Assembly (NCBI GenBank): GCA_029243485.1
Contig: JAQWRY010000086.1
Coordinates: 186,001-250,000 of the forward strand
Direction of reading: 5' to 3'
Length of the DNA stretch: 64,000 nt
Origin: Candidatus Binatia bacterium
GTDB taxonomy: Bacteria; Desulfobacterota; Binatia; UBA12015
The notes beneath the pieces were generated by a model, which saw only the letters and a list, made by a program, of their open reading frames with translations, made no database searches and was not told the DNA's origin. Positions 1-64,000 of the stretch are shown piece by piece (within the stretch, counting starts at the first letter, position 1; each line of letters starts with the position of its first letter). The translations under genes and the position numbers were made by a program.

Positions 1-280
1 CGGCTGACCGATCGTGCCGAGCAGGCCGGAGCGATGCCCTCGAGCACCCTGCGCTCGGCCTGAGCGCCGACCTCGCCCCGAGCCGTTCCGAAACGGAACA
101 GTCCGGGCCCGCTTGAGGTTCAAGCCCGACCGGCCGAGAAACAGAGCCGTGAAGAAGAACAGGACCTCCCCCCAGACCACCCGTCGCAAGCGATCCCGGC
201 CCGCGAAGAACGCCCCGGAGCCGCCCCCAGGCGACTTCGATGAGCCGAGCCCACCGCGACGAGGAGAGGTCCCCGTCGGG

Positions 281-1294
281 ATGGATGCCGAAGGGCCCGC
301 GAGGACGCGGCGTGCCGATGAGCCGCGATCCCGTGAGGACATTGTCCAAGACATCGCAACCGACATCGCCGAGACCGCCCAGAAACTCGTGACGGATCGC
401 ACCAGCGTCGCCGACATGAAGCTGATCCACTCGTCTCTGAAGGAATTGCGAAGAGCCTTCCGCGTATTCTCGCATTACGAGGGGATGCGAAAGGTCTCGA
501 CGTTCGGTTCGGCCCGCACCCCTCCCGGGTCACCCCAGTACGAGCAAGCCCGCGAGTTCTCACGCCGGATCGCGGACGCCGGCTTCATGGTGATCACCGG
601 CGCCGGCCCCGGAATCATGCGAGCGTGCAACGAAGGGCCGGGGCGCGACCGCAGCTTCGGGATCAACATCCGGCTCCCGTTTGAGCAGTCGGCGAACGAC
701 ATCATCGACAATGATCCCAAGCTCATCACCTTCAAGTACTTCTTCACGCGCAAACTGATGTTCGTGAAGGAAGCGGACGCGATCGCGCTCTTCCCGGGCG
801 GCTTCGGCACGCACGACGAGGGATTCGAATCGCTGACGCTGCTTCAGACCGGCAAAGCGAGGCCGCTTCCGGTCGTCTTCATCGATGCGCCGGGCGGTAC
901 GTACTGGAAGACCTGGAAGCGTTACATCGAACGACACCTCCTGAAGGAGGGGCTGATCTCGAAAGCCGACATGCGCCTGTTCCTCGTGACCGACGACCTC
1001 GATGTCGCGATCGAAGAGATCGAACACTTCTATAGCCGCTACCACTCCTCGCGCTTCGTCGGAGATCGATTGGTACTTCGGCTCACCAGCCCACTCTCGA
1101 GGGAAACCATCGCCGATCTGAACGACGAGTACGGCGACATTCTCGCGCACGGAAAGATCCACCAGACGAATGCGCTGCCCGAGGAAGCCGCAGAACGCGA
1201 GCTCGCAGAACTACCGCGACTCGTCTTTCATTCGGCGAGGCGACACTTCGGCAGGCTCCGGATGCTGATCGACGACGTGAACGACGCTGACTAG
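281..1294 (+). CDS. LOG-family (TIGR00730) Rossmann-fold nucleotide hydrolase-like protein
   Basis: The product is about 337 aa from the ATG at 281. It carries a nucleotide-binding Rossmann core with VSTFGSART, GFMVITGAGPGIM and the family signature PGGFGTHDE, where the Arg and the Glu pair form the active site of 'lysine decarboxylase-like' LOG proteins. Known LOG enzymes release the base from nucleoside 5'-monophosphates (cytokinin-type phosphoribohydrolase); the substrate here is unknown. The ATG at 281 follows AGGAGAGG by 11 nt. The frame is open back to position 14 and a GTG at 149 would add 44 residues that are Arg/Pro-rich and unlike the family, so I prefer 281. The TAG stop is supplied by the left end of a palindromic repeat. 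It faces the VOC gene convergently. Confidence 0.85.
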   Translation: MDAEGPARTRRADEPRSREDIVQDIATDIAETAQKLVTDRTSVADMKLIHSSLKELRRAFRVFSHYEGMRKVSTFGSARTPPGSPQYEQAREFSRRIADAGFMVITGAGPGIMRACNEGPGRDRSFGINIRLPFEQSANDIIDNDPKLITFKYFFTRKLMFVKEADAIALFPGGFGTHDEGFESLTLLQTGKARPLPVVFIDAPGGTYWKTWKRYIERHLLKEGLISKADMRLFLVTDDLDVAIEEIEHFYSRYHSSRFVGDRLVLRLTSPLSRETIADLNDEYGDILAHGKIHQTNALPEEAAERELAELPRLVFHSARRHFGRLRMLIDDVNDAD

Positions 1295-1369
1295 GAGCCT
1301 GACCCCAGGTCGGTCGCGGCGATCCGGGCGGCGTCAGCTCGTCGTGAGCCAGCTTGGGGCAGGTTCGTA
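1292..1369. repeat. Palindromic intergenic element, copy A (degenerate)
   Basis: The left arm 1292-1307 reads TAGGAGCCTGACCCCA. The right arm 1354-1369 is its imperfect inverted copy, 12 of 16 positions matching. The interior holds TCGTCGTGAGCC (1339-1350), also found inside the second copy at 5770-5833 in the opposite orientation. The element fills the junction between two convergent genes and its terminal TAG is the stop codon of the upstream gene. It could fold as a hairpin and act as a bidirectional terminator. No transposase is next to it. Confidence 0.7.
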
Positions 1370-1371
1370 GT

Positions 1372-1767
1372 TCACTTCCGTCGACCGAGCATCCCACCGG
1401 GTACGATCAGCTCGATGATGTTGCCGTCGGGGTCGCGCACGAAGAGTTGGCCGACCTCTTCGCCGAGCCCGAACGCTTCAACCCCGCTTTCGGTCACCGC
1501 ATCGAGCGTGGCCTGGTAGTCGTCGATCTGGAAGGCCAGATGCGTCGCCGCGGGCGACAGGCTCTTCGGAGGCGTGCTTCGGTCCATCCCCGGAATCTCG
1601 CCTATCAAGTGCACCTGGACGTCGCCGAGCTGGTACCAGACTCCCGGGAAGCCGAAGTCGGGACGCTCGGTCTCCTCAAAACCGAGAACGCCTTCGTAGA
1701 ACGCGCGGGAGCGCTCCAAGTCTGTGATCTGGACGCTCACGTGATGAGCTCGCTTTACAATCGCCAT
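1372..1767 (-). CDS. VOC-superfamily (glyoxalase/bleomycin-resistance fold) protein
   Basis: A 131-aa protein with one VOC unit: N-terminal HHVSVQITDLERSRAFYEGVLGF, central THLAFQIDD and C-terminal FVRDPDGNIIELI. The two His and the Glu sit where the family's metal ligands are. Members include lactoylglutathione lyase, dioxygenases and resistance proteins; the substrate cannot be told. The ATG at 1767 follows CAGGAGA, a good ribosome site. The start lies 2 bp beyond the stop of the GT39 gene, so the two form a unit. Its TGA stop abuts palindromic copy A. Confidence 0.85.
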   Translation of the reverse strand: MAIVKRAHHVSVQITDLERSRAFYEGVLGFEETERPDFGFPGVWYQLGDVQVHLIGEIPGMDRSTPPKSLSPAATHLAFQIDDYQATLDAVTESGVEAFGLGEEVGQLFVRDPDGNIIELIVPGGMLGRRK

Positions 1768-1769
1768 AC

Positions 1770-3488
1770 TCAGTCTCCTGGCCCCTTCGGTGACACCTCG
1801 CCGCCCACCCACCACGCGGCGAGCCGCTCGTCCTTCTGGTCCCATGGGTAGAGCCCTTCTTGCAAGTCGGGCGGACGCTCGAACACCCGGGGCGTCTCGC
1901 CGCCGAGGCGAGACAGCGAACGAGGCGAGGCAACGATCAAACCACGACCCCCGGCGGCAAACCGCGTGACGTCCGAGACTACTCCAAGTACCGGCAGGGG
2001 CTCGGGCGCGTCCAGATAGAACGGGAACAGCGACGGAGCGTGCCGAACGAAGGCCACGCGCCCCGCGTCCAGATCCGCCGACGCGCCGCGCAGTGCCAGC
2101 GCGAAAGGTCGCTCCGTGCGGAATCGGTCGAGGAGGGGAGCTTGCAGCGCGAAGTACCCACCCAGCACCACCACCGACAAAGCGGTGGGACAAACCACCC
2201 CGGGCGGAAGGCCGAGCTTGAGGGCCCTGCAACTCGCGATCGTATCCGCTCGCACCCAGATCAGACGCGCAAATGCGGCGAGCATCAGCGTCACCATCAC
2301 CAGTGCAGGCGGAACCGAGACGCCGTAAACGGAACCCAAAACCGGAGCGAGCAAGGCCACCGCAAGCTCCGCTCCCATCACAGCCGCGAGCGCGATCGCC
2401 GTCCAACGAAGCGCGCGTTCGACGAAGCGCCCGCGCGCTTCCCCATCCAAGACCGCGGCGACGAGCAGCGCGCAGAACGGCACGATGGGAAGGATGTAGT
2501 ATGAGCGCCTCGAACCGGCAGCGGTGAACACCGCGAAGATGAGGCCGATCGAGATTAGTACCCAGCGGGTCTCCGGCTCGAGGCGTACCCACTCCCGCGC
2601 GCAATCGAGGAGCGCGGCGATCCACACCAGCGCCCATGGCAGGAGCAAGACCGGCAGCGCAAAGAGGTACGTGGTGATCGGTCCCTGGTGGTCGTGCGGG
2701 GCGTAGAAGCGCCGGACGTTCTCCTGGAAGACCATGTACAAGCCGCTGCGCGTGTCGCCCGAGACCAGCGCGTCGACCGAATCCAGATCCGGTCGCGCGA
2801 TATCCGCCGCGATGAAGGGCGCGAAGTAGACGATCACGGCCACGGCGGCAGCCACGAGAACGGAAGGGCTGAGATGCGCGCGCCACTGACCGTGACGCGC
2901 GAGATGCGGGAACAACACGAGCGCCGGGAGTACGATGGCCGCCAGCCCTTTGGCGTGGGCGCCGACCACGCAGATCAACACGAACACCAGGTAGAACGCC
3001 ATCGTCAGACGATCCTCGCGACAACGGAACCATGTCACCGCGAGAATCACGGCGGCCAGATTCTCCATGTCGGCCGCCGCCGTCCGTGACCAGAGAAGAA
3101 AACCGTACGACCCGAGCAGAACCCACCCGGCCGTGCGACCGACGATTGGGTTCCACAGCTCTCGGCCCAGCCGAACCGTCGCCCACAGCGCCAGAAGTCC
3201 AGCCAGAACGCTCGGCAGTCGCGCCGCGAGTTCATCGAGAGTGCCGAGGACCCGGCTCGCCCCGGCGATCGCCCAGTAGCTCGCGAGGGGCTTATGGAAG
3301 TGCGGCTCCCCGTTCAGGGTCGGATGGAAGTAGTCACCGCTTAGGATCATCTCTCGAGTGATCTCGGCGAAGCGATCCTCGGAGCCACGCAAGCTCGGGG
3401 ACCCGAGACCGACCAAGAGAAGAAGCGTCGCCACCGTCCAGAAGAACGGCGCGGCGAGACGGCCAGACGAGTTCACCTCTCTCCGCAT
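1770..3488 (-). CDS. Membrane glycosyltransferase of the GT39/ArnT (PMT) type
   Basis: About 572 aa with a long series of hydrophobic helices. The first helix (LLLLVGLGSPSLRG) is followed by SEDRFAEITREMI and PHFHKPLASYW, the first periplasmic loop motif of ArnT/PMT enzymes with the catalytic acidic residues. Such enzymes move a sugar from a polyprenyl-phosphate donor to lipid A, protein or another glycan on the outer face of the inner membrane. The acceptor is unknown. The frame runs upstream to 3668, but the residues before the ATG at 3488 are not membrane-like and would approach the divergent flavoprotein gene, so 3488 is chosen. The VOC gene follows 2 bp after its stop. Confidence 0.85.
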   Translation of the reverse strand: MRREVNSSGRLAAPFFWTVATLLLLVGLGSPSLRGSEDRFAEITREMILSGDYFHPTLNGEPHFHKPLASYWAIAGASRVLGTLDELAARLPSVLAGLLALWATVRLGRELWNPIVGRTAGWVLLGSYGFLLWSRTAAADMENLAAVILAVTWFRCREDRLTMAFYLVFVLICVVGAHAKGLAAIVLPALVLFPHLARHGQWRAHLSPSVLVAAAVAVIVYFAPFIAADIARPDLDSVDALVSGDTRSGLYMVFQENVRRFYAPHDHQGPITTYLFALPVLLLPWALVWIAALLDCAREWVRLEPETRWVLISIGLIFAVFTAAGSRRSYYILPIVPFCALLVAAVLDGEARGRFVERALRWTAIALAAVMGAELAVALLAPVLGSVYGVSVPPALVMVTLMLAAFARLIWVRADTIASCRALKLGLPPGVVCPTALSVVVLGGYFALQAPLLDRFRTERPFALALRGASADLDAGRVAFVRHAPSLFPFYLDAPEPLPVLGVVSDVTRFAAGGRGLIVASPRSLSRLGGETPRVFERPPDLQEGLYPWDQKDERLAAWWVGGEVSPKGPGD

Positions 3489-3631
3489 CCGAAGGCCAGA
3501 GCAGACCTGGAGGCGCGACTCAAATCCCCTATTCCGGCACCGCTGCGAGGGCCGTCGTTCCTTGCGATTCCAGGCCACACCAGGTACCCGGAAGGTGCGC
3601 ACGGCTCCGTGTGCATCCGACCCATTTCGCA

Positions 3632-4909
3632 ATGTCCGAAGGTGCAGCATACCGCGCGCACATCGCAATCATCGGCGGTGCAACCGCAGGTGCCGAGGCG
3701 GCAGATCGACTCGCCGCCGAGGGCGCGCTCTGCGTCGTCTTTGAGCAGAACGACCGCCCCTACGGCAAGGTCGAGGATGGACTCCCCGCCTGGCACAAGG
3801 CGCTGCGCGAGAAGGAATACGGGCTGATCGACTCGAAGCTCACGCGTGACGGCGTGCACTTCATCCCGCGCACCGGCATCGGACGCGAAGTCTCGTTCGA
3901 CCAGCTCTTGCGGGAATGGGGCTTCGACCTCGTGATCCTGGCCAACGGCGCCTGGCGGGATCGTGGCCTGCCGGTCTCGGGAGCAGATTCCTACATCAAC
4001 CGCGGCCTCGTGTACCAGAACCCTTTCATCTACTGGTTCAACCACTACCGCGAAACCGGCTACGACGGCCCCTCCTACGAGATCCACGACGGGACGGCCG
4101 TCGTCGGTGGCGGACTTGCCTCGATCGACGTCGCGAAGGTCCTCCAACTCGAGAGCACGGCGCGCAAGCTCGCCGAGCGCGGCATCCAGCAAGACCTCTT
4201 CGAGATGGAGGTCGACGGCATTACCGAGACTTTGGCCTCCCACAATCTCAAGTGGGAAGACCTGGGGCTCAAAGGCTGCACGCTCTACTACCGGCGCCGC
4301 GTCGAAGACATGCCTCTCGCCGAGGCACCGCCGAACGCAACGTCCGAGCAGCTGACGAAGGTCGAGTCCGTGCGACGCCGCATCCTCCAGAAGGCCCAGC
4401 GCAAGTACCTGTTTCGGGTCGATCCGCTCTGGAGCCCCATCGGTCTGCTCACGCACGGCGACATGCTCGACGGATTGCGCTTCGCTCGCACGAAACTCGG
4501 CGACGACGGCAAAGCAGTCATCGTCCCCGGCGACATTCAAAATGTCGAAGCACCCATGGTGATCTCGTCGATCGGCTCGATCCCGATGCCGATCAAGGGC
4601 CTGCCGATGGATGGAGAGTTCCTCCGGCTCGACGACAAAGAGCACGGCCGCGTCACCACGTTCGAGAACGTCTTCGGCTGCGGCAACGTCATCACCGGCA
4701 AGGGCAACCTCGTCGCCTCGCGCAAGCACAGCCGCAAGATCGCCGAGTTCCTCGTCGAGCACATCGGTGCGGATGCGAAGCCCCGAACCGACGTCGACGC
4801 TCTGATGGCCCACGTCCGCGAGCAGCAGGCCGCCGTCGGCTACGACGGCAAGTACCACAAATGGATCGGCCGCGTGACGGTCGCGGCCCATAGCGCCTCG
4901 CCGCAATGA
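3632..4909 (+). CDS. FAD/NAD(P)-dependent oxidoreductase, ferredoxin-NADP reductase / GltD-like fold
   Basis: About 425 aa. The FAD Rossmann motif IAIIGGATAGAEAA opens the protein, with Ala in place of the second canonical Gly. A second nucleotide fold AVVGGGLASIDVAK (about residues 155-170) binds NAD(P)H, and a final FGCGNVITGKGN resembles the FAD-closing motif of this family. No iron-sulfur cysteines are present, unlike GltD proper. The ATG at 3632 is used; an in-frame ATG at 3611 adds seven residues. The ATGA overlap with the metallo-hydrolase gene shows one transcript. The physiological electron partner is not evident. Confidence 0.8.
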   Translation: MSEGAAYRAHIAIIGGATAGAEAADRLAAEGALCVVFEQNDRPYGKVEDGLPAWHKALREKEYGLIDSKLTRDGVHFIPRTGIGREVSFDQLLREWGFDLVILANGAWRDRGLPVSGADSYINRGLVYQNPFIYWFNHYRETGYDGPSYEIHDGTAVVGGGLASIDVAKVLQLESTARKLAERGIQQDLFEMEVDGITETLASHNLKWEDLGLKGCTLYYRRRVEDMPLAEAPPNATSEQLTKVESVRRRILQKAQRKYLFRVDPLWSPIGLLTHGDMLDGLRFARTKLGDDGKAVIVPGDIQNVEAPMVISSIGSIPMPIKGLPMDGEFLRLDDKEHGRVTTFENVFGCGNVITGKGNLVASRKHSRKIAEFLVEHIGADAKPRTDVDALMAHVREQQAAVGYDGKYHKWIGRVTVAAHSASPQ

Positions 4910-5772
4910 CCGATCGCCCCGGCCGTATCGTCCAGGGCAACATGATCGGCCTGTCGATGCCGGACATCGACAAATGGAGCGACCGCGTCGAGACGGTCCT
5001 CGGGCAGAACCCGGGACCCTTCACCGGGCCCGGAACGAATACGTACATCGTCGGGACTTCCCGCCGCCCGCTGATCCTCGACACCGGACAGGGCATGGAG
5101 AGCTATATACCCCTGCTCGAGAAGACCCTCGACGGCCGTACGCCGGCCGAGATCGTCCTGACACACGCCCATGCCGACCACATTGGTGGATGTCCGCAGA
5201 TTCGCGAAAAGTTCGGCCCGATGCCTGTGAAGAAGCGGCTCTGGGAAGGAATGGACGGCAAGGCCGGAGACGACATCGTCGCGATCGACGACGGCGAAGT
5301 CATCGAGACCGAAGGCGCGACGCTCGAGGCCATCCACACGCCGGGGCACGCGGAAGATCATCTCTGCTATCTGCTGCGCGAGGAGCGCGCGATCTTCACG
5401 GGTGACGTCGTCCTCGGTGCCGGCACGACGGTGATCCCCGAACACGGCGGCGACCTCCTGGACTACATGCAGTCTCTCCAACACCTTCTCGAGTTGGAGC
5501 CTGCGGTGCTCTATCCCGCGCACGGGCCGGCGATTCACGATGCCAGCGGAAAGATCCGCCAGTACATCGCCCACCGCGAGCTACGCGAAGACCAGATCGT
5601 CGAGCTCTTGAAGCAAGGCGTTTCCGACGTCGGAGAGATGGTCGTCCAGATGTACGCCGACGTGCCGAAGTTCCTGCATCCCGCTGCCGGCACGTCCGTC
5701 CGCTCTCACCTACGGAAGCTCGAGCGCGAACAACGGGCCTCTCTCGACGGAGAAAGCTGGACCCCGCGGTAG
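4906..5772 (+). CDS. Metallo-beta-lactamase-fold hydrolase, LACTB2-like
   Basis: A 288-aa protein with the zinc motif THAHADHIGG (about residues 86-95), a downstream HTPGHAEDHL, FTGDVV and YPAHGP that together supply the ligands of a binuclear metal site. The N-terminal GPFTGPGTNTYIVG and the C-terminal winged-helix-like tail (VQMYADVP, HPAAGTSVRSHLRKLE) match the LACTB2 group, whose human member is a single-strand endoribonuclease; others are general hydrolases. It overlaps the flavoprotein gene by ATGA. Its TAG stop is the first three bases of palindromic copy B. Confidence 0.85.
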   Translation: MTDRPGRIVQGNMIGLSMPDIDKWSDRVETVLGQNPGPFTGPGTNTYIVGTSRRPLILDTGQGMESYIPLLEKTLDGRTPAEIVLTHAHADHIGGCPQIREKFGPMPVKKRLWEGMDGKAGDDIVAIDDGEVIETEGATLEAIHTPGHAEDHLCYLLREERAIFTGDVVLGAGTTVIPEHGGDLLDYMQSLQHLLELEPAVLYPAHGPAIHDASGKIRQYIAHRELREDQIVELLKQGVSDVGEMVVQMYADVPKFLHPAAGTSVRSHLRKLEREQRASLDGESWTPR

Positions 5773-5833
5773 GAGCCTGGCCCCAGAGGGCTCACGACGA
5801 CCTACCGCCAATCCATCTTGGGTCAGGCTCCTA
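5770..5833. repeat. Palindromic intergenic element, copy B
   Basis: The left arm 5770-5785 reads TAGGAGCCTGGCCCCA and the right arm 5819-5833 is its inverted copy TAGGAGCCTGACCCA on the minus strand. The interior GGCTCACGACGA matches, in reverse, the interior of copy A. Both flanking convergent genes end in the TAG that forms the tip of each arm: the metallo-hydrolase on the plus strand and the glycosyltransferase on the minus strand. It is the better preserved copy and can form a strong hairpin, so it may also terminate both transcripts. Confidence 0.75.
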
Positions 5834-8506
5834 GCCCGCTGTCGCGGCGCGGGCCTTTCTCTCGTCCGCGGCTTCCGCGGGCTGCGCCGATCCGCTTCCC
5901 GCGGCTCGCACAAAGCAGCGCTTCTGCAGAATCTGTTCGAACTGGCGCGCGGAGCTCTCCCACGAGCGCTCGGCCAGAGCGGCCGCTGCGTTCTCGGCCA
6001 GACGACACCGGAGATCATCGTCATCGACCAGGCGAACCAGAGCCTCCGTCACCTCAGGCCCGGACGGTTTCGCAAGAAGGCAGGTGTCGCTTTGGACCAT
6101 CTCCCGAACGCCCGGGACGTCGGCCTCCACGACCGCACATCCGCAGGCCATCGCCTGGAGCGGGACCCAAGACACGTTCGCGGACAAGGAGAAGCAGAGC
6201 AGGATGTGCGCTTCGTTCATTACACGGGCGAGTTCGTAGTGACCGAGAACTCCGAGGTTGGTGAACGGGAACCGCACGCCTCGTAGCTCTTCGTCCTCGG
6301 CGCCAAACATGCAGATCTCAACCTCAGGACGCTCGCGCGCGAAGCGTTCGAGCGCTTCGACCCCAAGATCGAACCCACGCCGTTTGATCCCCGGACGCGC
6401 GAAGAAGAGCACACGGGTAGGTCCGGAACGGTCGGCGGCACGCACCTGGGTTCGGAAGATCTCCGTGTCGACTGCGAAGTCGATGCGTTCGGTAGGACGT
6501 CCCGTGAGCCGCCCGAGTCGCGCCGCCAAAGAACGGCCTATGCACACGTGCTGCAGAGGCAAGTCGTACGTTCGCTCCGCCTCGCGATATAGTGGATCGC
6601 GGTCGGAGTAGAACTCCGGCTCGAAGTCCTGAACGAAGTAGAACCGGAAGAGGCTGTCCTGCTGCCCGGCGACCGTGTACGCGGTGGGCCAGTTCGTTGC
6701 GATGGTCGCATCGGCGGGAAGGATCCGATCGTGCCCCACGACGGTCTGAACGCGCAGCGGACCGAAGTTCTCTTCGAGGAACTGTTCGATCTCCTCGTGG
6801 GACTTCCCCTCGAGGTGCGCGATCGGCTCGATGTACACGCGTACTCGGTGCCCGGCGGCCCCGAGGAAATTCGCGAGCCGGAAGATTGTCCAATATCCCC
6901 CGCCGGTACCGGCGATGGGCGCGCGCAGAATCCAGTTGATCGTAAGCGGCCGTCCCTCGGTAGACGGCGCGAAAGAGCGAACCGTCTCGAGGGCATGAAC
7001 CGCCTGACTCGCGGTTGTGTGCTTTGCGAGCACGCAGTCCCGGGCGCTCTCGCCCATCTCGCGGGCCGCATCCGGAGACTCGATGAGATGCCCGAGTGCC
7101 TCGCGCCACTCCGCCGGCGTCTCTGCGAGCCAGCCCGTGACCTTTTGGTCGATCGCGCGGCGGAAGTCCGGCATGGGCGACGCAATGGTAGGGACGCCGA
7201 CGAGCGCCGCTTCCAAGAATTTGAGCGCACTCTTTGACGCAGTGAAGGGGTTGCCCGGTTCGAGGGGCGCCAGATTCACGTCGATCCGAGCGAGGGTGTC
7301 CGCCAGACGCTGCCACGGCATGAGCGGCATGTGCTGGAATCGCTCGCCGAAACGGCCGAAGCGGTCGGAGACGTCAATGTGTCCGACTGTCAGCAACCGG
7401 ACGGACGGATACGTATCGAGGGCCCACTCGATCGCTTCCTCCGCGACGGCAAAGTCCTTGCGATGGGTCGGAGTCCCGCTCAGATAGCCCAACGTGACGC
7501 TCGTGCCGACGCCGCCCATGCGTCGGGAAGTCGTCCCCGCGCGGGCTGCCGTGGCGAGTTGCATCATCTCTCCGCTCACGACGTTCGGGAGCGTGCGTAC
7601 ATCCTTCTGAAGACCGGACGCGAGTTCGAATAGGGCGTCGGTCGACACGACCATCCCGTGTGAGCGCGCAATCGTCTCGCGGTAGCGCTCGAGCCCGGTA
7701 CGGTAAAGCTTCTGGTCGCGCTCGCTCATCCCGGCGGTATCGATGTAACGATACGCCTCCGGATCGAAGACCCAATCGTCGGTGTCGAACAAGACCACCG
7801 CGCCGCGCTCACTCGCCTTGCGAAGGAACCAGTCGATGTTTCGATCGTACGCAACGCGATGGAGAACGAAGATCGAAAAGCAGTCGAGCGCGTCCGTCAG
7901 ATCGATCTCGCCTTGCGTGGCCGATTCGGTACTCACCCCGAGCGATTCGAGCTGCTCCGAAAGATGGTCACAACGATAGCGCTTCGCATCGCCCGGGCAT
8001 CCCGAGAGAAGCAATGCCGCCTTCGATAAGACACCCGCGAGCTGGCGCTTGGCGCCCGGATTAATCCTCGAGGGATCGGGCAGCCCGAGGACACTCCGCA
8101 GCCGCTGAGCAACGGTTCGAAGAGGCGACCCGAGCCGCCAAGTGTGAGAGGAGAAGACCTTGCGCAGCGTCTCACTCAGAACCTGGAACTCTTTGTGCTG
8201 CATGAGGATGAGCGCTTCGTCGCGTTGCGCGCGCGCCGTCGCCTCATCAATTCGTTCACGAAGCTCACGACACTGCTGCTCGAGACGCCCCCGCTCGTCA
8301 TCGATCCGGTCGCGCTCACGACGCAGATCTTCGAGGAGGACGTCGAAATCTCGCTCCTCGTCGGGCCGCACCGGACGGACGGGTGCTGCCTTTAGGAGGG
8401 TCGGATTCTTCGGTCGCCTGTCGCTCGTAATTCCCTCCGGGCAGGGCCACCCCAGGCTGCGGGCGGACTCCACAGCGGGGTACCACGAGTGCCCGAGCAC
8501 CGCCAT
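5831..8506 (-). CDS. Large cytosolic glycosyltransferase with N-terminal coiled coil and two GT-B domains
   Basis: About 891 aa from the ATG at 8506. The first part has a heptad-rich coiled coil (DEERDFDVLLEDLRRERDR onward) and HTWRLGSPLR, a linker often seen before glycan-polymer enzymes. A first GT-B region holds LFDTDDW and GYLSGTPTHRKDF. A second carries FVQDFEPEFYSD and VLFFARPGIKRRG, resembling WsaF-type rhamnosyltransferases, and ends with MACGCAVVEADVPG. Two transferase domains in one chain suggest a bifunctional O-antigen or capsule enzyme. The frame is open to 8605, which would overlap the divergent small gene, so 8506 is favoured but not certain. It stands alone, with no other glycan cluster beside it. 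Confidence 0.8.
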   Translation of the reverse strand: MAVLGHSWYPAVESARSLGWPCPEGITSDRRPKNPTLLKAAPVRPVRPDEERDFDVLLEDLRRERDRIDDERGRLEQQCRELRERIDEATARAQRDEALILMQHKEFQVLSETLRKVFSSHTWRLGSPLRTVAQRLRSVLGLPDPSRINPGAKRQLAGVLSKAALLLSGCPGDAKRYRCDHLSEQLESLGVSTESATQGEIDLTDALDCFSIFVLHRVAYDRNIDWFLRKASERGAVVLFDTDDWVFDPEAYRYIDTAGMSERDQKLYRTGLERYRETIARSHGMVVSTDALFELASGLQKDVRTLPNVVSGEMMQLATAARAGTTSRRMGGVGTSVTLGYLSGTPTHRKDFAVAEEAIEWALDTYPSVRLLTVGHIDVSDRFGRFGERFQHMPLMPWQRLADTLARIDVNLAPLEPGNPFTASKSALKFLEAALVGVPTIASPMPDFRRAIDQKVTGWLAETPAEWREALGHLIESPDAAREMGESARDCVLAKHTTASQAVHALETVRSFAPSTEGRPLTINWILRAPIAGTGGGYWTIFRLANFLGAAGHRVRVYIEPIAHLEGKSHEEIEQFLEENFGPLRVQTVVGHDRILPADATIATNWPTAYTVAGQQDSLFRFYFVQDFEPEFYSDRDPLYREAERTYDLPLQHVCIGRSLAARLGRLTGRPTERIDFAVDTEIFRTQVRAADRSGPTRVLFFARPGIKRRGFDLGVEALERFARERPEVEICMFGAEDEELRGVRFPFTNLGVLGHYELARVMNEAHILLCFSLSANVSWVPLQAMACGCAVVEADVPGVREMVQSDTCLLAKPSGPEVTEALVRLVDDDDLRCRLAENAAAALAERSWESSARQFEQILQKRCFVRAAGSGSAQPAEAADERKARAATAG

Positions 8507-8554
8507 CGACAAAGCGGTTGGGGCGCTCTGCGCCGCGTGCGAAACTGCGTCGCC

Positions 8555-8737
8555 TTGAGAGGTGAGGAGGAAAAGGCTGCGGGCCTGTGCGCGTCGTGCC
8601 GGCACGTCCGGCGAATCGAATCCGGCAGCGGGAGCGTGTTTTGGCTCTGCGGGCTCGCAGCCGACGACCCGGCATACCCCCGCTACCCACCCATACCCGT
8701 TGGCGAATGCGAGGGTTGGGCCGCCGAATCCTCCTGA
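8555..8737 (+). CDS. Small four-cysteine (zinc-ribbon-like) protein
   Basis: About 60 aa. The core is CASCRHVRRIES, VFWLCGLAADDP, YPRYPPIPV and GECEGW: a CxxC pair and two more single Cys residues that could bind one zinc or iron. I recall similar short 'CxxCxH...SxFxxC...P.YP.LPV..C.G' proteins in actinobacteria and deltaproteobacteria, with no known role. The start is unsure: TTG at 8555 and GTG at 8537 are in frame, and a further ATG at 8489 would overlap the glycosyltransferase. It ends 17 bp before the convergent gltD stop. Confidence 0.6.
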   Translation: MRGEEEKAAGLCASCRHVRRIESGSGSVFWLCGLAADDPAYPRYPPIPVGECEGWAAESS

Positions 8738-8754
8738 CGCCGGTTCTCTCTAAC

Positions 8755-10209
8755 CTACAGCATCGGGCTTGCGGGCAGGGTGGTTTCGCCCATCAGGAAC
8801 TCGTCGACTCCACGCGCCGCTTCACGGCCCTCCCAGATTGCCCACACGACCAGGGACTGGCCCCGCCGAGCGTCACCGCAAGCGAACACGCCCGGGACGC
8901 TGGTCGCGTAACTGGGGTTCGCGACGATGTTCCCCCGCCCGTCCAGGTCCGTGCCGAGGCCTTCCAGAAGGGGCTTGTCCGGGCCGAGGAAACCGAGCGC
9001 GAAGAGCACCAGATCGGCCTCGATCTCAAACTCGCTTCCCGGGATCTCGATCATCTTGGGACGACCGCCGTCTTCGGGCTTCTCCCACTCGAGTCGCACG
9101 CCGTGCAGCTTGCGAACACGTCCTTCCTGGTCGCCACTGAAGCTCTTGGTGTTGATGCACCAGTCTCGCTCCACTCCCTCTTCGTGGGACGACGAAGTGC
9201 GCAGAATCATCGGCCATTGAGGCCAAGCGGCGACGCCGCCGGCGCTTCGCTCATCCGGCGGCTTCGGGAGGAGTTCGAACTGGTGAACGGACACGGCGCC
9301 CTGACGATTCGAGGTGCCCAGACAATCCGAACCCGTATCGCCACCACCCAAGATGACGACTTTCTTGCCGGTCGCCGTGATCTGACCGTCGACGGTGTCC
9401 CCCGCCACGACCTTGTTCTGCTGCGGGAGGAAGTCCATCGCCAGATGAACGCCGTCGAGGTCGCGGCCCGGAACGGGCAGGTCACGCGCGTGCGTGGCGC
9501 CGGTCGAGAGCACCACCGCATCGAAGTCGTTCTTCAGCTGATCAACGGTGACGTCGACACCCACGTTGACTCCGGTGCGGAACGTCACACCCTCGGCCGC
9601 CATCTGTTCCATGCGCCGATCGATGAGGTGCTTCTCCATCTTGAAGTCAGGGATGCCGTAGCGCATCAGACCGCCGATGCGATCGGCACGCTCGAAGAGC
9701 GTGACGTCGTGGCCGGCGCGCGCAAGCTGTTGCGCGCAAGCCATGCCCGCGGGCCCCGAGCCGATCACGGCGACCTTCTTGCCCGTCTTCTTGTCGGCAA
9801 TCTGTGGCTTGACCCAGCCCTCTTTGAAAGCGCGATCGATGATCTGCTTCTCGATCTGCTTGATGGTGACCGGGCTCTCATTGATGTTGAGCACGCACGC
9901 TTCTTCACACGGCGCGGGACAGACGCGGCCGGTGAACTCCGGGAAGTTGTTGGTCGAGTGCAGACGCTCGATCCCTTCTTCCCAACGGCCCCGGAAGATG
10001 AAGTCGTTCCAGTCGGGAATGATGTTCCCGAGCGGGCAGCCCTTGTGGCAGAAGGGGATTCCGCAATCCATGCAACGCGCACCCTGCTCCGAGAGCGCCT
10101 CGTCGCTGTGCTTCCCTTCGAGCTCGTTCCAGTCCTTCAGACGGTCCGCTACCGGCCGACGCTTCGGCAGCTCCCGTTCGAACTCCATAAACCCAGTGAT
10201 CTTTCCCAC
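8755..10209 (-). CDS. gltD: Glutamate synthase [NADPH] small (beta) subunit
   Basis: The 484-aa protein delivers NADPH electrons through FAD and two [4Fe-4S] clusters to GltB. The N-terminal cysteine sets [17 protein letters not shown] and [12 protein letters not shown] bind the clusters. [19 protein letters not shown] is the FAD fold and [14 protein letters not shown] the NADPH fold. The length is close to the usual 470-490. The start is GTG at 10209 behind CAGGAGA. It lies 33 bp after gltB, so the two are cotranscribed. The stop is 17 bp from the convergent small Cys gene. Confidence 0.97.
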
Positions 10210-10242
10210 AGTACGTCTCCTGTCCGGTCTCGCTCGCCGGAC

Positions 10243-14793
<4,551 letters not shown>

Positions 14794-14827
14794 TTCCAGC
14801 CTCTCGTAAGGTGTGGGACCCGGACCC

Positions 14828-15385
14828 TCATGACGCGGCAGCGACGGGCTTGTTCCCCGTCGCCCGCGAACGGCGTCTCGGTGACGAGTTCTGCGTCTGG
14901 GTGGGCTCACCCGGCAGCGGAACCTGAGAGCGTTCGATGTGCGTGGACAGGACCACCATGGTCTCGGTCCGGGCCACGCCGGGAATGTTCCGGATCTGGC
15001 TGATCAGGCTTTCGAGTGAGGACGTGTTTTCGGTCTTGGCCTTGAGCAAGAACGTGTGCTGTCCCGTGACGTGGTGACACTCGAGCACGCCTTCGAGTGC
15101 GCCGACGAGGTTTTCGAACTCGGTGACGTCGGCCAACTGGCCATGTTCGACCCCGATGAAGGCCGTGACGTCGAGTCCCAACTCCTGAGAATCGAGCGCC
15201 GCATGATAGCCGGTGATGACCCCAGCGCTCTCGAGCTTCTTGATCCGATCGATGACCGAGGGCGCCGAAAGTCCGACCTGCTCACCCACCCGAGCGAGCG
15301 GGATCTTGCAGTCCGCCTGTACCGTCTCGAGGATCTTCAAATCGATCGCGTCGAGAACGTGTTCGTTCCTATTACCTAATTTCAT
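14828..15385 (-). CDS. Lrp/AsnC-family transcriptional regulator
   Basis: About 185 aa. An N-terminal winged helix ([20 protein letters not shown], then [21 protein letters not shown]) is followed by the RAM ligand-binding domain (GHAALDSQ-type strand, [19 protein letters not shown]). A basic tail of about 30 residues rich in Pro, Gln and Arg follows, longer than usual. It lies 34 bp upstream of gltB on the same strand. In E. coli Lrp activates gltBD, so a local amino-acid-sensing switch for glutamate synthesis is likely here; that is inferred from position. The ATG at 15385 is preceded by GGGGA. Confidence 0.92.
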
Positions 15386-15488
15386 AAGGTCCCCAGGGGG
15401 GTAAGCCTTACGCCTAGCCAAGAAAGAGCCCGGGCGTCAACGATTTCCTCCGCACAGGCGTCGAACGAGATTCGCCGCAATTTCGCCT

Positions 15489-16940
15489 TCAATCGACGTA
15501 TCCGAGCGAGCGAAGCATGTCCTGGAGCCGGGGGTCGACGTCGGCCGGAGGCGTCCGGTCGACCCCGATGTGGAGGTTTTGCTCGCTCTCCCAGACTGCC
15601 AGCAGGGCGCGGAGCCGCGCCTGTTCCGCGGGGTGCTCGGCGGAGAGATCCGCGGCTTCTCCGGGGTCGGCGTCGATGTCGTAGAGACGGAAGCTCTCTT
15701 CGGTGGCGTAGTCGGACTTCCAAGGGTCCTCGGGCCGTATCTGGGCCGGCGGCGGCGGCGTGTGCACGAGCTTCCAGCGCCCCAGCCGGACGGCGGACAT
15801 GCCGCTCAGCAGCGTGGACGCCGTGAAGACCGGCCCCTCTCGCATCGGGATCGAGCGGCTCGCGGAGAGCGCACCCGAGAGGTCGCGACCGTCCATCGAA
15901 TCGGGGATGGGGAGCCCCAAACCACCGAGAACCGTCGGCGTCACGTCGACCAGACTGACGGGCGACTCGAGCTTCACACCCGCCCCGACCCGGCCGGGGA
16001 GCCGGAACGCCAATGGGATGGCGACGGAACCTTCGAACGGGAACCAGCCATGCTGGAAGAAGTAGTCGTGATCCCCCAACCCCTCACCGTGGTCCGCGGT
16101 GAGTACGATCAGGGTATCGCCCGCAAGCCCGAGTTCCTCGAGAGTCGTAAGCAGCCGCCCTGCCTGCGCATCGCTGTGGTGCACCTCTCCCCGATACCGC
16201 CAACGGTAGACGGAGGCGCGATTCGTCCGCTGGATCTTCTGGTACTTCGGGATCACGCCCAGACCCGTGTTCTTCTTGCTCATCTCGAGGACTGTCTCGG
16301 GCCGCGGATCCTCGCGTGCGACCTTCTCGCGCGCCTCGGGCGGCGCCGAATCATACGGGCCGTGCGGGTCCATCAGATGAACCCACAAGAACCAGGGCTC
16401 GGGGGGCGCGTTCGCGAGCCAGTCGCGCGCGCGATCGACACCCACTTCGTCCTTGGAGAACCCACGGCCGCGGAACTTCGCGAAGGAATCGTAGAGTTCG
16501 AAGCCGCGGCCGAAGCCGTACTCGGCGGCGAGGATCCCGTTGCCGAAGAACGCCGCGGTCCGGTACCCCGCCGCCCCGAGGAGTTCAGCGAGAACGGGAG
16601 ACCGCTTGCCCAAAGACCATCCGTTGCCGCGAACCCCGTGGCCGCCCCGGTACGCACCGGTCAGCAGGGCGGCCGTCGCGGCGCGGGTTGTCGGCGCCGG
16701 CGTGCTCGCCGCCAGGAAGGCGGTGCCGGCGTTCGTCAGCGCATCCAGGGACGGCGTCAGGTCGTTCGGACCGCTTTCCACGTACCCCAGGTGATCGGCA
16801 CGAAGCGTATCGATCGTCAGCAGCAGAATGTTCGGGAACCGACCATCCGACAGACGCAGCGGCGGCGCGTGCGGTGGCGTAGGCCAGACCGCCCACGCCA
16901 CCGCCAGCAGAGTGATTCCCAGAGCGACGAAGCGCAGCAT
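15489..16940 (-). CDS. Sulfatase-fold (alkaline phosphatase superfamily) hydrolase, membrane-anchored
   Basis: About 483 aa. A signal anchor (LRFVALGITLLAVAWAVW) leads into LLLTIDTLRADHLGY, the metal-binding start of sulfatases and related phosphohydrolases. The metal motifs WVHLMDPHGPY and LTADHGEGLGDH follow. The normal modification motif CxPxR before LLTG is absent; a Thr (PTTRAATAALLTG) stands at the Cys position, so formylglycine cannot form. Such Thr types are usually phosphate- or phosphonate-ester hydrolases or transferases. The second ATG at 16940 is placed best behind GAGGAGG; 16943 is the alternative. The thiolase gene ends 35 bp upstream on the same strand. Confidence 0.8.
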   Translation of the reverse strand: MLRFVALGITLLAVAWAVWPTPPHAPPLRLSDGRFPNILLLTIDTLRADHLGYVESGPNDLTPSLDALTNAGTAFLAASTPAPTTRAATAALLTGAYRGGHGVRGNGWSLGKRSPVLAELLGAAGYRTAAFFGNGILAAEYGFGRGFELYDSFAKFRGRGFSKDEVGVDRARDWLANAPPEPWFLWVHLMDPHGPYDSAPPEAREKVAREDPRPETVLEMSKKNTGLGVIPKYQKIQRTNRASVYRWRYRGEVHHSDAQAGRLLTTLEELGLAGDTLIVLTADHGEGLGDHDYFFQHGWFPFEGSVAIPLAFRLPGRVGAGVKLESPVSLVDVTPTVLGGLGLPIPDSMDGRDLSGALSASRSIPMREGPVFTASTLLSGMSAVRLGRWKLVHTPPPPAQIRPEDPWKSDYATEESFRLYDIDADPGEAADLSAEHPAEQARLRALLAVWESEQNLHIGVDRTPPADVDPRLQDMLRSLGYVD

Positions 16941-16974
16941 CATGCCTCCTCGCAACGCCGCCGGGCGACCCAAA

Positions 16975-18138
16975 TCAGAGACGCTCGATGATGGTACCGG
17001 TGCCGAGCCCACCGCCACAACACATCGAGATGAGACCGTATTTGCCGCCGGTCCGCTCGAGCTCGTGGAGAGCCGTCGTCAGAAGGCGTGCGCCCGTGCA
17101 TCCCGTCGGGTGACCGAGAGCGATCGCACCGCCGTTCGGGTTCACGCGCTCGGGGTTGGGCTTCAGCTCCTTCTGCCAGGCCAGCACGACCGCGGCGAAG
17201 GCCTCGTTCACCTCGAAGGTGTCGATCTGATCGATCGACAGGCCGCTTTGCTTCAGGACCTTATGCGAAGCCGGGATCGGGCCCTTTAACATCGTCACCG
17301 GGTCGCAACCCACGAGGGTCGTGGCGGTGATACGAGCGCGCGGCTTCAATCCGAGCGCCTTCGCCTTCGCCGGCGACGCCAGCAGGACCGCCGACGCACC
17401 GTCGGAGACCTGCGAGGACGTGCCCGCAGTATGGACACCCCCCTCTTGTACCGCCTTCAGAGTGCCGAGCTTCTCGAGCGAAGTCTCACGAAGCCCCTCG
17501 TCGCGTGTAACCTCGTGCATGGCAGCGGTAGGATTCTTCTCGTCATCGAGGACCGGCGCGGTGATCGGCGCGATCTCCCGATCAAAGCGGCCTTCTCCCC
17601 AGGCCTCGGCGGCATGCTGCTGGCTGAGCAAGCCGAAGCGATCGGTATCCTCGCGGGTGATGCCGTACTCCTCGACGATCATCTCCGCGCCCTGGAACTG
17701 AGACGTCGGCGCGAAGTGCTCGACGTAAGCCGGCGTCATCGGAAAGCCGCCCTTCATGTTCGAGCCGAGCGGGACGCGCGTCATCATCTCGACGCCACAA
17801 GCCAGAACGACGTCCTCGATGCCCGAGCCGATCAAGCCGGCCGCGACTGACGTCGCCTGCTGAGACGAACCGCACTGGCTGTCGATCGTGGTCGAAGCGA
17901 CCTCGAGCGGGAGCCCGGCCGCGAGCCAAGCGACGCGCGCGATGTTGAAGGACTGCTCGCCCACTTGCGAGACGCAGCCGCCGACGACCTGGCCCACCTG
18001 ATCCGGATCGATGCCGGAACGCTCGACCGCCGCCTTTTGGACGGCACCGAGCAGGTCGGCAGGCATGACTCCGGAAAGCGCGCCTTTGCGGCGACCAATC
18101 GGACTACGGACGGCTTCGACGATCCAGACTTCTTCCAT
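16975..18138 (-). CDS. Acetyl-CoA acetyltransferase (thiolase)
   Basis: The 387-aa protein has the three thiolase signatures: acyl-accepting Cys89 in DSQCGSS, NPNGGAIALGHPTGCTGAR with the catalytic His, and CCGGGLGTGT with the second catalytic Cys. VNEAFAAV completes the active site. It cleaves or forms 3-ketoacyl-CoA. The sequence around NMKGGFP and TSQFQGAEMI looks like degradative thiolases of the fatty-acid/steroid group, so beta-oxidation is more likely than acetoacetyl-CoA synthesis. The ATG at 18138 follows AAAGGGAG. No other beta-oxidation gene is beside it. Confidence 0.93.
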   Translation of the reverse strand: MEEVWIVEAVRSPIGRRKGALSGVMPADLLGAVQKAAVERSGIDPDQVGQVVGGCVSQVGEQSFNIARVAWLAAGLPLEVASTTIDSQCGSSQQATSVAAGLIGSGIEDVVLACGVEMMTRVPLGSNMKGGFPMTPAYVEHFAPTSQFQGAEMIVEEYGITREDTDRFGLLSQQHAAEAWGEGRFDREIAPITAPVLDDEKNPTAAMHEVTRDEGLRETSLEKLGTLKAVQEGGVHTAGTSSQVSDGASAVLLASPAKAKALGLKPRARITATTLVGCDPVTMLKGPIPASHKVLKQSGLSIDQIDTFEVNEAFAAVVLAWQKELKPNPERVNPNGGAIALGHPTGCTGARLLTTALHELERTGGKYGLISMCCGGGLGTGTIIERL

Positions 18139-18224
18139 GACGGGCTCCCTTTTCCTGTGGTGTCTCCGGGCCTAGCTAGCGAAGCGCGCCGGTCTCGTCC
18201 ATCAGGGGGCGCAGGAGTCAGGGG

Positions 18225-18512
18225 CTACTCATCCATCCGGATCAGGCCCTGCTCGACGGCGTCGTATACGGCCTCGCTGCGGGAATTCACCTCGAGCTTC
18301 TCGTAGATGCGCCGAACGTGGGAGGTCACGGTGTGGGCCGAGATCGACAGCAGGGATGCGATCTCCGCCAAGCTGAAACACTTCGTGATGAGCCGGAGAA
18401 TCTCCGTTCCGCGACCGGTGAGCGTCGCCCGTGCCCTGGGAGCCTCCGCCCACCATTCCAAAGTCTCGAAACTCAGCGTATGCCGAGCGCCCACCAAAAC
18501 GCATCCCCTCAT
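18225..18512 (-). CDS. Small solitary LuxR/GerE-type HTH protein
   Basis: A 95-aa protein that is almost only a GerE helix-turn-helix: LTGRGTEILRLITKCFSLAE, IASLLSISAHTVTSHVRRIYEKL, SRSEAVYDAVEQGLI. It has no receiver or ligand domain; about 30 residues precede the HTH. Its ATG overlaps the TGA of the phosphomannomutase gene by one base (TGATG), so it is translated by coupling. A 7-bp hairpin (18503-18520) covers the start codon. Its targets are unknown. It may be a DNA-binding protein that works alone, or the remnant of a longer regulator. Confidence 0.75.
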   Translation of the reverse strand: MRGCVLVGARHTLSFETLEWWAEAPRARATLTGRGTEILRLITKCFSLAEIASLLSISAHTVTSHVRRIYEKLEVNSRSEAVYDAVEQGLIRMDE

Positions 18513-18520
18513 CAGGGGAT
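18503..18520. promoter_or_regulatory. Perfect inverted repeat over the pgm stop / LuxR start junction
   Basis: ATCCCCT (18503-18509) and AGGGGAT (18514-18520) can pair with a 4-nt loop that holds the start codon of the small HTH gene. In mRNA the hairpin would hide that start unless ribosomes terminating on the upstream gene open it, a common translational-coupling arrangement. It is short, and chance is possible. Confidence 0.4.
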
Positions 18521-19906
18521 CTCCGGGGAGCCACCCTCGATCTCGGCCCGCGCCTTCGCCACGACCGCCTCCACCAGGGCACGAAGCTCGTCGCGACGGG
18601 CTTCACTCCCCGCTTCGAAGCGGAGGACCAGGGCGGGCTGAGTGTTCGACGCCCGCACGAGGCCCCAGCCGTCGCCGAAGTCGGCGCGCACCCCGTCGAT
18701 GTCGTTCACCGGCCAGTCGGCGCGCAGAAGTTCGGTCACCCGAGCGGCCACGGCGAACTTCGTCGTGTCGGAACAGTCCACCCGAAGCTCAGGCGTGGCG
18801 TGCGCCTCAGGGAGACCCGCGAGTAGGTCCACCAGCTTGCCGTCGGTGCTGGCGAGGATTTCGATGAGGCGCGCCGCGGCGTAAACGGCATCGTCGTAGC
18901 CGAAGAACCGATCCCCGAAGAACAGGTGTCCGCTCATCTCCGCGCCCACCACGGCGTCGGTCTCCTTCATCTTAGCCTTGATCAGGGAGTGGCCGGCCTT
19001 CCACATGATCGGCCGACCTCCGAGCCGCGTGACCTCGTCGAAGAGCCGCCGCGAGCACTTCACCTCGCTGATGACGACGCTGCCGGGACGGCGCGCCAGG
19101 ATCTCCCGGGCGAAGATCACCAGCAGTTCGTCTCCCCACAGAATCTTCCCGCCCGGCGCGACGACACCCAATCGGTCGGCATCTCCGTCGAACGCGACGC
19201 CCAGGTCTGCGCCTTCCGCGGCGACGGTGCGGATGAGGTCTTCGAGGTTCTCCTCGACCGTGGGGTCCGGATGGTGGTTCGGGAACCGGCCGTCGGGTTC
19301 GCAGTGCAGAGCGATCACCTCACACCCGAGGTTCTCCAGAACCCTTGGTCCCACAGGGCCGCCAACACCGTTGCCCGCATCGGCGACTACCTTGAGGCGA
19401 CGCGGCAGCGTTCCGAACTGCTTTTTGCAGTAGTCGAGGTAGGGCTCGAGGATCTCGGCCGTCTCGACGCAACCCTCTCCGTCGACGAAGTTCCGCGCCT
19501 CGATCTCGCCGCGCAGCGAGGTGATGGCCTCGCCGTGCATCGAGTCTCGCCCGAGGCACATCTTGAAGCCGTTGTAATCGGCCGCATTGTGGCTCGCGGT
19601 CACCTCGACGCCTCCATCGACCGAGTAGTGGAAGAGGGAGAAGTACAGCAGCGGGGTCGGGCACTGTCCGATGTCCAGGACCTGCACACCACACTCGACG
19701 AGCCCTCGGATCAGCGCATTCGCGTACTCGTCCGACGTGAGCCGACAGTCGCGCCCGACCGCCACCAACACCTCCCGCTCGGGATGAAGCCGCCGGACGC
19801 GCGACCCGAAGGCGCGGCCGAGGGCCCATGCGAAACTAGCGTCGAACTCCTCCCCGGCGACGCCGCGAATGTCGTACTCGCGGAAGATCGTGGGTGTCAT
19901 TCTCAT
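18512..19906 (-). CDS. Phosphomannomutase/phosphoglucomutase
   Basis: About 464 aa. It shows the phosphoserine loop VTASHNAADYNGFK, the Mg loop FDGDADRLGV, the sugar loop GAEMSGHLFF and the phosphate loop RASNTQPALVLRFEA, all in order, as in AlgC/ManB enzymes that interconvert hexose 6- and 1-phosphates. It feeds GDP-mannose or UDP-glucose for envelope glycans. The start is taken at ATG 19906 (MRMTPTIFREYDIRG); another ATG lies at 19900, and no strong ribosome site is seen. It lies 23 bp after pdxA and is coupled to the LuxR-type gene. Confidence 0.92.
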   Translation of the reverse strand: MRMTPTIFREYDIRGVAGEEFDASFAWALGRAFGSRVRRLHPEREVLVAVGRDCRLTSDEYANALIRGLVECGVQVLDIGQCPTPLLYFSLFHYSVDGGVEVTASHNAADYNGFKMCLGRDSMHGEAITSLRGEIEARNFVDGEGCVETAEILEPYLDYCKKQFGTLPRRLKVVADAGNGVGGPVGPRVLENLGCEVIALHCEPDGRFPNHHPDPTVEENLEDLIRTVAAEGADLGVAFDGDADRLGVVAPGGKILWGDELLVIFAREILARRPGSVVISEVKCSRRLFDEVTRLGGRPIMWKAGHSLIKAKMKETDAVVGAEMSGHLFFGDRFFGYDDAVYAAARLIEILASTDGKLVDLLAGLPEAHATPELRVDCSDTTKFAVAARVTELLRADWPVNDIDGVRADFGDGWGLVRASNTQPALVLRFEAGSEARRDELRALVEAVVAKARAEIEGGSPEIP

Positions 19907-19929
19907 GCGTGACCGTGGAGCGGTCAGTC

Positions 19930-20961
19930 CTACCGCCGATGCGCTGGCGCGAGTTCGAGAGCGAGTTCCAACGCAGCTCGCATGCTGCTCGGGTCGGCAC
20001 GCCCTTTCCCCGCGAGATCGTAGGCTGTGCCATGATCGGGTGAGGTCCGCACGAACGGCAGGCCGAGCGTCACGTTCACCGCACGGTGGACGTCGCGCTG
20101 CTTGATCGGGACGAGCCCCTGGTCGTGGTACATCGCGATGATCGCGTCGGCAGGCGGTCCGAGGGCGGAAAAGAGGGTGTCGGCCGGGTAGGGCCCCGTC
20201 GCCGCGATGCCCCGCCGGCGCGCACGGCGGAGCGCCGGCGCAATGATCCGAGCCTCCTCGTCTCCATAGATGCCGCCATCGCCCGCGTGGGGGTTGAGCG
20301 CCGCGACGGCGATACGAGGGCGACGGATCCCCCACCAGCGACGCAGGTGCTCGGCCGTCATCTCGATCGTGTCGGCGATACCATCCACGTCGAGGGCACG
20401 TGCGACGCCGCGAAGCGGAAGATGGATCGTCGCGAGCACCACCCGCAGATCGTCCACCGCCATCATCATTCGAACGTCGTCAACGCCGCACTCTTTGCCG
20501 AGGATCTCGGTATGTCCGGTCCGGGCGACGCCGGCGCGCGCGAACCACTCCTTACTGACCGGCGCCGTGCAAAGGGCGCCCACGACACCCAGCTTCGCAA
20601 GATGCACCGAGGTGCGAATCGCCTCGAAGGCAACCTTCGCTCCCGCGCGACCGGGCTTTCCCGGCCTGCGCTGCGTGGCCCGCAGAGGCGGCAGTGGGCT
20701 CTTCACTCCGGGAGGGACGAGAGCCACCGAGCTGCCCGAAGGCACCCCCTCGCGAACCACATCCTCCAGAGACATCGGCACGACCCTGAGCGGCGACTTC
20801 AGCCGACGTATGCAGGCCTGCGTGGCAGCGACGTCGCCCACCAGAAGGGCGCGGGCCTTCAGCCGGCGCGGCGCGACCAGCGCGCGGAGAGCAACCTCCG
20901 GGCCGATCCCGGCGGGATCACCCAGCGTGATCGCTAGAGCTGGAAGCTTCTGCTCCGCCAT
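19930..20961 (-). CDS. pdxA: 4-hydroxythreonine-4-phosphate dehydrogenase
   Basis: The 343-aa protein contains ITLGDPAGIGPE, APVSKEWF, TGHTEILG and the metal/substrate motif MYHDQGLVPIK typical of PdxA. It oxidises 4-phosphohydroxythreonine in the DXP-independent-of-PLP-synthase branch of pyridoxal phosphate synthesis. The ATG at 20961 lies inside the 3' end of the surA-type gene (44-bp overlap). The surA-pdxA order is the same as in E. coli and other proteobacteria, which supports both calls. Confidence 0.95.
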   Translation of the reverse strand: MAEQKLPALAITLGDPAGIGPEVALRALVAPRRLKARALLVGDVAATQACIRRLKSPLRVVPMSLEDVVREGVPSGSSVALVPPGVKSPLPPLRATQRRPGKPGRAGAKVAFEAIRTSVHLAKLGVVGALCTAPVSKEWFARAGVARTGHTEILGKECGVDDVRMMMAVDDLRVVLATIHLPLRGVARALDVDGIADTIEMTAEHLRRWWGIRRPRIAVAALNPHAGDGGIYGDEEARIIAPALRRARRRGIAATGPYPADTLFSALGPPADAIIAMYHDQGLVPIKQRDVHRAVNVTLGLPFVRTSPDHGTAYDLAGKGRADPSSMRAALELALELAPAHRR

Positions 20962-21973
20962 CAGATTCCGACGGCTCCTCGGCCGTCGTCGCGCCCGGCG
21001 CGGCGACGCTCGCCGGATCGAGACGACGCACGATCGAGTGGCCCTGCGTCAGGTCCGACTCGACGTAGTCCTGGAAACGCTCTTCGACCGCCTCCCCGTA
21101 GAGGCGCTCCGTGATCTGCGCTTCCACGTCGGCGAGCGGCACGTATTCACTGGCCTTCGTATCGTCCACCGTGAGGATGTGGACGCCGGCCCCGGTTCGC
21201 ACGGGCGGGCCAACCTCTCCTTTGCGCAGCGAGAACGCGATCTGTTCGAGCTGCGGGATCATCTGGCCCTTCTCCATCCAGCCGAGACTTCCCCCGTCTG
21301 CCGCTTCAGGGCCCTGCGAGTACTTCTTCGCGACGGCCGGGAAGGGCCGCCCGGCCTGGAGCTCTTGGACCACCCGTTGGGCCACCATCGCGACCTGCTG
21401 CTGCTCTTGCTCCGAGGCCTGCGGGGACAAGACGAAGAAGATCTGGCGAATGTGCACCGACCCGGTCTTCGCAAACATCTCCTTGTTGTCGACGTAGAAC
21501 TTCTGAACGTCGCCCGACGTTACCTGAACCTTGTCGCGGATCTGGCGCATGATGAGCTGGTTCTTCAGGAGCTCCTTCGCGACCTGAACCTTGTAGGTCT
21601 CCACCGTGAACCCCTGTTGGGCGAGCGCCTCGGTGAGGGTCGACTCGTCGAGATTGTTCCCGCGCTTGATCTCCTCGATGTAGAGATCGACGTCCTGCTG
21701 CGAGACCCCCAGGCCCAGCCGACGGCTCTCGAGCCGAACGAGCGTTTCGCCGATCAGCATCTCGAGGGCCTTGGCGCGGTCTTGCTTGGTCACCGAGTTG
21801 GGGTCGACGCCCCCATTCAGGCGGATGAACCGCTCCAGCTCGAACTGTGTGATGGGCGAACCGTCCACGGTTGCGACAATCCGATCGACCACCATCGCCC
21901 CCGCCTCGGGGAGACGACCGAGGGACAGCACACAGGCCGCCATCACCAGCCCAACCACGAAGGCACGAGTCAT
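20918..21973 (-). CDS. surA: SurA-like periplasmic peptidyl-prolyl isomerase/chaperone
   Basis: About 351 aa. A signal peptide (FVVGLVMAACVLSLG) ends near residue 26; VVDRIVATVDGSPITQFELE begins the SurA N-terminal chaperone domain. One parvulin domain follows (VHIRQIFFVLS, KKYSQGPEAADGGSLGWMEKG, GVHILTVDD). E. coli SurA has two parvulin domains, so this is the single-domain form. It escorts outer-membrane proteins, which implies a didermal cell. The C-terminus is Ser/Glu/Ala-rich and low in complexity. The ATG at 21973 follows GGGGAGAG. Confidence 0.88.
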   Translation of the reverse strand: MTRAFVVGLVMAACVLSLGRLPEAGAMVVDRIVATVDGSPITQFELERFIRLNGGVDPNSVTKQDRAKALEMLIGETLVRLESRRLGLGVSQQDVDLYIEEIKRGNNLDESTLTEALAQQGFTVETYKVQVAKELLKNQLIMRQIRDKVQVTSGDVQKFYVDNKEMFAKTGSVHIRQIFFVLSPQASEQEQQQVAMVAQRVVQELQAGRPFPAVAKKYSQGPEAADGGSLGWMEKGQMIPQLEQIAFSLRKGEVGPPVRTGAGVHILTVDDTKASEYVPLADVEAQITERLYGEAVEERFQDYVESDLTQGHSIVRRLDPASVAAPGATTAEEPSESDGGAEASSSSDHAG

Positions 21974-22050
21974 CTCTCCCCTGTACTGGAAAGACCCCCG
22001 CCTGGCCATGCGGAGTGGCGAGGCCCGAGGCCGCATGCGAAGCCACAGAC

Positions 22051-22728
22051 ATGGACCTCCCCCGCCGCCCACAGGACGTCATTTTCGACATGGACGGCGT
22101 CCTCCTCGACACCGAGCGGATCTACACCGAGGTCACGCAGGCCATCGTCGGCCGGTGGGGCAAGACCTTCGACTGGTCGATCAAGAGCCAGATGGTCGGC
22201 CGCCCCTCGATCGAATCGGCTCGCTACCTCGTTACGACACTCGATCTTCCCATCACCGCCGAGCAGTACCTCGAGGAGCGCGAAGTCGTCTTCCAGACCC
22301 GCATGCCCGAGGCCGACCCCATGCCGGGCGCCGTGGATCTCGTTCGGTCTTTATCCGAGCGCGGCGTCCCGATGGCCGTTGCCACCAGCTCGCAACGCGA
22401 CGTGTTCGACCTAAAGACGAGGCGGCACGGCGACTGGTTCGAGCTGTTCGATCAGATCGTCCTCGGCGACGATCCCCGAATCCAACGCGGGAAGCCCGCT
22501 CCGGACATCTTCCTGCTCGCCGCCGCCGGACTCGGAGCCGACCCGACCACCTGCCTGGTCTTCGAGGATGCCCCGGCCGGCGTCGAGGCCGCGCTCGCAG
22601 CCGGGATGATGGTCGTCGGCGTCCCCGACCCGGGCATGGACGCGAGGCTGCTCGGGAAGGCCCATCACATCACAAAATCCCTGAACGATATCCCGGTGAC
22701 CTCGATCGGCCCGAGCGAGAAGGGGTAG
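22051..22728 (+). CDS. HAD-superfamily phosphatase (beta-phosphoglucomutase-like)
   Basis: The 225-aa protein has motif I FDMDGVLLDTE, motif II Thr/Ser in ATSSQRD, motif III Lys in GKPAPDIF and motif IV EDAPAGVEAA. The helical cap after motif I places it with subfamily IA enzymes such as beta-phosphoglucomutase, phosphoglycolate and sugar phosphatases. The substrate is unknown. The ATG at 22051 lies 77 bp from the divergent surA start. The NUDIX gene begins 3 bp after its stop, so the two are cotranscribed. Confidence 0.9.
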   Translation: MDLPRRPQDVIFDMDGVLLDTERIYTEVTQAIVGRWGKTFDWSIKSQMVGRPSIESARYLVTTLDLPITAEQYLEEREVVFQTRMPEADPMPGAVDLVRSLSERGVPMAVATSSQRDVFDLKTRRHGDWFELFDQIVLGDDPRIQRGKPAPDIFLLAAAGLGADPTTCLVFEDAPAGVEAALAAGMMVVGVPDPGMDARLLGKAHHITKSLNDIPVTSIGPSEKG

Positions 22729-22731
22729 CCC

Positions 22732-23394
22732 ATGGCGTCGAAGACGATGGACGCCGCAACGGTCGTGCTCGTTCGCGATGGCGCCGAGGGACTCGAACTC
22801 CTCATGGTCCGCCGCGATTCGCGGATCGCTTTCGCCGGAGGCCATTGGGTCTTCCCCGGCGGGCGCGTCGACGACGATGACCGCACCGGGTCGGCAGGCG
22901 AGATCCAGACCGCCCGCCGCACCGCCGTCCGCGAAGCTAAGGAAGAAGCCGGTCTCACGTTGGACGAGAACGCCCTCGTCCCGTTCTCCCATTGGACGCC
23001 GCCCGAGATCGCGCCCAAGCGCTACATCACCTGGTTCTTCCTCGCCGCCGCGACGACGGATGCCGTCCTGATCGACGACCACGAGATCCGCGACCACGCC
23101 TGGATGCGGCCCGCCGACGCCCTGGAGCGTCGCAACAGGGGCGAGATCGAACTCAGCCCGCCCACGTGGATTACGCTCGAACAACTCGCGCCGCTGGCCG
23201 ACGTCGAGGATACCCTGCGCTGGGCGAGGCAGAACGAGCCGCAGCGCTTCGCGACTCACGTCGCCATGACCGAAGGCGGAGCGGTGGCCCTGTACCACGG
23301 AGACGCCGGGTACGAGACGTCCGACGCCGATGCGCCCGGCCCGCGGCACCGCCTCTGGATGGTAGCCGACGGCTGGCGCTACGAACGAAGCTAA
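22732..23394 (+). CDS. NUDIX hydrolase, NUDT19-like extended box
   Basis: The 220-aa protein opens with AATVVLVRD and carries VFPGGRVDDDD, then AVREAKEEAGLTL with the metal-binding Glu residues. The Gly-to-REXXEE spacing is longer than the usual 23-residue box, as in NUDT19/RU2 CoA or dinucleotide pyrophosphatases. The following PKRYITWFFLAAA fits that group. It probably cleaves a CoA derivative or nucleotide diphosphate. It forms a pair with the HAD gene. Confidence 0.88.
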   Translation: MASKTMDAATVVLVRDGAEGLELLMVRRDSRIAFAGGHWVFPGGRVDDDDRTGSAGEIQTARRTAVREAKEEAGLTLDENALVPFSHWTPPEIAPKRYITWFFLAAATTDAVLIDDHEIRDHAWMRPADALERRNRGEIELSPPTWITLEQLAPLADVEDTLRWARQNEPQRFATHVAMTEGGAVALYHGDAGYETSDADAPGPRHRLWMVADGWRYERS

Positions 23395-23433
23395 GGGACG
23401 CCCGAGCCGCGAAGCTAAGGGCGCGGCGGCGGG

Positions 23434-24105
23434 TCAGTCCATCTCTTCGGCGTGGCGCTTGCGGGCGATCGTGAGACCGTCGCCCACCGGAAGCATGACA
23501 GTCTCGAGCCGCGGGTCGTCCCGAACCTGGTCGTTCAAGGCGCGGATCGCTTTCGTGCCATCCTGCGTGTTCGTAACGTCGATGATGCTTCCACCCCAGA
23601 GGACGTTGTCGAACAGCATCAATCCGCCCGGCCGCAGCCGCGGCAGCAGATCCTCGTAGTAGGCCGAGTAGTTCGTCTTGTCGGCGTCGATGAAGGCGAG
23701 GTCGAACTGTTCCGAGCGATCCATCTGGTCCAGGGTCTCGAGCGCCGGTCCGATCCGAAGCTCGATCTTGTCGGTGAGGCCCGCAAGCTCGAAGTACTTC
23801 CGGGCGATCGCTGTCCATTCCTCACTGGAATCGCAGCACAGGAGGGTGCCGTCCGCCGGGAGTCCGCGCGCGATCGACAGCGCGCTGTAGCCGGTGAAGG
23901 TACCGATCTCGATCGCATTCCGGGTGCCGGAGATCCGCGTGAGCAGCGACAGCAAGGCACCCTGGTCGGGCGCAATCTGCATCATCGAAATGGGCCCGAG
24001 ACCCTTCGTCTCCTCCACCAGCTTCGCCAGGAGAGGATCCCGATCGCTCCGATGGCCGGACATGTAGGCGTACAGATCGTTAGTCAGCGTTGTGAACTTC
24101 GCCAT
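23434..24105 (-). CDS. SAM-dependent O-methyltransferase (caffeoyl-CoA/catechol type)
   Basis: About 223 aa. The SAM fold shows AIEIGTFTGYSALSIA and LLCCDSSEEW; the divalent-metal site FIDADKTNY and DNVLWGG is characteristic of type-3 O-methyltransferases acting on catechol-like hydroxyls. The substrate is unknown. The ATG at 24105 is used; the frame has an in-frame upstream start at 24144, which would overlap the divergent gene. No clear ribosome site is seen. Confidence 0.9.
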   Translation of the reverse strand: MAKFTTLTNDLYAYMSGHRSDRDPLLAKLVEETKGLGPISMMQIAPDQGALLSLLTRISGTRNAIEIGTFTGYSALSIARGLPADGTLLCCDSSEEWTAIARKYFELAGLTDKIELRIGPALETLDQMDRSEQFDLAFIDADKTNYSAYYEDLLPRLRPGGLMLFDNVLWGGSIIDVTNTQDGTKAIRALNDQVRDDPRLETVMLPVGDGLTIARKRHAEEMD

Positions 24106-24134
24106 GGCTGGTCTTGACCGATACCATTGGGCGA

Positions 24135-24703
24135 ATGAGAGCAAGTCGCCGGCGCCGCTGCGGTCGTGCGCAGTTCACGGCCGCGGCGACCCTCGCGGTT
24201 CTCGCGTGCCGGACTCCGTTCGCGGGTGCCGGCTCGGACGAGCCGGAACCGACTCACGGCGTGTGCGCGACCTATGGCCGCCCGACCAGCGTCGGCAAGG
24301 TTCCCGACGAACTCGAAGAACTCTCCGGGCGCGGTTCCCCCTGCACGGCGAGGCGATGGTCGTCGATCCGAAGACGGGCGTGATCTTCGTGTGGACCAAG
24401 GAGCCGCGCTCGCTGGGCGTCGTGCATCGGCTGGAGGACCTTCGCACGGGCGGCGTCGGCCGAGCGGTCGCGATCAAGCAGATTCACCCCCCTACGGGGA
24501 ACGCCGGCCTCCCCACCGGCGTCGAGGACATCCTCGAAGCTACGCCCGTCCAGGTTCCGGCCCGCATCCAGCGTCAGTCCGAGGCCATCAGCTACACGCA
24601 CGACGGCCGCGGATACGTCTTGGGCACCGAAGGAGCCTCCGGGCCGATCTACGCGGTAGGCTGCGACGACGCAGCGGACGGCAGCTCGCGCTCGTCTTCC
24701 TGA
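24135..24703 (+). pseudogene. Frame-broken exported protein of unknown function
   Basis: The reading frame from the ATG at 24135 encodes a signal peptide (QFTAAATLAVLACRTPFAGA) and about 45 further residues ending ELEELSG, then turns non-protein-like. At about 24320-24350 the sensible sequence moves to another frame: FPLHGEAMVVDPKTGVIFVW, then RLEDLRTGGVGRAVAIKQI, ending YTHDGRGYVLGTEGASGPIY. A one-base indel explains this. The second part resembles a beta-propeller blade set. The last 55 bases overlap the end of the convergent ferritin-like gene. It may be a true pseudogene or an assembly error. Confidence 0.55.
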
Positions 24704-25797
24704 AGCTCACTCAGTACCCACGCCGCGGTGTCCTCTGGCAGGTCGGGAATGCGCGACAGGAAGTCCTCGAGGTCTTCCCCGACGACGCTCGGCGAGAGGT
24801 TCGCGGCCAGCATCTCATGGTAGTGCCCGGCCACACGGTCGCTCAGGAGCCCGCAGCGACGCAGCGTCGGAATCACGAAGCCCTGCACCGGTCCCAGGCG
24901 GCGCTTCTTGTTCTGCTTCGCCAGTATGCCCGGGATCTCCTTGCCGGCCGATTCGAGCAGTGCCGCTGCGTCGAGACCCGCGTTCGTCCAGATCTCGAGA
25001 ACCGAGGCGAACAGCGTCGACGATTTCCGCGCGTCGATCAGCGTGCTCGCAGCATCCAACGCGAAGTCTTCGAGTTCCTCAAGCCGGCTCGCGCTCAGCT
25101 GCGGAACGCAGCGCTCTACGTACTGCACTCCGTACGCGTGGTGACGGGCCTCGTCCCGCGCGACATACGTGAGCAGGTCCTTCAGGAGCGGCTCCTTGGT
25201 GAGGTTGCGCATCTCACGGAAGCTGAAGAGCGCGAGGCCTTCGACGACGATCTGCATGCCGACGAGCTTCTTCAGCCAGTCGCCGGTCGAAAGCGTGTCA
25301 TCCAGCACCTTCTTGAGCGACCCGGCGATCGGCTGAATCTCGTCGAGCTTTTCGATGTACTTTGCGAACACCTCGACGTGACGCGCCTCGTCCATCGTCT
25401 GCGTGGCGGCGTAGAACTTCGCGTCGGTGTGCGGCACGGCGTTCACGAGCTGCGATGCGACCATGAGCGCGCCCTGCTCGCCGTGCAGAAAGTTGCTCAG
25501 GCGAAACGCCGCCGTCTTCTTGGTGATTTCCCGGCGCTTCTCGTCGGGGAGACCCTTCCAATACGAGGTCTCCTGAACGGGCAGTCCGAGGCCGAGAGGC
25601 GTGCTCTCGAACAGGCCCATGTCGATGTCGCGGTCCCAATCGAGATCACGCTCGGAGACCCACTGCGCCTCGGCCGCCTTCACGTAAAGGCGCCGGAGCT
25701 CCTCCACCTCGGGGTCATAGTTCCACTGGTAGATGACCTCGGTCTCGGTCTTGAAGGGGGGCTCTTGGGTCTCGGTCGTGACTCGGAAATCGCTCAT
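24649..25797 (-). CDS. Ferritin-like diiron protein (ribonucleotide-reductase R2/AurF-like)
   Basis: The 382-aa, mostly helical protein has two diiron half-sites: LHGEQGAL with TMDEARHVEVFAKY, then VVEGLALFSF with ARDEARHHAYGV. These ExxH pairs are the carboxylate-bridged iron ligands of R2, R2-like oxidases and AurF-type oxygenases. No tyrosyl-radical assignment is possible from sequence. The ATG overlaps the TGA of the GntR gene (ATGA), so it is under that regulator's promoter and probably responds to the regulator's ligand. Confidence 0.82.
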   Translation of the reverse strand: MSDFRVTTETQEPPFKTETEVIYQWNYDPEVEELRRLYVKAAEAQWVSERDLDWDRDIDMGLFESTPLGLGLPVQETSYWKGLPDEKRREITKKTAAFRLSNFLHGEQGALMVASQLVNAVPHTDAKFYAATQTMDEARHVEVFAKYIEKLDEIQPIAGSLKKVLDDTLSTGDWLKKLVGMQIVVEGLALFSFREMRNLTKEPLLKDLLTYVARDEARHHAYGVQYVERCVPQLSASRLEELEDFALDAASTLIDARKSSTLFASVLEIWTNAGLDAAALLESAGKEIPGILAKQNKKRRLGPVQGFVIPTLRRCGLLSDRVAGHYHEMLAANLSPSVVGEDLEDFLSRIPDLPEDTAAWVLSELQEDERELPSAASSQPTA

Positions 25798-26564
25798 CGG
25801 GAAATGCCTCCGTTTTCGGCGTTGTGCGCGTCGTGCAGCACCGCCTCGTAGATCTGTCGGATGATGCCCTGCAGCTCGCGCACGGCGGTTCCTCGATCAC
25901 CGGTCTCGATCGCCTTCAGGCAGGCGTCGATCGTCGGGAGAAGCCGGGCCGGGTCGCGGCCGTAGCGGCGGCGCGCTCCGGCCATCGGCGGGGCTTCGAG
26001 GAAGCTGCGCATCCGGCGGGCCAACATCTGCCAAACGGTGTTTCGGGTCATGTCGGACAGGAGGACCACGATCTCGCGGAGGACCTCGTGTCGATCCGCC
26101 GGATCGCCCGCGAGCTGGTCCCGCAGACGGCGAAGCTCGTCGAGCTGTTCGGGCGTGTGACGCTCGATGGCGAGCCGCCCCATCTCGAGCAGCAAAGGCG
26201 ACATCACCTCCACCAACTCCGTGAGGAGCGAGAGGTGGATGTGGTCTCCATGGAAGATCATCGAAGGCAACGCGTCGAACGAGGCTTCCGTGCGCGGCCG
26301 CACCGTGACCCCGTCTCCCTGCCGAACCGCCACGAGCCCCAAGCCCTCGAGGACCTTGATCGCCTCGCGAACCGAGGTCCGATTTACCTGGAACTCCTCC
26401 GCCAGCTCGCGCTCCGGAGGGAGCTTCTCGCCGGCCACGAAGCGGCCGTCGAAGATCGCATCCCGGAGCTGATCGGCGACGTCCTCGTGGAGGCGTCGGC
26501 GGGCGGGCGGCTTGAAGGACACTACCTTCGGCGCGGTCTCGTTATTTGCTGGTCCCGTGCCCAA
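25794..26564 (-). CDS. GntR-family regulator, FadR/FCD subfamily
   Basis: About 256 aa, starting at TTG 26564. The winged helix is RRRLHEDVADQLRDAIFDG, KLPPERELAEEFQVNRTSVR, EAIKVLEGLGLVAV. The C-terminal all-helical FCD domain follows (DHIHLSLLTELVEVMSPLLL onward) and should bind a small carboxylate, often with a metal. It is the first gene of a two-gene operon with the diiron protein. A perfect ATTGGT-N3-ACCAAT palindrome 18 bp upstream fits autoregulation. Confidence 0.9.
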   Translation of the reverse strand: MGTGPANNETAPKVVSFKPPARRRLHEDVADQLRDAIFDGRFVAGEKLPPERELAEEFQVNRTSVREAIKVLEGLGLVAVRQGDGVTVRPRTEASFDALPSMIFHGDHIHLSLLTELVEVMSPLLLEMGRLAIERHTPEQLDELRRLRDQLAGDPADRHEVLREIVVLLSDMTRNTVWQMLARRMRSFLEAPPMAGARRRYGRDPARLLPTIDACLKAIETGDRGTAVRELQGIIRQIYEAVLHDAHNAENGGISR

Positions 26565-26581
26565 GATTGATCCAGTGTCTC

Positions 26582-26602
26582 ATTGGTCCAACCAATTGTC
26601 AA
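26582..26602 (-). promoter_or_regulatory. GntR/FCD operator inside a TTGACA promoter
   Basis: ATTGGTCCAACCAAT (26582-26596) is an exact 6-3-6 palindrome matching the TTGGTnnnACCAA consensus of PdhR-type FCD regulators. On the minus strand a perfect -35 box TTGACA (26602-26597) abuts it, so the palindrome fills the spacer; a weak GACACT lies 17 bp further. A bound regulator would block RNA polymerase. This is directly visible; autoregulation is inferred. Confidence 0.75.
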
Positions 26603-26671
26603 CATCCGATCGTGGGAAACGGTGCCCGTTCGACGTCGAACCTGCCCCTGTATCTGTGAAAGCGATCAGGC

Positions 26672-27466
26672 TCAGCGCAGGCCGAGGCGACGGAAGACCT
26701 TGGCGCACACGGTCGGCCGGTCAGTCATGATCCCGTCGACGCCCAGGCCGAGCAGGCGCTCGATCTCATCCACCTCATCGATCGTCCAGACGTGGACCTC
26801 GACGCTCGCGGCGTGCGCCACCTCGACGAACTCCTTGGTGACGAGCGGTTGATCGAGGAAGGTGGGCGGCACCTGGAACGCGATTCCGCGGGGCTGGTAG
26901 TCGCCGAGCCGGCCTTTGGCCCACAGGTCGAGGAACTCCGCCCCATCCTCCAGGGAGGTCCCGCTGCACACGTCGGGTGCCGCGACCCGGATCCGCTCCA
27001 TGATCACGCCGTGCTCCGCTGCGAGCAGAACCTGCTTTCGAGCGGAAAAACGGTCGATCACGGCGAGGACCTCCGCTTCGATCTGCGGCTCGTCCTGCTT
27101 GATCTCGATATTGAGCGGCACGCCCGGAAAGGCCTCGAACACTTCGGCCAGCGTCGGAATCCGAACGCCCCGGCCCGCGAACGACGCCGTGCCATCGCCC
27201 GCTCGGAACTGCGCCCCGGCGTCCAACTCCCGGACCTCTGCGAGGGTCTTGGAACGAACCGGGCCGGTGCCGTCGGTGGTCCGGTCGACCGTCTCGTCGT
27301 GCAGCACCACGACCTCGCCGCCTGCGGTCGCGTGTACGTCCAGTTCCAGGCGATCGGCGCCTGCCGTCATCCCCGCGGTAAACGCCTCGATCGTGTTTTC
27401 CGGCGCCTCGAGAGCGCCGCCCCGATGCGCAAAAAAGCGCGGCTTCGGTCCATCGACGTAGTCCAT
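26672..27466 (-). CDS. Glycerophosphodiester phosphodiesterase
   Basis: The 264-aa protein shows the GDPD signature FFAHRGGALEAPENTIEAF, LELDVHATAGGEVVVLHDET, NIEIK and the closing VHVWTIDEVDEI and GVDGIMTDRP. Catalytic His residues are in HRGG and LHDE. It has no signal peptide, so it acts in the cytosol, as UgpQ does, releasing glycerol 3-phosphate from lipid headgroup remnants. It lies alone, downstream of the membrane protein gene on the same strand with a 37-bp gap. Confidence 0.95.
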   Translation of the reverse strand: MDYVDGPKPRFFAHRGGALEAPENTIEAFTAGMTAGADRLELDVHATAGGEVVVLHDETVDRTTDGTGPVRSKTLAEVRELDAGAQFRAGDGTASFAGRGVRIPTLAEVFEAFPGVPLNIEIKQDEPQIEAEVLAVIDRFSARKQVLLAAEHGVIMERIRVAAPDVCSGTSLEDGAEFLDLWAKGRLGDYQPRGIAFQVPPTFLDQPLVTKEFVEVAHAASVEVHVWTIDEVDEIERLLGLGVDGIMTDRPTVCAKVFRRLGLR

Positions 27467-27503
27467 GAACGACGCCTTAGCCCAGTGCGGGGGAGCAGTC
27501 GAT

Positions 27504-28700
27504 TCAGGAGCGCTGGGTGTGCCAAAACCAGACTCCCCAGGCGTTCACGAGCACGCTCAGGGTCACCAGGCTCGGGAAGAGCCACCGGTTCGAACCCTCC
27601 CTGGGATCGTTGCGCAGGGTGAGCGCGACGATCAGGAACGGCAGGTAGTCCAGGGTGTAGCGGCTGCCGAACTGCCGCCAACCGTCCCAGAAGTAGACCA
27701 TGTAGAGCCCTTGGACGAGCACGCAGCCGGCGATGGCGAGCCACCCCAGAAGCCGGGCATCGGGGGCACGATCACTCCAGCCTCGCCGCAACAGCAGCAA
27801 CGTCGCGGGCGTCGTCGCGAGGAGCGACAAGCCGTGGTCGTCGACCGTCGCGAAGGGCCAGGTCGCCTGGAACGACGGCAGCCGCCCGAAGTACTGGTGC
27901 AGATTCCTGCCGATGTACCGCCAGCTAAACGAGCCATGCTCGGGGTTCAGCAGGGCCTGATTCGCGTGCAGGTAGCCGTTGTCGAGCAGGTCGCCGAACC
28001 GACCGTAGTTGTAGGCGGCGAGAACCAGGGCCGTCAGCGCCAGCGGCAGACCGAACTCGAAGAGGGTCGAGAAGCGAGGCCGGCGGCGCAACGCGAGGAA
28101 GAGAAAGATAGGAGTGCCGAGGAGGGCGGGTCCGCGGCTCGTTGCGGCAAGTGCACAGAACACGCCCAGCAGGAACGGATTCGCATCCCGTGCGGACTCG
28201 AGCCAGGCCAGCGTCAGTGCGGTGACGGCCAGGAGGTGACCCAGCATCCACGTGTTCCCATACTGAGCGGCGAAGAAGTGGACCGTACCCACGCCGAAGA
28301 GAACGGCGCCCCAATTGGCCGTGCTGCGGGCCACGCCCAGCTGGCCCAGAACGAGGCGAATCAGACCAACATTGACGGCGCCGAGCCCGATCGACACTCT
28401 GGCTAGATTCGCGTCGAGTCCCCATGCCCACGCGAAGGGCAGCAGGAACACCGCGGGGAAGGGATCGAAATAGACGTAGGGCTTGCCGTTCGCGAACGCG
28501 AACTCCGTCAGCCAGGATGGGGGATTGGCGATGTACAGCCGACCCTCGAGGAACGAGACAGCGAGATGCAGGTGGTAGTTGAAGAACACGAACGAGCCGT
28601 CGTTGGCGACGTGGTAGGCCCCGTAGGCCAGAGCCGTCACCACGACCGCGTCGACGAGCGTTCGGCCGTGTCGTCCTGTTTCGGCGCTGTCCAGCTTCAT
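27504..28700 (-). CDS. Polytopic membrane protein, GT-C glycosyltransferase-like
   Basis: About 398 aa from ATG 28700, with at least nine hydrophobic segments. The first loop (NYHLHLAVSFLEGRLYI and KPYVYFDPFPAVFL) resembles GT39/GT87-like polyprenyl-sugar transferases, in which an acidic residue in this loop is catalytic. Its C-terminal helix ends in a short tail. The exact family is unclear. It is divergent from a dolichol-phosphate-mannose-synthase-like GT2 only 17 bp away; such GT2 enzymes make the polyprenyl-phosphate sugar that GT-C enzymes use, so the two may work together. Confidence 0.7.
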   Translation of the reverse strand: MKLDSAETGRHGRTLVDAVVVTALAYGAYHVANDGSFVFFNYHLHLAVSFLEGRLYIANPPSWLTEFAFANGKPYVYFDPFPAVFLLPFAWAWGLDANLARVSIGLGAVNVGLIRLVLGQLGVARSTANWGAVLFGVGTVHFFAAQYGNTWMLGHLLAVTALTLAWLESARDANPFLLGVFCALAATSRGPALLGTPIFLFLALRRRPRFSTLFEFGLPLALTALVLAAYNYGRFGDLLDNGYLHANQALLNPEHGSFSWRYIGRNLHQYFGRLPSFQATWPFATVDDHGLSLLATTPATLLLLRRGWSDRAPDARLLGWLAIAGCVLVQGLYMVYFWDGWRQFGSRYTLDYLPFLIVALTLRNDPREGSNRWLFPSLVTLSVLVNAWGVWFWHTQRS

Positions 28701-28717
28701 CACCCGGGGGCCATCCG

Positions 28718-29434
28718 TTGAACTCCGTCTCCACACGGCTTCCGAGCCTCTCAGCCTCATTTCCTGCGCACAACGAGGAAGACAACGTCGAGAGGATGAT
28801 CGGGAGCCTTCTTGCCGCTTTACCGGAACTCGCGGATCGCTTCGAGATCATCGCGGTCGACGATGGCTCGAAAGACAAGACCTTCGAGCGCGCCTCGGCG
28901 ATGGCGAAGGCCGATCCCCGGATCCGTGTCGTGCGACACGAGGTCAATCGGGGCTACGGAGCCGCCGTCTGGACCGGCCTCACCAGCGGCACCATGGAGT
29001 ACGCGTTCTTCACCGACGGAGACCGCCAGTTCGACGTCGCTCAACTCGCGGAACTGATCCCGCTCATCGCGCAGAGCGACGCCGCCGTCGGGTACCGCGT
29101 GAATCGCCAAGACAATGCGATTCGGATCATGAACGCGCATGCCTGGAACTGGCTCATTCGCACGCTCCTGAAAGTGCCCGTGCGCGACGTCGACTGTGCC
29201 TTCAAGCTCTTCCGTCGCGACGCCCTCGAAGACCTCCAGATCAAGTCGGGTGGGGCGATGTTCTCGGCCGAGCTGCTGGCGCGCCTAGTCGCGGCCGGGG
29301 CAAAGATCGTCGAGAACCCGGTCCGCCATCTGCCCCGGGAGAGCGGCGCCTCGTCGGGAGGCAATCCACGGGTGATCGCACGTGCATTCCGGGAGCTGTT
29401 CCAGCTCTACGACGAGCTGCGCGGCTCCAGCTGA
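28718..29434 (+). CDS. GT2 glycosyltransferase, polyprenyl-phosphate sugar synthase-like
   Basis: The 238-aa protein starts at a TTG. It has FPAHNEEDNVERM, IIAVDDGSKDKT, NRGYGAAVWTGL and FFTDGDRQFD, the metal-binding DxD-like motif, as in dolichol-phosphate mannosyl/glucosyltransferases (DPM1 type). VRDVDCAFKLFRRD and the ESGASSG segment are also typical. No C-terminal membrane helices are present, so it is the soluble form. The first in-frame ATG is beyond the catalytic start, which supports an upstream non-ATG start; the gap to the divergent gene is only 17 bp. Confidence 0.85.
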   Translation: MNSVSTRLPSLSASFPAHNEEDNVERMIGSLLAALPELADRFEIIAVDDGSKDKTFERASAMAKADPRIRVVRHEVNRGYGAAVWTGLTSGTMEYAFFTDGDRQFDVAQLAELIPLIAQSDAAVGYRVNRQDNAIRIMNAHAWNWLIRTLLKVPVRDVDCAFKLFRRDALEDLQIKSGGAMFSAELLARLVAAGAKIVENPVRHLPRESGASSGGNPRVIARAFRELFQLYDELRGSS

Positions 29435-29457
29435 GCCCCGCTTCGGCTCCGGAGAGT

Positions 29458-30387
29458 CTAGGAGTTGCCGAGCTCAGGATCGATGACGGCCTTGAAGGCC
29501 TCGAGCGGCTGAGCGCCCGAGAGCCGACGACCGTTGATGAAGAACGTCGGCGTCGAGTTCACGCTGAGTTCTTCCGCTTCCTCGAGGGTCGCGGAGATGA
29601 TCGCAGCGGTCTCCGCGGCCTCGAAGCAAGCCGTGACCTTCGCGACGTCACCGCCGGCCTCGCCAGCGATGGCTAGGAGCTGCTCGGTGGCGGTCGCGAC
29701 TTCGACGTCGCTTTGCCGCGCGAACACCTCACGGTGGTACTTCCAATAGACGTCGTTGCCGCCCTCACGGAAGACGCACAGCCCGATCTCCGAGGCAGGC
29801 TGTGCCCAGGGATGGATCGAGACGAGCGGCATCTGCTTGTAGACGAACCTGACCTTGTCGCCATACTCCCTCAGTACGTCGTCCTTCACGATCGTCTCGG
29901 CACGAGCGCAGAACGGGCATTGGAAGTCGGAGTACTCGACGATCGTCACCTCCGCGTCTTTGCCGCCGAGATACGGGTCGTCCGGCCCGATCGTAATCGA
30001 GTCGATCACCTGGGCGATCGGGTCGACCGTGAGATCGACCGGCGCGACCCGCAGGAACCAGCGACCATCGGCCGAGACCAGGAAGTCGAGTTCCTGCTCC
30101 TGGTCGTCCTTCCAGAGCCGCAGCACGCCTCGCTGGAGCTCTCCGATTTCGGCGTCCTCGACCCGCAGAAGCTCCATGTTCACGTCGCCCGGGATCTGCC
30201 CGCTCGACTCGAAGTGACGGCGGATCCGCGAGACGAGAACGTCGCGATCGATCGCGGCCGCCTCCTCCGCGGCCGCCTCCTCCGCGGCTGGCTCGGCGGG
30301 CGCGACCGGCGAGCGCGTGGGCTCCGAACTCGGGGTGCACGCAGCGAAAAACACGAGAGCCAGGATCCATGCCGGGGTCCGGCTCAT
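29458..30387 (-). CDS. DsbA-like thioredoxin-fold lipoprotein
   Basis: The 309-aa protein has a lipoprotein signal (ALVFFAAC, lipid on Cys17), then an Ala/Glu linker with a near-perfect 15-bp tandem repeat, a small alpha/beta domain (residues about 45-130) and a DsbA-like domain. The active site is DFQCPFCARA, and the cis-Pro loop is NSTPTFFING. It is a membrane-tethered oxidase or isomerase acting on exported thiols. No DsbB is beside it. The N-terminal extra domain resembles the DsbC/PF10411 region seen in other thioredoxin-like lipoproteins. Confidence 0.87.
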   Translation of the reverse strand: MSRTPAWILALVFFAACTPSSEPTRSPVAPAEPAAEEAAAEEAAAIDRDVLVSRIRRHFESSGQIPGDVNMELLRVEDAEIGELQRGVLRLWKDDQEQELDFLVSADGRWFLRVAPVDLTVDPIAQVIDSITIGPDDPYLGGKDAEVTIVEYSDFQCPFCARAETIVKDDVLREYGDKVRFVYKQMPLVSIHPWAQPASEIGLCVFREGGNDVYWKYHREVFARQSDVEVATATEQLLAIAGEAGGDVAKVTACFEAAETAAIISATLEEAEELSVNSTPTFFINGRRLSGAQPLEAFKAVIDPELGNS

Positions 30388-30464
30388 CTGGGGTTCCTCA
30401 CTTCGGGCGGTCCTTATGGGTGAGCCCGCGCACGGTCAACCGCGCCTGCCGCATCTGCCTGGAT

Positions 30465-31715
30465 TCACTCGGAATCGACCCGGTAGACGCTTCCGTCGAT
30501 CGAAACGACGTACATCTCGCCATCCGCGTCCTCGCCGAAAGAAGCTAGTCCACCAATGATCCCGTCGGGGTCGAGGTCGTCGGTGATCTCGTGGTGCTCG
30601 AGCACTTCACCGGCCTCCCACCGCATGGCCCAGACCCGGTTGCTGCAAAAGTCCCCGTACAGATACCAGCCGTCCAAGCCGGCCACCGCGTCGCCTCGGT
30701 AGACGTAGCCGCCGGTGACGGAGCAACCGAGATCTCGACCGTACTCGACCGCGGGCAGGAGGAGGCCGCTCATGTCGCAATCCTCGACGGGATCGAAGCA
30801 GTGGAAGCCCTCCATGATGTTCCAGCCGTAGTTGCCGCTCCCGGCTCCCGCGGCGGCGACGTGGACTTCCTCGAACAGGTTCTGTCCGACGTCGGCGATG
30901 TAGAGGTCGCCGGTCATGCGGTCGAAGCTGTACCGCCACGGGTTTCTCAGGCCGATCGCCCACACGTCGGGATCCGCTCCGGCCAGGTTGCCGTCGGGGG
31001 GCTCGGGGTGGGTGTCGACGTCGATCCGAAGCATCGCACCCAACTTCGTCTGGGAATTCTGGCCGGAATCGAGCGGGTCCGCGGCGGCACCCCCATCCCC
31101 GAGACCCACGTAGAGCATCCCATCGGGCCCGAACACGACCATGCCGCCGTTGTGGTTTCCAAAGGGCTGCTCGATCACGAGGAAGCGATGAACCTCGTCC
31201 GGCGCCGCGCGGTCGGGGTCGTCCTCAGACCGCGCGTACTCGGCGATGACCGTGTCGCCCTCTGCGTTGGTGTAGTTCACGACGAACCGTCCGCTGGACT
31301 CGTAATCGGGGAGGAACGCGATCCCGAGGAGGCCGCGCTCACCACAACAGCCGACGATGTCGGTGAGATCGAGGAAGGGCTCGTCCCGCAGGGCGCCGTC
31401 GACCAGCACCCGAACGGCGCCCGCCTGTTCCAGGATGAAGAGCCGGGGGTCGTCCGGAGGCGAGACCGCATACAGCGGTTGCGAGAGCCCCGACGCGATC
31501 TCAGTCAGGCGGAGCGCCGGCGGACCGGCCGGCGCCGGAGTCTCGGTGGGCTGCGGAGCCGCAGTCGGCTCCGCTGTCGGTGCCGGGGTGGGCCGTGCGC
31601 CCCCTCCACCGTCGTTCGAGGAGTCGCCCCCGCTGGATCCACAGGCGGCTACGAACGCCGCCAGAAGGAACGCCAATGACAGCCGCTCCACGCCCGAAAA
31701 AGTGTGTCTCGTCAC
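30465..31715 (-). CDS. PQQ-dependent sugar (glucose/sorbosone) dehydrogenase-like lipoprotein
   Basis: About 416 aa from a GTG at 31715 behind GAAGG. A lipobox AAFVAAC places the lipid on Cys25. A Thr/Pro-rich linker follows, then the six-blade beta-propeller: LRLTEIASGLSQPLYAV, RLFILEQAGAVRVL, LLGIAFLPDY, FGNHNGGMVVFGPDGMLYVGL, LRNPWRYSFD and LYIADVGQNLFEEV. These match the soluble aldose dehydrogenase (Yli/Asd) group, which oxidises sugars in the periplasm with PQQ. No PQQ synthesis gene is in the window. Several Cys residues suggest disulfides. Confidence 0.88.
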   Translation of the reverse strand: MTRHTFSGVERLSLAFLLAAFVAACGSSGGDSSNDGGGGARPTPAPTAEPTAAPQPTETPAPAGPPALRLTEIASGLSQPLYAVSPPDDPRLFILEQAGAVRVLVDGALRDEPFLDLTDIVGCCGERGLLGIAFLPDYESSGRFVVNYTNAEGDTVIAEYARSEDDPDRAAPDEVHRFLVIEQPFGNHNGGMVVFGPDGMLYVGLGDGGAAADPLDSGQNSQTKLGAMLRIDVDTHPEPPDGNLAGADPDVWAIGLRNPWRYSFDRMTGDLYIADVGQNLFEEVHVAAAGAGSGNYGWNIMEGFHCFDPVEDCDMSGLLLPAVEYGRDLGCSVTGGYVYRGDAVAGLDGWYLYGDFCSNRVWAMRWEAGEVLEHHEITDDLDPDGIIGGLASFGEDADGEMYVVSIDGSVYRVDSE

Positions 31716-31796
31716 CCTTCGTTCCTCCCCCGTCCGAACGCGATTCGCAACTCGGGCGCGCTTGCATTCGACCCCGGTGACTGATCTCCCCACACG

Positions 31797-32654
31797 ATTC
31801 GCACCTACGAACAGAACCTGCACGTCTCCCACGCCGACGTCGACTTCCTCGGGGAGTTCAAGGTGTCGGCACTGCTCGGGTTTCTCGAGCAAGCCGCCGT
31901 CGAGGCCTCGGCCGATGGCGGGTTCGACCCCGCCCGCTACACGGCAGACGGCCGCGTCTGGCTCGTCCGCCGGACCCGCCTGGAGCGGCTGCGGCCCGTC
32001 GGGGGCGGCGACTCCCTGGCGCTCTCCACCCACGTTTCCGACTTCCGTCGGGCGCGGTCGCTGCGCCGGTACGAGGTGAACCGCACCGGTGGGCACGCGG
32101 GGTCCGACGATGCCCCAGTCGTGCGGGCCAGTACGGATTGGGTCTACTGCGACGTCGCGAGCGGCCGACCGGTGTCGGTCCCCGACGAAATGAAGATCGG
32201 GCTCTTCGGCACGACCGACGCCCCGTCGCAGGACCGCGCCCCCCGCGTGAACCCGCCGAGCGAGCCCCCGGCTGGGGTCTTCACGATCACCGTCCGGCCG
32301 AGCCACCTCGACCACATGCGACACGTGAACAACGCGGTCTGGGCCGATTTCCTCGAAGATGCGGCGCTCGCTCTGTTCGCTGAGCGCGGGTACGGCCTGG
32401 GCGAAATGCTGGAAGAGGGCGGTGCACTCCGAATCCGCTCGCTCGACATCGAGTACCTGGGGGACGCCCGTCTGGGGCAGGCCCTCGAGGTCCAGACCTG
32501 GCTCCCGGACGACCCGGGTCTCCCCGGAAAAAGCCCGACGGTGGTCCAGACCATCGCAAGGAGTGACGGCCAGCGCCTCCTGCGTGCTCGGAGCGCGTGG
32601 TCGTGGCGCACCCGGCCACATGTACTCGGAGGCATACCTGGGGCCTCCTGTTGA
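31797..32654 (+). CDS. Acyl-thioesterase with two hotdog repeats; start codon unusual
   Basis: The protein carries two hotdog units: VSHADVDFLGEFKVSALLGF in the first and RPSHLDHMRHVNNAVWADFL in the second, as in FatA/FatB-like acyl-ACP thioesterases and 4-hydroxybenzoyl-CoA thioesterases. The first normal start, GTG at 31863, would cut off the conserved first strand. The open frame begins after a stop at 31782 and offers only ATT (31797) or CTG (31818). I place the start at ATT 31797 with low certainty; a one-base indel after the GTG at 31777 is the alternative. It is divergent from the PQQ-type dehydrogenase. Confidence 0.72.
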   Translation: MRTYEQNLHVSHADVDFLGEFKVSALLGFLEQAAVEASADGGFDPARYTADGRVWLVRRTRLERLRPVGGGDSLALSTHVSDFRRARSLRRYEVNRTGGHAGSDDAPVVRASTDWVYCDVASGRPVSVPDEMKIGLFGTTDAPSQDRAPRVNPPSEPPAGVFTITVRPSHLDHMRHVNNAVWADFLEDAALALFAERGYGLGEMLEEGGALRIRSLDIEYLGDARLGQALEVQTWLPDDPGLPGKSPTVVQTIARSDGQRLLRARSAWSWRTRPHVLGGIPGASC

Positions 32655-32689
32655 TAGGTTCTCTCGTAATGGTATAGCGACTTTCCCCA

Positions 32690-33859
32690 ATGGCCCGTCC
32701 TTCGTTCCCCAATAGCGGGACCGGAACCGGCCTCAAGGCTAGCACCGACTTCGCTCCTCCCCTCCTCTCGAGCCTGGTTGCCGCGTTACCGGGACCGCTT
32801 CTCGTGCTCGACCGAGCAGATCGAGTCGCGCTCGCCAGTCCAGCGGCAGAGGAGATCTTCGGCTACGAGCCGGGCACCCTCGCCGCGCAGGATTTGCGGA
32901 CGCTGTTCCCCCGGGGAATCGCGGAGTCACCCGCGCAGGCCGCCCGCGGTGACGACCAGACGCGCCGGATCGCGATCTCGCGCCGCGAGATGAGCCACGA
33001 GGGCGGTTCGCTGACGTTGCTCTGGCTCGAGGACGTGACCGAGCAGCGGCAGTCCGAGGAGAGCCTGAAGCGCAACGTCCAGGACCTCCAGCAGGCCACG
33101 AGGGCGAAATCGGAATTCGTGGCGAGCATGAGCCACGAGATTCGGACCCCCATGAACGCCGTCCTCGGCATGACGGACATCCTGCTGGAGAGCGATCTCG
33201 ACGAGGAGCAGCGAGAGCTGGCCGAGCGCGTTCGGCGCGCCGGGGCAAACCTCCTCACGACCCTGAACGGCGTGCTCGACCTCTCGAAGGTCGAGGCGGG
33301 CCATCTGCCGTTCGAGCCGACGTTGTTCGGACTGCGCAACTGGCTTCACGAGGCCCTCGAGCTCTTCCACACTCAGGCCGCCGCGAAGAACCTGACCCTC
33401 GATGGCATCGTCGAGGACGACGTGCCCCAGATGGTCCACGGAGACGCTCCACGCTTGCGCCAGGTCCTCGTGAATCTCATTGGAAACGCAGTGAAATTCA
33501 CACCGTCGGGCCGGGTGAGCGTCCGTGTCGCAGCCATCCCCGAGACCAACACTCTGCGCTTCTCGGTCCGCGATACCGGGGTCGGAATCGAGCCGGAGCA
33601 CCTGAACCGCCTGTTCGAAGCGTGGTCTCAGGCCGGCCCGTCGATGCCGGGGGAGTGTGACGGCACCGGGCTCGGGCTGGCCATCGCCCGTCGCTTCGTA
33701 GAGCGCATGGGCGGTACCATCGAGGCCTCCAGCCTCCCGGGCTGCGGCTCGGAGTTCCGCTTCTCGGTCCCCATGGAGCCGAAGAAGTCGTCCCACCGGG
33801 AGCCGGGGCCCATCCCACTCCATCCGGAGCACCTGCAGCGACCGCACCGACGAGCGTAG
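32690..33859 (+). CDS. PAS-domain sensor histidine kinase, cytosolic
   Basis: The 389-aa protein has no membrane segment. A PAS domain (about residues 25-115) precedes a short coiled linker, the HisKA H-box MSHEIRTPMNAVLG (His149), the N-box NLIGNAVKFTP, G1 RDTGVGIE and G2 GTGLGLAIA. It belongs to the hybrid-like HPK1 group but lacks a receiver. No response regulator gene is in the window, so it is an orphan whose partner lies elsewhere. The ATG at 32690 lies 35 bp after the thioesterase stop. Confidence 0.92.
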   Translation: MARPSFPNSGTGTGLKASTDFAPPLLSSLVAALPGPLLVLDRADRVALASPAAEEIFGYEPGTLAAQDLRTLFPRGIAESPAQAARGDDQTRRIAISRREMSHEGGSLTLLWLEDVTEQRQSEESLKRNVQDLQQATRAKSEFVASMSHEIRTPMNAVLGMTDILLESDLDEEQRELAERVRRAGANLLTTLNGVLDLSKVEAGHLPFEPTLFGLRNWLHEALELFHTQAAAKNLTLDGIVEDDVPQMVHGDAPRLRQVLVNLIGNAVKFTPSGRVSVRVAAIPETNTLRFSVRDTGVGIEPEHLNRLFEAWSQAGPSMPGECDGTGLGLAIARRFVERMGGTIEASSLPGCGSEFRFSVPMEPKKSSHREPGPIPLHPEHLQRPHRRA

Positions 33860-33912
33860 AGAACAGCCCGACCCGGCTGGAATGGAGGACGCGGGCGAGC
33901 TAGACGCAGCCC

Positions 33913-35625
33913 GTGCGATTTTCGTCTCTATTCGCCCCGACGCTGAAGGACGCTCCCACCGACGCGGAGGTCGTGAGCCACAAGCTTCTGGTGCGGGCCG
34001 GCATGATCCGTCAGGTCGCCCGGGGCATCTACGACTACCTGCCGCTCGGTCTGCGCGTGCTGCGAAACGTCGAGAACATCGTCCGCGAGGAGATGAATCG
34101 GGCCGGTGGCCAGGAACTCTTGATGCCGGCGGTCTGCCCCGCGGAGCTCTGGAAGGAGAGCAAACGCTGGGACCTCTACGGCAAACAGCTACTGCGCATC
34201 AAAGACCGCCACGAGCGCGAGTTCTGCCTCGGCCCGACGCACGAGGAAGTGATTACCGACATCGTGCGCAGCGGCGTGCGCTCGTACCGCGACCTCCCGC
34301 TGAACCTCTACCAGGTGCAGATGAAGTTCCGTGACGAGATCCGTCCTCGCTTCGGCCTGATGCGCGGTCGCGAATTCCTGATGAAGGACGCGTACTCGTT
34401 CCACACGGACAAAGAGGACTGCGAGCGTGAGTACCGCCACATGTACGAGGCCTACGAGCGGATCTTCAACCGCTGCGGCCTCGAATTCCGTGCGGTCGAA
34501 GCCGACACCGGCGCGATCGGCGGCACCCTCAGCCACGAATTCCAGGTCCTCGCTGAGTCCGGCGAGGATGCGATCGCTGCATGCGGCAACTGCACTTATG
34601 CCGCCAACGTCGAGCTCGCAGCGCTGGGAGAGGGTCCCGGGGATACACTCACCGAAGAGGCGAGCGCCGAGCTTCAGCGGGTCGCCACGCCGAACAAGCG
34701 AACGGTCGAGGATGTCTCGTCGTACCTGGAGATTAACGTCGATCGGTTCATCAAGACGCTGATCTTCGAAAAAGATGATGGCACCGCGGTCGCCGCGCTC
34801 GTCCGTGGGGATCAGAGCCTGTCCGAGGCCAAGCTCCGGGCCGCGCTCGGCTGCGACTGGATTCGCCTGGCGGACACGCGAACGGTCGAGAAGGTCACAG
34901 GCGCCTCCGTCGGCTTCGCCGGTCCAGTCGGACTCGACGCGCCCATCATCGCCGACCATTCCCTTCACGGCATCCGGGGGGCAGCGAGCGGCGCCAACAG
35001 CGACGACGAGCATCTCGTCGGCGTCGAGCACGGGCGCGACTTCGGACCCGGCGTGAGGTTCGCCGACCTGCGCGAAGCGACCCAGGGCGACCGTTGCCCG
35101 CGCTGCGGCGAGGGAACCTACACGATCCACCGCGGAATCGAGGTCGGGCAGGTCTTCTATCTCGGCACGAAGTACAGCGATGCACTCGGCGCGACCTTCC
35201 TCGATTCGCAGGGCAAGGCTTCGTCCATCGAGATGGGCTGCTACGGCATCGGCATCTCGCGCACCCTGGCCGCCGCGGTCGAGCAGAGCCACGACGAGAA
35301 CGGCATCATCTGGCCGCAGCCGCTCTCGCCGTACCCGGTCGAGATCGTCCCCGTCTCCCTCACCGACGCCGCCGTGGTCGAGACCGCCGAGAAGATCGAC
35401 GGCGCGCTGCGCGAGAAGGGCTTCGAAGCTCTCGTCGACGACCGCGATGAGCGAGCGGGTGTGAAGTTCAAGGACGCCGACCTCATCGGAATCCCCCTGC
35501 GGGTCACCGTCGGGAAGAAGGGGCTCGAGAAGGGAATCGTCGAGCTGAAGCATCGCGCCGACGGAACCGTCGAGGAAATCCCCATCGATGAGGCGCCCGC
35601 GCGCCTCGCGGAGAAAATCGGTTGA
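33913..35625 (+). CDS. proS: Prolyl-tRNA synthetase, bacterial type
   Basis: The 570-aa protein attaches proline to tRNA-Pro. It has class II motif 1 around YDYLPLGLRVLRN, motif 2 KFRDEIRPRFGLMRGREFLM, the YbaK-like editing insertion (about residues 225-390) and motif 3 MGCYGIGISRTLAA, then the anticodon-binding domain. The size is normal for the bacterial editing form. Translation starts at GTG 33913. It overlaps pyrF by TTGA and begins a four-gene chain of 4-bp overlaps. Confidence 0.97.
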   Translation: MRFSSLFAPTLKDAPTDAEVVSHKLLVRAGMIRQVARGIYDYLPLGLRVLRNVENIVREEMNRAGGQELLMPAVCPAELWKESKRWDLYGKQLLRIKDRHEREFCLGPTHEEVITDIVRSGVRSYRDLPLNLYQVQMKFRDEIRPRFGLMRGREFLMKDAYSFHTDKEDCEREYRHMYEAYERIFNRCGLEFRAVEADTGAIGGTLSHEFQVLAESGEDAIAACGNCTYAANVELAALGEGPGDTLTEEASAELQRVATPNKRTVEDVSSYLEINVDRFIKTLIFEKDDGTAVAALVRGDQSLSEAKLRAALGCDWIRLADTRTVEKVTGASVGFAGPVGLDAPIIADHSLHGIRGAASGANSDDEHLVGVEHGRDFGPGVRFADLREATQGDRCPRCGEGTYTIHRGIEVGQVFYLGTKYSDALGATFLDSQGKASSIEMGCYGIGISRTLAAAVEQSHDENGIIWPQPLSPYPVEIVPVSLTDAAVVETAEKIDGALREKGFEALVDDRDERAGVKFKDADLIGIPLRVTVGKKGLEKGIVELKHRADGTVEEIPIDEAPARLAEKIG

Positions 35626-36398
35626 AGAAAGTCTCGTCGACGCGACCCAGTCCACTCGAGCGCGCCCGTGAGCGCCTCATTTTTCCACTGGACGTCCCGA
35701 GCACCGCAGAAGCCGAGGAACTGATCGACGCGCTCTGCGGCGAAGTCGGCATTTTCAAGGTCGGCAAGCAGCTCTTCCTACACGCCGGCCCGAACATCGT
35801 GCGCCACTTGCGGGAACGGGGCCAGAACGTCTTCCTCGACCTGAAGTTCCACGACATCCCGCGCACCGTGGCCCGCGCGTCCCTCGAAGCCACCCGCCTG
35901 GGGGTGAAGATGTTCACGCTCCACGCCTCAGGATCCTTCGAGATGATGCGCATGACGGCGCAGCAGGTCCACCAGACGTGCCGGCGCGAAGGTCTCGAAC
36001 GGCCGACGATCCTCGCGGTCACTGTCCTCACCAGCCTCTCCGGCGAGGACCTGAAGATGGTCGGTGTCCGCTCGGGAGTCATGCCTCAGGTCACGCGTCT
36101 CGCGAAGCTCGCGCAGGAGGCCGGGATGAACGGAGTCGTGGCGTCCCCACTCGAGATCGAAGCGATCCGCAGAGAATGCGGAAAGCGGCTGACGATCGTC
36201 ACGCCCGGCATTCGCCCGCTGGACTCCGACGCAGAAGACCAAAAGCGGGTCACGACGCCCGGCGACGCGATCCGCTCCGGGTCGGACTACCTCGTCGTCG
36301 GCTCACCTATCCGGAACGCCGACGACCCCATCGTCGCCGCTCGCGAGATCGTCGAAGAAATTGCAGACGCCATGCGTCGTGGGAGAGCCCGCCGATGA
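35622..36398 (+). CDS. pyrF: Orotidine 5'-phosphate decarboxylase
   Basis: The 258-aa protein performs the last step of UMP synthesis. It has FPLDVPSTAEAEEL, the catalytic loop DLKFHDIPRTVARA with the Asp-Lys-Asp network, TVLTSLSGEDL, TPGIRPLD and YLVVGSPIRNADDP. The start is TTG at 35622, overlapping the proS stop. The ATGA overlap with the M16 gene continues the operon. Confidence 0.96.
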   Translation: MKKVSSTRPSPLERARERLIFPLDVPSTAEAEELIDALCGEVGIFKVGKQLFLHAGPNIVRHLRERGQNVFLDLKFHDIPRTVARASLEATRLGVKMFTLHASGSFEMMRMTAQQVHQTCRREGLERPTILAVTVLTSLSGEDLKMVGVRSGVMPQVTRLAKLAQEAGMNGVVASPLEIEAIRRECGKRLTIVTPGIRPLDSDAEDQKRVTTPGDAIRSGSDYLVVGSPIRNADDPIVAAREIVEEIADAMRRGRARR

Positions 36399-37750
36399 TT
36401 CCTTTCGCCGTCCTGCTCCTGCTCATCGCCTCGCCATCGCTCGGAGCGATGACGTACGGCGAGCAGGTCGTGGAGCGAACCCTCGACAACGGCTTCGAGA
36501 TGATCCTGCTCGAAGATCACAAGGCACCCGTCGCCGTGATCCAGGTCTGGTACCGGGTCGGCGCCCGCAACGAGCTCCCCGGCACGACCGGGCTGTCCCA
36601 CATGCTGGAACACATGATGTTCAAGGGGACGACGAAGAACGGACCGGGTGAGTACTCGCGCATCATCTCCCGCAACGGCGGCGACGAAAACGCGTTCACC
36701 TCCGACGACGGCACGACCTACTACGCAAAGATCGCGTCCGACCGAATCGACGTCGAACTCGAGCTCGAAGCCGACCGGATGCGGAACCTCATCTTGAACG
36801 AGGAGCTGTTCGAACCGGAGCGAAAGGTCGTCATGGAAGAGCGCCGCATGCGCGTCGACGACCAGCCGATCTCCTATCTCTTCGAGACGCTCAGCGCCCT
36901 CACGTTCCTGGAGCACCCCTATCGCCAGCCGGTCATCGGCTGGGGGTCCGACATCGAAGGCTGGCGACTCGCCGACCTCCAACGCCAATACGATCAGTAC
37001 TACCAGCCCAACAACGCGTTCCTCGTCGCCGTCGGCGACTTCGACGCCAAGGAGCTGGGTGACCGCGCCGCCGCGCTCTTCGGACCGATCCCCAGGGGCG
37101 CCGACGCCCCCGAGGTTCGCGCCCACGAGCAGCAGCCGCGCGGCGCCGCGCGGGTCACGGTGCGCCGTCCCGCGAAGCTGCCGTTCATCGCGGTCAACTA
37201 CCGCGTCCCGAACCTGAACCACCCCGACAGCTCGGCGCTCGAGGTGCTCGAAGTCGTACTCAGCGCCGGCAAGAGCTCGCGCCTGTACCGCGACCTCGTC
37301 GAAGAGGGGCGCCTCGCTCTCGACGCCGGAGCCAGCTACTCGCGCACCGCGATCGACGACAAGACCTTCACGCTAACCGCACAGGCGCAGCCCGAGATCA
37401 CGCCCGAGCGGCTCGAGGCGGCACTCCTCTCCCAGGTCGACACCGTCCAGAAGGCCCCGCCGACCGCCGAAGAACTGGCGCGCGCCAAGGCCCAGATCGA
37501 GTCGTCCTTCATCTTCTCGCAGGACTCGATGTTCTACCGAGCACTGATCCTCGGGACCTACGAGCTCTCGGGCAACTGGCGCAAGGCCGACGATTACCTG
37601 CCCGGTATCCGAAAGGTTTCGGCCGAGGACGTCCAGCGCGTGGCTCAGACGTGGCTCACAGAGAAGAACCGGACGACCGGCACGCTGCTGCCAGCAGCGC
37701 CGTCTGCGCCGCCCCAAGCGGCAGAATCGGCGGAGGCGGAAGCGAAATGA
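36395..37750 (+). CDS. M16-family zinc protease, active subunit
   Basis: About 451 aa, with a signal peptide (IPFAVLLLLIASPSLGA). The inverted zinc motif HMLEH is at residues 69-73, with the distal Glu region in LIEADR-like ELELEADRMRNL. The two M16 halves are both present. It is a periplasmic protease of the M16B type, which works as a dimer with an inactive partner. The next gene encodes exactly such a partner. The ATG at 36395 overlaps the pyrF stop by 4 bp. The C-terminus is Ala/Pro/Glu-rich. Confidence 0.92.
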   Translation: MIPFAVLLLLIASPSLGAMTYGEQVVERTLDNGFEMILLEDHKAPVAVIQVWYRVGARNELPGTTGLSHMLEHMMFKGTTKNGPGEYSRIISRNGGDENAFTSDDGTTYYAKIASDRIDVELELEADRMRNLILNEELFEPERKVVMEERRMRVDDQPISYLFETLSALTFLEHPYRQPVIGWGSDIEGWRLADLQRQYDQYYQPNNAFLVAVGDFDAKELGDRAAALFGPIPRGADAPEVRAHEQQPRGAARVTVRRPAKLPFIAVNYRVPNLNHPDSSALEVLEVVLSAGKSSRLYRDLVEEGRLALDAGASYSRTAIDDKTFTLTAQAQPEITPERLEAALLSQVDTVQKAPPTAEELARAKAQIESSFIFSQDSMFYRALILGTYELSGNWRKADDYLPGIRKVSAEDVQRVAQTWLTEKNRTTGTLLPAAPSAPPQAAESAEAEAK

Positions 37751-39090
37751 ACGCACGGAGCACAATTGCCACGTTGACCGTGGCCTCGATTCTCGGCGCC
37801 CCCGGCTTCTCCCTCGGAGCCGGCCCCAAGGTCACCCGGATTTCGCTCGACAACGGCATCCGTCTGGTCCTTTCCGAACAACCGGCCGTACCCATCGTCA
37901 CGATCGACTGCCTGGTCGACGGCGGCACGCGGGTCGACCCGCGCTCCCGACCCGGTCTGGCGGCCCTCACGGGAGCCCTTCTCGAGGAGGGCACCAAGGG
38001 ACGGTCGGGGCAGGACATCTCCAAGCAGATCGACTCCCTCGGGGGCTCGTTCTCGACCGGGACGGCGAGCGACTGGGTGAGTGTCGGAGCTAGCGTCCTG
38101 GCCCGGGATTTCGAAACGGGCCTCGATCTCGTGGCGCGGAGCCTCGAGGAGCCAACGTTCCCCGAGGAAGCCGTCGAACGACTGCGCACCGAGACACTGG
38201 GCGAACTCCAGGCGTCGCAAGAGCACCCGGGCTACATCGCGAGCCGCGGCTTCCGCAAAGCCCTGTTCGGCAACGCACCCTACGGACACCCCGCCCACGG
38301 AACCGCGGAATCCGTGAAGGCGATCAAGCGTAGCGAGATCGTCGCGTACCACCAGAATTGGATCGTCCCCGAGCGAACGATCTGCGCGATCGTGGGCGAC
38401 GTGAAACCAGATCGAATGGAACAGCTTGCGCGAAAGAAGCTGGGCTCATGGAAGGGCGGCAAGTCCCCAGCGGAACCCGCCCCGGCCAAGGCCCCACCGG
38501 CGACCGACGTGCTCCTCGATATGCCGACGACCCAGGCGAACATCGTAATCGGGCAGATGGGCGTCGACCGCAAGAACCCCGACTTCTTCTCGATTCGACT
38601 GATGAATCACATTCTGGGTGGCGGCGGCTTCCAGTCCCGGCTGATGGACACGGTTCGCGACGAGAACGGGCTAGCCTACTCAGTCAGCAGCCGCTTTGGG
38701 TCGAACCGGTTTCCGGGCGCGTTTCAGGTGGTGCTTCAGACGAAGGTCCAGAGCGCGAAGGCGGCGATCGATCTCGTGCGCGAAGAGATCCAGAAGATCC
38801 ATGAGAGCGGCGTCACCGCAGAGGAACTCGAGGCCGCGCGGGACTATCTGACCGGCAACTTCCCGCTGAACCTCGACTCGACGTCCAAGCTGACCGGCTT
38901 TCTCGCCCAGATCGAGTACTTCGACCTCGGCGACGACTACATCGAGACGTACGGGGACCGCATCCGAGGCGTCACCGCCAAGGACGTCGGCGACGCAGCG
39001 CAGAAATATCTTCATCCCGACGCGCTGGTCCAGATCGTCGTGGGGCCAGAGGCCGATTTGGCGAGCCAGGGACTCGAAACGGCGCCTTGA
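37747..39090 (+). CDS. M16-family protease homologue, non-catalytic partner
   Basis: About 447 aa with a weak signal peptide (STIATLTVASILGAPGFSLG). The zinc motif is lost: the region reads RPGLAALTGALLEEGTKG, with no HxxEH. It keeps the M16 C-terminal signature GGGGFQSRLMDTVRDENGLAYSV, whose Arg and Tyr complete the substrate site of the active partner. It overlaps the active subunit gene by ATGA, so the two are made together. A stable heterodimer is strongly implied by the family. Confidence 0.92.
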   Translation: MNARSTIATLTVASILGAPGFSLGAGPKVTRISLDNGIRLVLSEQPAVPIVTIDCLVDGGTRVDPRSRPGLAALTGALLEEGTKGRSGQDISKQIDSLGGSFSTGTASDWVSVGASVLARDFETGLDLVARSLEEPTFPEEAVERLRTETLGELQASQEHPGYIASRGFRKALFGNAPYGHPAHGTAESVKAIKRSEIVAYHQNWIVPERTICAIVGDVKPDRMEQLARKKLGSWKGGKSPAEPAPAKAPPATDVLLDMPTTQANIVIGQMGVDRKNPDFFSIRLMNHILGGGGFQSRLMDTVRDENGLAYSVSSRFGSNRFPGAFQVVLQTKVQSAKAAIDLVREEIQKIHESGVTAEELEAARDYLTGNFPLNLDSTSKLTGFLAQIEYFDLGDDYIETYGDRIRGVTAKDVGDAAQKYLHPDALVQIVVGPEADLASQGLETAP

Positions 39091-39142
39091 CTGTCTCAAG
39101 CAATGGCGCTCGACAGCCGAGAACCCTTACGAAGTGAGTCGC

Positions 39143-39205
39143 TTGACCTTGACTCCCCTTCCCCCGGCAATTACCGAAGCCCCATCCGGGCCTTGGTGCC
39201 TTCGG
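39143..39205 (+). promoter_or_regulatory. rpoD leader: candidate promoter and hairpin
   Basis: TTGACC (39143) and TTGACT (39149) are candidate -35 boxes; no good -10 box follows, so this is weak. CCGAAG at about 39174-39179 can pair with CTTCGG at 39200-39205, whose last bases overlap the GGAGG ribosome site of the mini-ORF at 39217. The spacing would let this hairpin hide that site. Confidence 0.3.
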
Positions 39206-39216
39206 AGGTAGTAGGA

Positions 39217-39240
39217 ATGTCAACCGCGAGCGTGTCCTGA
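39217..39240 (+). CDS. Possible 7-codon leader peptide upstream of rpoD
   Basis: ATG at 39217 lies 8 nt after GGAGG (39204-39208), the best ribosome site in this gap, yet the frame reads only seven codons (Met-Ser-Thr-Ala-Ser-Val-Ser) before TGA at 39238-39240. rpoD begins 14 nt later in another frame at GTG 39255. The mini-ORF may control rpoD translation by reinitiation. The alternative is a sequencing indel that hides the true rpoD start here. Confidence 0.4.
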
Positions 39241-39254
39241 AGGTCCAGCCCAGG

Positions 39255-41345
<2,091 letters not shown>

Positions 41346-41440
41346 CGCATACCTGAAAGTAGGTTTCGGCGTGATCTCCCAGGACGCCCGACCGATGGGG
41401 TCGGACGTGGGTGTTGTGTGGTGGTGGCAGGAGGTGTCCC

Positions 41441-41638
41441 ATGGAGAGCAGTCTGGAGAAGGATCTGAGAGAGTGGCGTGAGAACCGTGGCCGCGAGATG
41501 GACGCGATGGCCGTCTCACGCGAACAACTCTTCGCGCTCCCGCAGGTCCCGTCCTTCAACAAGGGCGGTCGTCGGGTGCACGTGAACGGACAAGAAGTCG
41601 TCGTCGTCAGCAAAGCACGACGACCCCTCCCGTCCTGA
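41441..41638 (+). CDS. Small protein of unknown function, 65 aa
   Basis: The ATG at 41441 sits 7 nt after AGGAGGT, one of the best ribosome sites in the window, which supports a real gene. The product is charged and soluble: an N-terminal helix ([15 protein letters not shown]), then [19 protein letters not shown], which looks like one beta-hairpin. No Cys is present. I do not recognise the family. It follows rpoD by 95 bp on the same strand. Confidence 0.65.
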
Positions 41639-41824
41639 GTCGTACCCACCGGTGGCCCATGGGCCGCCGCAAAGAATTGCAGCCGTAGTGGAGCAGCCCC
41701 GGTTCCGACCGGAGGCCCCACGTACGGAATCTACCCGGGTCTACGGGTAGACTCGCTGATGCAGCGTCCAGCCGACGCCCGCACTGCCCACACTGCCCGG
41801 GCGACTTACAACTGAGTCGGCCGT

Positions 41825-41840
41825 GGCACACCAGTGTGCC
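41825..41840. repeat. Perfect inverted repeat GGCACAC-CA-GTGTGCC
   Basis: Seven-base arms (41825-41831 and 41834-41840) with a 2-bp spacer look like a dimeric regulator's operator rather than a terminator. A further GTGTGCC lies at about 41843-41849. The binding protein is unknown; the LysR product encoded 360 bp downstream is one candidate. Confidence 0.4.
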
Positions 41841-41933
41841 TTGTGTGCCATTCGTGGCGCGCCGCCTGGCACAGTCCCGCCCGGTGTCCGGCCGACTCCA
41901 CGAAAAGTTGAGCGTTTTCGGGCGCTGCAGGCC

Positions 41934-41948
41934 TGGCACGAGCCCTGC
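41934..41948 (+). promoter_or_regulatory. Sigma54-like -24/-12 element
   Basis: TGGCACGAGCCCTGC keeps the GG-N10-GC spacing and matches TGGCACG-N4-TTGC at all but one fixed position. It would transcribe towards the LysR gene, start near 41960. No activator binding site or rpoN is visible in the window, so function is a guess. Confidence 0.35.
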
Positions 41949-42124
41949 GATGACCTCTGTCGTCCCCCAAGACACCCCCTGGGCCCTGCCGGTCTCCCCC
42001 CTCCCGCCGGCGGGGCCCAACCCCCCTCTCCCCCTCGTTTGCCACTGCGCAGTGTGCCCAACGCCCCTGGAGAGCCAGGCCGCACCTAACCTCAGAATCA
42101 CGCGTTGCGGGCCGACTAAAGCGT

Positions 42125-42205
42125 GCTAACGCTAATGGCTAGCTCTCGGATGATTAGGGCGACTCACGTATTAGCCTACCCATTGAGCTCGCCAAACTAT
42201 TAGCC
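42125..42205 (+). promoter_or_regulatory. Repeat block upstream of the LysR gene (putative operator)
   Basis: TATTAGCC occurs at 42169-42176 and again at 42198-42205, the latter touching the ATG. GCTAAC-GCTAAT lies in tandem at 42125-42136 and GATTAG at 42152-42157. The block is AT-richer than its surroundings. LysR regulators usually bind such repeated half-sites near their own start and repress themselves. There is no ribosome site between the last repeat and the ATG. Confidence 0.45.
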
Positions 42206-43105
42206 ATGCACATCGAAACCCTGAAGGTCTTCTGCGACCTGGTCGACACCGGCAGTTTTTCGGTGGCGGCAGCACAAAACTTCGTCACCCAGTCGGCCGT
42301 CAGCCAGCAGATCCGTACCCTGGAGACGCGCTACGGCCGAAAGCTCGTCGAGCGGGCAAAGCGCCGCGTCCGGCCGACCCCGGCGGGCGAGATCTTCTAC
42401 GAGATCAGCAAGGACATCGTCTCGCGGTACCACGATCTCGAAGGGCGACTTCAGGCCTTCGCCAACATCGTGGCCGGGACCGTGCGCGTGGCCACCGTTC
42501 ACTCGGTGGGGCTCTACGAGTTCTCCGAAGAGCTGAAGCGGTACGTCAAAGCGTATCCGAACGTGAACGTCCGGCTCGAGTACAAGAAGTCCAACCAGAT
42601 CTACGAGGACGTCCTCGCCGGCACTCTGGACGTCGGCGTCATCGCCTACCCGAGCAAGCGCCCGCAGGTGAAGCTGATTCCGTTCCGCGAGGATCGGCTC
42701 GTGATGATCTGCAATCCGTCGCACGCGCTAGCGAAGCATCGGTCCGTTTCGATCCGCAAGCTCGATGGGCAGAACTTCGTCGGCTTCGAGAAGGACATTC
42801 CGACCCACAAGGCGATCGAGCGCGCACTGCAGAAGCACAACATCCGCGTCCACTACGTGGCCGAGGTCGACAACATCGAAGTCATCAAGCGCATCGTCGA
42901 GGTCGGAACGGGCATCTCGATCGCACCGGAGCCGGCCGTTCGACCGGAAGTGCGCAACAAGTCGCTGGTTGCGGTGCCGTTCACCGATGAGCCGTTCGCT
43001 CGTCAGCTCGGCATCATTCACAAGGAAGGCCGCCACTTCTCGCCCGCAGCCGAGAAGTTCATCGAGATGCTGACGACGGAGCCCGAGGGCGCCGCACAGA
43101 CCTGA
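42206..43105 (+). CDS. LysR-family transcriptional regulator
   Basis: The 299-aa protein has the winged HTH (LKVFCDLVDTGSFSVAAAQN, SQSAVSQQIRTLETRYGRKL-like) and a two-lobe effector domain beginning TVRVATVHSVGLYEFSEELK. The overall pattern resembles CysB/CbbR-type members. The ligand is not clear. It stands alone, and the usual divergent target gene is missing; a 567-bp gap precedes it. Its 3' end overlaps the convergent PadR-like gene by 47 bp. Confidence 0.93.
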   Translation: MHIETLKVFCDLVDTGSFSVAAAQNFVTQSAVSQQIRTLETRYGRKLVERAKRRVRPTPAGEIFYEISKDIVSRYHDLEGRLQAFANIVAGTVRVATVHSVGLYEFSEELKRYVKAYPNVNVRLEYKKSNQIYEDVLAGTLDVGVIAYPSKRPQVKLIPFREDRLVMICNPSHALAKHRSVSIRKLDGQNFVGFEKDIPTHKAIERALQKHNIRVHYVAEVDNIEVIKRIVEVGTGISIAPEPAVRPEVRNKSLVAVPFTDEPFARQLGIIHKEGRHFSPAAEKFIEMLTTEPEGAAQT

Positions 43106-43628
43106 TCTCGCCTGGGGCTCCGTCCTCGACGACGCCCCGCAGGACCCGCAACTCCGCCTCCACATGGCCGAGTTCGCGAAGCCGCAGAAGCCGCGCCAGG
43201 GTGCCCTCACCGCCCGGCGAGCGGAGCAGAAGATCGCGGCGGCGCGCCTTGCGCTCGAGGGCCCGTCGCCACGGCCGCAGCTCGATTCGTTTGCCGTTCC
43301 GACGTGCGCGATCCACCGTGAACGCGAGATGGAGGCACAAGCTCCGTCGAAGAAGCCCTCCACCGGGCCGTGGGTGATGGAGCCACTGCCTCAGCGAGCG
43401 AAGGCCGAGCGCCGTCGGCCAGTAGACCTTTCGCATCCGACCGCGAGCCGCCTCTTCGTGCGACACACCGAGCCAGCCCGCGCGCTCGAGAACCGCGAGA
43501 ATTCCGTAGATCCTCGCACTGTCGCACGGGCGTGCCACCGGGAGGGCCTCACCGAGCCGAGAGTGAATTGCATACCCATGCGCGCGCATTTCCGACGCGA
43601 CGGCGAGAACGACGTGCTTGAGCGCCAT
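43059..43628 (-). CDS. PadR-family transcriptional regulator
   Basis: About 189 aa from ATG 43628. The winged helix is ALKHVVLAVASEMRAHGYAI, ARIYGILAVLERAGWLGV and RGRMRKVYWPTALGLRSL. A helical C-terminal dimerisation part follows (LHLAFTVDRARRNGKRIELR onward) and is Arg-rich. PadR proteins repress phenolic-acid or multidrug genes. It lies 51 bp downstream of the LLM oxidoreductase gene on the same strand and may regulate it. The 3' end overlaps lysR. Confidence 0.8.
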   Translation of the reverse strand: MALKHVVLAVASEMRAHGYAIHSRLGEALPVARPCDSARIYGILAVLERAGWLGVSHEEAARGRMRKVYWPTALGLRSLRQWLHHPRPGGGLLRRSLCLHLAFTVDRARRNGKRIELRPWRRALERKARRRDLLLRSPGGEGTLARLLRLRELGHVEAELRVLRGVVEDGAPGEIRSVRRPRAPSSASR

Positions 43629-43679
43629 GGTGCGAGGGTGACGCGTCCTCGTGCCATCCGACAACACTGGGCCCGGGAT

Positions 43680-44612
43680 CTATGTCAGAAGCGGCAGAAC
43701 GTCGCTTCCGAACAGATCGATCTGCTCTGGACCTCCCCAATCCCCGAACATCACGATGAAGGTCTCGACGCCGATTGCCTGGCGTGCCCGCAGACCCTCC
43801 GCGACCTGCTCCGGTGAACCCACGTGGACGTCGCCATCGAACCGCGCAAAGCCGCCCAGGGCGGCGCGGGCGCGATCGGTCTCCCGACGAATCTGCTCGT
43901 CGCCTCTCCCGAGGACCACCACGACCTGTTCGGAAACCTCGATCGCCGACGGGTCACGGCCGATCCGCTCACACTCCGCCACGAGCTGATCCCGTTTCGT
44001 CCCCAGATCGCGCCAGGCCGGGTTGGGGCAGTTCCAGACATCAGCGTACCGGGCGACCAGAGGCAGAAACCGTTCCCCCGCGCCGCCCAGGAGGACGGGA
44101 AGCCGCTCCGGCTTCGGCACCAGCGGCGCGTCGCGGATCGAGTGATGTTTCCCCTCGAAGGTGGCCCGCTCATCGGTCCACAGGCGCCGCAGGATCTCGA
44201 GCGTCTCCTCGAGCCGCTCCAGGCGCTCCCGCCCAGAGGGCACCGCGTAGCCGTAGGCGCGGTACTCGTCGTCCATGTAGCCAGCACCGAGCCCGAGGGT
44301 CAGCCGAGCGCCCGAAACCTCGGCCAGACTGGCGGCCATTTTCGCAATCAACCCGGGCTGCCGATACGAATGGCACATCACGAGCGGGCCCAGCTCGATC
44401 CGCTCAGTCGCCATGGCAAGTGCGGTAAGCGCCGTCCAGACCTCCAGATGGGCGCGGTCGGGCGCGCCGGGGAACCAGAAGTGATCATCGACCCAGCACG
44501 ATTCGAAGCCGTGACCCTCCACCAGACGGACTCGGGCGAGGAGTTCCTCCCAGGACAGATCCACCAGCGGGAGGAACACGCCACACTTGGGCCGAGCACG
44601 GGAATTGGGCAT
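43680..44612 (-). CDS. LLM-class flavin- or F420-dependent oxidoreductase
   Basis: About 310 aa with the luciferase-like TIM barrel: KCGVFLPLVDLSWEELL, HGFESCWVDDHFWFPG, IELGPLVMCHSYRQPGLIAK, LTLGLGAGYMDDEYRAYG and VLLGGAGERFLPLVARYAD. This pattern is common in F420-dependent enzymes, but flavin use cannot be excluded; no F420 gene is in the window. The start is ATG 44612; a GTG at 44624 adds four residues. It is followed by the PadR gene. Confidence 0.88.
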   Translation of the reverse strand: MPNSRARPKCGVFLPLVDLSWEELLARVRLVEGHGFESCWVDDHFWFPGAPDRAHLEVWTALTALAMATERIELGPLVMCHSYRQPGLIAKMAASLAEVSGARLTLGLGAGYMDDEYRAYGYAVPSGRERLERLEETLEILRRLWTDERATFEGKHHSIRDAPLVPKPERLPVLLGGAGERFLPLVARYADVWNCPNPAWRDLGTKRDQLVAECERIGRDPSAIEVSEQVVVVLGRGDEQIRRETDRARAALGGFARFDGDVHVGSPEQVAEGLRARQAIGVETFIVMFGDWGGPEQIDLFGSDVLPLLT

Positions 44613-44752
44613 GCGCCAATCCACCCCGTCTCCGAGCGCCTTGCAAGTCGATGGACGTGGAGACGACGACGCGCTCGGGCGTTGACAATGCGCAGGCCGA
44701 AACCGAGCATCTGTCGAGCATCGGGCGACTCCACGCCCCCAAGGAGAAGCAA

Positions 44753-45832
44753 TTGGCGGTAGATCGAGAGTTCAACGTCGCAGTGATCGGCGCCACCGGC
44801 GTGGCCGGGCAGCAATTCGTCGAGGCCCTGCGCGGACACCCCTGGTTCAAGATAACGGCCGTTGCCGCCTCCCCGCGGTCCGCCGGCAAGAGCCTCGCGG
44901 ACGCACTGCGCGAGCCGAGCGGCGCCAGCCGCTGGTACTGCGATCAGCCTGCCGACGACGACGTCCTCCGTCTCACGGTCCAGGACGCGGCTGACCTCGA
45001 TCCGGAAAGCGTCGACATCATCTTCACAGCGATCGAAAGCGACGCCGCCAAACAGCTGGAACCACGCCTCGCGCGCCATCGTCCCGTGTTCTCGACGGCA
45101 TCCGCGTTTCGCTATGAACCCGACGTTCCCATCATCGTCCCCGGTGTGAACCTCGACCACCTCGACATCGTCGACGCGCAGCGTCGCAATCGAGACTGGA
45201 AGGGCTTCGTCGTTCCTCTGCCAAACTGCACCACCGTCGGCCTGGTCGTGACTCTGAAGCCCCTCAGCGACGCATTCGGCCTACGCCGCGTCTTCATGAC
45301 ATCGATGCAGGGTCTCTCCGGCGCCGGCCGGACGCCAGGCGTTCCCGCAATGGACGTGCTCGACAACATTGTGCCGTACATCTCTGGCGAAGAGGAGAAG
45401 GTCGCCAAGGAGACCGGCAAGATCCTGGGGTCGGTCACCGATGGTGCGTTCGTCCCGAACGACGTCCCCGTCAGCGCCACGTGCACCCGGGCGAACGTTC
45501 TCGAGGGCCACACCGAGGCCGTTCACGTCGAGCTCGAGAAAGAGGCATCGCCTGACGCGGTGCGCGCGGCGTTCGAGGAGTACGGGCGCGAGTTCTGCGC
45601 ACGCGGCTTGCCCTCCGCACCGGAGCGCTTGATCCAGGTCCACGACGACCCGTACCGCCCACAGCCCCGCCTCGACCGGAACGCCGGCGGCGGCATGACC
45701 ACCTCGGTCGGCCGGATCCGTCTCGACGAGCAAGGCCTTCGCTACGTCCTGGTGTCCCACAACACCAAAATGGGCGCCGCAAAGGGTGCCGTCCTAGCGG
45801 CGGAACACATGGTCGAAAAAGGTGACCTCTGA
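44753..45832 (+). CDS. asd: Aspartate-semialdehyde dehydrogenase, archaeal/fungal type
   Basis: About 359 aa. It has the NADP fold FNVAVIGATGVAGQQFVEAL, the catalytic Cys159 in PLPNCTTVGLV, SMQGLSGAGRTPGV and HVELEKEA, all typical of the archaeal/fungal ASADH branch; the related malonyl-CoA reductase is the alternative. It makes aspartate semialdehyde for lysine, threonine and methionine. TTG at 44753 lies 6 nt after AGGAGA, so it is preferred to the ATG at 44651, which would add 34 residues without homologous motifs. Confidence 0.88.
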   Translation: MAVDREFNVAVIGATGVAGQQFVEALRGHPWFKITAVAASPRSAGKSLADALREPSGASRWYCDQPADDDVLRLTVQDAADLDPESVDIIFTAIESDAAKQLEPRLARHRPVFSTASAFRYEPDVPIIVPGVNLDHLDIVDAQRRNRDWKGFVVPLPNCTTVGLVVTLKPLSDAFGLRRVFMTSMQGLSGAGRTPGVPAMDVLDNIVPYISGEEEKVAKETGKILGSVTDGAFVPNDVPVSATCTRANVLEGHTEAVHVELEKEASPDAVRAAFEEYGREFCARGLPSAPERLIQVHDDPYRPQPRLDRNAGGGMTTSVGRIRLDEQGLRYVLVSHNTKMGAAKGAVLAAEHMVEKGDL

Positions 45833-45889
45833 TCGGCAGATCGCCCCTAGCAGCAATCGTGGGGGACGGTTAGGCTTTTAACGCGTTCC

Positions 45890-46209
45890 ATGGCGAGTCC
45901 CGAAAAAGGCGACGATACTGCTGTCGTCACTCGGCCAAAGACCGAGAAGAAGGTCCAGCGCCCGCAGCTCTACAAGGTCCTCCTACATAACGATGACTAC
46001 ACGACGCGAGAGTTCGTCGTGTGGGTCCTGGAGATCGTCTTTCACCGAGGCGATACCGAGGCCGTTCAAATCATGATGCACGTGCACAACAACGGAGTCG
46101 GCGTTGCGGGGATCTACCCGCACGACGTCGCCGAAGCCAAGGTGCGTCGAGTCACCGAGTTGGCCGAGAAACACGAGTTCCCACTTCTGACGACGATGGA
46201 GCCGGAGGA

Positions 46210-46213
<4 letters not shown>
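45890..46213 (+). CDS. clpS: ClpS adaptor protein for ClpAP
   Basis: The 107-aa protein has the ClpS core PQLYKVLLHNDDYTTREFVVW, VQIMMHVHNNGVGVAGIYPHDVAE and the N-end-rule pocket (Asn-Asp-Asp and His of the MHVH region). It delivers N-degron substrates to ClpA. The stop overlaps the clpA start (ATGA), so the two are made together. The ATG at 45890 follows a short non-coding gap after asd. Confidence 0.96.
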
Positions 46214-48507
<2,294 letters not shown>

Positions 48508-48542
48508 TCGGGGACACGACGGCCACACAGGGAGGTCCCCGA
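48508..48542 (+). promoter_or_regulatory. Perfect 8-bp stem enclosing the ribosome site of the gene after clpA
   Basis: TCGGGGAC (48508-48515) pairs exactly with GTCCCCGA (48535-48542). The 19-nt loop holds AGGGAGG, and the last base of the right arm is the A of the ATG. The stem starts 1 bp after the clpA stop codon. It may gate translation of the downstream gene or act as a processing/attenuation hairpin; there is no T-run, so it is not a standard terminator. Confidence 0.5.
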
Positions 48543-49219
48543 TGCCCGATACCGACAAGCAATTTGAGCTTCGCCAACTTCTGAAGGCGTATCGGAAGGG
48601 CCTTATCTCCGACGAAATCTTCGAAGACCAGATGCGCGAAATCCAGCTCGGGACTAGCCCGAGCGCCGCTCCTGAACCGCCCCCGCCACCCGCCCGCACG
48701 TACCGCGTTCGTGACAAGACGTACTCGAGCGAGCGCGACATGGTCATCAGTTTCGTGGACGAGTTTCGCGCCGGGGAGGCCTTCGGCGGCGTGATCTTCT
48801 CGCTCTGGACCGAAGTCGCGAAGGACCCGGCGGTGCGCGGTGGCCTGCGTGCCGTCTGCGAACGCGAAGCGATGCACGGCCGCGTCCTGGCCGCTCGTCT
48901 GAACGAACTCGGCGCCCAACCGAGAGCAAACCTGCCAGAGAGCTTCCGCGAGCAAGCCCGCGCGCGCCTCGGCTCCCAAGACGTCTCGGATGCCGACAAG
49001 GTCTCGGACTTCTTGAAGCAAATCCCGGACGCCGAGGCGGCCGTTGCGCCGATCCGCGAGGTCCTCGGTCAGATCGAGGATGACCTCGAAACCTGTGCAC
49101 TGCTCGCCGCGATCCTCGAGGATGAACTCGCGACGATTCGCTGGTTTCACCAGATCGGAGAAGACCTCGGAGTGTCCACGAACGACGCATCGACTGCACC
49201 GGAAGCCTCCGCACCGTAG
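48542..49219 (+). CDS. Ferritin-like helical protein of unknown function
   Basis: The 225-aa protein starts at ATG 48542 after GGGAGG. An N-terminal helix (ELRQLLKAYRKGLISDEIFE) and a Pro linker precede a four-helix bundle with FRAGEAFGGVIFSLW, CEREAMHGRVLAARLNELG and AILEDELATIRWF. The Glu and ExxH residues are placed as in ferritin-like metal sites. The exact family is not recognised. It follows clpA, so a stress role or iron handling is possible but only by context. Confidence 0.72.
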   Translation: MPDTDKQFELRQLLKAYRKGLISDEIFEDQMREIQLGTSPSAAPEPPPPPARTYRVRDKTYSSERDMVISFVDEFRAGEAFGGVIFSLWTEVAKDPAVRGGLRAVCEREAMHGRVLAARLNELGAQPRANLPESFREQARARLGSQDVSDADKVSDFLKQIPDAEAAVAPIREVLGQIEDDLETCALLAAILEDELATIRWFHQIGEDLGVSTNDASTAPEASAP

Positions 49220-49306
49220 CGCCCCCGGTTCCGACCAGATGACCCGTTCGCCCTCGGCTTACCCGGGCGCGATCTGCTAAGTTTCGAGCCTCACAGGAGG
49301 CTCACA

Positions 49307-51004
49307 ATGCACGACCTGATCATCCGCAACGGCACCATCGTCGACGGCACCGGCCGCGAACGATTCTCCGGGGACATCGCCATCGACGACGGCACGCTGA
49401 CTGAAGTCGGCGAGGTCTCCGGCAAGGGGAGGCGTGAGCTCGACGCGCATGGCCAGGTCGTCGCGCCAGGCTGGGTCGACATCCACACGCACTACGACGG
49501 TCAGGTTACCTGGGATCCGATGATGACGCCGTCGAGCTGGCACGGCGTCACGACCGTCGTGATGGGCAACTGTGGCGTCGGTTTCGCGCCGGTGCGACCG
49601 GGGCAGCAAGACTTCCTGATCGAGTTGATGGAAGGCGTCGAGGACATCCCCGGAACCGCGCTGCACGAGGGCATCGACTGGCAATGGGAGTCGTTCCCCG
49701 AATACCTCGATGCGCTCGAGAAGATGCCGCGCGTTCTCGACGTGGCGACGCAGGTGCCGCACTGCTCCATCCGGGCGTACGTGCTCGGCGAGCGCGCGCA
49801 CGATCTCGAAGTGACCGAAGCCGAGATCGCCGAGATGGCAGACCTCACACTCGAGGCGCTACGCGCGGGAGCGTTCGGGTTCACGACCTCGAGGACGATC
49901 CTGCATCGCTCGGTTCACGGCCTCGTTCCAGGCACGTACTCGAAACCAGAAGAGTTACTCGCTCTGGGCCAAGCCCTCGGCAAGGCCGGCCACGGCGTGT
50001 TCGAGATGGTCGCGGACTCCCTCGGAGGCGGTGCCGACGAAGAGTGGATCCGGAAGTTCTGCCGCGAGACCGGACGCCCGATCACGTTCGCCCTGGCACA
50101 GAACCCGGCCAATCCCACCGCGTACCGAGACACGCTCGAGCGCGCCGCGCAGATGGAATCCGTCGGCGAGCACATCGTCCCCCAGGTCCCCTGTCGTCCT
50201 ACGGGAATGCTCTATGGGCTCCAGAGTTCGTTTCATCCGCTGATCGCGCACCCGACCTTCATCAAACTCGGCAGCCTGCCGCTCGAAGAGCGGGTGCAGA
50301 AGCTGCGCAGTCCGGACGTCCGCGCGAAGCTCCTCTCCGAGAAGACGATGATCCAGGATCCCGTCGCACTGGGACTCCTCTCCAACTGGGCGCAGATCTT
50401 CCCGCTCGGTGATCCGCCGAACTACGAGCCACCGGCCGAGGCCAGCGTTGCAGCGGTCGCGGAACGCGAAGGCAAGCAGCCCGAAGAGGTGATCCTCGAC
50501 TGGATGCTCGAGCGCGACGGCAAACAGCTCCTTTTCGCCCCGCTCCTCAACTACGTCGACTGCGACTTCGAGGCGCTGCGCGAGATGATGATGCACCCCC
50601 GGAGCGTGATCGGCCTCTCGGACGGCGGAGCCCACTGTGGGCTGATCTGCGATGCCAGCATGCCGACGTTCCTGCTCACCCACTGGGTACGCGACCGGAA
50701 GCGCGGCGAGCGGATCCCGCTCGAACAGGCGGTTCGTCTCCAGACCGGCAACACCGCTGCGGTCTACGGCCTGAACGACCGAGGCACGCTCGTCCCGGGG
50801 AAGAAGGCCGACGTGAACATCATCGATCTCGACGCACTGCATCTGCACGCGCCGGAGATGGTGTTCGATCTTCCGGCCTCCGGGCGCCGCCTCATCCAAC
50901 GGGTCGAGGGCTACACCGCGACCGTCGTGGGCGGGCAGGTGACCTTCGAAGGCGGAGAGGCCACAGGAACACTGCCCGGGAAGCTCGTCCGCGCGCCGAG
51001 CTGA
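49307..51004 (+). CDS. N-acyl-D-amino-acid deacylase-type amidohydrolase
   Basis: The 565-aa protein has an N-terminal beta-sandwich strand HDLIIRNGTIVDGTGRERF, the metal site GWVDIHTHYDGQVTWDP, Cys/Asn loop MGNCGVGFAP and the late GLSDGGAHCG, which together define the D-aminoacylase group of the amidohydrolase superfamily. Such enzymes hydrolyse N-acyl-D-amino acids or related amides. It is larger than the typical 480 aa. The ATG at 49307 follows CAGGAGG. It is alone. Confidence 0.9.
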   Translation: MHDLIIRNGTIVDGTGRERFSGDIAIDDGTLTEVGEVSGKGRRELDAHGQVVAPGWVDIHTHYDGQVTWDPMMTPSSWHGVTTVVMGNCGVGFAPVRPGQQDFLIELMEGVEDIPGTALHEGIDWQWESFPEYLDALEKMPRVLDVATQVPHCSIRAYVLGERAHDLEVTEAEIAEMADLTLEALRAGAFGFTTSRTILHRSVHGLVPGTYSKPEELLALGQALGKAGHGVFEMVADSLGGGADEEWIRKFCRETGRPITFALAQNPANPTAYRDTLERAAQMESVGEHIVPQVPCRPTGMLYGLQSSFHPLIAHPTFIKLGSLPLEERVQKLRSPDVRAKLLSEKTMIQDPVALGLLSNWAQIFPLGDPPNYEPPAEASVAAVAEREGKQPEEVILDWMLERDGKQLLFAPLLNYVDCDFEALREMMMHPRSVIGLSDGGAHCGLICDASMPTFLLTHWVRDRKRGERIPLEQAVRLQTGNTAAVYGLNDRGTLVPGKKADVNIIDLDALHLHAPEMVFDLPASGRRLIQRVEGYTATVVGGQVTFEGGEATGTLPGKLVRAPS

Positions 51005-51133
51005 GCCACCCAGGGAGATCCGATCTCGGATGGGCCGCGCACGGAAAGTACGAGCAGCCGTGCGCGGGTGTGGCGTTTCCGGTCCGAGCCGGGATAGAAC
51101 ACCCTTTCGATTCTGAGAGAGGTCCGTTCCAAC

Positions 51134-51706
51134 TTGTCCGAGACGGCTCCCAAGTCCGATGACAGCGCGCTGGTTGCCCAAGTGGCCGGCGGCGACCCAC
51201 AAGCGCTCCGCTACCTCTACGAGCGCTGCAGCGGTCGTGCGTTCACCGTCGCTCATGGCGTCCTGGTGAATCGGGGAGAAGCCCAAGACGTGGTCCAGGA
51301 GACATTCCTGCAGGTCTGGCGACAAGCGAAGCGCTTCGATGCTCGGCGCGGTGGGGCGATGGCGTGGATCGTCACGATCGCGCGCTCCCGAGCCATCGAC
51401 CGGCTGCGCGCCCGCGGCGCGGCCGATCGCACCGTCGCTTCGGCCCGCGCCCAACCCCCGAATGCGCCGTCGCCGAGCGAAGCGGCCGAGCACACCGAGT
51501 TGCGCGAGCGCGTGGCCGGTGCCCTCGCAGAACTTCCGACCGAACAACGTCGCGCCCTCGAGCTCGCCTACTTTCGGGGACTGTCCCAAGCCGAGATCGC
51601 TCACGAGTTGGGCGACCCGCTCAGCACCGTGAAGACTCGCGTGCGCCTCGGGATCGGCAAGCTCGCGGCCCTGCTCGGGCCATCGATCATCGGAGAAGTC
51701 TCGTGA
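51134..51706 (+). CDS. ECF-type sigma factor (SigK-like group)
   Basis: The 190-aa protein starts at TTG 51134. Sigma region 2 (ALRYLYERCSGRAFTVAHGV, EAQDVVQETFLQVWRQ) and region 4 (LPTEQRRALELAYFRGLSQA, PLSTVKTRVRLGIGKL) are present, and region 3 is absent, as in ECF factors. The next gene overlaps it by GTGA and encodes the membrane anti-sigma, so the pair forms a stress-response switch. A TTG start may lower expression. Its promoter targets are unknown. Confidence 0.93.
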   Translation: MSETAPKSDDSALVAQVAGGDPQALRYLYERCSGRAFTVAHGVLVNRGEAQDVVQETFLQVWRQAKRFDARRGGAMAWIVTIARSRAIDRLRARGAADRTVASARAQPPNAPSPSEAAEHTELRERVAGALAELPTEQRRALELAYFRGLSQAEIAHELGDPLSTVKTRVRLGIGKLAALLGPSIIGEVS

Positions 51707-52668
51707 AGTGCGCCGAGTTCAAAGAGAACGTCGCGGCCTTCGCGCTCGACGCGTTGACCGAGCAAGAGCGTAACGCCTGCGACGCCCATCTGGCCGAGAC
51801 CGGCCCACACGACGGCTGCGAGAATGAGCTTCGCCAGGCCTACGAGACCACCGCGCTGATCGGCGCCGCCCTCCCTCCCGGCAACGCCGGTGAGCACGTT
51901 TGGACGGCAATCGAGAGTAAGCTCGAGCTCCCCACCAAAGGCGTCGAAGGGGCCGCGACGGAGCGTCCTTCCAGCAGGAGCAAAGGCTCGAACCGTGAAC
52001 GCTCGGGCAGAGTCACGCGACAGGGCGAACGGCCGGGGCTCGGTCTCCGCGAGGGCCTGGCCTGGGGATTGGCGATCGCCGCAACCGTCGCGGGGCTCGC
52101 CTTGATGAACACGCGGCGAAGCGATCAGAACCGGATCGCCGGCCTCGAGCAGCGTCTCGCGATCACAGACCGCGCACGAATCTCCGCGGAAGAACGGGGC
52201 GCGGCGACGCGCGGCGAGTTCGAAGTCCGCCTTCGCAACACCGGCGGTCAGTGGCAGACCTGCCTCGACGACCTCAAGAGCGCCATGGTGTCCCTCGACG
52301 AGCGAGACCGTGCGCTTCGTCTGATGGGCGCCCCCGAAACGCTGCTGATCCAACTCGCCGCACAGGGCGACGTTCCCTATCGCGCGAGCGCACTGATGAA
52401 CGCTCCGAAAGGCGAGGCCATGCTGCTCTCGAGCGCCCTCGCTCCGCAGGCCGGGAAGGCCTACCAGCTGTGGCTGATCCGCGGAGACGAGAAGATCTCC
52501 GCCGGATTGCTCGCCGACGACGCAGAGGCGGCCGCGAGTCTCGCCCACATAGACCCCGCACTCCTGATCAACGGAGCCCCCGACGCCATCGCCGTCACCG
52601 TCGAGCCAACCGGCGGCATGCCACAACCGACTGGACCGATCGTGCTCCTGAGCAAGGTCGGCGCCTGA
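51703..52668 (+). CDS. RskA-type membrane anti-sigma factor
   Basis: About 321 aa from GTG 51703, overlapping the sigma stop by 4 bp. The N-terminal anti-sigma domain (FKENVAAFALDALTEQERNA) with a partial His/Cys zinc motif is cytosolic; one membrane helix (about residues 118-136) follows a basic linker. The C-terminal periplasmic domain (GKAYQLWLIRGDEKISAGLL) is the RskA fold. Regulated proteolysis of this protein would free the sigma factor. Confidence 0.9.
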   Translation: MKCAEFKENVAAFALDALTEQERNACDAHLAETGPHDGCENELRQAYETTALIGAALPPGNAGEHVWTAIESKLELPTKGVEGAATERPSSRSKGSNRERSGRVTRQGERPGLGLREGLAWGLAIAATVAGLALMNTRRSDQNRIAGLEQRLAITDRARISAEERGAATRGEFEVRLRNTGGQWQTCLDDLKSAMVSLDERDRALRLMGAPETLLIQLAAQGDVPYRASALMNAPKGEAMLLSSALAPQAGKAYQLWLIRGDEKISAGLLADDAEAAASLAHIDPALLINGAPDAIAVTVEPTGGMPQPTGPIVLLSKVGA

Positions 52669-52686
52669 GCCTGGAGCCCAGATTCA

Positions 52687-53802
52687 ATGATCGAAAGTAA
52701 AAGCCGCACCGCCCTCCACGGACTGATCGATTCCCTGACCGAGATCGATCAGCGCTTCCTCAGCGAAGAATGGATGATGGGGTCGGCCGAAGACGTCGCC
52801 GAAGCAACCCGCGCCGCGATGCATCTTCTGCAGTGCGGACTCGTCGGGTGGTTCGAAGAAGATCCGGAGCACCCAAGCTTCCGGCGCATCGTCACGCCCA
52901 CTCGGAAGTTCATGGGCGACAACGCCGATGCGGTCTATTACGAGGCCCCGATTCGTCCCGGGCTTCGGTACCGCGTGCGCGGCAACATCTCCGGTGCGGT
53001 CTACGTTTCTCTCACGATCGAGGGCGGCAGCAGCGACGGTACGTTCGGCGGACAAACGTGCGGCGTCATCAACGACACGGAGTTCGATACCGCCGCGGAC
53101 GGTTCATTCGAGATCTACTTCGGCGGTGAGAAGCGCGACCGCAACTGGCTTCCGATTGCACCCGAAGGCCATCGACTCACCACGCGGCACTACTTCGAAG
53201 AAGAGGAGTGCCGCGCGGCGAGCACCATCCCCGGCGTGGAACTCGCGATCGAGGTGCTGGACAAAGTCGGCCCGCCGGCTCCGTACAACGATGAGTCCGT
53301 TGCGGCCGGGCTCGACAAAGTCCGCAACCTGCTCCACTCGCGCACGCTCGGCATGGGGGTTCCCGGCACCCGCGATCAACCCCCCTTCGTGTCCAGCACA
53401 CCCAACGAATTCGTGCAGCCGATCAAACCAGGCCAGTTCGCGCTCGCCGCAGCGGACGCGGCCTATTCGATGAGCATGTGCATGCTGCAGCCGGACGAGG
53501 CGCTGGTGATGACGGGTCGGTGGCCGGACTGTCGCTGCGCCAACATCTCCCTGTGGAACCGCCACATGCAGACGTTCGACTACGCCAACCGCGGCGTTTC
53601 ACTGAACCGCAAGCAGACGAAGTTAGAAGACGACGGCAGCTTTCGGATGATCATCGCGCACCAGGATCCCGGCGTCTCGAACTGGATCGACACCGAGGGA
53701 CGCGGGTTCAGCATGGTCTTCTGGCGCTTTATGCTGCCGAGCGGCGAGATCGAGACGCCACAGGCGAAGGTCGTGCCGTTCGCGGAGATCGCCGCGAAGT
53801 AA
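52687..53802 (+). CDS. DUF1214-type protein, function unknown
   Basis: The 371-aa soluble protein resembles the DUF1214 family (FEIYFGGEKRDRNWLPI, QTFDYANRGVSLNRKQ, FRMIIAHQDPGVSNWIDT). The ATG at 52687 lies 18 bp after the anti-sigma gene, so it may belong to the same transcript and to the ECF regulon. Neighbours give no substrate. Members are often linked to uncharacterised lipid or glycan catabolism, with no proven activity. Confidence 0.75.
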   Translation: MIESKSRTALHGLIDSLTEIDQRFLSEEWMMGSAEDVAEATRAAMHLLQCGLVGWFEEDPEHPSFRRIVTPTRKFMGDNADAVYYEAPIRPGLRYRVRGNISGAVYVSLTIEGGSSDGTFGGQTCGVINDTEFDTAADGSFEIYFGGEKRDRNWLPIAPEGHRLTTRHYFEEEECRAASTIPGVELAIEVLDKVGPPAPYNDESVAAGLDKVRNLLHSRTLGMGVPGTRDQPPFVSSTPNEFVQPIKPGQFALAAADAAYSMSMCMLQPDEALVMTGRWPDCRCANISLWNRHMQTFDYANRGVSLNRKQTKLEDDGSFRMIIAHQDPGVSNWIDTEGRGFSMVFWRFMLPSGEIETPQAKVVPFAEIAAK

Positions 53803-53808
53803 CGCGCC

Positions 53809-55209
53809 CTAGAGCAGCACCCCGGGATTCATGATCCCGTTGGGATCGAGGGCTTTCTTCACACTTCGGAGAACCTCGATTCCCGTGTCGCCGAGTTCGC
53901 GCGGCAGAAAATCACGACGGATGCGGCCGATGCCGTGGTGATGCGCGATACTGCCGCCGCACGCGATCGTCGCTTCCATCGCGGCTCCCCAAGCATCGGT
54001 GTACAGCCGCTCCTGGTCTTTCTCTTCCTTGGATGACCCGACGAACGTGAAGTAGATGTTCACTCCCGTGGTGTAGCCGTGCGACGTGTGGCCGCTCGCC
54101 ACGAGGACACCCGGAACGGCTTCGATCGCCGCCGTCACCTTGCCGTGCAGCTCTTCGATTCGATCCCAGGTCGCCGAGACCTCGATCGTGTCGACGACGA
54201 GACCATTCCCCAGAAGCTCGTCCCATGAAGGGACGTGATTGCGATTACCGAGCCAATGCTGGAGAGGCGCGTCACCGAGAACCTCGCCCCCTCGGCTCGT
54301 GCACGCAGTAAGCGCCGCGTCGAGCTCGAGATCGAGCGCAGCGCGCATCGCTTCGGTTCCCTCGCTCATCACGAGCAGGAGGGGCTCGCGCTCGGGGAAC
54401 CACTCCCCAAAGTTCCGCTGCGCCTCAATGCCGTCGTAGAGGCGCAGTACTGCGGGACGCCACCCGGCCTGCAGAAGCTCGCGAGTGATACCCAACCCGT
54501 CGTTCCAGGATTTCAGCCGGGCCGCGAAACCCGCCTTCACCGCCGGCTTCGGCGAGAGTTTGAAGTCGATCTCGGTGACGATGCCCAGCGTGCCTTCGGA
54601 ACCGAGAATGATCTCGCGAATGTCCGGCCCCGTCGCCGCGCGAGGCGCCGGAAACGTGTTGATGACCCGTCCACCCGGAAGCACCACCTCGAGTGCGAGG
54701 ACCAAGTCCTCGATGTTGCCGTAGCGCGTCGAGAGCTGGCCCGAGGCGCGCGTCGCGATCCAACCACCGACCGTCGATACACCGATCGACTGGGGGAAAT
54801 GACCCAGCGTGAATCCCTGTTCACCGAAAAGCCGCTCGCACTCGGCGCCGTTCAAGCCGGCCTGAACCTTCGCCGTGCACGCAACCGCGTTCAGATTCAC
54901 GAGGCCGTTCATGCGCGAGAGGTCGACGACCAGAGCATCGCCCCCCGGCCGGACCGCGCCGCATACGCCCGACCCGAGTCCGTAGGGCACGATGGCCGTG
55001 CGTTCGTCATCGGCGATCTCGAGGATCCTGGAGACTTCTGCGGTCGACTCCGGGAAGACGACTGCCGGAGGTGGCTCCGTCGGGTTTCCGGCGACATCGT
55101 GAATCGCCTCGAGGGCCCAGTAATCGTGCGCGTGTCCGCGTCGCGTTTCTTCATCACGCACAACGCGGCCGGACGGCAGTGCGTTCTCGAGCAGTTCGAT
55201 CGTCTTCAT
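53809..55209 (-). CDS. FAD-linked oxidase/transferase, alkyl-DHAP synthase-like
   Basis: About 466 aa. The PCMH FAD domain shows PPAVVFPESTAEVSRILEIA, IVPYGLGSGVCGAVRPGGD, LGHFPQSIGVSTVGGWIATR and GSEGTLGIVTEID. The C-terminal IAHHHGIGRIRRDFL has the triple His of alkyldihydroxyacetonephosphate synthases, and ends KKALDPNGIMNPG. Glycolate oxidase GlcD-type activity is the alternative. It overlaps glpD by ATGA, so it shares the DHAP-generating gene's transcript, which favours an ether-lipid role. The N-terminus has no sorting signal. Confidence 0.85.
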   Translation of the reverse strand: MKTIELLENALPSGRVVRDEETRRGHAHDYWALEAIHDVAGNPTEPPPAVVFPESTAEVSRILEIADDERTAIVPYGLGSGVCGAVRPGGDALVVDLSRMNGLVNLNAVACTAKVQAGLNGAECERLFGEQGFTLGHFPQSIGVSTVGGWIATRASGQLSTRYGNIEDLVLALEVVLPGGRVINTFPAPRAATGPDIREIILGSEGTLGIVTEIDFKLSPKPAVKAGFAARLKSWNDGLGITRELLQAGWRPAVLRLYDGIEAQRNFGEWFPEREPLLLVMSEGTEAMRAALDLELDAALTACTSRGGEVLGDAPLQHWLGNRNHVPSWDELLGNGLVVDTIEVSATWDRIEELHGKVTAAIEAVPGVLVASGHTSHGYTTGVNIYFTFVGSSKEEKDQERLYTDAWGAAMEATIACGGSIAHHHGIGRIRRDFLPRELGDTGIEVLRSVKKALDPNGIMNPGVLL

Positions 55210-56735
55210 TTGGATCCCTCTCGCCATGCGACGTCGTCTGCGATGCGCGCCCGATAGGATGCGACCTCGCTCTCCCGACGCTCGTCGTTCCAGCCGGCGC
55301 GTTTGCCAACGATCTCCGCCACACTTTCCACGTCCCCGAGACCGTTGTCCTTCGCGAAAAGATTCGCGCGAACGCGGCGCTCGAGGACATCGGTGACCGT
55401 CAGAGCACACTCGTCTTCGATCGCCGCATCGATGTCGCCGACGTCGACGGTCGAGCGAGCCATCGCGGCTGCGTTCCCGTCTTCGACGAGCGGAACCTGC
55501 GCGGTTCGGCAGGCTTCCGCCGAGCGGCCGATTCGCTCGATCACCTGGTCGACTACACGCTCGCCCATCTGGCGGTACGTCGTGAGCTTTCCGCCGCCAA
55601 TGGAGAGCAGACCGTTGGGCTCGATGAGGATCTCGTCGCGACGAGAGATCTCCGACGGCGACTTCCCCGCCTGCGCCACGAGCGGTCGAACGCCCGCCCA
55701 CGCCCCCCGGATGTCGTCGTCGCAAATACGCGCTTCCGGCCACGTCGTGTTCGTCGCGTGGAGTAGGTAGTCTACATCCTCCCGCGTGATCGCCGGCCGC
55801 TCCTCCGGCTTCGGATAAAACGTGTCCGTCGTCCCGATCCAGACGATGTCGCCGTGGGGAACGACGAACGCCATGCGGCGATCCTCTGCGTACATCACGA
55901 CAATGTCGTCCACCGGCAGGCGCTCGCGGGGGATCACCAGATGAATGCCCTTCGTCAGCTGGATGCGCGCGGTGCAGTCACCGCCGAGATTTCGCACCTC
56001 ATCCACCCACGGCCCCGCCGCGTTCACCACGACCGAAGCTTCGATCGATGCTTCCTTGCCCGAAAGCTCGTCTCGCACGCGAACCCGAAGCCCGTTCGAC
56101 GAGGAACTCCCACCGTTCCCGGACATCGCGCTGCTGATCTCTTCGATGTTCACCGCGGGTGCGTAGTTCGCAACGAGTGCGCCGTGGCGTTTGGCGGATT
56201 TGAGCGTCTCGAGCGTGAGCCGGGCGTCGTCGGTGATGTACTCAGTGTAGACAGCCGCGCCTTGGAGGCGGTCCGGCTCAAGCCCGCCGATGTGCGAGAG
56301 CAGCTCGTCGCGCTTCCAAATCTCGTGACGATCTTCGGCCTCGATCTTCGCCATCTTCTCGAAGCTCCACATCCCTGCACGAAGCTTCACGAGACCTGCC
56401 GCCGTGCGACCGTGCACCGGCACGACCATCCGTGCGCTGAGGGCCAGGTGGGGTGCGATCTCCGTCAGGCAGCGACGCTCGCGGGCGGCTTCGATCACGA
56501 GGGAAATATCCCCCTGCGCGAGGTACCGGAGGCCGCCGTGAATCAGCTTGGAGGACCGGCTCGACGTGCCCGACGCGAAGTCGCCGCGCTCCACGAGCCC
56601 CACCCGCAATCCACGCATCGCCGCATCGCGAGCGATCCCCGCACCGGTGATTCCGCCACCGATCACCAGCAGCTCCAGGGGAGCTCGCCCGAGTTCGGTC
56701 AGGTCGTTCTCTCTAGTCTCGATCGAGAAGCTCAG
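55206..56735 (-). CDS. glpD: Glycerol-3-phosphate dehydrogenase (FAD-dependent); likely CTG start
   Basis: About 509 aa from CTG 56735. The FAD motif LELLVIGGGITGAGIARDAA, the family signature SSKLIHGGLRYL and GGKLTTYRQMGERV identify GlpD. It oxidises glycerol 3-phosphate to DHAP at the membrane and passes electrons to quinone. The first ordinary start, GTG at 56666, would remove the first beta strand. CTG at 56735 restores it, overlaps the previous gene's TGA as CTGA and lies 8 nt after GGGAGAG. It is coupled to the alkyl-DHAP synthase-like gene. Confidence 0.9.
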   Translation of the reverse strand: MSFSIETRENDLTELGRAPLELLVIGGGITGAGIARDAAMRGLRVGLVERGDFASGTSSRSSKLIHGGLRYLAQGDISLVIEAARERRCLTEIAPHLALSARMVVPVHGRTAAGLVKLRAGMWSFEKMAKIEAEDRHEIWKRDELLSHIGGLEPDRLQGAAVYTEYITDDARLTLETLKSAKRHGALVANYAPAVNIEEISSAMSGNGGSSSSNGLRVRVRDELSGKEASIEASVVVNAAGPWVDEVRNLGGDCTARIQLTKGIHLVIPRERLPVDDIVVMYAEDRRMAFVVPHGDIVWIGTTDTFYPKPEERPAITREDVDYLLHATNTTWPEARICDDDIRGAWAGVRPLVAQAGKSPSEISRRDEILIEPNGLLSIGGGKLTTYRQMGERVVDQVIERIGRSAEACRTAQVPLVEDGNAAAMARSTVDVGDIDAAIEDECALTVTDVLERRVRANLFAKDNGLGDVESVAEIVGKRAGWNDERRESEVASYRARIADDVAWREGSK

Positions 56736-57127
56736 TAGCCCATCTCTCCCAGACGATCGTCATCGAAGCCGAAGAAGTGGCCGACCTCATGCACGACAGT
56801 GCGTCGAATCTCACGGCAAAGGTGATAGTCGTCCGTGAAATCCTCAGACAAGGGAAAGTAGTAGATCACAATCCGGTCGGGCAAGGCCGCATGCAGGCCG
56901 TCCCGCTCGCCCAGAGGCGTCCCGTGATAGAGGCCATAGAGGGAGTCGAGCTCCGGGTCGAGACCGAGATCGAGCAAGGTCTCCTCGTCGGGCTCGTCTT
57001 CCACGAAGACCGCGACGTTCTCCAGATGTTTGGCAAGCGCTAGCGGAATCGTATCCAGAGCCTCTGCGACGATCTTCTGAAAGCGCTGGCGCGTGACCCA
57101 CGGCTCTGGATGGGGAGATCGCGCCAT
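56732..57127 (-). CDS. Minimal zincin metalloprotease (Zincin_1/DUF1025-like)
   Basis: The 131-aa protein has VVHEVGHFFGFDDDRLGEMGY, the HExxHxxG-type zinc motif with Asp as third ligand, at the C-terminus. The N-terminal part (RQRFQKIVAEALDTIPLALA) and the central DRIVIYYFPLSE match the single-domain 'minimal gluzincin' group. Its substrate is unknown. It is the first gene of the glpD operon, coupled by CTGA. The ATG at 57127 lies upstream of a 344-bp gap. Confidence 0.87.
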   Translation of the reverse strand: MARSPHPEPWVTRQRFQKIVAEALDTIPLALAKHLENVAVFVEDEPDEETLLDLGLDPELDSLYGLYHGTPLGERDGLHAALPDRIVIYYFPLSEDFTDDYHLCREIRRTVVHEVGHFFGFDDDRLGEMGY

Positions 57128-57222
57128 GGCGGTGGTTTAGCACAATGCGGCGATATCTCGCCGGATTCTCGAATGGCTATGCGCCATGGGGGGCTAGACA
57201 GCGCGCAATTTCGAACCCGCCG

Positions 57223-57238
57223 TGGCACCAGAGTTGCA
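57223..57238 (+). promoter_or_regulatory. Near-perfect sigma54-like -24/-12 promoter
   Basis: TGGCACCAGAGTTGCA matches the TGGCAC-N5-TTGCA consensus at every fixed position, with GG-N10-GC spacing. Transcription would start near 57249 and run into the 43-codon ORF and then the VOC-ZIP-GT genes. It is the best sigma54 match I saw in the window. No rpoN or enhancer-binding protein gene is present to confirm it. Confidence 0.5.
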
Positions 57239-57273
57239 GAGTCGTACATGCACTCCCGAGGAGGTTGAGGAGG

Positions 57274-57405
57274 ATGCGGTGGGGGGACAACTCGGGATGT
57301 CGTCCGGACGGCGCGCAGAGGGCTTGCTGCAGCTGCGTGGCAAAAACGGGTTTGTGGGGTGTGGGGTGGGTGTCTCTCTGCCGCCGTCCCCGGACGATGC
57401 TGTAG
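57274..57405 (+). CDS. Putative 43-aa Cys-rich micropeptide
   Basis: The ATG follows GAGGAGG (57258-57264) by 9 nt and lies about 25 nt after the predicted sigma54 start. The product has five Cys, including ACCSCVAK, several Trp and Arg, and no similarity I recognise. Cys and Trp enrichment is odd for random GC-rich sequence, but such short ORFs are often chance. If real it could be a metal-binding or redox peptide, or a leader. Confidence 0.35.
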   Translation: MRWGDNSGCRPDGAQRACCSCVAKTGLWGVGWVSLCRRPRTML

Positions 57406-57471
57406 CGCGTAGGAATGCGGCCCTGAGAGGGGCCGCTTGCGCGCAAATGGGGCGTTCGCGACAGTAAGCGG

Positions 57472-57939
57472 ATGTCGGAACGACCCTTCTCGATTCTCGG
57501 ACTCCAACAAATCGCCGTCGGCAGCACTGACAAGAACAATCTTCGTCGGCTGTGGATCGACATGCTCGGCCTGGACCTCCACGGCAATTTCCGCAGTGAA
57601 AAGGAAAACGTCGACGAGGACATCGCGGTGACGGGAACCGGCGTGCACCAGGTCGAGGTCGACCTCATGCAGCCGATCGATCCCGAAAAGCGCCCCAAGG
57701 TCCACGATCCCGCCCTGAATCACATCGGACTCTGGGTGGACGATCTCGCCAATGCCGTGGCGTGGCTCGAAGGCGAGGGGGTTCGGTTCACCCCGGGCGG
57801 CATTCGGAAGGGCGCCGCCGGCCACGACGTCTGTTTCATCCACCCCAAGGGAAATGAACAGTCCCCGATCGGAGGCGAAGGCGTCCTGATCGAGCTGGTC
57901 CAGGCCCCGGCCGACGTCATCGCGGCACACGCGGGCTAG
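57472..57939 (+). CDS. VOC-superfamily protein (glyoxalase fold)
   Basis: The 155-aa protein has one or two VOC beta-alpha-beta units: [58 protein letters not shown] and [12 protein letters not shown]. The normal first metal His is replaced by Gln-Gln, while His, His and Glu occur in later strands. It may be a methylmalonyl-CoA epimerase-like or lactoylglutathione-lyase-like enzyme; the substrate is unknown. The ZIP gene follows after 23 bp. Confidence 0.8.
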
Positions 57940-57962
57940 AGCGCCCTTCTTCAGGCCAGACC

Positions 57963-58700
57963 ATGCAGGGGCTCCTCGTGACCGGGCTCGCCGGCGCGAT
58001 CACTTTCGGCGGTGGACTGATCGCACTCCGCACCCAGGTGCACCGCGGGGCGGTCTACGCGTTCTGCGCGGGTGCGCTGATCGGAACGGCCCTGCTGGCG
58101 CTCATTCCCGAGGCGCTGGAGTTGGCCGCGGGAGCAGGGCACGACCCGCACTCGCTGCTGATCTCCACAGTCGTCGGCTTCTTCGTGTTTTACGTCCTCG
58201 AGAACCTCCCCCATCGCGAGGCGTCCCACCCCGACGTCCTTCATCACCACCATGGGCACCCCACGGGACTCTGGGCCGCGGCCGGGCTCGCGGTGCATAG
58301 CTTCATCGACGGCGTGGCCATCGGCGAGGCCTTCGATGCGACGTCCGGCTTGGGTTGGTCGCTCGCGCTCGGCATCACGCTGCACAAGTTCGCTGATGGC
58401 GTGAGTGTCACCGGGGTCATGCAGGGAACCCAGCAGAGCCACCGCGCGACGATCGGAATGCTGACGTTCGCCGCCTTGGCGCCACTCGCCGGCGTGCTCG
58501 TCGGTCCGATGCTCGAAATCTCTTCCGGTGTGCGCTTCTTGCTGCTCGGATGGTTCGCAGGCGTGTTCTTGTATCTCGGCGCGACGAGTCTTCTCCCGGC
58601 CGCGCATGAAGCCGGCGGCTCGCGCTGGCTCACCGCCTACGCGATCAGTGGAGCCTTCTTCATCTATGTCGGGCAGGTTTTGAGCGGCCACCTCGGCTGA
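57963..58700 (+). CDS. ZIP-family metal transporter
   Basis: The 245-aa protein has about eight hydrophobic helices. The central metal motifs are HSFIDGVAIGEAF and HKFADGVSVTGV, and a His-rich loop (DVLHHHHGHP) lies between helices 3 and 4, all typical of ZIP/ZupT zinc or iron importers. It brings divalent metal into the cytosol. No metal-responsive regulator is nearby. The gene lies between the VOC protein and a membrane glycosyltransferase with short gaps (23 and 12 bp), so they share a transcript. Confidence 0.92.
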   Translation: MQGLLVTGLAGAITFGGGLIALRTQVHRGAVYAFCAGALIGTALLALIPEALELAAGAGHDPHSLLISTVVGFFVFYVLENLPHREASHPDVLHHHHGHPTGLWAAAGLAVHSFIDGVAIGEAFDATSGLGWSLALGITLHKFADGVSVTGVMQGTQQSHRATIGMLTFAALAPLAGVLVGPMLEISSGVRFLLLGWFAGVFLYLGATSLLPAAHEAGGSRWLTAYAISGAFFIYVGQVLSGHLG

Positions 58701-58712
58701 GCGACGATTCCG

Positions 58713-60374
58713 ATGACCGACGCGAGGACCGCATCGAGTGACGGAGGCCTTCTCGGCCTAGCGCAGTCGATCGCGACCGCTTCGCAATCCATCACCGAAG
58801 TCGGCACCTGGTGGTTGATGAGCGCGGTTCTGCTCGTCGGCGTCGGATGTATCATCGGGCAGGCCTCGTCGCTCCGCACCGAGAGGGGCTCGGACCGTGG
58901 ACTTCTCATCGCGGGGTTGCTCTTCGTCGGAGCGCTACTGGTTCGTGCTCTCCTGCCGCCCTGGACGCACTACACCTACAACGACGAGTATCTGTATCTG
59001 CGCTACGCGCACGAGCTCGGGGAATCGGGGACGTTCTCCTTCGAGAACCAACCACCACTTCTGATCTACCTGTACGCGCTCGCCTTTCGCGGCTTCTCGG
59101 CATCCGCGCAGACGACGTCTGCGATCACCAGTATCGCGGGCAGTCTCACCGTCGCCGCGCTTTACGGATGTCTTCGAAGCCTCCGGGTCGACCGGACCGT
59201 TGCCGTGCTCGCCGCGGCGCTCCTCGCGGTACATCCACTTCACGTGAAGCACTCAGGCGCCAGTTCGCTCGAGGTCATGTCTCTGCTCTTCCTCGTCGCG
59301 AGCGTCGGCACGTTCGCTCGGTGGCTTCGCACAAACGGAACCCTCTCCCTGCTCTCGTTCGCCGTCTGTCTGTTCGGAGCGCTCACGACACGGATCGAGA
59401 ACTTCGCGCTGGTCCCGATTTTCGGCGGACTCGCACTTGTCGGTCTGGAAGACCAGCGACGCCCCACACTCTATGAGTTCTCCATGCTCGGCCTCGTCGT
59501 GCTCACGGCGGGGCTCTACCTGCCGAGCGTACTCCTCTTCCACGGGGATCAAGCCGGGTGGTGGAAGAGCGAACTGAGCGCCGTCGCACTGCTGGCGAAC
59601 AACCTCAAATTCTGGATCGGCGGGGGCCTCTCCGTCGGCAAGCTTCCGTTTCTGCTTCTCGCGGGCGGCGTGGTGGGGTCCTGGCGTACCAGCCGGACTG
59701 CGTGCGTGACCTGGCTCGTCCTTCTCTTCACGTACTCTGCGATCTACGTCGTGCACGGCGCGAACCTCGGCTACCACCACGAGAGCACGCACCCTCCGTA
59801 CTTCGCCGCACGAGCGAGTGGGCACGACATGTTCCGGTTCAACGTTCCGCTGCTACCGGCGATCGTGTTCTTTCTCGCAAGCGGCATCGTCTCCTGGGTG
59901 AGCCTGATCGATTCGACGCTGCGGAAGATCACGGCGCGCACCGCCCCGGCCGTATCGGTGGCGATTCTCATCCTTGCCGGTGCCGTTCTCCTCGGCGCCT
60001 CCGGAGAATACGCCGCATACGACCCGGCCGGATTCATCGGCTCCGCCTACAACCGGCCCATCGAGCGAGCCGAGTTCGAGTTCCTCGAGACGGAGCTCCG
60101 ATCCGCCCCAAGGCCCGTCCGCTGCTACATGCTCCCCGCGTCCACGGAGCCGTTCCTAAGAGACGGGATCGAGATCGTTGCCGTGAACCACGCGGACGAG
60201 ATCTCCGTCGACGGCATGTCGAGCTTTTTCTACGTGAACTCCGCCCAGCTCATGAACCCGCGTCTCCGAACTGCCTTCGACCAAGTCCGCCGGAAGTTCT
60301 CCCTGGACCCGGTCGCCAAGACCGCCGCGGGCCCTCTCGAACTCGAGCTCTTTCGCCTGCGCTCGCGGGGCTGA
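58713..60374 (+). CDS. GT39-like membrane glycosyltransferase
   Basis: The 553-aa protein has about eleven hydrophobic segments and a soluble C-terminal tail of about 110 residues. The first loop YNDEYLYLRYAHELGESGTF, with acidic residues after the first helix, and SFENQPPLLIYLYAL match the GT39/ArnT layout. VHPLHVKHSGASSLEVMSLL is also typical. It should use a polyprenyl-phosphate sugar on the periplasmic side. The acceptor is unknown. It lies 12 bp after the ZIP gene. Confidence 0.82.
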   Translation: MTDARTASSDGGLLGLAQSIATASQSITEVGTWWLMSAVLLVGVGCIIGQASSLRTERGSDRGLLIAGLLFVGALLVRALLPPWTHYTYNDEYLYLRYAHELGESGTFSFENQPPLLIYLYALAFRGFSASAQTTSAITSIAGSLTVAALYGCLRSLRVDRTVAVLAAALLAVHPLHVKHSGASSLEVMSLLFLVASVGTFARWLRTNGTLSLLSFAVCLFGALTTRIENFALVPIFGGLALVGLEDQRRPTLYEFSMLGLVVLTAGLYLPSVLLFHGDQAGWWKSELSAVALLANNLKFWIGGGLSVGKLPFLLLAGGVVGSWRTSRTACVTWLVLLFTYSAIYVVHGANLGYHHESTHPPYFAARASGHDMFRFNVPLLPAIVFFLASGIVSWVSLIDSTLRKITARTAPAVSVAILILAGAVLLGASGEYAAYDPAGFIGSAYNRPIERAEFEFLETELRSAPRPVRCYMLPASTEPFLRDGIEIVAVNHADEISVDGMSSFFYVNSAQLMNPRLRTAFDQVRRKFSLDPVAKTAAGPLELELFRLRSRG

Positions 60375-60380
60375 CCGGCG

Positions 60381-61244
60381 TCACGCCGAGCGCGGGGGCG
60401 GGAACGTCTCGCACGCGACGGCCCCGATCGGGGGGGCGCTCGCCGCGTCGACGCGCCGACTCTCGGCTTCTTCCATTCCCAGAACTTCGGGCCCATACGG
60501 CTCTGCCGCAGCGGCCCCCTCCGCGACATACGCGACTGAGGCGTCCGCGAGCTGATTCAATCGCACTTCGAGGTCGGCGCGGATCGCTTCGAGCTCGTCT
60601 TCACTGGCGTTGGCCGGCACGCGAATCGGCCCCTCGCTGAGGAAGACCGCGCGGCCCCACGGCCACGGGAAGCCGAGCTTCATCCAGGCCTTCTCGAACA
60701 CGGTGAGGTTCGTGCCCCACGCGCGCGCGAGGACGATCGGCAAGCCCGTGTCGCGAGCGAGGTAAACCGCACCCCATCGCGCCTGACGCGCCGGCCCCTG
60801 GGATCCATCGACCGTGCAGAACAACGCTCGACCTTCGTCGCGCGCATCTTGCGTGAGTTGAAGGAGCGCCTGCTTACTGCCGCCCGAGTTCGAACCCCGT
60901 GCGAAACGGAAGTGCCAGGGAGCGAGAAGGTTGGCAGAGAAGTCACCGATCCGACCGCGGCTCAGCATCGCCGAGCACGGGTAGCCACGTGTGTAGCGAA
61001 TCAACTCGAAGAGCAGCGGCATCGAGTCCTGATGCCAGTAGGCGATGATGCACGGTCGTTCTTGCTTGATGTACTCAAACAGCGGGCCACGCCGTTCGGA
61101 ACGCACGAGATGGTGCATACAAAGGCACCAGAGGCGCGCGAGGACTCGCACGATTGGGTAGTAGAGCACCTGGAGGTCGGACAGCCGGTGCCCGACGATT
61201 CGCAGCAACGACTCCTTCTTCGGCTTCTTCTTCTTGGTGGTCAC
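60381..61244 (-). CDS. DUF374 lysophospholipid acyltransferase-like protein
   Basis: The 287-aa protein starts at GTG 61244, with a Lys-rich N-terminus. CIIAYWHQDSMPLLFELIRY, the catalytic His/Asp motif, ARGSNSGGSKQALLQLTQDA and FCTVDGSQGPARQARWGAVY (substrate Gly/Pro loop) match DUF374 acyltransferases, which sit beside lipid A genes in many gram-negatives. The stop is 6 bp from the convergent GT39-like gene. It probably acylates an envelope lipid intermediate. Confidence 0.85.
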   Translation of the reverse strand: MTTKKKKPKKESLLRIVGHRLSDLQVLYYPIVRVLARLWCLCMHHLVRSERRGPLFEYIKQERPCIIAYWHQDSMPLLFELIRYTRGYPCSAMLSRGRIGDFSANLLAPWHFRFARGSNSGGSKQALLQLTQDARDEGRALFCTVDGSQGPARQARWGAVYLARDTGLPIVLARAWGTNLTVFEKAWMKLGFPWPWGRAVFLSEGPIRVPANASEDELEAIRADLEVRLNQLADASVAYVAEGAAAAEPYGPEVLGMEEAESRRVDAASAPPIGAVACETFPPPRSA

Positions 61245-61408
61245 GCCTCGGTCCTCGCAAGCAACTGCGGAACGCCCTGCGTGTCACACCCCACCCAGCC
61301 CCGTTCCCCCGCGGGATCGTGGAACACGGCCCGGCGGTAGTCAAACCGAGGCCCTAATGGTGCCGTGTCTCCCATCCTAGATAACATCGGGCGGATCGGG
61401 CCGGACGA

Positions 61409-61573
61409 TTAGAGGCCGCTGAACGGGTTGCGGATCTCGACCTCACCAATGCAGCGCCCGTCCTGCATATCCTCGGAGAGGAGCCGCTTGCAGCCGCTCT
61501 GTCCCGCCGCCCGCTTTTTCTTCGCGGTCCGGTCATCCGTGTAGACGAGGATGTTCGAGTCGAGAAAGCTACG
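61409..61573 (-). pseudogene. VapC/PIN-domain toxin remnant with internal deletion
   Basis: The frame joins FLDSNILVYTDDRTAKKKRA, the start of a PIN toxin with its first catalytic Asp, directly to CKRLLSEDMQDGRCI and RNPF, its C-terminal end. About 90 residues, including the other acidic residues, are missing, while the frame is kept. It has no recognisable start codon or ribosome site; the frame runs upstream into the neighbouring gene. No VapB antitoxin is next to it. It is a decayed toxin relic. Confidence 0.7.
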
Positions 61574-61604
61574 GCCGGGCCCATTCGGACCCGGCCGCCG
61601 TCCC

Positions 61605-63320
61605 TCAGACCGGACAACTGCCGTTCGGCAGACCGTCATCGAGGTCGTCACACGCCACGCCCAGGCTGCCCGCCGCGTCCGCAGCCCGGCAGGCCCGGCA
61701 CGCGATCCGCGGGGTCAGGCAGCCGTGTGCGTCCTCCACCGTCGTGGCGCCGGCACAGACCGGCAGCACTTCGGACGGCAGCACGTCCGCCGCAACGCAG
61801 AGCTTGCCGAGGCTGCGGCGCAGAAGGTCGACTTTCTTGTCGCCGGCAACTCCGAGATCACACGCCGCAGCGATCTTGCCCTTCGCATCCGCACCGATGC
61901 ACGCCGCGAGTTCTACCGGGCTCGTGATTGAGCCGTGCTTCAGACCCTCCTTTGCGCACCGAGCGAACTCCTTCAGCCGGGCGTCGAGACACTTTCGTGC
62001 CGAACTAGCGACCGACTGCTGACACTTGCGCGCCGCGGACTGGTCGTTTGGAAGGATCGTTCCATCGAAGGCGACGCCGAACAGATCCACGAAGAAGCCG
62101 GTTCCCGCGCCAACAGCCGCATCCGCGACGAGCATCCCGTCCGACGGACCAAAGTCCGGTAGCTCAGTACATTTCTTGGCCTGCAAGTCCGTCACCTTGG
62201 ACCGAGCCTTCGCCATCTTCCCCTTAGCATCGGCGGTGACACAGGTTTGCGCCGAACCATTCTTGCCCTTCGAGTACTCCTTGGCGCACTTCAAGACCTC
62301 TTTGCCCTGTACCCCCGCGGCGACCCCCAGCTGACCCAGCATCGTGTTCAGGCACTTCTGTTGAGCCTTCCTCTGCGGCGCAGGCGGCGGCGACTCCACC
62401 GTCACGGTGAGGCTCGCGCACGTGCCCGGATCCGCACACCCACCTTCGCCGCGGACGAAGATCTCGGTGGTGACAACAGGCATCAGGGTCACTGAAGGGC
62501 CGCTACCTACGCTCGCGAAACCGCAGCCATCGACGTACCACTGCCACGCCGTCGCATCGCCCAACGCCGCCCCGCCGATGGACAGCGTCGTGCTCTCCCC
62601 GCCAAGAATCGTGGTGCCTCCCGCGACCGTCGGCACCTCGGGTTCGGTGCACGTCGTCGTGCAGGTGAAGCCACACCCGAGGCTTAGGTCGAACGCAGCC
62701 GCGTCGTTCGTCTCCCAGCGCGCCAGGTCGTGGATCGCGGCGCCGAACACCGTCGACTCCGCAACGACTACGCCGCAATCATAGCGCGCGTTGTTCGTCT
62801 CCGGCGCGATCGCGAATGCGTGCAGTCCGTCCACGAGTTCCGCCGGGTGCGCAGACGTGTTCGTGCTCGTCGTATCCGCATCCCAACCTCCGTTCATCTG
62901 AAGCCCCGCCACGAGGACGCCTCCCTGATGTGCGAATACCTGGTCGCCGGAGGTGGAGAATTGCAGCCCCCCACCAATCGTCGTCCCGGCCGATTCTCCC
63001 ACCGCGTCGAGCACTTCGAGGGGCGACTGGACCGCGACGAACTCACTTCCGCACGGGTAGTCCGCATCGAACGTCAGCTCGAACGCGCCTTCGCCCGACC
63101 GAAAGCCCCCTCCCGCGAGCCAGCCCCGATCGGTGAACGTAACGAAGGTGCCCGCCGTCACCGCGCGAAGGAGCACGAACGAAACCGCGTCCGCGCCCGT
63201 CGACTTATACCCCGTGAACGCGAGATCTCCCGCCTCGAGCGTCGTCTGCGCCCGGGCTTCGCTCTGTACCAACGCGCAAATCGCGCCGAGCACACACAAC
63301 AACACTACTACCTTCCGCAT
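61605..63320 (-). CDS. Secreted multi-domain protein with Cys/KGK repeats
   Basis: The 571-aa protein has a signal peptide (VVLLCVLGAICALVQSEARA). The N-terminal domain (LEAGDLAFTGYKSTGADAVS, TAGTFVTFTDRGW) resembles the lamin-tail-like fold of secreted nucleases. An Ig-like stretch (VPTVAGGTTILGGESTTL) follows. The C-terminus has two Cys repeats of the form KC...KCAKE...C...ADAKGK (about residues 330-395 and 440-500), then a Cys-rich end. Such repeats recur in secreted proteins of deltaproteobacteria-like lineages as I recall; no function is known. Confidence 0.72.
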   Translation of the reverse strand: MRKVVVLLCVLGAICALVQSEARAQTTLEAGDLAFTGYKSTGADAVSFVLLRAVTAGTFVTFTDRGWLAGGGFRSGEGAFELTFDADYPCGSEFVAVQSPLEVLDAVGESAGTTIGGGLQFSTSGDQVFAHQGGVLVAGLQMNGGWDADTTSTNTSAHPAELVDGLHAFAIAPETNNARYDCGVVVAESTVFGAAIHDLARWETNDAAAFDLSLGCGFTCTTTCTEPEVPTVAGGTTILGGESTTLSIGGAALGDATAWQWYVDGCGFASVGSGPSVTLMPVVTTEIFVRGEGGCADPGTCASLTVTVESPPPAPQRKAQQKCLNTMLGQLGVAAGVQGKEVLKCAKEYSKGKNGSAQTCVTADAKGKMAKARSKVTDLQAKKCTELPDFGPSDGMLVADAAVGAGTGFFVDLFGVAFDGTILPNDQSAARKCQQSVASSARKCLDARLKEFARCAKEGLKHGSITSPVELAACIGADAKGKIAAACDLGVAGDKKVDLLRRSLGKLCVAADVLPSEVLPVCAGATTVEDAHGCLTPRIACRACRAADAAGSLGVACDDLDDGLPNGSCPV

Positions 63321-63492
63321 TCCACACTCCTTTCGATGGCGCCGTCGGGGCGACCCCGAAGACGAGGGAGCGACTACAATGCGAGAGGCGTGCCGCCGGG
63401 GCAGCGACGAAAACCGCAGGTGCGACGTGGGTGGGAACGCGGAGGGGAGGGGCCACGAAGCGGAACGCTTCAGGCCTGCGAAGCGATTCGCT

Positions 63493-63843
63493 TCAGCCCG
63501 TGGCGCGCGTCAGCTTCTTCTTGCGCGCAGCGTGGCGTGGCTTCGACTCGGCGACACCGAACCGCTTCCGGAGCACCGTGGCGATGCGGCGACGTTCCTT
63601 CGAGGTGAGATCGCCGTCGTACCAGACCGCCACGTTGATCTTCGCGCGCGTGCCTTGCTTGCCTGCAACCGCCGCGAACTCGAGGAGCAACGAGTCCGAA
63701 TCGACGTCCGCTGCTTCGGCCACTTCATCGTAGAGCTTATCGACGTCTTCGGGCGCGGGCCGATCCGATTCGAGGATCGTTCCGACCGCGGCATCGTCCC
63801 TTAGGAACCCTGCGCTCTCGAGAAGTTCTTCGAAGCTACCCAT
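63493..63843 (-). CDS. Small protein of unknown function, 116 aa
   Basis: From ATG 63843 the product is acidic at first (FEELLESAGFLRDDAAVGTI) and basic at the end (KPRHAARKKKLTRA). The middle part (INVAVWYDGDLTSKERRRIA) could be an alpha/beta fold. No catalytic motif or Cys is present. The frame is open to 63882, but the residues before 63843 look random. Its neighbours give no hint. Confidence 0.55.
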   Translation of the reverse strand: MGSFEELLESAGFLRDDAAVGTILESDRPAPEDVDKLYDEVAEAADVDSDSLLLEFAAVAGKQGTRAKINVAVWYDGDLTSKERRRIATVLRKRFGVAESKPRHAARKKKLTRATG

Positions 63844-63910
63844 CGCCCTTACCAAACCGCACGAATGGAAAGTCGAGTCCAATACCGCGCAGATGCGCTA
63901 ACGCACAGGA

Positions 63911-64000
63911 CTATCGGAGACGGCCGCTCATTCCCCACGGCAACTCGGAGAAACGCTTGGTCTTCAAGTCGAAACCAAGCGCGCGTAGTTTCCGCCGCAA
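63911..64000 (-). CDS. C-terminal end of a truncated gene at the window edge
   Basis: The minus frame reads 29 codons before TAG (63913-63911), ending LGFDLKTKRFSELPWGMSG and Arg-Leu-Arg. The composition is protein-like and has no internal stop, so it is probably the tail of a gene that starts beyond position 64000. I do not recognise the family. It lies 67 bp upstream of the small gene on the same strand. Confidence 0.5.
   Translation of the reverse strand: MRRKLRALGFDLKTKRFSELPWGMSGRLR

Follow-up and report, generated by a model that had tools for sequence, protein, structure and literature searches.

The RNA CrcZ of Pseudomonas is under sigma54 control and carries a CA-rich motif. According to the available sections of PMC4063720, it exemplifies regulation by an RNA that binds an RNA-binding protein. 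Pxr of myxobacteria is presented, in the accessible parts of PMC5568312 and PMC5684412, as an intergenic sRNA with several stem loops, apparently transcribed from its own sigma54 promoter, in a host devoid of hfq. From the available text of PMC11187230, CJnc230 (FlmE) of Campylobacter jejuni is an RpoN-dependent sRNA in an organism possessing the CsrA-FliW system. RNAs of the CsrB, CsrC and RsmZ type are decoys of CsrA, a protein whose SELEX consensus is given as RUACARGGAUGU in papers available in part, and RNAs of the CsrB/C type have been predicted by software in Geobacter (PMC11934962, partial text).

The locus analysed here lies in a window of 64,000 nucleotides (the whole stretch of DNA that was analysed) from a Candidatus Binatia bacterium, a lineage known here from metagenome-type assemblies only. 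We consider it quite probable that this locus encodes a stand-alone sigma54-dependent sRNA of about 150-190 nt. Most likely, judging from comparison of related genomes, the product is a previously undescribed regulatory RNA with two hairpins, presumably acting in trans, and not a tiny metal-binding protein. The lineage, in which Hfq has no match, would thereby gain an sRNA family supported by phylogeny together with its promoter. A literature search returned nothing describing this RNA by title or by the start of the abstract, most subscription papers lying outside its coverage. The features discussed below are the following:

56732-57127, minus strand, zincin-like metallopeptidase gene (Pfam PF06262), divergent, constant neighbour
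57148-57163, no strand, 16-bp palindrome CGGCGATATCTCGCCG, candidate site for an activator (enhancer-binding protein)
57223-57238, plus strand, sigma54 -24/-12 promoter TGGCAC-CAGAG-TTGCA, predicted from sequence, conservation and the presence of rpoN
57252-57300, plus strand, hairpin H1 with a long G/U-rich loop, supported by covariation
57274-57405, plus strand, 43-codon ORF, ATG at 57274 to TAG at 57405, judged non-coding
57301-57396, plus strand, hairpin H2 with a long stem and a G/U-rich loop, supported by covariation
57417-57436, plus strand, G+C-rich hairpin without a T-run, from folding, tentative 3′ end of the RNA
57472-57939, plus strand, VOC/glyoxalase-like gene (Pfam PF13669), neighbour only
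57963-58700, plus strand, ZIP transporter gene (Pfam PF02535), neighbour only

Among published RNAs, Pxr appears to be the nearest analogue that we met. The likeness lies in an own sigma54 promoter, an intergenic position, stem loops, a changing further neighbourhood and a host without hfq. As far as the available text describes it, Pxr differs by its length of 108 nt, its three stem loops and its place beside the response-regulator gene nla19/pxrR, whereas the RNA of the window has two hairpins with G/U-rich loops and lies beside a zincin gene, its other neighbours being VOC, luciferase-like, sulfatase or MFS genes; the two are set apart by this description. CrcZ acts on Hfq, for which no match (PF17209) was found in any of the 14 genomes of the family, and the loops of the present RNA are G/U-rich, not CA-rich. 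FlmE, in the part of its description that is available, resembles it as an RpoN-dependent sRNA alongside a CsrA-FliW system, but is processed from the flgE mRNA, whereas the RNA of the window has its own promoter and no adjoining flagellar gene.

The TGGCAC-N5-TTGCA motif that the first-pass annotation had taken for a sigma54-like promoter is indeed there at 57223-57238, and rpoN, on which that proposal depended, was found in the window's genome. By itself the motif proves little, because its exact form is about as frequent genome-wide as expected by chance (5 matches in 6.5 Mb, where the reversed control has 3). The weight of the promoter call comes from conservation, i.e. from the same box on the same strand. 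The box is fully kept in all four genomes of the genus, g1 (G000, the window's own, to G003), and plus-strand boxes scoring 9 to 11 of 11 are present at the zincin locus in 9 of the 14 family genomes, at 94 to 158 bases from where the divergent zincin match ends. These nine are G000-G003, G005 (genus g3), G006 and G010 (g4), and G007 and G011 (g5), the two g5 genomes having the weakest boxes (scores 10 and 9). At the other five family loci (g2 and g6), the best score in the stretch 50 to 220 bases from the zincin match was at most 8 of 11, and the same ceiling was found over the same stretch at 16 outgroup loci from other families of the class, the ones for which loci were made among the 45 outgroup genomes where zincin had a match. 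The scan covered 30 loci with true flanks; at locus L029 (G009), with a short flank of 469 bases, the best score was 6. Since rpoN is present in all 14 family genomes, those without the promoter and RNA do not lack sigma54. We conclude that the sigma54 promoter predicted here is real and conserved across four genera. From the usual spacing to the box, transcription would start near 57248. No sigma70-like promoter was found on either strand within 57100-57600. The palindrome at 57148-57163 precedes the -24 element by 75-78 bases in all four g1 genomes, with a paired change in G003, and was not found at the five other family loci with a box. A function for the zincin gene, which flanks it on the side away from the box, is conceivable as well.

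Downstream of the box, base pairing is conserved. In the four g1 sequences, H1 and H2 together comprise 40 pairs, of which 7 are changed on both sides, a number that none of 500 shuffles reached, and sliding the partner strand lowers the proportion of paired cells from 96.8% to 39-50%. When the nine RNAs of the four genera were aligned by sequence alone (MAFFT), 29 pairs were retained, 9 of them changed on both sides (unmatched in 500 shuffles), and 86% of cells were paired, against 43-53% in slid structures; slid structures still gave 2 to 6 double-changed pairs, versus 9 for the real scheme. For the 7 outermost pairs of H2, only the g1 rows contain letters. Because the structure was derived from g1, the five genomes outside this genus bring more independent support, and RNAalifold run on the two g5 RNAs alone yielded four double changes, of which two fall within the long stem. 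Assignment to the plus strand, the one that the promoter would read, rests on the promoter and on the excess of G-U over A-C cells in paired columns (16 to 5). Folding energies lend the RNA little support: z-scores, computed on fixed 150-nt stretches that cut off the end of H2 in G010 and G006, ranged from -2.6 to +0.6 (control mean -0.16, 1 of 72 controls below -2); in 7 of 9 genomes z was lower for the antisense strand. No intrinsic terminator was detected on the plus strand within 57100-57600. A known Rfam RNA was ruled out, no covariance model of release 15 matching the 56700-58000 region at E up to 1. G-quadruplexes in the loops were not convincing either, with 91 two-tier patterns for 75.0 expected (56 of 500 shuffles as high) and 3 three-tier patterns for 2.4.

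The elements of a gene pointed out by the first-pass annotation exist as sequence: GAGGAGG occurs twice, at 57258-57264 and 57267-57273, the second copy touching the ATG at 57274, and the 43-codon ORF contains 5 Cys, 3 Trp and 6 Arg. An intact frame behind a purine-rich stretch could yield a small Cys-rich protein, micro-metallothionein or leader peptide, and in G002 a similar peptide is read in a shifted frame from a GTG, with a score of 166 (self 254), and runs on into the VOC gene. Elsewhere only fragments resemble the ORF, 25 residues in G001 (score 85) and 27 in G003 (score 67), and the peptide similarity over G001-G003 appears no greater than DNA similarity would give. The ATG is absent from its column in G002 and G003, and all three genus relatives have frame-changing indels. 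Outside the genus, scores against the ORF do not exceed 45 in any frame (shuffles: 95th percentile 40, maximum 52). Substitutions between G000 and G002 fall 4, 7 and 2 times in codon positions 1, 2 and 3, and Pfam has no match for the ORF. The start, frame and Cys pattern that a small metallothionein-like protein would conserve are thus not conserved, the start and frame not even within the genus; what is conserved instead is base pairing. We therefore rejected the metallothionein and leader peptide, since the reading frame is not conserved, and hold a protein product to be very improbable: the ORF exists as a string and does not behave as a gene. The locus illustrates how a structured G-rich RNA can give rise to a small Cys-rich ORF as a by-product.

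The first-pass annotation had also placed the element ahead of a ZIP gene, correctly for the window, where the VOC gene and then the ZIP gene lie downstream of the ORF, and had deduced a possible metal-sensing leader. Hairpins acting in cis on a VOC and ZIP operon, for example in response to metal, would agree with the position of the VOC gene, which starts about 75 bases past H2 on the same strand. All four genus genomes also have a same-strand VOC gene downstream (beyond a luciferase-like gene in G003), and a same-strand gene follows in 6 of the 9 genomes. However, the identity of the following gene varies between genomes: VOC then ZIP lie directly behind in 3 of 9 only (G000-G002), a luciferase-like oxidoreductase gene is downstream in G003, G005 and G010, and in three genomes the first recognised gene downstream is encoded on the other strand, a sulfatase gene in G006 and an MFS transporter gene in both G007 and G011. 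The sole constant neighbour is the divergent zincin gene, present in 14 of 14 family genomes. Because the downstream genes change, and in three of the nine genomes have the opposite orientation, we regard the RNA as a separate unit. Synteny thus makes a cis-acting leader of VOC and ZIP improbable, despite the VOC gene downstream throughout the genus.

The distribution of the element is narrow. The intergenic DNA of the window was found in the three other genomes of the same genus, with no match in the 54 other genomes of that search. The RNA model R2 had one match in each of the nine genomes used to build it and none in the other 139 of the 148 class genomes, with strict filters that may lose weak matches; no homolog outside the family was thus retrieved. 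The exact promoter and H1 pattern was present on three contigs of the species-genome collection, which we take to be those of G001-G003. The RNA appears confined to one bacterial family. The sRNA reading is drawn from the conserved -24/-12 promoter in genomes with rpoN, the secondary structure of two covarying hairpins conserved without a conserved frame, the changing downstream genes, and the single match per genome within one family only. Points against it are the weak folding energies, the lower antisense z, the double changes in slid structures and the lack of a clear terminator. As a side observation, at locus L028 (G004, genus g2), TGGATTCCCCCTTGCA is followed by GGGCAGAGAGG about 130-175 bases upstream of the zincin match, at the position of the box; judged by eye, these are possibly a decayed remnant of the promoter and of the H2 stem.

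As to how such an RNA may work, an enhancer-binding protein would switch on the sigma54 RNA polymerase under some signal, and the RNA would act in trans. Its two G/U-rich loops, with their repeated words of the GGAYGUGG type, would mediate this action. These words are enriched in the nine RNAs: 26 GGAYG for 9.9 expected (part of the g1 count falling in the H2 stem), 7 GGAYGTGG for 0.6 and 52 GTGG for 31.5, each count being unmatched in 500 shuffles. When every genus was represented by a single genome, a first set gave 11 for 4.1 (2/500), 3 for 0.2 (0/500) and 23 for 14.0 (2/500) respectively, and a second set 9 for 4.5 (18/500), 3 for 0.2 (1/500) and 24 for 14.4 (0/500). Neither plain GGA (48 for 46.0 expected) nor ANGGA (4 for 5.8) was enriched in the nine RNAs, so that the multiple ANGGA sites in hairpin loops of a CsrA decoy were not found. 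The repeated G-rich words in loops nevertheless recall the CsrB, CsrC and RsmZ decoys, and GGAYGU is similar to the last part of the SELEX consensus for CsrA quoted above. Differences from these RNAs are the unenriched GGA and ANGGA, the presence of two hairpins only, the lack of an Rfam match, and an own genome without a CsrA match.

The RNA could thus be a decoy, titrating a GGA-reading RNA-binding protein such as CsrA. This is suggested by the enrichment of GGAYG and GGAYGTGG, the co-occurrence of CsrA with the RNA and the lack of an Hfq match and, granted that the RNA is an sRNA, we propose it tentatively. Alternatively, the G/U-rich loops could pair, without Hfq, with C/A-rich stretches of several mRNAs, the repeated GUGG words being possible seeds; for Pxr of Myxococcus, whose host lacks hfq, targets were predicted by pairing (PMC5684412, available parts). 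Such antisense action is a reasonable possibility for which the lack of an Hfq match in the 14 genomes is unfavourable, and it leaves the co-occurrence with CsrA unexplained. We would place the decoy slightly ahead, pairing being nearly as likely. If the decoy reading is true, sigma54 signalling would be linked to post-transcriptional control in bacteria without an Hfq match. More speculatively, in deltaproteobacteria-like hosts without Hfq, a sigma54 activator would use this new RNA family to relieve CsrA, or another protein reading GGAYGUGG. A sigma54-controlled decoy of this kind, itself a doubtful proposition, would resemble CrcZ but aim at a different protein.

CsrA has a match in 9 of the 14 family genomes, namely in 8 of the 9 RNA-bearing genomes and 1 of the 5 others, so that presence or absence of the two agrees in 12 of 14; few independent events underlie this agreement, which may be due to chance. 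The two exceptions are G012, with a weaker CsrA match and no RNA, and, of greater weight, G000 itself (97.5% complete), with the RNA and no CsrA match. Together with the unenriched GGA and ANGGA, they speak against CsrA as the partner, and CsrA could also be controlled in another way, by a FliW-like partner whose gene adjoins csrA. The order in G002 is Flagellin_N (FlgL-like) gene, csrA, fliW; by reading, G001 does not differ in this. G000 has no match to the FlgL-like protein either, while its relatives G001-G003 have both CsrA and FlgL-like matches (L053, L054, L085, L086, L090); either flagella were lost in G000 or the assembly has a gap. A strict flagellar link was ruled out, since G005 (RNA and CsrA) and G000 (RNA) both lack a FlgL-like match. 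Given the case of G005, the RNA follows CsrA slightly better than it follows flagella. Finally, the two g4 genomes, G006 and G010, have two CsrA matches each, one beside a FlgL-like match and one on another contig.
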